DNA of 32,297 bases from Blastocatellia bacterium (GTDB taxonomy: Bacteria; Acidobacteriota; Blastocatellia; HR10): NCBI GenBank assembly GCA_035573895.1, contig DATLZR010000061.1, forward strand, positions 1-32,297, in the 5' to 3' direction. Below, one piece after another: positions 1 through 32,297 of this stretch; position 1 is the first letter of the stretch; every line of letters starts with the position of its first letter. Under the pieces are notes generated by a model, which had not been told where the DNA came from, did no database searches, and saw only the letters and a program-made list of their open reading frames with translations. The position numbers were made by a program, and so were the translations under genes.

Positions 1-416
1 TCGGACTGAGCGCTCCTCCTTGCTCCCGTATGAGCAGCAATGCCCGAGTGCTCGCATGGATGAATTCGCGGATCTGCCCAATCCCGGGAGTGGTTTCACT
101 CCATCCAGGCCAGCTCACGGCTGAATATTTTCCCCCCCTCGTCCTAAATCTAAACTCGATTACTGGTCACACCTTTATCGGTTGGGCCGACGACATCGCG
201 TCTAAAGAGCACCAATCCGAATGCTCACGGCGGGCTGCGAATCGCACTCATGTGAGCTGCCAGGGATTCATGCTGAACAACTACCATGTCCCGTATGTCC
301 ATGACCCCGTTTTATGAAAAACATAAGGGATTCCTGGTGATTACTCCCATTCGATTGCTCATGATGACGGCTTTCTGCTAAGCTGACGATGGTCATTATT
401 GGAGGGGGTACGGGCG
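1..416. other. gene-free left edge
   Basis: I see no convincing gene here. A 95-codon open frame at 30-317 has no ribosome binding site, no recognisable motif and an unlikely composition, so I do not call it. The region upstream of the next gene contains a weak promoter-like pair, TTGCTC at 355-360 and an extended -10 TGCTAAGCT at 376-384 (18-bp spacer), which could serve the small gene and hutH. I give that pair little weight. Confidence 0.4.
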
Positions 417-701
417 ATGTTGTGCTACAAATGTCGGAACGAAATCCCCGTCGTGGGAATTCCCGGGCGATTTGATGAATGTCCTCACTGTCGGGCCGAG
501 ATGCACTGCTGCTTGAACTGCCGTTTTTACGATCCCTACAAGCCGAATCAGTGCATGGAGCCCGAAGCTGACTACGTCGCCGATAAGGACCGCGCGAACT
601 TTTGCGAATTCTTTCAGCCGAATACCCTTTCATCGGCCCGCCCCTCCTTGCTCTCTGGTGAAGATGCGCGACGGGCATTCGACAAGCTGTTTGGGGAGTG
701 A
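417..701 (+). CDS. small Cys-rich zinc-ribbon-like protein
   Basis: A 94-residue soluble protein of unknown function. It starts with a CxxC pair (CYKC, residues 3-6), then CPHC near residue 26, a CC..C cluster just after it, and further single cysteines before and after a conserved-looking stretch ending in ANFCEFF. This spacing suggests one or two structural metal sites, probably zinc; that is inference. The frame stays open to TTG 399, but ATG 417 is the better start because a strong GGAGGGGG lies at 401-408, eight bases upstream. The stop codon TGA (699-701) overlaps the possible GTG and ATG starts of hutH, so the two genes are probably cotranscribed. The C-terminal 25 residues look like a separate helix. 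I recognise a family of short conserved hypothetical proteins with this cysteine pattern but no established role. Confidence 0.8.
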   Translation: MLCYKCRNEIPVVGIPGRFDECPHCRAEMHCCLNCRFYDPYKPNQCMEPEADYVADKDRANFCEFFQPNTLSSARPSLLSGEDARRAFDKLFGE

Positions 702-706
702 TGTTA

Positions 707-2197
707 ATGATCATCCTTGATGGAAATTCGCTGACACTGGACGATGTGAAGGCCGTTGCCGTTTTGGGCGAACCGGTTTCCCTGGCGCCATCTGCCCGCG
801 AGCGGATGGAGGCATCACGGCGCGTCGTCTCCCGTATTGTCGAAAGCGGGCGCGTCGTCTACGGGGTAAATACGGGGTTTGGAAAACTGGGAACGGTAGT
901 GATTCCTCCGGAGGAGATTCGTCAACTCCAGCTCAATCTGCTGCGCAGCCATTGTGTCGGCGTGGGCGACCGCCTGACGCGAGAGGAGACGCGGGCACTG
1001 ATGGTAACCCGGGCAAATGTGCTGGCCAAAGGCTATTCGGGCGTCCGTCCTCTGCTGGTGGATACGCTGCTCGCCATGCTCAATGCTGGCGTGCATCCGG
1101 TGATTCCTTCCAAAGGATCGGTCGGCGCCAGTGGAGATCTCGCCCCGCTGGCTCACCTGGGCCTGGCCATGATCGGCGAAGGTGAGGTCGAATATGACGG
1201 TCGGGTCCTTCCGGCTCGCGATGCCCTCGCTCGCGCGGGCATCGAGCCGATCTCTCTCGAAGCGAAGGAAGGTGTGGCACTCATCAATGGGACGCAAGCA
1301 ATGGTTGCTGTAGGAAGCCTCTGCCTGCTCCGAGCCAAAGAGTTGGCCAACGTGGCGGATGTCGTCGGCGCGATGTCACTCGAAGCACTGCATGGAACAA
1401 ATGTCGCTTTCGATGCCCGTATCCACGCGGTTCGGCCATATCCCGGTCAAATCGAAGTTGCCGAGCGGTTGTGGCGATTGACTCAGGACAGTGAGATCAT
1501 GTCTTCGCATCGAGAGTGTCACCGGGTCCAGGATGCCTATAGCCTCCGCTGCATGCCGCAAATTCATGGAGCTGTGCGTGAGGCACTGCGGCATGTGGAG
1601 ACGATTCTCGCCACCGAACTCAACAGCGCCACCGATAATCCCCTCGTCTTTGCCGAGACCGGCGAGGTCTTATCGGGAGGAAATTTCCACGGTGAGGTTC
1701 TGGCGCTCGCCTTCGATTACCTGGGCATGGCTCTGGCCGAACTCGGAGCCGTTTCCGAGCGACGCATTGAACGTTTGGTGAATCCCGATCTGAGCGAGCT
1801 GCCTCCCTTCTTGACCACCCAACCCGGACTGTGTTCCGGAATGATGATGCTGCAAATCCTCGCTGTGTCCCTTTGCGGAGAGAACAAGGTTCTCTCTCAT
1901 CCCGCCTCAGTGGATTCCCTTCCCACCTCCGGCAACAAGGAAGATCATGTGAGCATGGGAATGACTTCGGCTTGGAAGTTGCGCCAGATCGTTGAAAATG
2001 TCGCTCAAATCCTCTCTATTGAGGCCATCTGTGCGGCTCAGGGTCTTGATTTTCTGGAACCGCTTCAGCCAGGCCGTGGTGTCCGCGAAGCCCGCCGGCG
2101 AGTCCGAAACTATGTCCCCCGGCTGGAAACCGACCGCGTTCTCTATCCGGATCTGGAGCGGATGCGTCAACACCTGTTCGAGCTGGCTGATCTCTGA
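707..2197 (+). CDS. hutH: histidine ammonia-lyase
   Basis: Converts L-histidine to trans-urocanate and ammonia, the first step of histidine degradation, in the cytoplasm. The frame spans about 496 residues, normal for the family. The segment GSVGASGDLAPLAH (around residues 137-150) contains the Ala-Ser-Gly triad (141-143) that cyclises into the MIO electrophile. The catalytic tyrosine lies in VYGVNTGFG (Tyr52), a Ser-His pair lies at 81-82, and NKEDHVSMG keeps the glutamate typical of histidine rather than phenylalanine or tyrosine lyases. Start choice: GTG 698, ATG 701 and ATG 707 are all in frame; GGGGAG at 693-698 fits ATG 707 best. It overlaps or abuts the small Cys-rich gene upstream. 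No other hut gene (hutU, hutI, hutG) lies in the window, so the rest of the pathway must be elsewhere. Confidence 0.95.
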   Translation: MIILDGNSLTLDDVKAVAVLGEPVSLAPSARERMEASRRVVSRIVESGRVVYGVNTGFGKLGTVVIPPEEIRQLQLNLLRSHCVGVGDRLTREETRALMVTRANVLAKGYSGVRPLLVDTLLAMLNAGVHPVIPSKGSVGASGDLAPLAHLGLAMIGEGEVEYDGRVLPARDALARAGIEPISLEAKEGVALINGTQAMVAVGSLCLLRAKELANVADVVGAMSLEALHGTNVAFDARIHAVRPYPGQIEVAERLWRLTQDSEIMSSHRECHRVQDAYSLRCMPQIHGAVREALRHVETILATELNSATDNPLVFAETGEVLSGGNFHGEVLALAFDYLGMALAELGAVSERRIERLVNPDLSELPPFLTTQPGLCSGMMMLQILAVSLCGENKVLSHPASVDSLPTSGNKEDHVSMGMTSAWKLRQIVENVAQILSIEAICAAQGLDFLEPLQPGRGVREARRRVRNYVPRLETDRVLYPDLERMRQHLFELADL

Positions 2198-2468
2198 GAC
2201 CATTTTCAAGAAGCCGGGCGATCCCCTCCCGAGCACAGCCACCTGAATTACACCTGGGGGTGGAGCGAGAAATCTCGGAAGGCAGAGTAACCGTTGGTTC
2301 CCCGGCACACGGCGCAGGTTGAGAACTGCTGGAAGCGCCCACCGCCAGAGCGGGCTTGCGAACGCTGGAAAGATACGGGCTCCCAGGTGAAGTGTGCTGA
2401 AAATGGACGAGATCGAAGCTCAATGCGACAACCTCGCCGGGAGAGCCCGCCTTGCATCAAAGTGGCTT
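2198..2468. repeat. convergent spacer with degenerate intergenic repeat
   Basis: The spacer between the convergent hutH and terC genes has no gene. It contains diverged GC-rich motifs (for example AGCGCCC near 2334 and AGCGGGCTTG near 2349, then a second AGCCCGCC near 2443) that also occur, in the same order, in the htpX-terC spacer. I read it as a decayed member of an intergenic repeat family. No clear U-tract terminator is visible for either gene. Confidence 0.4.
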
Positions 2469-3551
2469 TCAGGTCTGCGAGCGTGGACCTTCGGGTTCAC
2501 AGTCAGCTGCCGATTCTGAAGGAGCCGACGCTGCCCTCGCACGCCGGAGTATTCCCGGTGGGAGGACCAGCGAGAGAATGACCGAAATAGCCAGAATCGT
2601 TCCGATGATCATCAGCGAGAGCCCGATGGGAAACATCCCTCCCCAGAGCCGATTGAGCCAGACCATTTTCATCCCGACAAATACCAGGATCAAGGCCAGC
2701 CCGTACTTCACCAGGTGAAACCGGTGGATGACCCCTGCCAGCAGGAAATACATCGCACGCAGTCCGAGGACGGCGCAGACGTTTGAGGTGAAGACAATCA
2801 GCGGTTCATCGGTCAACGCGAAGATCGCCGGAACCGAATCCACGGCGAAAATAACATCGGTCATCTCAACGAACAACAGCGTGATGAACAACGGCGTGGC
2901 GTGCCAGCGACCACCGATCCGGACAAAGAATCTCTGTCCCTGAAGTTCATTCGTCACTGGAACGTGGCGACGAAAGAACCTCAGAAGCGGATTCCGATCG
3001 GGTTCCACCTTCATCTCCGGGGCCAGGAGCATTTTGATCCCGGTGATGATCAGGAACCCGCCGAACAGAACGACCACGAGGTGGTACTGCATGAGTGCTG
3101 CGCCCAGAGCGATAAAGATCGCTCGGAAAATGAGCGCCCCGAGAATGCCATAGAAAAGAACCCGATGCTGATACCGATCAGGGATGCCGAAGAACTGGAA
3201 AACGACGACGAAGACGAAGATATTGTCAACCGCCAGGGACTTCTCGACCACATATCCGGTGAGGAATTCAAGTGCTGACTGTCGTGCCGCACGGGCGGGA
3301 TCGAAACCGGGGATGGCTAGCAGCCGCTCATCTTGAGCGAAAGCCTCCAGAGCGTAACGATAGAGCCCGTAATTCACCAGCAGGGCCAGAACCACCCAAA
3401 TGACGCTCCAGATGGCGGCTTCGCGGAAGGACACAGCATGAGCCGTTCGGTGAAAGATACCGAGATCAATCAAAAGGAGCACAAGAACCAGCGCGGTGAA
3501 GACAGCATAAACCCACCAGTACTCGGCGAAAGGAAAGAGCGAAATATCCAT
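2469..3551 (-). CDS. TerC-family integral membrane protein (Alx/MeeY-like)
   Basis: A 360-residue polytopic membrane protein of the TerC family, members of which export Mn2+ or supply it to secreted enzymes. Visible family features are the first helix ending in LLLIDLGIFHR (Asp29), the acidic helix VVEKSLAVDN (101-110) and EMTDVIFAVDS (229-239), whose carboxylates are thought to line the metal path. About eight hydrophobic segments can be counted. ATG 3551 is preceded by AGGAGA at suitable distance. The gene lies 146 bp downstream of htpX on the same strand, and the Mn2+-type riboswitch ahead of htpX could control both genes. The C-terminal tail (last 25 residues) is hydrophilic and low in conservation. 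The transported substrate is inferred from family and riboswitch, not shown by the sequence alone. Confidence 0.92.
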   Translation of the reverse strand: MDISLFPFAEYWWVYAVFTALVLVLLLIDLGIFHRTAHAVSFREAAIWSVIWVVLALLVNYGLYRYALEAFAQDERLLAIPGFDPARAARQSALEFLTGYVVEKSLAVDNIFVFVVVFQFFGIPDRYQHRVLFYGILGALIFRAIFIALGAALMQYHLVVVLFGGFLIITGIKMLLAPEMKVEPDRNPLLRFFRRHVPVTNELQGQRFFVRIGGRWHATPLFITLLFVEMTDVIFAVDSVPAIFALTDEPLIVFTSNVCAVLGLRAMYFLLAGVIHRFHLVKYGLALILVFVGMKMVWLNRLWGGMFPIGLSLMIIGTILAISVILSLVLPPGILRRARAASAPSESAADCEPEGPRSQT

Positions 3552-3584
3552 GGCGATGTTCTCCTGAAAGGCGCTCGCGTCGTG

Positions 3585-3676
3585 AGATCACCCAAGGAGG
3601 CGAGCCAGCGGACGGGAACCCGCCTGTGGGAGCGCCCTGGCAAGCGGGCTTGAGCACGCCGGAGGCGTGCGCTACC
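3585..3676. repeat. GC-rich intergenic hairpin repeat
   Basis: Lies between htpX and terC. It holds a perfect 7-bp inverted repeat, GCACGCC / GGCGTGC (3654-3660 and 3664-3670), next to GGGAGCGCCCTGG and AGCGGGCTTG. The core GGGAGCGCCC recurs at 16327-16336 (plus) and near 23546-23556 (minus), and a diverged copy sits after hutH. Imperfect stems and placement only between genes suggest a small non-autonomous repeat family. A role as an RNA hairpin between htpX and terC messages is possible. Confidence 0.5.
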
Positions 3677-3697
3677 GATCCGCTGGTTTCGCCATCA

Positions 3698-4555
3698 CTA
3701 TCTGATGCGCAATCCGGCCATGGCCTCGAGCCGGGCGATGCGCTCTTCGGTCGAAGGATGCGTGCTGAATAGTTGAATCAAGCCGCCGCCGGAAAACGGA
3801 TTGATAATGAAGAGATGGGCCGTCGCCGGTGACCCCGACATCATCGGCACCTTCCGGCTCCAGGCTTCGATCTTGCGTAAGGCGCTGGCCAGAGCCAGGG
3901 GATTTCCCGTCAGTCGCGCCCCGGACTCGTCGGCGAGGAATTCCCGCGAGCGCGAAATAGCCATCTGAATGAGTGTGGCGACAATCGGCGCCAGGATCAC
4001 GCCGAGGAGTCCCGCCACTGGGTGGCTGCCCTCATCGTCATCGGAAGATCGGCCTCCGAAGGCAGCTCCCCACATCGCCAGATTCGCCAGCATGCTCAGG
4101 GCTCCGGCAATGGTGGCCGTCACCGTCATAATCAGCGTATCCCGATTCCGGATATGTCCCAGTTCATGAGCCAGCACTCCGGCCAGCTCCTCCCGTGTGA
4201 GCAATTGCAGGATGCCTTCGGTCACCGCCACGGCAGCATGCTGGGGATTTCGACCGGTGGCAAACGCATTGGGAGCCTCTTCCGGAATAATGTAGACCCG
4301 GGGCATGGGCAACCCGGCCCGCGCTGCCAGGTCTCGCACCACAGCATAAAGCTCCGGCGCTTCGGACTCGGTGACCTCGTGGGCTCCATACATACGCAAC
4401 ACAATCCGATCCGAAAACCAGTAGGCGCCAAAATTCATCACGGCGGCCATCACCAGCGCCACCATCAATCCGCCCTGACCGGCAATGGCATGGCCGATCC
4501 ATAGAAGCAAAGCGGTGAGCAGAGCCAAAAGCATGACCGTCTTGATCTGGTTCAT
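3698..4555 (-). CDS. htpX: HtpX membrane zinc metalloprotease
   Basis: A 285-residue M48-family protease that degrades misfolded or damaged membrane proteins, complementing FtsH. Two hydrophobic segments lie in the first 47 residues and two more around residues 145-165 and 180-200, as in HtpX. The zinc site is HELGH (His130, Glu131, His134) with the third ligand Glu205 in REFLAD. The frame can be extended to GTG 4579, but ATG 4555 is preceded by AAAGGAGGA at ideal spacing, so I start there. It is the first gene of a minus-strand unit with terC and is preceded by a yybP-ykoY-like riboswitch with its own terminator, so synthesis probably depends on Mn2+. Coupling this protease to metal sensing is the unusual point. 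Confidence 0.96.
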
Positions 4556-4582
4556 CGCAGTTCCTCCTTTTTCCCTCACAAA

Positions 4583-4621
4583 GAAAAAGACCTTTTGCGC
4601 TCGGACTGTCGCAAAAGGTCT
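4583..4621 (-). terminator. intrinsic terminator in htpX leader (riboswitch expression platform)
   Basis: A perfect 12-bp inverted repeat, AGACCTTTTGCG and its complement (4610-4621 and 4588-4599), with a 10-base loop, followed on the minus strand by TTTTT. It sits in the leader 28 bases before the htpX start, not after a gene, so it must act as an attenuator. Its 5' arm contains the GACCTTT that forms the 3' side of the closing helix of yybP-ykoY aptamers, which is the usual switching arrangement. Confidence 0.88.
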
Positions 4622-4733
4622 CGATCCGTCAGCCCCCCGGGCTTTCGCTGGTGAACCGGATCGCTTGTTTTTCTGGCGATCGTGTTGACGGCCTCACCAG
4701 ACCCACAACGGGGCGATCTACTCCCCTTCTTTG
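4612..4733 (-). promoter_or_regulatory. yybP-ykoY-type Mn2+ riboswitch aptamer upstream of htpX-terC
   Basis: Read on the minus strand, the htpX leader has the landmarks of this riboswitch in order: AAGGGGAGTAG (minus strand, ending at 4718), GGCCGTCAACACG, a variable stem-loop whose halves GGTCTGGTGA / TTCACCAG can pair, GGGCTGACGG, and GAGACCTTTTG just before the terminator. The closing stem would pair AAGG near the 5' end with CCTT near the 3' end; the same CCTTTTGCG is the terminator's 5' arm. Known members bind Mn2+ and turn expression on by blocking termination. They usually precede Mn exporters or TerC genes; here htpX comes first and terC second. The call is by eye, without a covariance model. 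Confidence 0.82.
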
Positions 4734-4742
4734 TGAGCGCCT

Positions 4743-4772
4743 ATTCTAGCATCTTCTTTGACCCCGTGACAA
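4743..4772 (-). promoter_or_regulatory. sigma70-type promoter for the htpX-terC leader
   Basis: On the minus strand TTGTCA (4772-4767) and an extended -10 TGCTAGAAT (hexamer 4748-4743) are separated by 18 bp. The predicted start, about 7 bases downstream, lies just before the first conserved bases of the riboswitch, which supports the assignment. Confidence 0.7.
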
Positions 4773-5141
4773 GCACCTCCCAAAGGTACCAGGCTACTTT
4801 CGCGCTCAATGGGGCGTGTGGGATCGCAGCATGTGGAGTGCCCCAGTCAGTAACCCACTGGGAGCAGCCACTTTCACCGGGTTTCGCCATGCCGAAGGCA
4901 TGCGGCCCATGATGCGGCGAACGATAACGATCTGGGTGCGAATGCCCACCGGGTGGGCCAATGCTCTCAGTGGAGTGGGGAAATATTCCCACCAGGACGC
5001 CACCCCTGATGCCCTCGTAAAGGCTGCGTCTTCGGAAAGAGCCCGGGAATACAACCACTTAGCTCACCTTTAGTTGAGAAACAGCGGTCCACCCGAGCGC
5101 GAGGAACCGAATTTGCTTAGTCCGGGGGCAGAGGGGAGTGG
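4773..5141. other. divergent intergenic region, no gene
   Basis: This spacer separates the htpX leader from the divergent sensor kinase gene. Short open frames here on both strands lack motifs. A small hairpin, ATGCC GAA GGCAT (4889-4901), is present. GAGGGGAG at 5131-5138 is the ribosome binding site of the kinase. I see no convincing plus-strand promoter and no palindrome like those at 8479 and 8548, so I cannot tell from sequence whether the kinase-regulator pair controls itself. Confidence 0.5.
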
Positions 5142-7040
5142 ATGAAGGCGCGACCAATTCATCGGCGGTTAAACGTGCGGATTGGCGGAGGGCTGTTGGC
5201 AGCCCTGCTTGTAGTGGGCATTCCGTTTTTCGTCTTCTTCTATCGCTTTCACCAGGAGCAACTGATCGAAGGCCTGAGGCGGTCCTCCGCCGACGTCAGC
5301 CAACTGATTCTGATGAATCTGGAACGGCGCATGGTGGAGGCCCAGCCGCATCTGCTGGATGAAGACGTGCGACAGCTTTCCACCTATGCCGGGATCGAGC
5401 GGATCGCCATTCTCAATGCCAGCGGCGAGGTCAAGGTGACGTCGGATCGTGAGCTTGATGGTCGTATTTTCACACTGAGAGATCCCTCCTGTCGCATCTG
5501 TCATGACGAACAATCGCCATTGCCCTGGCAGACGACCATCATTGAGGAAAGTCGCCGAGGCCGGGTCTTCCGCAGCCTGATGCTTATTGCCAACCGTCCG
5601 GCTTGCTTCGACTGTCATTCGTCGAGCCATCATCTCAACGGCATTCTTCTTGTTGATCTCTCAATGGCCCAAGCGCAAAGCCAGCTTCGGTCGGGGATGC
5701 AGAAGATGCTCGGCCTGGCAGCAGTGATGGTGGTGGTCACCATTGGTGTTCTCAGCGGGCTGATCAACCGGCTGGTCGTTCGCCGGATTAACCGTCTCTG
5801 GCGCACGATGATGGCGATCCGTCAGGGGAACCTTGGCGAACGCGCCCAGGTGGATGGTCAGGATGAAATCGGCGAACTGGCCGAGAGCTTCAACCGAATG
5901 ACAGCACGGCTGGCCGAATCCGTGCGGGAGATCGAACACCACAAAGAGTATCTGGAGAGCGTCATCAACAGCATCGAAGATGAAATCGTCGTCGTGGACC
6001 GTGACCTCCGCATCGTGACGGCCAATACGGCCTATCTGCTCAAATGCGGCCGGCGGAAACAGGACATCCTGGGACAAGCCTGCTTCCTCGTGTCGCAGGA
6101 TTCGTCCGTGCCCTGCAACCAGTCGCTCGCCGAACGGTGCCCGGCGCAGGCCACATTCAAGACCGGCCGGGTGAATAAGGTCCTCCACCGGTTTGTTACT
6201 TCCGACGGACAGGAGCGATACATCGAGATCTATTGCTATCCCTTGCGGGATGATGCCGGACAGGTCTTCCAGGCCATCGAAGTCAAACGCGACATCACCG
6301 AGCGGCGTTTCCTGCAGGCCCACCTGAGTCATTCGGAACGGCTGGCGACGCTCGGCCTTCTCGCCTCGGGGATCTCGCACGAGATTAACAATCCTCTGGC
6401 TTCGATCATCGCCTGTACGGAGGGGATTCAACGACGGCTCCTGACTCGGCCTCCTCACGCGGCGGCCATGACGGCCGAGGAATTCCAGGAGTACCTCGAA
6501 CTGATTCACAAAGAAGCCATGCGGGCCAAGGCGATCACTGATCGCTTGCTCATTCTCTCCCGTCGTTCCCAGTCCCCGACCGATCTCGTGTCGCCCAATC
6601 AGTCTCTGTCGGAGACACTCTCTCTGCTCCGCTTCCAGGCGGAGGAGCGAGGAGTTGAGATCATCGAAGAGCTGGATCCGCGCGTCCCTCACATCCGAGC
6701 AGACGATCCGGGGTTGCGCCAGGTCTTTCTCAATCTTCTGCTGAATGCGCTGCAAGCCATCGAGGGACCGGGACAAATCCGGGTGCGGACGTCAGCCGAG
6801 CCCGAAAGTGTCGTGATTTCTATCGAAGATACCGGTTGCGGGATTGCTCCCGAAGACCTCCCGCGAATCTTCGAGCCGTTCTTCTCCCGGAAGGCTGGAC
6901 GAGGAGGAACAGGTCTGGGTCTGTTCATCTCCAAAGTTCTGGTCGAGCAAATGGGGGGAACGATCACGGTTCAGAGCCAGCCGGGAGAAGGTTCGTGCTT
7001 CGTCATTCGGTTTCCTCTGGAGGATACAACCGATGCGTGA
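5142..7040 (+). CDS. membrane sensor histidine kinase with periplasmic CxxCH motifs
   Basis: A 632-residue sensor kinase. Order: TM1 (about 15-34), a periplasmic domain (35-186), TM2 (187-208), HAMP (209-262), PAS (about 268-385), HisKA with phospho-acceptor His413 in ISHEINNP, then an ATPase domain with N-box NLLLNALQAI, DTGCGI and GRGGTGLGL. The periplasmic domain carries two c-type haem motifs, CRICH (117-121) and CFDCH (155-159), the second followed by GILLVDLS typical of sensory folds. Haem attachment is inferred. The PAS domain has five cysteines (302, 314, 325, 333, 365), which might bind a second redox cofactor. The gene overlaps the response regulator by 8 bases, so the two are a cognate pair; the haem sites and the cytochrome operon downstream point to sensing of redox state or a small ligand in the periplasm. 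Confidence 0.93.
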   Translation: MKARPIHRRLNVRIGGGLLAALLVVGIPFFVFFYRFHQEQLIEGLRRSSADVSQLILMNLERRMVEAQPHLLDEDVRQLSTYAGIERIAILNASGEVKVTSDRELDGRIFTLRDPSCRICHDEQSPLPWQTTIIEESRRGRVFRSLMLIANRPACFDCHSSSHHLNGILLVDLSMAQAQSQLRSGMQKMLGLAAVMVVVTIGVLSGLINRLVVRRINRLWRTMMAIRQGNLGERAQVDGQDEIGELAESFNRMTARLAESVREIEHHKEYLESVINSIEDEIVVVDRDLRIVTANTAYLLKCGRRKQDILGQACFLVSQDSSVPCNQSLAERCPAQATFKTGRVNKVLHRFVTSDGQERYIEIYCYPLRDDAGQVFQAIEVKRDITERRFLQAHLSHSERLATLGLLASGISHEINNPLASIIACTEGIQRRLLTRPPHAAAMTAEEFQEYLELIHKEAMRAKAITDRLLILSRRSQSPTDLVSPNQSLSETLSLLRFQAEERGVEIIEELDPRVPHIRADDPGLRQVFLNLLLNALQAIEGPGQIRVRTSAEPESVVISIEDTGCGIAPEDLPRIFEPFFSRKAGRGGTGLGLFISKVLVEQMGGTITVQSQPGEGSCFVIRFPLEDTTDA

Positions 7041-8412
7041 AACTGTAGTGCAAGAGGCGACAGAAAGCACTCCGTTACGTCTGCTCGTCGTTGACGACGA
7101 GGAGACGTTTCGCCGGGTCGCCGTGCGAGAGCTGGCGGCAATGGGTTTTGATGTGCGGGGCGTCTCCAGCGGAGAGGAGGCGCTCGATCTGCTCGAGCAA
7201 CAGGATGCCGATGTTATTCTCCTGGACATCAAGCTGCCGGGAATGGATGGTCTGGAGACACTTCGGGCCATCAAAGAGAGCCGACCGCTCGCGGAAGTGA
7301 TCATGCTCACGGGCCACGGCACGATCGAGACGGCGATTCGCTCGATTCGCCTGGGAGCCTACGACTACCTGACCAAACCCTGTAAGCTGGAAGAGCTGGA
7401 GGCCATCATCCTTAAAGCGGGCGAGAAGAAAGCCCTTCAGCAGGAGAATCGTCTCCTGCGCCAGGAGCTGGCGCGCCGGGACCGCCTCGATGAGTTCATC
7501 GGTCGCAGTCAGGCCCTGCGGGAAACCGTGCAGCTCATCGAGAGAGTCGCCGCTACCGATCATACCGTCCTCATCCTCGGTGAAAGCGGTGTGGGCAAGG
7601 AACTGGCCGCTCGGGCCATCCATCGCCTCAGCGCCCGCCGCGACAAACCTTTCGTCGTCGTGGACTGCACCTCGCTTCAGGAAGACCTCTTGCAGAGCGA
7701 ACTCTTCGGTCACGAGAAAGGAGCCTTCACCGGAGCCGTCTCCCTCAAACACGGACTCTTTGAAGTCGCCGATACAGGAACGATCTTCCTCGACGAAGTG
7801 GGGGAACTGAGCCTGTCGCTTCAAGCGAAGCTTCTGCGCGTGCTCGAGACCCGGTCGTTTCGTCGTCTGGGTGGAGTGCGAGATATCCCGGTGAATGTTC
7901 GTATCATCGCTGCCACCAATCGTGACCTTGAACGCCTGAAAGCCGAAGGACGGTTCCGCGAAGACCTCTACTATCGCCTTCACGTCGTCCCCGTGGTGAT
8001 CCCTCCACTCCGCGAGCGCCGCGAAGACATCGAACCGCTGGTGCAGTACTTCCTCTCCCGCAACCTGGTTCCTGCGAGAGGCAGAAAACGAATCACGCCC
8101 GAGGCCCTTCGGCTTTTGGTTAACTACCACTGGCCGGGAAATGTCCGGGAGCTAAAAAACGTCATCGAGCGAGCCGTCATTCTCGCCGATGGGGACACTA
8201 TTGATGTCGAACATCTCCCCAGCAATCTCCGCTTTCGGCCTCCCTTCCTTTCGGAGACAACATCCGCCGAGTATCCCTCGCTCGAGGAAGTCGAGCGGAT
8301 GTACATTGCCCGGCTTCTCAAAGAATTCCAGGGCAATCGCACTCAGGTGGCCCGCGTCCTCAAAATCAGCGAACGAACCCTCTACCGGAAGATCAGGAGA
8401 TACGGTCTGTGA
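7033..8412 (+). CDS. NtrC-family sigma54-dependent response regulator
   Basis: A 459-residue activator. Receiver domain: acidic pair Asp21-Asp22, phospho-acceptor Asp65 in VILLDIKLPG, and Lys115 in YLTKP. AAA+ domain: Walker A GESGVGKE (183-190), the sigma54-contact loop GAFTGA (230-235) and Walker B IFLDE (251-255), with a downstream arginine-rich sensor segment. A Fis-type helix-turn-helix closes the protein (NRTQVARVLKISERTLYRKI). The open frame extends 63 codons upstream inside the kinase gene, but ATG 7033 follows GGAGG (7019-7023) and gives the standard NtrC start, overlapping the kinase by 8 bases. All residues needed for phosphorylation and sigma54 activation are present. Its likely target is the promoter at 8640-8655, with binding sites at 8479 and 8548. 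Confidence 0.96.
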   Translation: MRETVVQEATESTPLRLLVVDDEETFRRVAVRELAAMGFDVRGVSSGEEALDLLEQQDADVILLDIKLPGMDGLETLRAIKESRPLAEVIMLTGHGTIETAIRSIRLGAYDYLTKPCKLEELEAIILKAGEKKALQQENRLLRQELARRDRLDEFIGRSQALRETVQLIERVAATDHTVLILGESGVGKELAARAIHRLSARRDKPFVVVDCTSLQEDLLQSELFGHEKGAFTGAVSLKHGLFEVADTGTIFLDEVGELSLSLQAKLLRVLETRSFRRLGGVRDIPVNVRIIAATNRDLERLKAEGRFREDLYYRLHVVPVVIPPLRERREDIEPLVQYFLSRNLVPARGRKRITPEALRLLVNYHWPGNVRELKNVIERAVILADGDTIDVEHLPSNLRFRPPFLSETTSAEYPSLEEVERMYIARLLKEFQGNRTQVARVLKISERTLYRKIRRYGL

Positions 8413-8478
8413 CAGTCGAACAAGCGCCCTCCTCATGCTGCGACCGCTGACCGTTGACGCAAGTCCGAGGACCGGACC

Positions 8479-8493
8479 CTGACATTTTGTCAG
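8479..8493. promoter_or_regulatory. upstream activator site 1 (15-bp palindrome)
   Basis: CTGACATTTTGTCAG, a perfect palindrome with 6-bp arms and a 3-bp centre. An identical copy lies 69 bp further on. Centred about 180 bp before the predicted sigma54 start site, where enhancer-binding proteins normally sit. Confidence 0.8.
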
Positions 8494-8547
8494 CCCCGCC
8501 TGGAACCGAGAAAAACGAATCACTAACGGGCGACCCTCACGATGGGC

Positions 8548-8562
8548 CTGACATTTTGTCAG
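8548..8562. promoter_or_regulatory. upstream activator site 2 (15-bp palindrome)
   Basis: Second identical copy of CTGACATTTTGTCAG, centred about 111 bp before the predicted start site. I found no third copy in the window. Two sites placed between an NtrC-type gene and a sigma54 promoter are best read as the binding sites of that regulator. Confidence 0.8.
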
Positions 8563-8608
8563 TTCCCGACGGGTTTCCAAACGAACGGCTGAGATGGCAA
8601 CTCACCTT

Positions 8609-8645
8609 GTTCCACACGCTTACCATCGGGAGTCCCGTGTGGAAC
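8609..8645. repeat. 10-bp inverted repeat overlapping the -24 element
   Basis: GTTCCACACG (8609-8618) and CGTGTGGAAC (8636-8645) are perfect inverted repeats 17 bp apart. The right arm supplies the TGGAAC of the sigma54 -24 box. It could be an operator for another factor, a hairpin ending readthrough from the regulator gene, or chance. Confidence 0.6.
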
Positions 8646-8655
8646 GCCGCTTGCT
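8640..8655 (+). promoter_or_regulatory. sigma54 (-24/-12) promoter of the cytochrome operon
   Basis: TGGAACGCCGCTTGCT matches the consensus TGGCACG-N4-TTGCW at all but one fixed base, with the correct 10-bp spacing between GG and GC. The expected start is near 8666, leaving a leader of about 44 bases before the ATG at 8710. Confidence 0.82.
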
Positions 8656-8709
8656 TTTACGCTGGTGGTACGATGAAGACATAGTCGGCAAAAGTAAGGA
8701 GTGAACCAG

Positions 8710-9885
8710 ATGAGCACGCGCCGGAGGATGACCATCTTCCTTGGGCTGGCTGGATTGAGCGCCGTCCTCCTGGGAGCCTGTCGCACCGAAGAGCCTCCGG
8801 CGACAATTGACTTTCAACCGGGACGATTCACTTCGTCCGAACGTTGCGGCACCTGCCACAGGGACATCTACTCGGCCTGGCGGGGCTCCCGACATGCGGC
8901 TTCGGTGGAGGGGGCCATCTTCAAGACATCCTACCAGCAGGCTCTGGAAGCGACTTCGGGACAGGCCAAGAACATCTGCCCCCTCTGTCACGCCCCCACG
9001 GTGGTGGTGAGCGGCGACTGGGACCTCACCGAGCCCATCACCCGCGAAGGCATCACCTGTGACTTCTGTCATTCGCTGACGGGAACTGACCTGTCTCAAC
9101 CGGGGCATCCGTTTCTTCTCGACGTGAGTGATGTCAAGCGAGGCCCCATCCGGGATGCTGTTTCAACCGGACATCGGGTTCTCTTCTCGGAGTTCCATCT
9201 CACTTCCGAACAGTGTGCCGGATGTCATGAGTATCGGAACGCTCACGGCGTCGAGCTTTTGACGACCTACAGCGAATGGAAGCGGTATCGGGAGCGAGGG
9301 GGCGACAAGACCTGCCAGCAATGCCACATGCCGCAGGTTCTGGCCAATATCGTTGATCCCAAGGTGAAGCGCCTGCAGGGAGCTTTCGTCAATCTCCATT
9401 TCATGCCGGGCGGCCATTCCCGCGATCAATTGGTGAAATCGCTCTCGCTGCGGATTGCCGAAGTGGTGAGAACTTCCTCAGGAGTTCGCGTCAAAGTCAC
9501 GGTGAGCAACGTCGGAGCAGGCCATGCCGTCCCGACCGGCAGTCCCACCCGGAAGATCATCCTTCGCCTGACGGTCACCGGGAGCGAGGGGACGTCAGCT
9601 CACGCCGAACGCCTCTATCAACGCGTCGTCGCCGATGAGCGCGGCCAAGAAATCATCATGGACAGCCATCTCTTCACCCACGCCCGCATGATGGTGCGAG
9701 ACACTCGGCTTCAGCCCGGCGAACAACGCACCGAGGAGTTTTTCTTCCCGGCCCGCTCGATGGAGAACCTGACGGTGACGGCCACGCTCACCTATCTTTA
9801 TTCACCACACGCTCGCAAAGAAACCGAAACGCGCATCGAATTCGCCAGCGAGAAAAAGGAATTATTGGCCAGGTGGATGCGATAG
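8710..9885 (+). CDS. pentahaem cytochrome c lipoprotein
   Basis: A 391-residue exported electron carrier or reductase subunit. It begins with a lipoprotein signal ending LLGAC (lipidated Cys24). Five CxxCH motifs follow: 46-50, 90-94, 117-121, 169-173 and 202-206, plus extra histidines (for example in HSRD and HFMPGGH) that can be distal ligands. The last 150 residues have no haem motif and look like a beta-sandwich beginning around GAGHAVPTGSPTRK, an arrangement seen in cytochrome c554-like multihaem proteins. AAGGAG at 8695-8700 selects ATG 8710 over the adjacent GTG 8701. It is the first gene after the sigma54 promoter. The substrate is not evident; none of the signature sites of nitrite, sulfite or hydroxylamine enzymes is recognisable to me. 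Confidence 0.88.
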   Translation: MSTRRRMTIFLGLAGLSAVLLGACRTEEPPATIDFQPGRFTSSERCGTCHRDIYSAWRGSRHAASVEGAIFKTSYQQALEATSGQAKNICPLCHAPTVVVSGDWDLTEPITREGITCDFCHSLTGTDLSQPGHPFLLDVSDVKRGPIRDAVSTGHRVLFSEFHLTSEQCAGCHEYRNAHGVELLTTYSEWKRYRERGGDKTCQQCHMPQVLANIVDPKVKRLQGAFVNLHFMPGGHSRDQLVKSLSLRIAEVVRTSSGVRVKVTVSNVGAGHAVPTGSPTRKIILRLTVTGSEGTSAHAERLYQRVVADERGQEIIMDSHLFTHARMMVRDTRLQPGEQRTEEFFFPARSMENLTVTATLTYLYSPHARKETETRIEFASEKKELLARWMR

Positions 9886-9970
9886 GTATACAACACGTGT
9901 CGGGCAGACTTACGAGGCTGCAACCACGCGAGCTGGCCGGAAAGTCCGCGCCATCTTTTGGGAGGAACGT

Positions 9971-10333
9971 ATGGTACGACACGCCCTCATCATCATCGCC
10001 CTTGTCGCATTGGGCCGCATTGGATTTCCCGCTCCGGATCAAAAAGGGGATGTTCGTGCCGGAGCGATTCTTCACAAACAACATTGTCTCCGCTGCCACG
10101 GAGAGAAAGGTCGGGGAGACGGTCCGGCCAGTCGCTTGCTCACACCAAAGCCTCACGACTGGTCCGACAAAGAGTATATGGCCAAGTTCTCCGACGATGA
10201 TCTCTATAAAATGATCGCCAAGGGCGGGCCGGCCGTGGGGAAATCGAAACTGATGACAGCCTTTGAAGGGAAACTCAAAGAAGCCGACATTCGCAATCTC
10301 ATCGCCTTCATTCGCGCGCAGGCCGCCAAGTGA
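9971..10333 (+). CDS. small monohaem cytochrome c
   Basis: A 120-residue periplasmic class I cytochrome c. A hydrophobic signal sequence covers residues 1-20, the haem motif is CLRCH (39-43) in the typical [10 protein letters not shown] context, and Met95 in KSKLM is the likely sixth ligand. The C-terminal helix (about 103-117) matches the fold. GGAGG at 9961-9965 precedes the ATG. Its place just before the Rieske and cytochrome b genes suggests that it plays the cytochrome c1 or f role, or shuttles electrons from that complex to the multihaem proteins. Confidence 0.92.
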
Positions 10334-10502
10334 ACGCAACCCGGTGGGGAGAAGCCCCCGCCGAGCGACACGGGCTGTTGCCGGTCGGGCAGCTTCTCCC
10401 TCCGCACGAAGGAAAGAGAGGCGGGCATCAGCGACCAAATCCGTAACTGACGAACCTTCTTTTCCGTCATTCGCGCGGTTCGCTGGCGCAGAGGAGGAGG
10501 TC

Positions 10503-10940
10503 ATGGATGACAGGACCACGTTGCGACGGAAACTCCTTCATTACCTGATGGGCACCAGTGTGGGAGCAACTCTGGTCGCCATCTTCTATCCGATCCTCAA
10601 GTTCATGATCCCCCCGCCAACAAGTGAAGCGACGCAGAACTCGGTGGTGGCCGGAAAAGTCACCGATCTGGTCCCCAATTCGGGAAAGATTTTCAAGTTC
10701 GGCAACAAGCCGGGACTCCTCATCCGCACGGCCAGCGGCGAGTTCAAAGCCTTTTCGGCCGTGTGCACGCATCTGGATTGCATCGTCCAGTATCGTCCGG
10801 ACATGAAGATCATCTGGTGCGCCTGTCACAACGGTCAATACAACTTGAGCGGGCAAAACATCGCCGGCCCTCCGCCGCGCCCGCTGACACAGTATACGGT
10901 CAATCTCCGGGGCGATGACATCATCGTCACCAAGGGATAG
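10503..10940 (+). CDS. Rieske 2Fe-2S protein of a cytochrome bc-type complex
   Basis: A 145-residue high-potential iron-sulfur subunit. An N-terminal basic segment with a twin arginine (Arg8-Arg9) leads into one membrane anchor (about 11-35). Cluster ligands are Cys88 and His90 in CTHLDC and Cys106 and His109 in CACH; Cys93 and Cys108 can form the disulfide typical of bc1/b6f Rieske proteins. A Pro-rich loop GPPPRPL (122-128) follows, as in the family. The open frame extends 80 codons upstream, but ATG 10503 follows GAGGAGGAGG and gives the normal length. It is 6 bp from the cytochrome b start, so the two are surely cotranscribed. It accepts the first electron from quinol at the outer face of the membrane. 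Confidence 0.95.
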
Positions 10941-10946
10941 ACGGCC

Positions 10947-12011
10947 ATGAGCACGGAAACTCTGCGGGCCTGGCTCGACGAGCGGATTGGCCTTCAGTAT
11001 CTCATTGAACTGGCGCGGAAAAAGGACGTTCCGCTTCATCGTCACACCATCTGGTACTACTTCGGCGGCATGACGCTCTTTCTCTTCGTCGTCCAGGTGG
11101 TCACCGGCATCTTACTTTTGCTCTATTATCGTCCCAGCGCCGAGAATGCCTTTGAGAGCGTGCAGTTCATCATGACCGATGTGGAGTTCGGCTGGCTCAT
11201 CCGTTCGATTCATAGCTGGTCGGCAAACCTGATGATCGCCACGCTGATGATCCACATGTTCAGCGCCTATTTCTTGAAAGCCTATCGCCGCCCCCGCGAG
11301 TTGACCTGGATGAGCGGTGTTCTCCTTCTCGGTCTGGCACTGGCCTTCGGCTTCAGCGGCTACCTTCTGCCCTGGAACAAACTGGCCTTCTTCGCCACCA
11401 AGGTGGGAACTGACATCGCCGGCGATCTCCCCGTGATCGGTCCTTTTCTGTTGCGATTCCTTCGCGGAGGAGACGATGTGACCGGAGCGACGCTGACCCG
11501 CTTTTTCGGCTTTCATGTCGCGATCTTGCCAGCGCTGACGACGTTCGTTCTCGCGCTCCATCTCCTTCTCGTTCAGAAGCACGGTATGAGCGTGCCCCCA
11601 TCGCTCACGTCACACAACCTGCCGAGGATGAAATTCTTCCCCAACTTCTTCCTGCGCGATCTCATCGGCTGGATCCTCGCCGTCGGCGTGCTGGCGGCGC
11701 TGGCGGCGCTCTTCCCCTGGCAATTGGGAGAGAAAGCCGATCCCTTCGCTCCCGCGCCGGCAGGGATCAAACCCGAATGGTACTTCCTCTTCATGTTCCA
11801 AACGCTGAAGCTGTTGCCCGGAAGGATTCTCTTCATTGAAGGGGAAGTCATCGGCATCCTGGCGTTTGTCATCGGAGGAATCGTCTGGTTGCTCGTTCCT
11901 TTCCTCGACCGCCCGGAAGAGAACAGCCGTCGCACCCGCTGGTTCACGTTCGCCGGGATCGTTCTCGTCATCTATATCGCCACTATGACCATTGTGGGAT
12001 ACCTGAGTTGA
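10947..12011 (+). CDS. cytochrome b (fused b6-subunit IV type)
   Basis: A 354-residue membrane subunit that oxidises quinol and carries haems bL and bH. Haem ligands are His89 and His103 (13 residues between) and His190 and His205 (14 between), the spacing of cytochrome b6 rather than mitochondrial b. The Qo-site motif PEWY is at 276-279 in the part equivalent to subunit IV, so both halves are in one chain. The position that carries the haem ci cysteine in true b6 reads YYFGGMT here, so that extra haem is probably absent. About seven or eight transmembrane helices are visible. It is followed directly by the nonahaem cytochrome gene, whose ribosome binding site overlaps this stop codon region. 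Confidence 0.95.
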
Positions 12012-12025
12012 AGGAGGCTGAAGCG

Positions 12026-13408
12026 ATGATCACAGCCATAGCCCGGGTGACGATTTCGTCAAGCGAGAGCGCTCGCCTTCACCTTCGCCGTTCCCGCAAC
12101 CCGTCATCGCGGGGGGACGGATGTGGGATCCGAGCGACTCCTGAGGTATCCAGTACTCGCGAGCGGCCCCGGACATGGTTCCGATCGGTCATCATCGGCC
12201 TCCTTTGTCTTTGCCCAACGGTCGTATCGGCGCAGAAGAAGGATTCCTGCTGGGAGTGTCACTCGGCTTTAGAGGGACCTCTGCTTGACCCGGTGACCCG
12301 GATGAACACCGACATCCACCGCCAGCGGGGGTTCTCTTGCGCCGACTGTCACGGGGGTGATCCGGCAACGGATGATCCGACGGAGTCAATGAATCCCCGC
12401 AAGGGGTTCATCGCGCGGCCTGCGCCAAAGGATGTTCCCGCCTTTTGTGGACGCTGCCACAGCAGCGCCGACCTGATGAAGAAATTCAATCCGGCTCTGC
12501 GAGTGGATCAGGAGCGGGAATATTTCACCAGCGTTCATGGCAAGCGCCTCCGCGCAGGCGATACGAAAGTAGCCACCTGCATCGCCTGTCACGGGGCTCA
12601 CGGGGTGCGCAAGATCAACGATCCGCTCTCGCCAGTCTATCCGTTAAATGTGGCGGAAACCTGCGCGAGCTGTCACGCCAAGGCCGATTACATGGCGGGG
12701 TATCGCATCGCACACGACCAGTATGACAAGTACAAACGGAGCGTCCATGCTCGAATGCTCTATGAGCAGCAAGACCTCTCGGCTCCCACGTGCAACGATT
12801 GTCACGGTAATCACGGAGCGACGCCTCCCGGCGTTACCTCCGTGGCCAACGTGTGCGGTCAATGCCACACCCGCCAATCGAGCCTCTTTCAGAACAGCCC
12901 GCACAAGGCGGCTTTCGACGCCCTGCAACTGGCCGAGTGCACCCAGTGCCACGGCAATCACGACGTCCTCTCGCCCCGCGATGACATGCTCGGCGTGACA
13001 CCACCGGCGGTCTGTATCACCTGCCACCGCGAGGGAGATCGTGGGTATCAGATCGCGGAAAAAATGAGGCAGCGCATCGAAGAGCTGAAGCGACGATTGC
13101 ACGAGGCCACCGAGATTCTCGACCGGGCCGAACGCGCCGGCATGGAGGTCAGTCGGGCGAAATTTGAGCTGAACGAGACGCGCGATGCCCTCACGCACGC
13201 CCGCGTCCTCGTTCATTCGTTTTCGCTCGATGAGCTGGAATCGGTCATCGGCCCCGGCCTCCAGCAAGCCGACCGCGTCTATCGAGCCGGACAAGCGGCG
13301 CTCGCCGAACTGAGCTTCCGCCGGAAGGGCCTGGGTGTGTCGCTCTTTTTCATCCTCTTTCTCGCCCTTCTCGTTTACCTCAAGATCCGGGACCTCGAAG
13401 GACGCTAG
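12026..13408 (+). CDS. nonahaem cytochrome c with C-terminal membrane anchor
   Basis: About 460 residues. Nine CxxCH motifs lie at 75-79, 105-109, 141-145, 185-189, 213-217, 256-260, 277-281, 305-309 and 330-334, several in the form CHGxHG. A long, charged helical region (about 340-430) follows and the chain ends in one membrane helix (436-452) with a short cytoplasmic tail. The signal sequence is [17 protein letters not shown] (54-70), so the first 50 residues are an unusually long, Arg-rich lead. AAGGAGG at 12011-12017 supports ATG 12026, yet a later unlisted start cannot be excluded. As the last gene of the bc operon it may take electrons from the Rieske/cytochrome b pair and carry them across the periplasm. 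The terminal acceptor is unknown. Confidence 0.9.
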
Positions 13409-13658
13409 CGCGACTCCCCTTCGGCGAGAAGAGGCGATGGGATAGAGCGCCGGCCGTCTCCCCCTTTTCAGCCTTCGACAAAATTCAACCCTGGTCTTCC
13501 CCCTCCTGTGCGTCATCGGAGACTTGATGCTCCGTGTGATGTCCTTCACGGCATCATGAGGAATCCTGAAAAAGGAGAGTTCGCGCAGAAGGGCCGTCGG
13601 CCTTGACCAGCCGAAGCGAACATGTTAAAGAGTGCGGCGGCATACGGGGCGAATCATC

Positions 13659-14528
13659 ATGGCGCGATGGAATCAACGACTCCCGGGGAACGCCGACGGA
13701 GACTTCTTCGTGGATGCCACCTGCATTGATTGCGATCAATGTCGGCAAATTGCTCCCACCGTCTTTCGCGCGCACGGGGATTACTCCATCGTTTATCATC
13801 AACCAGAAACCGAAGCCGAGCGGCAGCGGGCGCTCATGGCTCTGGTCACCTGTCCCACGGCATCCATCGGTACGATGACCAAGCAAGACATAAGGGGCGC
13901 CGTAGCTGCCTTTCCCGAACGCATCGAGGGGGACGTGTACTTCTGCGGATTTGCTTCGGAGAAATCGTTCGGGGCGTCGAGCTACCTCATCGTGCGCCCC
14001 GAAGGAAACGTGCTGGTGGATTCGCCGCGATTCGCTACTCCTCTGGTGCGCCGGATCGAGGCGATGGGTGGCGTCGCCCTCATGTTCCTCACGCATCGTG
14101 ACGATGTGGCCGATCATGAGAAATTCCACCGACACTTCGGCTGTCAGCGGATTCTGCACGAGGCCGATGTGACCCGCGCGACAGCGGGCGTTGAGATGAA
14201 AATCAGCGGGCGGGATCCCGTGCGACTGGCCGAAGATTTGCTCATCATCCCCACGCCCGGTCATACGCGCGGGCATCAGGTGCTCCTTTACCGGGATCGG
14301 TTCCTCTTCACTGGCGACCACCTCTGGGGGAGCGAAGAGGGAGAGGTGGTAGCGTCTCGTCGTGTGTGCTGGTATTCGTGGAACGAGCAGGTGCGCTCCA
14401 TCAAGCGACTCGTGGGCCTTCCTTTCGAGTGGATATTGCCGGGTCATGGGCGTCGCCTTCACGCTCCGGCTCAACGGATGCAACATCTGCTCAGGATGTA
14501 CCTCCGGCGTCTCGGCGAGGGACGATGA
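13659..14528 (+). CDS. ferredoxin-metallo-beta-lactamase fusion protein
   Basis: A 289-residue cytoplasmic protein. The N-terminal domain has Cys22, Cys25, Cys28 and Cys65 (CIDCDQC and TCP), the pattern of a single 4Fe-4S ferredoxin. The rest is a metallo-beta-lactamase fold: THRDDVADH (145-153) replaces the usual THxHxDH, followed by TPGHTRGH, FTGDHLW and LPGHGR. The changed first motif means metal binding may differ from classical hydrolases. A similar two-domain family is widespread, with no proven function that I know. The frame is open to GTG 13632, but family N-termini and the short upstream extension favour ATG 13659. It is 250 bp after the cytochrome operon on the same strand and may be a separate unit. 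Confidence 0.88.
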   Translation: MARWNQRLPGNADGDFFVDATCIDCDQCRQIAPTVFRAHGDYSIVYHQPETEAERQRALMALVTCPTASIGTMTKQDIRGAVAAFPERIEGDVYFCGFASEKSFGASSYLIVRPEGNVLVDSPRFATPLVRRIEAMGGVALMFLTHRDDVADHEKFHRHFGCQRILHEADVTRATAGVEMKISGRDPVRLAEDLLIIPTPGHTRGHQVLLYRDRFLFTGDHLWGSEEGEVVASRRVCWYSWNEQVRSIKRLVGLPFEWILPGHGRRLHAPAQRMQHLLRMYLRRLGEGR

Positions 14529-14724
14529 CGATCTCAGCCGTATTGAGTGGCTCTGTGAGTAACGATCTCGCTCAGCGCAAAGACGCGCGGGGTAGAAGCG
14601 CGGAATCCCTTCCTCGGAGACAGCGGGCAGTTCATATTTTCACACGCCCTGTCGTCCGTGGCATCACTTCCGAAACGGAGAGCCGGCATCGGTGTGCGCG
14701 CAGATCAACGGTCGAGGTGAATGG

Positions 14725-15954
14725 ATGAAAGCCACAGCCTGGATGCGGGAGATTTCGACCGACCAACGGCGAGCGCTCGTTGCTGCGGCGCTCGGATGGA
14801 TGCTCGACAGCATGGATGTCATGCTCTATGCGATGGTGCTTGCGCATCTCATGCGCGACCTCAAAATGAGCACGGCCACAGCCGGATTGCTCGGATCGCT
14901 CACGTTGCTGGCTTCGGCTGTGGGTGGCGTCCTTTTCGGCATTCTCGCTGACCGCGTGGGCCGAACTCGGGCGCTCATGGCCAGCATCCTCGTCTATTCG
15001 ATCTTTACGGCGGCCTGCGGTGTCGCACAGACTATTGGCCAGCTTGCGCTTTTTCGCGTCCTGCTTGGCCTGGGAATGGGAGGTGAATGGGCGACCGGTG
15101 CCGCCCTTGTGGCCGAAACGTGGCCTCCGGAACATCGGGGCAAAGCGCTCGGACTCATGCAAAGTTCCTGGGCCATTGGCTACGCTCTGGCGGCCGGGAT
15201 CACGGCGCTTGTTCTCCCCCGGTTTGGCTGGCGGGCGGTCTTTTTCGTCGGCATTGCTCCGGCACTGGTGACCGTGTGGATTCGGCATTCGCTCCGCGAG
15301 CCCGACATCTGGCAACGCAGCCGCCATACTCGGACATCTTCGCGCCCATCGCTGATGGAAATCTTTCGCTATCCTCTGCGCCGCCACACGCTCACGACGA
15401 CGCTCATGAATGCCAGTTCGATGTTTGCCTGGTGGGGACTCTTCACCTGGATTCCTCCGTTTCTTGCTCTCCCGCCGGAGAAAGGCGGAGCCGGATTGAG
15501 CATTGTTCAAACCTCCACGTGGGTCATCCTCATGCAGGCGGGGATGTGGGTCGGCTACGTTACCTTCGGCTTCATCAGCGACTCCATCGGGAGAAAACCC
15601 ACTTATATCGCCTACCTGTTGGCCGCTGCTTTGCTCGTTCCCCTCTATGGAATGACGCGACATCCAACGGTGCTGCTTCTGCTCGGACCGCTGGTGGCGT
15701 TTTTTGGCACCGGGTATTTCAGCGGATTCGGAGCGATCACGGCTGAACTTTTTCCCACCTCGATTCGAGCGACAGCCCAAGGATTCACCTACAACATCGG
15801 TCGAGGAGCCAGCGCCCTGGCTCCCTTCACCATTGGTTCGTATGCCGAGACGCACGGGCTGGGGCTGGCCTTTATGATCACTGCCGCCGCCTATCTCCTG
15901 GCAGCCCTCATCGCCTTCGCCCTCCCGGAAACCAAAGGGAAGGCGCTCGACTAA
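14725..15954 (+). CDS. MFS transporter (metabolite:H+ symporter type)
   Basis: A 409-residue twelve-helix permease of the major facilitator superfamily. Signature residues between TM2 and TM3 are GxLADRVGRTRAL, and the equivalent second-half loop reads ISDSIGRKPTY; ELFPTSIRATAQG and PETKGKAL are typical of the sugar or aromatic-acid:H+ symporter branch. LDSMDVMLYAMVL in TM1 has the acidic residues of that branch. GAGG at 14714-14717 selects ATG 14725 over ATG 14692. The substrate cannot be told from sequence. It stands 196 bp after the ferredoxin fusion gene, with no obvious functional link. Confidence 0.92.
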   Translation: MKATAWMREISTDQRRALVAAALGWMLDSMDVMLYAMVLAHLMRDLKMSTATAGLLGSLTLLASAVGGVLFGILADRVGRTRALMASILVYSIFTAACGVAQTIGQLALFRVLLGLGMGGEWATGAALVAETWPPEHRGKALGLMQSSWAIGYALAAGITALVLPRFGWRAVFFVGIAPALVTVWIRHSLREPDIWQRSRHTRTSSRPSLMEIFRYPLRRHTLTTTLMNASSMFAWWGLFTWIPPFLALPPEKGGAGLSIVQTSTWVILMQAGMWVGYVTFGFISDSIGRKPTYIAYLLAAALLVPLYGMTRHPTVLLLLGPLVAFFGTGYFSGFGAITAELFPTSIRATAQGFTYNIGRGASALAPFTIGSYAETHGLGLAFMITAAAYLLAALIAFALPETKGKALD

Positions 15955-16121
15955 ACCGGATGTGCCAGCCTCCGAGAGCAAATGACCCAGCCGTCCGCAC
16001 AAATACCCACTTCTCCGGTCATCACAGGCGGTGGCAATTTCCGAACGTGCCCGACGGAATTTCGGTTAGCCGAAATCCGCTCCAGCCATCATGTTCGGTT
16101 CTCACTCCGACAGTCGCGCAC

Positions 16122-16301
16122 TCCTCGCGCTCGCGCCTGGATGAGGTGCTGGGGATTTTCCGCCTCTTCCTCAGTCTCGCTCCGGCGCTGAGTCTGGTCT
16201 CTTACGATCCCGGCGATCCCTCCTGGAACACGGCGACGAGCAAAACCAGCGCCAGTAACTGGATCGGCATCATCGAAGCTCACTGGGCCGACCTTTCTTA
16301 G
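16122..16301 (+). pseudogene. FtsK/SpoIIIE N-terminal membrane-domain fragment
   Basis: The last 55 or so codons of an open frame ending at 16301 read like the first membrane segment of FtsK: RLDEVLGIFRLFLSLAP, then LSLVSYDPGDPSWNTATS, then NWIGIIEAHWADLS before a stop. In intact FtsK this is followed by several more helices and the translocase motor, none of which is present in the 1.9 kb that follows. I therefore call it a remnant, left by deletion or recombination. The intact gene should be elsewhere in the genome. The match is from memory of the family pattern. Confidence 0.6.
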
Positions 16302-16326
16302 AGCGATTTTCACCTGCCTGTACCCC

Positions 16327-16349
16327 GGGAGCGCCCGCATCCTTCGGGC
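16327..16349. repeat. GC-rich intergenic hairpin repeat, short copy
   Basis: GGGAGCGCCCG (16327-16337) and a stem GCCCG / CGGGC (16333-16337 and 16345-16349). The same GGGAGCGCCC core is in the htpX-terC spacer and, inverted, near 23546-23556. Confidence 0.45.
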
Positions 16350-18166
16350 AGAGGCAGGCAAGAAGCGTGTACTTCCAGAGTAAACTCAGTTGCAATTGCC
16401 CTACGCTGGGGCTGCCAACAACTCGGTCGGTTAGGCGTAGTTGACGTGATATTGATCAGCTCGCTTGCTCAGACCGTGGTATGGCCGACGCACGAACTCC
16501 CCACTCGAGACTCACGCAGTTACCCCCAACACTGCGCGATGATTTCGGCGTAGTTTCGCATACCGAGCCCCGAGAGTTACACAGTTACTCCCCAACACCC
16601 TTTGTGTGAAGGGGAGCAGTCCTCAGGTACGCGACAGTGACATCCTGTCGGATTGTCGGAAGTTCCAGGCGGCAGACTGCCCCTGACAGGGAAGAACGCC
16701 ACCGAGAATGAGCACTCCCCTGACGAGATAATTTTTCTCTAGATGGTATGATTAGAAGCCCCATCTTTCACCGAAAAGACGGGGATCAACTCCTGACGCG
16801 AAAGTGTCGGTGCCAATTGGGATCCCCTCATGTTCGCCTTCCTTACTGAGGGGAGAGGTTAACCCCATGTGGAGGAGACCTTTAAGAACTCCAGTTCCAC
16901 ATCCATACGCCCCGGCGTACGCCGTGCGCCCCCAGCAATGTGCTAAAGATTTCCTGAGCTGTGTAATCGCTTGAAAGCCTGAAGACCAAGCTTACTATCC
17001 CGATGAAACGCTTCAAGGCAAGACCAATGGAGTAAAAATCTTTCACGGAACCGATCTCTTTGGCGCAGAAGCTGACGGGGGGTCATGAGAGGCATCCATT
17101 GTGGAACGGGTGATGATTCTGCAGGTGGGGATGGTGTGAGAGGGTCCATTCCAAACCAAGCAGCAGCGCGGTCAGGGGATTAGTCTCAATCAGTGGGAGG
17201 AGCCGGCTGAACGAGGAGAGCCGGGCAGAGGTAACGGTTATTGAATCGGGGGGCTGGAGGCGATAGTGAGGCGACTGAAGCAGTCTTGGAGGACGTCAGC
17301 AGCAACCCAATCTCGGCTTCAGGCGAACTGAAACACTGACGATGACTCAGCTAAAGACCATTTTGTGCTCGACTAGAAGTCATCCCCAGAAGGGGTTGAG
17401 AGACAAGAGGGAGTGAATATGACGCGGAAGAAGAATCCGGCGGCATGGTGCAGGAAGAGATCTATTACTGTCTGGCGAAGTAACGCGACAGCGGGCTTTG
17501 ATGACCTGAGATGCTTCGAAGGCTCTCAATTCATATGGATTAGGAGTGCTGTGAAGAGAACTCCCCGTGATACAGCTTCACGAGGACTGTCCATCGGCAG
17601 CTCAAAGAACGGACCGGAGGTGGCCTCCGGGTTGATCTCGGGCGGGCGTCTCTGAACCCACTTGCTGACCACCACGCGCTGCGCTCTCGATGAGGGCTTC
17701 AACGGGGGACGGTCCATCCAAGCAAGGGGATCGCCGGTGGCGAAGAGTCACGTTGGCAGGGGAATACAGCTTATGATCTTGACCGATGGCGTGGGGAGTC
17801 GGCTGGCAGTGCAGCTGGAGAAGGCTTGCTCGCTGGAGGTCACGGGCTCGACCTGACGCGCGCCACTGGGCGCCTTCGCGCAACTCGCAAGCGAGGCCAA
17901 GCTCCAGCCGGGGATCCGTGATGACAGCAACAGTGTCTGCGCCCTTGCGCGAGGCAGGCAACCGATTCTTGCCGCCCCGATGCGCCAGCTCGGGCGCCAA
18001 CCATCAAAACAGTCGAAAGTGGTGACGGTATAAAGTCAGGGAATCATTGAACGGAAGCCAAATTAGCGGCAGAATGTTTGCCAGCCAGTCAATGACCTCT
18101 CAACGGTCGGGCGTTATCTCCTGCATAGATCCATGTGCCCTTCATTCTTGCCTGAGGAAATCTCCA
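16350..18166. other. 1.8-kb decayed spacer without a supported gene
   Basis: Open frames here are short, lack ribosome binding sites and overlap on both strands without a consistent coding signal. Things seen: an imperfect direct repeat 66 bp apart containing CAGTTAC and CCCCAACAC (about 16508-16531 and 16573-16597); an imperfect hairpin CCCCATCTTTC / GAAAAGACGGGG (16759-16769 and 16773-16784); a 10-bp palindrome GGCGTACGCC (16914-16923). The minus-strand frame 17602-18000 is the longest but I recognise nothing in it. The stretch next to the FtsK remnant is best explained as degraded coding or mobile DNA. Confidence 0.45.
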
Positions 18167-18211
18167 TGCACCACCTCGATCTGAAGCGCCTGTTCAGATC
18201 GAGGTGGTGCA
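18167..18211. repeat. 19-bp perfect inverted repeat after phoA
   Basis: Arms TGCACCACCTCGATCTGAA (18167-18185) and its exact complement (18193-18211) with a 7-base loop. It begins 6 bases after the stop codon of the alkaline phosphatase gene, where a terminator is expected. The minus-strand sequence beyond it lacks a U-tract, so it may instead be a mRNA-stabilising hairpin or a recombination or transposon end. Confidence 0.75.
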
Positions 18212-18217
18212 CCGGAC

Positions 18218-20059
18218 TTAATATCTACCACCTAAGGCAAACAGGATCTTGAAGAAGACGTCGGTGTTGTCCTGCGTTCCCGTGAATAGAAAGTCGCCAG
18301 GGCCAAACGCTGACAAGGGAATATCTGAGGCCGTGTGCACCCCATTTGTTTGCCTCTGGACGCCCGACAGGCCTGATACACCACTTTCGATCTGGCCGGT
18401 GACCAGATACCCCTTGGGATCACGCGTTGAGTTCGCCACGGCTACTCCGCTGACGATGACTGCAGGCTCCAGAGGAATGGGATTGGAGAGATAATCTTCA
18501 TTGCGATCCACATTGGCCCCATAACCGATGATCAACTTTTTCTCTGGGTCAGGATTGTCCGGATACCCGTCGTTGTTGGCATCCACATAGTTGGGGTAGT
18601 CCCGGTAAGCCTGCGGATAGTCGCGCGCGGCATTGGGATCCATTCCCAACAGAGGTCGCAAGGCCGGATTGCCCACGCCGTTAAGGCTGACACCCCCACA
18701 CTCATGGTCGGCGGTAACGATCACGAGCGTGTTACCGTCTTGGGCAGCAAACTCTAGGGCGACCCCTACAGCTTTATCAAACTCGATCGTATCCCAGATC
18801 CACCGCTCACTGTCCTGCGGGTGAGCTTGCTTATCAATTGAGGCACCTTCCACCATCAATACAAAGCCGTTGGGGTTTTTGTTCAGGACGGTGATTGCTG
18901 CTCGCGTCATCTCGTCCAGCATAGGCTGTTTGGGGAACGCGGCCACTACGCTGGGATCGCCGTAGCCGAGTTTGTCGAACGCCACGTTCATATTCCCCAA
19001 GTGGAAAAGACCCAGCAGTTTCGTGGCCGAGGCTGCTTGCGCTGCCAGCTCCTCTCGATCTTTCACGTACGTCCAGCCATCGTTGATGAAATCTCGGAGC
19101 AAATTGCGTTCCGGATCAACGCGGTCGGGATTGTCAGTGGATGCCGAACGCCGAGAACCGGGTGTACCCGCTGGCAGAAACCACTGGGCGCCACCTCCCA
19201 TGAGCACAGTCAGGCCCGTATTGTTCCGCTCGTCAAAATACTGATCGCAGATCCCCGTCCCTGCTCGTCGGTCGGAGGTGTGGACAGCGAAGGCGGCCGG
19301 AGTTGCATCCGACACGTCGGCAGTGGTGACCAAACCTAGACTCTTGCCAAAAAAGCGGTGCAGATACTCGGCCAGATGTTCTTTGCGCGGATTGTCGAAG
19401 GCGTGGGCTGTGTTGTCCGGGAAAACCCCCTCCTGATTGTTGGCCGCCTTATTGCCGGTGGAATAAGCGTCGGCCCCAGGAGAAGAGTCTGTGACCAAAG
19501 CATTCAGCGATGAGGTCATGACCAGTCCGGTCACAGGCATCTTATCCATATTCAGCAACCCATTGGCCTTGCCCTCTGTCACCCCCTTGGAGACGATGCG
19601 GGCGGCCGTACGGTGCGCAATACCCATGCCATCCCCAATCATGATGATCACGTTCCGCACAGCAGGCTTCCGACCACGGAAATCCACGACGTCGAAGAAG
19701 ACTTTCTCCGTGGTCGAACCGCTACTATCGGTTACTGTGGCGCTGATTTCGGCGTTCTCCATCGGGTTCGGGAACGAGAGACCACGCAGTGTGACAGAGT
19801 TGCTGGCCGGATCGAAGACGGCGCGACCCGGAAAGAGCGTGTTGACATCTATGCCATTGATCGTAATGCGGAAGGAAGCAGCGCTCAGCGTCCCCGTGAC
19901 GTCACTGGCCTCCACCCGCAAATCAAATCGCTGATTGATGATCCACTTGGCCCGGTTCGGGGGCATGATACGAACTTTGGGTGCCGCCAGGGCATCAGTG
20001 GCGAGTAGCATGCCCAGAGCGGCCAACGTAGCTACAAGCGTCTTGCGTGCATTCATCAT
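18218..20059 (-). CDS. secreted alkaline phosphatase, PhoA family
   Basis: A 613-residue periplasmic or extracellular phosphomonoesterase. Signal peptide about 1-25 (cleavage after ALA). Residues 26-128 form an extra beta-rich domain resembling an Ig-like or cadherin-like module, not present in E. coli PhoA. The catalytic part begins at about 136: metal ligand Asp143 in IGDGMG, nucleophile Ser192 in TDSSPGADAYSTG, MVEGASIDKQAH with acidic metal ligands, ADHECGG, and GVHTASD with the last metal histidine. A loop containing DANNDGYPDNPDPEKK looks like a calcium-binding insertion. ATG 20059 overlaps the stop codon of the upstream gene by 4 bases (ATGA) and follows AAGGAGG, so translation is coupled. 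The chain ends GGRY, right before a 19-bp inverted repeat. Confidence 0.94.
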   Translation of the reverse strand: MMNARKTLVATLAALGMLLATDALAAPKVRIMPPNRAKWIINQRFDLRVEASDVTGTLSAASFRITINGIDVNTLFPGRAVFDPASNSVTLRGLSFPNPMENAEISATVTDSSGSTTEKVFFDVVDFRGRKPAVRNVIIMIGDGMGIAHRTAARIVSKGVTEGKANGLLNMDKMPVTGLVMTSSLNALVTDSSPGADAYSTGNKAANNQEGVFPDNTAHAFDNPRKEHLAEYLHRFFGKSLGLVTTADVSDATPAAFAVHTSDRRAGTGICDQYFDERNNTGLTVLMGGGAQWFLPAGTPGSRRSASTDNPDRVDPERNLLRDFINDGWTYVKDREELAAQAASATKLLGLFHLGNMNVAFDKLGYGDPSVVAAFPKQPMLDEMTRAAITVLNKNPNGFVLMVEGASIDKQAHPQDSERWIWDTIEFDKAVGVALEFAAQDGNTLVIVTADHECGGVSLNGVGNPALRPLLGMDPNAARDYPQAYRDYPNYVDANNDGYPDNPDPEKKLIIGYGANVDRNEDYLSNPIPLEPAVIVSGVAVANSTRDPKGYLVTGQIESGVSGLSGVQRQTNGVHTASDIPLSAFGPGDFLFTGTQDNTDVFFKILFALGGRY

Positions 20060-20670
20060 AGTGGCCTCCTTGAGTTTGATTTTCGATAAGTGAGGTGAAA
20101 CTTCTTCGGGACGTTTATTGATCGCCTCCTCGGCTTATTGAGAAGGTCTTGCCTCGCAGGGGATGGCTTGACCTCTTTCCCAGCCGGGGCGCTATCGGTA
20201 GTGAGAGACCGCACCGTCAAACGAATGAGTGACACCGTACCATCAGCCTCCTCTCGATTGCCCAGGGAGAGAATGCCGATCACAGTGATAGGGCCCGAGA
20301 TATACCTCAAAGGCGAACCAGGCTTAGCGCTGACGATGTTCACCCGCACTACATCGTAAGGCAGCATTGTCACCCCACCGCAATCAGGGCACAGCTTTAG
20401 CGGACGTGCCGCGAGGAAGAAGTGATCAGGACTCATGTGCTCCTGCTGCACCATATAGCCGATCAGTCGCACCGGCTTGCCATCCAAAGCTCTCAGCTTC
20501 GGCGAGAACTCCAGCCCCTCGACGGAGACTTTGCTGAAGAACTCGTGAAACTGAATAGTCTCTGGAGGCGTAGGATAAGAGCTTGTCTGAGCCCACGCGC
20601 CTCCAAGCAGATTGATGAGCACCGTGACGCAACCAATTATCGGCCATGCGTTGTGACGACTTGAAGTCAT
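20056..20670 (-). CDS. exported protein of unknown function (DUF3299-like core)
   Basis: A 204-residue protein with a signal sequence of about 28 residues ending AWA. The core reads LDGKPVRLIGYMVQQEHMSPDHFFLAARPLKLCPDCGG in pieces: a GKxVRLxGYMV strand followed by a CPDC pair. This resembles proteins of the DUF3299 kind, whose role is unknown; two cysteines could bind metal or form a disulfide. The last 45 residues are basic and probably disordered. ATG 20670 follows GGGGGAG. The stop codon overlaps the alkaline phosphatase start, so the pair forms an operon and this protein may be a partner or metal-handling factor of the phosphatase. That role is inference. Confidence 0.8.
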   Translation of the reverse strand: MTSSRHNAWPIIGCVTVLINLLGGAWAQTSSYPTPPETIQFHEFFSKVSVEGLEFSPKLRALDGKPVRLIGYMVQQEHMSPDHFFLAARPLKLCPDCGGVTMLPYDVVRVNIVSAKPGSPLRYISGPITVIGILSLGNREEADGTVSLIRLTVRSLTTDSAPAGKEVKPSPARQDLLNKPRRRSINVPKKFHLTYRKSNSRRPL

Positions 20671-20742
20671 ACCGTTCTCCCCCCTCGAGTCCCAGAACTA
20701 CGATCCGTCGCTGTTCTCATCATCGCCTCAATGCGAGCACGC

Positions 20743-20796
20743 ATTATATGCCCTCCATGTGACGCGAAAATTAAAGCATCGTTAAGGGTGTTTAAA
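20743..20796 (-). promoter_or_regulatory. promoter with possible Pho-box-like repeats
   Basis: On the minus strand a perfect -10, TATAAT (20748-20743), lies 73 bases before the ATG at 20670. No good -35 hexamer is seen. Instead TTAA occurs three times upstream (20792-20795, 20782-20785, 20771-20774), spaced 10 and 11 bp. Repeats with 11-bp spacing replacing the -35 box are typical of PhoB/PhoP-activated promoters, which fits a phosphatase operon. The match to any one consensus is loose. Confidence 0.45.
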
Positions 20797-21428
20797 TTGT
20801 GATCGCCTGATCGCTTGAGTCTGAACGAACCAGCCTTTCCCCGAGCGAACCTCAAAGACTCCTATCCGTGAAGTTCGAGCAGATGCTGACAGGGATTATG
20901 TGAGGAGCAATCCCTCCGGCAGGGAGATGGACGATCGTGACGGACTCGGCTCGCCCTTGCGCCTGATCGCGCGCCCCGACGAAAAACCGATCAGCAATGG
21001 CTGTCAGCGATTGTTGACCACGGCGAATGCGTTTGACTACGCCATCATTCGAATCGGAGCCCTACAGTCAGGGGTCGCGGTGCAGTCTGGAGACAGCTCC
21101 GAACTGATGGAGCTAACGGTGGCCGCTCCCCTGCTGATGCTTATCCCAATGCCGAATCGAGATCCTGCATTTTCGTCCTGTTACCGGTACGCCCCATCGT
21201 GCTTCCTGTCAGCGGCCGCGCGAATCGGAGATTGGCAGCGCCTCTGCTCTTGAGTGTGGCACCCCGAAAAAGGTCGTGAGCCCATCACCCGGGAGTTGGA
21301 GGCGTGAATTCGGTCGGATCCCTTCTTCAGGGACTCGCTTTCCTCTGAGACTCAGACCCGGAGGCCACCGTCTCGACACATCGGATTTGATCTCGGCCGT
21401 CAGTCCTCCGCGGACGTGAGCTGCGAGG
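20797..21428. other. gene-free spacer
   Basis: A 117-codon plus-strand frame (20900-21253) and a 76-codon minus-strand frame (21209-21439) overlap one another; neither has a ribosome binding site or recognisable motif. I see no hairpin with a U-tract, repeat or RNA gene. Confidence 0.45.
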
Positions 21429-22103
21429 TCAACAGCCAAGGAGATCGGCCAACTCTGTCAAATCGCGGACCTCGCAGATTGGCATCGGTCCGCCATGACT
21501 GACGCGTTCACCTTTACGATTGATCCACACGACCGGGATGCCCAGTCGGGCGGCGGGCATGACGTCGTGGAAGTAACTTTGTGCCGCGTGCAACAACTTC
21601 TTTGTTCCCGCACGGGCCATGGCCTCACGAAAGTGTGCGGGCGCGGGCTTATATGATTTAACCTGCGCAGCCGTCACAATCAGATCAAACGTGACGGTGA
21701 AGTGTCGTCGGGTGGCCTCCAGTAAGTCATCATCCACGTTGGAGAGAATGCCTAAGGAGAACCTGCCGGCCAACCTCTGCAGGGCGGGGTTCGTGTCGGC
21801 AAAGGGTTGCCATTCGGGAAGGCTCCGGGCGAGGAAGCTCGCGCGGTCAAGATCAATGTCCCACCCTAACCGCGCGGCCACTCGTTGTGCCGTCAGCGTC
21901 AGCACATCGCGGTAGGGTCGGTATGGCCCCGCTTCGACTGCTGGCTCCTCGATCATATAGGCGGCGATAATGTCGCGGGCATTGAGCGTGCGCCCGGCCC
22001 GAGCCGCTTCCGCTTGAAATGCGGCCACAATGCCGCGCTCCCAATCGATGAGGGTACCGTAGCAATCAAAGGTGATGATGTCGAAGGCGGGGAGGCGCAT
22101 CAT
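21429..22103 (-). CDS. HAD-superfamily hydrolase, haloacid dehalogenase type II-like
   Basis: A 224-residue cytoplasmic hydrolase. HAD motif I is FDCYGTLIDWE with the nucleophile Asp near residue 11; motif II is ILSNVDDDLL; the motif III lysine is in KSYKPAPAHF; motif IV is replaced by SYFHDVMPAARLGIPVVWINRKGE, the form seen in L-2-haloacid dehalogenase-like proteins. A four-helix cap follows motif I (about 15-90). The substrate could be a 2-haloacid or a phosphoester; sequence does not decide. The frame is open to ATG 22148, but GAGGTAAGG immediately before ATG 22103 favours the shorter form. It stands alone, 400 bp from the next gene on the same strand. Confidence 0.9.
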   Translation of the reverse strand: MMRLPAFDIITFDCYGTLIDWERGIVAAFQAEAARAGRTLNARDIIAAYMIEEPAVEAGPYRPYRDVLTLTAQRVAARLGWDIDLDRASFLARSLPEWQPFADTNPALQRLAGRFSLGILSNVDDDLLEATRRHFTVTFDLIVTAAQVKSYKPAPAHFREAMARAGTKKLLHAAQSYFHDVMPAARLGIPVVWINRKGERVSHGGPMPICEVRDLTELADLLGC

Positions 22104-22505
22104 CCTTACCTCACTCAGCCTCTCCGATACACGTAAAAGCCTCAGCATGAGGCCAGAAAGCTGTCCCTATGGCGTCAACTGTGTCCTGGACGAACGCGGT
22201 CATATAGCCCGTGGCACTCGTCTTTCGCGTGCTGTTATTCAAAACCCATACAGCTCATCGGAGATCAGGGGCTCCAGCCCGAGGGGATGATTGCACTCTC
22301 TCCGGCACCAGAAGACGCCACTATTAGGAATTAAGGTCTGGACCGTCCAGCGCATACTCATCTTATATCATCGCAAGGGCAGGCTGTGGTCTGACCAACA
22401 ACTTCAGAAATCTTGTCGTCCCCGGACCTGCGCTGCCCGCTGGGAGGACGAGCGCCTGTCCAACAACGTCCGAAGCTGTTCCGCGATCTGTCGAGCAAAC
22501 CGGTA
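22104..22505. other. gene-free spacer
   Basis: No gene, RNA gene or strong terminator is seen between the two minus-strand genes. A short palindrome GGACGGTCC lies on the minus strand around 22338-22346. Confidence 0.4.
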
Positions 22506-23480
22506 TCATACGGACAGCGGTCGCCCTCGACCCGAGTCGCTGATTTCAACGAGCGCCTCAGGATACGGCTCGAAGAAAGTTTGCTCCATGAGATACGTGT
22601 TCTCAAACCGGACGACCCAGGCGCGCAAGATGCTGACGACAGCGCTCAGAGGGATCTTTCCCTGACGGTACATCTGAAGGGACTGAAGGAAGAAGGCCTT
22701 TTCCTTGCCCGACAGCTTGTCGGAGAAGTACCCCAAGCCATGCTGGAGGACGTTGATAATGGAGGGAGTCCTGGCCGGACGCGCCAACGCGGCCTGGAAG
22801 TGCGTACGATATTGTTCGATGACGTCGGCGATGGGCTTCCTTTCCGGATTGGCCACGATGCGACCAAGGTTTCGGAGTTCTTTCTGACTGTAAGCCATCA
22901 GGAGGAATTTGTTGGCCGTGTGAAAGCGAATGAGCGCCTTCATCGAAGGCGAGGTGGCGACCGATCGGAGACTCGCCAGCGCAAACAGCTTGGTCAAAAA
23001 ATGCTCCCGGATTTTGAAATTCGTCAGCCGACCCTCATCCTCGATAGCCACACCGGGAAACCTTTCTAGCACGGCGCGCGCGAAGAAGCCGGATGTCAGC
23101 TTAGTGGCGGCGCCCTTCTGGACGCCAAGGTATGCCCTGACATCTTTGATCCCACACGACGGCGAGCGACTCTTCAGAATGAACCCATCAACGGCGTCTA
23201 GCGAAGCGAGAAACCGTTGGGCGAAGCGTTGCATCCGATCCGACAGATCTAAGTTGGTGGCTGGTTGAATCAGCCGCTGCTGACCCTTGACGACGATAAT
23301 GCGTACCGGCTCACGGGGCACGCCCAGGCCGATTTCCATTTCGGGGCAAACGGGTATGAGTGTGACATAGGGCGCAAGTTGTTTGACGAAGCTGTTGGGT
23401 ATGACCTGCCCGTCGAACCGGCAGGGTTGAAGTTCAAGGCACTGACTCAGCACCACAACAGGTTTGGCGAAGTCTCTCAT
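22506..23480 (-). CDS. DUF523-DUF1722 two-domain protein
   Basis: A 324-residue cytoplasmic protein. The N-terminal part (about 1-150) is DUF523: VLSQCLEL with Cys14, VCPEMEIGLGVPREP, and LKSRSPSCGI, three cysteines placed to hold an iron-sulfur cluster, as in the thiouracil desulfurase TudS of the same family. The C-terminal part (about 185-310) is DUF1722, the YbgA-like domain: FHTANKFLLMAYSQKELRNLGRIVAN. Proteins with both domains are common and often sit beside photolyase genes, but no such gene is present here. The specific reaction is unknown. ATG 23480 has only a weak GAAGGGAAAG upstream. The C-terminal 15 residues are Gly-, Ser- and Arg-rich and may be disordered. Confidence 0.92.
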   Translation of the reverse strand: MRDFAKPVVVLSQCLELQPCRFDGQVIPNSFVKQLAPYVTLIPVCPEMEIGLGVPREPVRIIVVKGQQRLIQPATNLDLSDRMQRFAQRFLASLDAVDGFILKSRSPSCGIKDVRAYLGVQKGAATKLTSGFFARAVLERFPGVAIEDEGRLTNFKIREHFLTKLFALASLRSVATSPSMKALIRFHTANKFLLMAYSQKELRNLGRIVANPERKPIADVIEQYRTHFQAALARPARTPSIINVLQHGLGYFSDKLSGKEKAFFLQSLQMYRQGKIPLSAVVSILRAWVVRFENTYLMEQTFFEPYPEALVEISDSGRGRPLSV

Positions 23481-24736
23481 CTTTCCCTTCTCGAGGAATA
23501 CCCCAGGAGCGTACGCCTCCAGCGTGCTCGTTGAGCTAGCCCCACACGGGCGCTCCCGGATTTTCCTCGTTCGTGGCCAACATCCGGTTCATGAGTGATG
23601 CCAGTGACGTTCCCGGGGTGCGCAGGTCTCCCGCCTGCTTCTTCTTCAACGAGCGCGGGCCGGAAGCCCGTGCTCCCATGTCTTCATCTTCATGGATTGC
23701 ACTCGCACATGGATGATTCCCTGGATGAAACTGCCGGCTCGCCTGAGCGAGCAGCAGCGCCGCGAATGGGGCTGATTCCTTCTAGCACCTCCCTTCTTCA
23801 AGTCCAGTGCGCGGTCATTGAGAGTCGAGGCTCCGTTAACCCGCAAAATCAACCGCAATGCGCCGATTAAGAATCCTACCCCTTTCCACCGTCAATGGAA
23901 TCGCACATTATCAAGCCCGTCCAAGCAAGTCAAGCTGGAGGCGCTCGCTGAGTAAATCAGCAAAGGTTTGGAGGACGCACCCATGTGTTGGGTGGGCCGT
24001 CTAGGCCACCTCAGTGCCAAACAAGGAGAGCGCCACCAAATCGGCCAAGCCTCGTCAACTGCGCTTAAGCGCCCGTCCCCTGATCGTTCATCGAGGCTCT
24101 CGTACATTTTTCGTCAAGCAGGAGGCCCGTTCCTTCAATCCGTTGCGCGAGTCAGGACATCTTCAGCTTGGAAGCGAAAATCTTCCGTTTTTTTCCGCAG
24201 TGAGGATCCGAAGCCACCGCCGGGCCCGAGCACCCCAGGCGCTGTGCGTCGCATGCCTGGTACCACGCGTTCTGGGCAACGCCGGCTAATCTCTGTCCTT
24301 GCGTGGCCGCGTGACTGGCTGCTTCCGTCTGCATCCGGCGCAGTTTCCCGTCTCTGCTCGGTTAACCGCCCGTGCTCAATCTCACCGTCGCGTGGGTAGA
24401 CGGAGGGGATCACCCTGGCATACGAGCACTGGTGAACCCAACGGACTGGCATGCATAAATGCCTAACGCATCTGTCCTCGAGATGTATGGCCAAAGACAG
24501 GAGAGGAACTGTCAGATAAACGCTTCTGTGCGTGACTGACCGGTACGCCCTGTCAGATCTCGCAGAGGTGCCTGATCCTGAGGGACCTTGTTCCGAAGGT
24601 AGAAATGACGTCTCGGTCTCAGGTATAATCACTGCCCTTATGAATGAGTCTGCCATGTGTTGCATGATCCTCCTGCATTGCCCAACCGCTGGCGGACCGT
24701 CAAAACACAGGCTATCCATTACAAGGGAGGTTCGCT
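23481..24736. other. 1.25-kb spacer with repeat and pckG leader
   Basis: No supported gene. At 23546-23675 it contains two GC-rich hairpins of the intergenic repeat family: GCAGG / CCTGC around a 7-base loop (23622-23638), and GAGCGCGGGC / GCCCGTGCTC with one mismatch (23651-23675); GGGAGCGCCCG is present on the minus strand near 23546-23556. The frames 23968-24399 (plus) and 24135-24719 (minus) overlap and show nothing recognisable. TATAAT at 24624-24629, 108 bases before the PEP carboxykinase ATG, may be its -10 box, though I see no matching -35. Confidence 0.45.
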
Positions 24737-26479
24737 ATGATTAACCGAGCACTCGTAGAATGGATCGAGGAGGTAGCGAAACTGACTACGCCCGAGCGCA
24801 TTCACTGGTGCGACGGATCGGAGGCGGAAAATGAAGACCTCATCCGGCTCATGTGTAACGACGGCACACTCATCCCGCTGAATCAGCAGAAATACCCCAA
24901 CTGTTATCTTCATCGCAGCCACCCAAACGATGTCGCTCGCACCGAGCACCTCACCTTCATCTGCACGCCGAACCGTGACGACGCCGGTCCGACCAATAAC
25001 TGGATGTCGCCCGAAGAGACGCGCGACCGTGTGGGTCGGCTCTACATGGGGTGCATGAAAGGGCGAACGATGTACGTTATTCCTTATCTCATGGGTCCGC
25101 CGGGATCACCTTTCAGTGAGGTCGGCGTGGAAGTCACCGACAGTCCTTACGTCGTGGCCAACATGCGGATCATGACGCGTATGGGAAAAGTCGCGTTAGA
25201 GCATCTTGGCCCGTCCGACCATTTTGTCCGAGGGCTCCACTCGCTCGGCGATTTGAGCCCGGAACGACGCTACATCTGCCACTTTCCCGAAGAGCGAATG
25301 ATCTGGAGCATCGGGTCGGGATACGGAGGCAATGCGCTGCTCGGCAAAAAATGTCACTCGCTGCGGATCGCCAGCGTTGAAGCGCGGGACGAAGGCTGGC
25401 TGGCTGAGCACATGCTGATTGTGGGAATCGAAGACCCTGAGGGAAACGTCACCTATATCGCCGGCGCATTTCCCAGTGCCTGCGGCAAGACCAATCTGGC
25501 GATGCTCATTCCGCCCGAGGCGATGAAAGGTTACAAGGTGTGGACCGTCGGCGATGACATCGCCTGGATGCGGATTGGCCCCGACGGTCGGCTATGGGCC
25601 ATCAATCCGGAGAGCGGATTTTTCGGCGTCGCTCCGGGAACGAGCTGGAAGACCAATCCAAACGCAATGGTGGCGCTGTCGCGCAATTCGATCTTCACCA
25701 ACGTGGCACTCACCATGGAGGGAACGCCGTGGTGGGAAGGAATGGGCGAGCCTCCAGCAGAAGCCTATGACTGGCAGGGTCGGCTCTGGCGGCCCGGCAG
25801 TAAGGAAAAGGCCGCCCATCCGAATGCACGTTACACGGCTCCGGCGCGTCAGTGCCCTTCGATCTCGCCATACTGGGAGGATCCTCACGGCGTGCCGATC
25901 TCGGCGATAATTTTTGGCGGACGTCGGGCGCGCGTGGCCCCTTTGGTCTACGAGGCTTTCAGTTGGCAGCATGGCGTCTTCGTCGGTGCCAGCATGGCCT
26001 CGGAAACCACCGCTGCGGCCACCGGCGCAGTCGGCGTCGTCCGACGCGATCCGATGGCCATGCTTCCATTTTGCGGCTACAACATGGCTGATTATTTTCG
26101 TCACTGGCTGGAAATCGGTGCGCGCTGCCCGCACCCGCCGAAAATTTTTCACGTCAACTGGTTCCGGACCGACGACGAGGGGAATTTTCTCTGGCCAGGA
26201 TTTGGCGAGAATCTGCGCGTGCTCAAGTGGATCGTGGATCGCGTCAACGGGCGAAGTGAAGCCACTGAGACGCCGATCGGATTAGTCCCTGCGCCGACGG
26301 CTCTGGACCTGGAAGGACTTGCCCTGTCGGCGGAAACGCTGCACCAGCTCCTGCAGGTGGATCGCGGTGCCTGGCGAGAAGAAGCCGATGCCATTGCCGC
26401 CTTTTTCCGCCAGTTCGGTGACCGCTTGCCAGAACCCCTGTGGGAGGAGCACCGCCAGCTCCTTGCGCGCCTCGGCTAG
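24737..26479 (+). CDS. pckG: phosphoenolpyruvate carboxykinase (GTP)
   Basis: Cytoplasmic enzyme, oxaloacetate + GTP to PEP + GDP + CO2, the entry step of gluconeogenesis. 580 residues, close to the usual 590-620 of the GTP-dependent type. The phosphate-binding loop is FPSACGKTNLA with the reactive cysteine near residue 248, the hallmark of the GTP family (ATP enzymes have GxxGxGKT without it). GDDIAWMRIGPDG gives the second kinase motif and metal-binding acidic residues, and NPESGFFGVAPGT and FGGRRA are typical active-site loops. GGGAGG at 24725-24730 fixes the start. It is monocistronic, with 510 bp of spacer behind it. Presence beside a sugar-uptake operon may be coincidence, though the two are opposite directions of carbon flow. 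Confidence 0.97.
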   Translation: MINRALVEWIEEVAKLTTPERIHWCDGSEAENEDLIRLMCNDGTLIPLNQQKYPNCYLHRSHPNDVARTEHLTFICTPNRDDAGPTNNWMSPEETRDRVGRLYMGCMKGRTMYVIPYLMGPPGSPFSEVGVEVTDSPYVVANMRIMTRMGKVALEHLGPSDHFVRGLHSLGDLSPERRYICHFPEERMIWSIGSGYGGNALLGKKCHSLRIASVEARDEGWLAEHMLIVGIEDPEGNVTYIAGAFPSACGKTNLAMLIPPEAMKGYKVWTVGDDIAWMRIGPDGRLWAINPESGFFGVAPGTSWKTNPNAMVALSRNSIFTNVALTMEGTPWWEGMGEPPAEAYDWQGRLWRPGSKEKAAHPNARYTAPARQCPSISPYWEDPHGVPISAIIFGGRRARVAPLVYEAFSWQHGVFVGASMASETTAAATGAVGVVRRDPMAMLPFCGYNMADYFRHWLEIGARCPHPPKIFHVNWFRTDDEGNFLWPGFGENLRVLKWIVDRVNGRSEATETPIGLVPAPTALDLEGLALSAETLHQLLQVDRGAWREEADAIAAFFRQFGDRLPEPLWEEHRQLLARLG

Positions 26480-26989
26480 GATATCGAGGTCTGCCGATGG
26501 GTAGAGCGTCAACCATCTTCGCCCTGTGTATTCACAGCGGCGCCTGCATGATGTGGCGCTACACACGGTGTCCTCCCCCCGAGGCCGTCGGTACGAAATG
26601 GAGCGATACACCCGGAATCACACCTTGACAGTAATCAAGGTGAGGGTGAACAGGCGAAGAACTCATTGCGCAAAAAGCAGAGCAAGGGCGGGCCGATTGC
26701 CCGTTGTCGCCAGAACCAACCATAAGCTACGCCGAAGAAGGAGAACTCATCGGTTGGATATCGGCAAGCTAAAGCACTTGTGGTTTGGACATCTCACGGA
26801 GTTCAATCTTATGACGTTGACTGCCGCCAAGGGCGTAAGGCAAGCCGGACTTGACATTTCGCTCCATTATTCCGAAAATAGGCGAGAAACGTGCATGAAT
26901 AATCAGAGTTTGCTCAAAAATGTGAGTAGATACTTCGAAATCGCTCAGAAAGCGGCAGTCAGCGGATCTTTGCCACAGGAGAACGGACG
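26480..26989. other. spacer with candidate sugar-operon promoter
   Basis: No gene. The 162-codon frame over this region runs into the symporter gene out of frame, has no ribosome binding site, and is Arg-rich in a way typical of noncoding reads. Two TTGACA boxes occur: 26625-26630, with no -10 at the right distance, and 26851-26856, with AAAATA at 26875-26880 after 18 bp. The second may be the promoter of the sugar operon, leaving a leader of about 100 bases. Confidence 0.4.
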
Positions 26990-28753
26990 ATGGCCTTACT
27001 GGACTGGTTGGTGATTGCCGCTTACTTTGGTGTCGTTCTGGGGCTGGCCTGGTGGGTGATCCGCCGGGGTCGAGAGACGGCCGATGACTACTTTCTGGCC
27101 AGCCGGAATTTGAGCTGGTTCATCATCGGGGCTTCGATCTTTGCGTCAAACATCGGATCGGAGCATCTGGTCGGGCTCGCCGGAGCGGGAGCGACAAGCG
27201 GTGTGGCGCTGGCCCACTATGAGCTTCATGCCTGGTGTTTGCTCGTGCTGGCCTGGGTGTTGGTTCCGTTTTATATTCGCTCGCGCGTCTTCACCATGCC
27301 GGAGTTTCTGGAGAAACGGTTCTCACCGACGGCTCGATGGGTGCTTTCGATCATCTCACTCGTCGCGTATGTTCTCACCAAGATCGCCGTGGGCATTTTT
27401 GCCGGTGGAGTTGTCTTCAGCACGTTGTTGCCGGAGATAGAACTCCGCCTGGGCGGATGGACGTTCAACAGTTTCTGGGTGGGATCGTTTTTGGTCGTGA
27501 TTCTGACGGGCATTTACACAGTGCTGGGTGGATTGCGAGCCGTCGCCTATACCGAAGCGTTACAAACGATCATATTCGTTGCGGGGTCGGCAACGTTGAC
27601 CATATTTGGATTGATGAAACTCGGTGGCTGGTCGGAATTGCGGGCGGCGCTCGATCCCGACCTGTTCAACCTGTGGAAGCCGCTGGTTCCGCCGGGAGTG
27701 GAGGCGACCTGGGAACCGGTGAAGGAGCCGGGACGGATGGCCTGGTATTTCAACGATAATTTCCCTTGGGTGGGGATGCTCTTCTGTGCCCCGATTATCG
27801 GATTGTGGTACTGGTGCACGGATCAATACATCGTGCAGCGGGCGCTCGGTGCCCCGAATGAACGGGAAGCACGGCGCGGTAGCATCTGCGCGGCTTTTTT
27901 GAAGTTGCTGCCGGTGTTCATCTTCATTATTCCCGGCATGATCTGGCTGGCGCTGGCCAAGACGGGTCGGGTTCCCGAATTCGCCTCAATGGTTGATGGC
28001 AACGGCAATCCCGTCAACGAGTACGCTCAGGCGGCGTTTCCCCTGATGGTCAAATATGTTCTCCCGACGGGCGTGCGGGGGCTCGTCGTCGCGGGACTGT
28101 TAGCGGCGCTGATGAGTTCGCTCGCTGGCGTCTTCAATGCGAGTTCGACGCTCTTCACCATTGACCTTTATCAAAAGCTCCGTCCGACGGCATCGCAGCA
28201 ACAACTGGTGTGGGTGGGCCGCGTGGCCACGGCGATCATGGTTTTGATCGGCCTCGTCTGGATTCCCGTCATTCAAGGGGCGAAGGGGTTATACGTTTAT
28301 TTGCAAGGCGTCCAGGCTTATCTCGCGCCGCCGATCTTCGTGGTTTTCTTTTTCGGTGTTTTCATGAAGCGGCTTAACGGCGCCGGGTGTCTGGCTGCTT
28401 TGATCGTCGGATTCTTCCTCGGAATTTTTCGTCTCATCGTGGACACGCCGGTGAGTTTGAAGCTTGCCGGATTCGAACAGGGGTACCCGGAAGGATCTTT
28501 CTTCTGGTTCGTCAACAACATTTATTTCCAGTACTACAGCCTCTTCATCTTTCTGGTGTCTGTTGCCGTCATGATCGGTGTGAGCTATCTCACCAAGCCG
28601 CCCGCGCCGGAGCGGATCATCGGCCTCACCTATGCGACGCTCACGGAGGAACACAAGCGGGAATCTCGGATGAGCTGGAATCATTGGGATGTGATTAGCT
28701 CCGTTGTGGTGCTGCTGTTCATCCTGGCCGCCTATCTCTATTTCACCGGGTAA
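26990..28753 (+). CDS. sodium/sugar symporter of the SSS family (SGLT type)
   Basis: A 587-residue inner-membrane Na+-coupled solute importer with about 14 helices. The N-terminal DYFLASRNLSWFIIGASIFASNIGSEHLVGLAGAG matches the SGLT branch pattern, including the first helix that holds the sodium site, and ADDY / MPEFLEKRF / GGLRAVAYTE / WCTDQYIVQRALGAPNEREARRG are the landmarks known from the Vibrio galactose transporter. ATG 26990 follows AGGAGA. It is followed 67 bp later by galT and then by an IMPase-like protein and a GHMP kinase, so galactose or a related sugar is the likely substrate. Na+ coupling is inferred from family membership. Confidence 0.93.
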   Translation: MALLDWLVIAAYFGVVLGLAWWVIRRGRETADDYFLASRNLSWFIIGASIFASNIGSEHLVGLAGAGATSGVALAHYELHAWCLLVLAWVLVPFYIRSRVFTMPEFLEKRFSPTARWVLSIISLVAYVLTKIAVGIFAGGVVFSTLLPEIELRLGGWTFNSFWVGSFLVVILTGIYTVLGGLRAVAYTEALQTIIFVAGSATLTIFGLMKLGGWSELRAALDPDLFNLWKPLVPPGVEATWEPVKEPGRMAWYFNDNFPWVGMLFCAPIIGLWYWCTDQYIVQRALGAPNEREARRGSICAAFLKLLPVFIFIIPGMIWLALAKTGRVPEFASMVDGNGNPVNEYAQAAFPLMVKYVLPTGVRGLVVAGLLAALMSSLAGVFNASSTLFTIDLYQKLRPTASQQQLVWVGRVATAIMVLIGLVWIPVIQGAKGLYVYLQGVQAYLAPPIFVVFFFGVFMKRLNGAGCLAALIVGFFLGIFRLIVDTPVSLKLAGFEQGYPEGSFFWFVNNIYFQYYSLFIFLVSVAVMIGVSYLTKPPAPERIIGLTYATLTEEHKRESRMSWNHWDVISSVVVLLFILAAYLYFTG

Positions 28754-28820
28754 GGGGCGCGGGGGGACGGCGAGAAGGTTAAAAAAGGGGGAACACGGTT
28801 GGTAGGAGGAGTCGTCAGCC

Positions 28821-29927
28821 ATGCAGAAAAGGCTTGTCGTTGAGTCTCCCCGTCAGCGCGAAACAAGGACGAGGAATGTCTCCGGAGTGTGGGAGGAACG
28901 CTGGCATCCGCTGCGTCAGGAGTGGGTCATTGTGGCCGCGCATCGTCAGGATCGTCCCTGGCAGGGAGAGACCGTGCCGACAGAGCCGAATTCCCTGCCC
29001 GACTATGTCCCCGACTGCTACATGTGTCCGGGCAACGTTCGGGCCAGCGGAGCCCGCAATCCTCGCTATCAGCAGACCTTCGTCTTCGACAATGATTTTC
29101 CCTGTGTGGGATGGGACGCACCGGAGGTGCTGGAACATCCGCCGGGAATCTATCGGAATCGTCCGGCGCGAGGGAGGGCTCGCGTCGTGTGCTATAGCCC
29201 CAAACACAACGTGACACTGGCCGAGCTGGAGGTGGCCGACATTGTGAATCTCCTCGCGGTGTGGAAGGATCAGTATCTCGAACTCGGCCAGCATCCGGAG
29301 GTCGCTCACGTCCTTATCTTTGAAAACAAGGGAGAGGTTGTCGGCGTCTCGAACCCTCATCCGCACTGCCAGATTTACGCGACCAATTTCGTCTTCAAAT
29401 ATATAGAAACCGAGGTGCAGGCCAGCCAGCAGCACTTGCGGGAGACCGGCCGCATCCTCTTTCAGGATATTCTGGCGGCGGAGCGTCAGGATGGGCGGCG
29501 CATTCTCTGCGAGAACGACACGGCCATTGCCTTTGTTCCCTATTTTGCCCGTTATGCCTACGAGGTCTTTGTAGCTCCTAAAGCGACGCATCCCAGCCTG
29601 GCGTCGCTTCCGGCCGAGCAGATGCACGATCTGGCCGACGTGCTCAAGCGCGTGCTCGTCAAGTTCGACAACCTCTGGCAGATGCCGTTCCCTTATGTGA
29701 TGGTGTTGCATCAGGCTCCGACCGATGGAGGAGACTACAGCAGTTTTCACTTCCACATCGAGTTTCATCCTCCGCTGCGCAAGCCGAATCTGTTGAAGTA
29801 TCTGGCAGGCCCGGAGATCGGCGGCGGGAACTTTCTGAGCGACACCTCGCCTGAGGAGAAAGCCGCGGAACTGCGCCGCCAGCCGGATGTGCACTACAAG
29901 CAGCGCAGCAAGGAGACGCATGCGTGA
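28821..29927 (+). CDS. galT: UDP-glucose--hexose-1-phosphate uridylyltransferase
   Basis: The Leloir-pathway enzyme that exchanges galactose-1-phosphate and UDP-glucose. 368 residues, normal length. The catalytic HPHCQ (about 179-184, in [11 protein letters not shown]) carries the nucleophilic histidine. CYMCPGN (about 69-75) supplies the first cysteine pair of the structural metal site, and [10 protein letters not shown] (about 311-320) supplies histidines near the C-terminus. The N-terminus starts with a 35-residue extension before [29 protein letters not shown] at 28804-28811 precedes the ATG. It overlaps the IMPase-like gene by 4 bases (GTGA). It lies between the sugar importer and a sugar 1-kinase, as expected for a galactose-type pathway; no galE is present in the window. 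Confidence 0.95.
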
Positions 29928-30934
29928 ACGGCAGCGTCGCGGAATTGCTCGAACCCCTGCTTCGCCTTCATGAGGAGATTCGACAGGCCGTCGTCGCGGC
30001 CTGCGAGCGACATGCTCCTGAAGAATTAGCCGACATCGCCGAGGACGATGTCGGAGATACGATCTATGTCGTTGATCGGGTCGGGGAAGATGTGCTGGTG
30101 GATTTCCTCGAGCGGGAAATCGCCACAAGAGCCCCGATTGTCCTCATCGCGGAAGGACTCGCGGCAGGCCGCATGATCTTGCCCGAAGGAGCGGACGAAG
30201 CGGATGCCCGGTGGCGCATCATCGTTGACCCGATTGATGGCACGCGCGGGCTGATGTATCAGAAACGCAGTGCCTGGATTCTCACGGGGGTCGCTGCCAA
30301 TCGAGGACCGGAGACCGATCTTCAGGATATCGTCCTGGCCATTCAAACGGAGATCCCGTTGGTCAAGCAACACCTTTCCGATCAAGTCTGGGCCATTCGC
30401 GGTCAGGGTGTGTCCGCCCGACGGTGGAATCGTCTCACCGGCAGGAGCGAGCCGCTGCGCCTGCGCCCGTCACGGGCCCGCACGATCGCTCATGGCTTCG
30501 CTCAAATCTCCCGATTCTTTCCCGGAGCGCGAGCCCTGCTGGCGGCTCTCGATGATGAGATCGCCGAGGCCGCCGTCGGACCTGTTCAACCCGGCAAGGC
30601 GCTCTGTTTTGAGGATCAGTACATTTCGACCGGCGGGCAGCTTTACGAGCTGATGATCGGGCACGACCGCTTCACGGCCGATCTGCGGCCGGTAGTGGAT
30701 CGCTCGCCGTCTCGGAGCATCTGCTGTCATCCCTATGACATCTGCACCGAACTCATTGCCCGGGAACTTGGCGTTATTATCACCGATGTCCAGGGTAATC
30801 CCTTGCGAGCACCGCTTGCGGTGGAACCGGACATTGCCTGGATAGGCTATGCCAATGAGCACATCCGGGCCGAGATCGAGCCGTTGCTTCAGGCAGCGCT
30901 CCGGCGACGAGGATTCCTGCCAGAGGAACGATGA
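29924..30934 (+). CDS. inositol-monophosphatase-like protein
   Basis: A 336-residue protein, longer than the usual 270. The key motif DPIDGTRG (residues 102-109) identifies the lithium-sensitive phosphatase fold with its metal-binding aspartates. The upstream GEE motif is reduced to IAEG (Glu80), and the C-terminal WDxAA is replaced by PYDICTE, so it is a divergent member whose substrate may not be inositol phosphate. Start GTG 29924 overlaps the galT stop; AAGGAGA at 29910-29916 gives good spacing. Its location between galT and a GHMP sugar kinase suggests removal of phosphate from a sugar phosphate in this pathway, for example a salvage or regulatory role against sugar-phosphate stress. That function is inference. 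Confidence 0.85.
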
Positions 30935-30970
30935 AGGCGACCTGAGCCGCACCGCCAAAGGTCGCTCTGG

Positions 30971-32297
30971 ATGACGCGGATGGAATATCGAATCGTTCAC
31001 GGCGCGACGCACGGTTTGTCGGATGTGGTGAGGCTGATCGAGATGCTGAACATGCTCGGTCACCATCCGGTGGGCGAGGTTCGGCGGCTCTTTGATGGTC
31101 TCTCCGACATTGTCATCGCCCGAGCACCGGGCCGACTCGACGTTATGGGGGGCATCGCCGATTATTCCGGTTCCCTTGTGCTGCAACTTCCTCTGAGCCG
31201 GGCGACGCTCGTCGCGCTCCAGCGCGATCCCGAGCGCCGATTGACGATCGTCAGTCTGCGAGCGACGGGCGCAACCTCATTTACCATGCCGTTGAGTGAT
31301 TTTGAATCGGGGGCGGCTCCCATCGGCTACGACGCCGCCCGCGCCTATTTTCGGCGCGAACCGGACCAGCAGTGGGCCGCCTATTGTGCCGGAGCGTTCC
31401 TCGTCCTCATGCGCGAGCGGGGAGTCAGCTTCCCCGAAGGCGCTCGACTGCTCATCGTTTCGGATGTGCCCGAGGGGAAAGGCGTCAGTTCCTCGGCGGC
31501 TCTCGAAGTCGCAACCATGATGGCCATCGAAGCGGCCTTCGACATTTCGCTTCCACCGGAGGAGACGGCGCGACTTTGTCAAATCGTCGAGAACCGTGTC
31601 GTCGGCGCACCCTGCGGCATCATGGATCAGATGACGGCTGCTTGCGGGGAAGCCCATCGCCTGCTGGCATTGCTCTGCCAGCCGGCAGAGGTGAAGGGCC
31701 ACATCCCCATCCCTGACGAGATCACCTTCTGGGGAGTGGATTCCGGGATTCGCCATTCGGTCTCGGGAGCAGATTATACGTCGGTGCGCATCGGAGCCTT
31801 CATGGGGTATCGGGTGATCGCCGACCTGGCCGGTCTCACGTGCACCCTGGACGAGAGCGGAATCGTTCGGGTGCATGACCCGCGCTGGCGCGGATACCTG
31901 GCCAATATCACGCCCTCGGAGTTCGAGGAGTTTTACGCCGGGCGGGTGCCGGAGTCGCTCGTTGGTGCGGACTTCCTCAAGCGCTACGGGGGCACGACCG
32001 ATTCAGCGACGCGACCATCGCCGACAACACGCTATGCCGTGCGCACGCCGACGGCACACCCGATTTACGAGCATTTCCGCGTGCGCACTTTCGCCGAACT
32101 GCTCACAGATGTGACACCCACGCGACTGGAGCTGCTGGGCGAGTTGATGTATCAATCCCACGTCAGCTACGGGGCCTGCGGCCTGGGATCGGAGGGAACG
32201 GATCTGCTCGTTCATCTTGTGCGGCAGGCCGGTACTGCTCGTGGCCTTTACGGAGCCAAAATCACCGGCGGGGGCAGCGGAGGCACAGTGGCTGTAT
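30971..32297 (+). CDS. GHMP sugar kinase, plant L-arabinokinase-like (3' truncated)
   Basis: Open for 442 codons to the window end without a stop. It phosphorylates a sugar at C1 using ATP. GHMP motif 1 is APGRLDVMGGIADYSG (about 51-66), motif 2 PEGKGVSSSAA (about 167-177) is the ATP loop, and motif 3 ITGGGSGGTV lies at the very end. The first motif differs from true galactokinase, which has GRVNLIGEHxDYN, and instead resembles the C-terminal kinase domain of plant L-arabinokinase (ARA1), as do VENRVVGAPCGIMDQMTAACGEA, WGVDSGIRHSVSGADY and HPIYEHFRVRTF. The N-terminal glycosyltransferase-like half of the plant protein is absent. AAAGG at 30957-30961 precedes ATG 30971. It follows the IMPase-like gene by 36 bp. 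The likely substrate is galactose or arabinose; sequence alone does not decide. Confidence 0.88.
   Translation, partial: MTRMEYRIVHGATHGLSDVVRLIEMLNMLGHHPVGEVRRLFDGLSDIVIARAPGRLDVMGGIADYSGSLVLQLPLSRATLVALQRDPERRLTIVSLRATGATSFTMPLSDFESGAAPIGYDAARAYFRREPDQQWAAYCAGAFLVLMRERGVSFPEGARLLIVSDVPEGKGVSSSAALEVATMMAIEAAFDISLPPEETARLCQIVENRVVGAPCGIMDQMTAACGEAHRLLALLCQPAEVKGHIPIPDEITFWGVDSGIRHSVSGADYTSVRIGAFMGYRVIADLAGLTCTLDESGIVRVHDPRWRGYLANITPSEFEEFYAGRVPESLVGADFLKRYGGTTDSATRPSPTTRYAVRTPTAHPIYEHFRVRTFAELLTDVTPTRLELLGELMYQSHVSYGACGLGSEGTDLLVHLVRQAGTARGLYGAKITGGGSGGTVAV

Follow-up and report, generated by a model that had tools for sequence, protein, structure and literature searches.

A predicted Mn2+-class (yybP-ykoY) riboswitch in the leader of the membrane protease gene htpX, with terC second, in Acidobacteriota

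Introduction

Mn2+ riboswitches of the yybP-ykoY class are known, and Mn exporters and TerC proteins are taken to be their usual targets. The locus analyzed here raises the question of why an RNA of this kind would stand before htpX, a gene for a membrane protease, with terC in second place. It lies in a 32,297-nt stretch of DNA from a Blastocatellia bacterium (contig DATLZR010000061.1; hereafter the window), for which an earlier note had proposed such a riboswitch and, from the gene order, a tie between manganese and protein quality control in the membrane. In B. subtilis, TerC proteins metalate exported proteins, FtsH is essential in their absence, and HtpX is among the proteins co-purifying with MeeF (PMC10550928); in Vibrio, a Mn-induced terC resides behind this riboswitch class (PMC13274385). 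In the mechanism described for the class, Mn2+ is bound by N7 of an invariant adenosine, loops L1 and L3 dock, helix P1.1 is stabilized and the terminator is suppressed (PMC6754395, PMC11087558).

Results

The htpX leader runs on the minus strand from 4772 to 4575 and combines a promoter-like site, a yybP-ykoY aptamer and an intrinsic terminator (Table 1), its fold being more stable than those of 200 out of 200 shuffled sequences (z -4.0). The promoter-like site was the sole match in a scan of positions 2300-5200, for which 1.0 match is expected by chance; judged from its position, transcription would start at about 4737-4735. The start codon of HtpX is the ATG at 4555, preceded by AAGGAGG, which corrects the earlier note. 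The encoded protein belongs to the HtpX (M48) membrane protease family (Peptidase_M48, PF01435, 1.9e-36; HEXXH motif present; equivalog PRK03001 at 414 bits, cut-off 369), and its neighbor is a TerC protein (PF03741, 1.1e-49; TIGR03718 at 380 bits, cut-off 246). Scanning of the gap between the two genes, which measures only ~24 nt at the related locus L006, returned no promoter-like or terminator-like match; both genes may be co-transcribed from the riboswitch promoter. A 105-aa open reading frame on the minus strand (4741-5058) gave no match in a Pfam search.

Table 1. Coordinates of the leader elements and genes in the window
Feature	Position	Strand	Details
Sigma-70-like promoter	4743..4772	-	TTGTCA 4772-4767, 18-nt spacer, TAGAAT 4748-4743, TG before second hexamer
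Mn2+ (yybP-ykoY) riboswitch aptamer (predicted)	4611..4732	-	match to canonical model R1, covariation
P1.1 switch helix, 5' strand	4725..4730	-	AGAAGG; six contiguous pairs with 4618-4613
Loop L1, 5' side	4719..4724	-	GGAGUA; partner side GAGA 4622-4619
P1.2	4715..4718	-	GAUC; pairs with GAUC 4626-4623
P3.1	4700-4689 with 4658-4648	-	P3.1 and P3.2 together span 4648..4700
Loop L3 region	4682..4690	-	CGUCAACAC; CGUCA invariant in all htpX-type copies
P3.2	4681-4676 with 4664-4659	-	inside P3.1; covariation
P1.1 switch helix, 3' strand	4613..4618	-	CCUUUU; common to terminator 5' arm
Intrinsic terminator	4584..4621	-	AGACCUUUUGCG / CGCAAAAGGUCU and U-tract; overlaps P1.1 3' strand
Shine-Dalgarno sequence of htpX	4563..4569	-	AAGGAGG
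htpX, membrane zinc metalloprotease	3698..4555	-	285 aa, HELGH at residue 130
htpX-terC gap	3552..3697	-	146 nt
terC, TerC/Alx-family metal homeostasis membrane protein	2469..3551	-	360 aa

On the minus strand, the class landmarks follow each other in the correct order, GGGGAGTAG (4726..4718), CGTCA (4690..4686) and GAGACCTTTT (4622..4613), and in the RNA GGGGAGUAG (4726-4718) and GAGACCUUUU (4622-4613) flank a branched fold. Among the landmarks listed in the earlier note, 'CTGACG' (~4632) falls within the fourth-helix region, which is variable, and is no conserved feature. The aptamer possesses all helices of the class, namely P1.1, P1.2, P3.1 and P3.2; P1.1 covaries across copies, and 15 of the 17 pairs in P3.1 and P3.2 show changes on both sides. 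L1, in which GGGGAGUA faces GAGA or AAGA, is invariant among the htpX-type copies (set A1), and the matching columns are invariant in the canonical set A2. The CGUCA of L3 corresponds to the published UCA41 / ACA48, and A4686 matches the adenosine that binds Mn2+ there (A41 in L. lactis, A48 in X. oryzae; PMC6754395).

The covariance check that the earlier note had put forward failed in its literal form: the Rfam model of the class, RF00080, did not match the window element even at E 10. In the same library, however, E. coli mntP reached only 41.6, short of the cut-off of 45, and nothing was reported at E 10 for the leader of E. coli alx; in the control alignment, the 3' half of the model misfits the GAGACC strand. 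Because alx was missed and mntP remained below the cut-off, the silence of RF00080 is uninformative and does not refute the assignment, and the model was dropped as arbiter. It overlooks the htpX-leader subtype and even one established member of the class; surveys with this model (Rfam 15; 177 positions) will undercount the class.

We gathered canonical members by a sequence pattern from Bacillota and Pseudomonadota (a reversed control pattern returned almost none), and 35 of these were aligned with E. coli mntP and alx, with pairs set by hand and no Acidobacteriota included, to give model R1. With R1, the element in the window scored 31.1 bits (E 1e-7 within the window) and came out as the top match in the 3.9-Mb genome (E 1.2e-5), the window copy having the lowest R1 score of its set (31 bits versus 32-47 for relatives). 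In the reciprocal test, model R2, built from htpX leaders, gave a score of 38.7 bits (E 7e-8) to the alx leader of E. coli; the 92.5 bits that it assigns to the window copy are not independent, since R2 contains this copy. R1 also matched weakly at 13394-13424 (13.2 bits), a site that was rejected as it does not contain the aptamer core, and weak Rfam matches near the region to the raiA-hairpin and RcsR1 were regarded as chance.

When 34 distinct copies of the Acidobacteriota type were compared, both partners had changed in 23 of 29 pairs without loss of pairing, and 94.2% of cells were paired versus 74.7% in shuffles (0 of 500 as high), in an alignment that was fitted to the model and is biased towards structure to that extent; in slid controls, pairing dropped from 94% to 29-46%. 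The leader might also be conceived as a mere constitutive terminator or attenuator that resembles the aptamer by chance, a reading with which the silence of RF00080 and the chance frequency of terminator-like sites would agree; but an R1 match obtained independently, covariation that no shuffle equaled and recurrence of the element before htpX/terC across many genera leave it a very small probability, and R1 match and covariation refute it in practice. Together with the overlap of P1.1 and terminator described below, these two lines of evidence bear out the riboswitch claimed before htpX, and the htpX-leader RNA is, by its sequence, a further member of the known Mn2+ (yybP-ykoY) class.

From class membership, Mn2+ is the predicted ligand of the window aptamer. 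The docked state of the class is stabilized by Cd2+ too (PMC6754395) and a streptococcal member has been reported to bind Ca2+ (PMC9495176), so that the aptamer might mainly sense another divalent metal (e.g. Cd2+, Ca2+ or a mixture). We consider this improbable in view of the complete conservation of the Mn2+-class metal-site residues and of the usual neighbor gene, whose TerC product is of the type that handles Mn.

The terminator arms AGACCTTTTGCG/CGCAAAAGGTCT form 12 bp including the outer A-U pair (4621..4588), with an inner hairpin of -15.7 kcal/mol, the tail UUUUUCUUU and a U-tract reaching to 4584. As the earlier note had stated for this 12-bp hairpin, its 5' arm is common to the closing helix of the aptamer: it includes the 3' strand of P1.1 (4618..4613) and thereby constitutes a platform for competition between P1.1 and terminator. 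In nearly every htpX leader, the next hairpin has a 5' arm beginning at GACCUU; U-tracts are weak in L029, L078 and L161.

A separate feature of the window is a perfect 11-bp helix, CUCACAAAGAA / UUCUUUGUGAG (4737-4727 with 4585-4575, minus strand), between the predicted transcript start and the sequence just past the terminator. It would enclose the whole switch and was matched by 0 of 2000 shuffles of both end segments; a counterpart, sought by eye in L002 and L003, was not apparent. Such a helix could shield mRNA produced by readthrough, or it could act as a competitor of P1.1.

With this anatomy, an htpX-terC operon is probably under transcriptional ON control by this Mn2+-class riboswitch, the ON polarity being predicted from the arrangement of P1.1 and terminator. 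At low cytosolic Mn2+, the nascent leader would form the terminator and transcription would halt before htpX. At high Mn2+, L1 and L3 would dock around a Mn2+ ion held by A4686, and the P1.1 helix stabilized in this way would tie up its 3' strand, such that the terminator is blocked and RNA polymerase continues into htpX and terC. TerC might then export Mn2+ or deliver it at the membrane, and HtpX might break down membrane proteins after damage, mismetallation or stalling at the translocon.

After removal of duplicates, the element precedes htpX at 12 loci, the window and 11 others that are nearly all from Acidobacteriota (L002, L003, L005, L006, L007, L009, L025, L026, L029, L034 and L161). 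L029 is binned as Bacillota, yet its HtpX groups with Acidobacteriota, and it may be mis-binned. On the same strand downstream, terC follows at nine of the 12 (window, L002, L003, L005, L006, L025, L026, L034, L161), with no terC within the downstream DNA examined at L007, L009 and L029. The arrangement with htpX first and terC second behind the riboswitch is conserved, and the element recurs in htpX leaders of relatives. Among eight relatives with an HtpX at least 66% identical, six carry the element, L008 retains a degraded remnant and L004 is without it; relatives with a more distant HtpX carry none. Close htpX relatives without the element are L004, L019, L023, L024 and L027, and in the sister genus, which belongs to the same family and has a more distant htpX (~61% identical), the element was not found in the two genomes listed. 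The L008 leader has kept the terminator arms and lost GGGGAGUAG, which may be a case of Mn control lost in nature.

Of 396 evenly sampled Acidobacteriota genomes, 27 carried the element, at 31 places, where the first gene was terC (12), htpX (7, including the window) or another gene (12); when the gene after the first is also counted, terC is nearby at ~22 of the 31. At L003:2399-2497 (= L021:3899-3997), a second Mn aptamer directly follows htpX, yielding a cluster with two Mn switches, and precedes a DUF454-like ORF, a Zn-ribbon ORF and terC. Further acidobacterial aptamers (L162, L164, L151, L152, L154, L160, L170, L172) stand before genes for TerB-like, UspA-like, DUF2490 and small secreted proteins, which are possible additional Mn-response genes.

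In Negativicutes (Bacillota, the class of Propionispora), R1 matched in 104 of 200 genomes, with up to eight matches per genome. Among the places read, the order riboswitch, YkoY-type terC, htpX on one strand occurs at 12 loci (L122, L175, L176, L178, L181, L195, L196, L197, L203, L214, L230, L255), and at three others (L223, L259 and L081, the latter from Propionispora) htpX comes first behind the Mn riboswitch and terC is not the next gene. The aptamers of these loci are of the canonical GC type, and recent transfer of the acidobacterial copy is therefore unlikely. In a quick HtpX tree with weak inner support, riboswitch-linked copies cluster in Acidobacteriota and Negativicutes, but several gains or losses are required. 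In Chloroflexota, an aptamer of low score (18.8 bits) precedes htpX in one MAG (L078); htpX was found at none of the 29 other Chloroflexota loci read, and we make no claim for this phylum.

Could htpX be an incidental passenger, inserted between terC and a genuine riboswitch that serves terC, with no Mn-related role of its own? Many acidobacterial copies precede terC alone, and most operons with Mn riboswitches in Bacillota and Chloroflexota do without htpX, which gives this reading some weight. We nevertheless regard it as rather unlikely: in each of two phyla a Mn riboswitch stands before both htpX and terC, with the gene order reversed between the phyla, htpX leads without terC as the next gene at the three Negativicutes loci, the L003/L021 cluster devotes one of its two switches to htpX, and HtpX is among the proteins that co-purify with B. 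subtilis MeeF (PMC10550928). The recurrent pairing of terC and htpX behind Mn riboswitches would agree with a shared membrane task.

Other canonical Mn riboswitches in Bacillota precede genes for LemA, PspA/IM30 and an NfeD1b membrane protease-like protein (L117, L112 and L119), all of them linked to membrane stress. Tandem Mn aptamers ~70 nt apart were seen at L247:280-600 (G782:C6) and also at G763:C11:16073-16324; at L247, each has its own terminator and a UPF0016-type exporter gene lies downstream.

Discussion

The recurrence of the switch with htpX and terC in relatives, and in reversed gene order in a second phylum, suggests that Mn stress and the clean-up of membrane proteins are regulated together. 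The connection drawn in the earlier note between membrane quality control and Mn is plausible, given the co-purification of HtpX with MeeF, the need for FtsH in the absence of TerC proteins (PMC10550928) and the terC-htpX pairs of the second phylum. A functional partnership of HtpX and TerC is what we infer from the gene linkage, supported by the published co-purification. In a wider and more tentative proposal, to which we give somewhat less than an even chance, Mn2+ riboswitches of at least two phyla would run, besides Mn export, a membrane-protein quality-control module in which HtpX and TerC act together at the secretion machinery and HtpX is turned on when Mn2+ is in excess, with LemA, PspA/IM30 and NfeD1b, encoded by first genes in single Bacillota lineages, taking part in the same response.

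The conserved riboswitch-htpX link appears to be unreported within the open-access literature searched, where a single paper (PMC10550928) contains both Mn riboswitch and htpX, unconnected; most subscription papers lay outside this search. The presence of a membrane protease gene in first position, and its conserved association with terC across two phyla in either gene order, lends genetic support from outside Bacillus to the idea of a cooperation of TerC metalation and membrane proteolysis.

Compared with the Mn2+ riboswitch class represented by RF00080, the window element shares L1 (GGGGAGUAG/GAGA), the Mn2+-binding adenosine of L3, helices P1.1, P1.2, P3.1 and P3.2 and the overlap of P1.1 and terminator; it differs in P1.2, where GAUC/GAUC replaces the usual GC(N)/(N)GC, in the silence of the RF00080 model and in having a protease as first gene. 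Among the named controls, the leader of E. coli alx, which encodes a TerC-family Mn exporter, is nearest in architecture (AUCGUCAuuACGAU...AUCCGGU), but alx is a single gene without htpX, and the fourth helix is longer in the alx leader. The Negativicutes loci (L175, L203, L214, L230, L255 and others) unite the same three components, riboswitch, terC and htpX, as the window, but in reverse gene order, with a TerC of YkoY type and a canonical GC-type P1.2. In Vibrio, mneA and terC likewise include a Mn-induced TerC-family exporter under this riboswitch class, the other gene being an exporter there versus a protease in the window (PMC13274385). Finally, B. subtilis MeeF and MeeY are linked physically and genetically to the membrane quality-control proteases FtsH and HtpX, in line with the pairing discussed here, whereas that link is at the protein level and a riboswitch is found on meeY only (PMC10550928).
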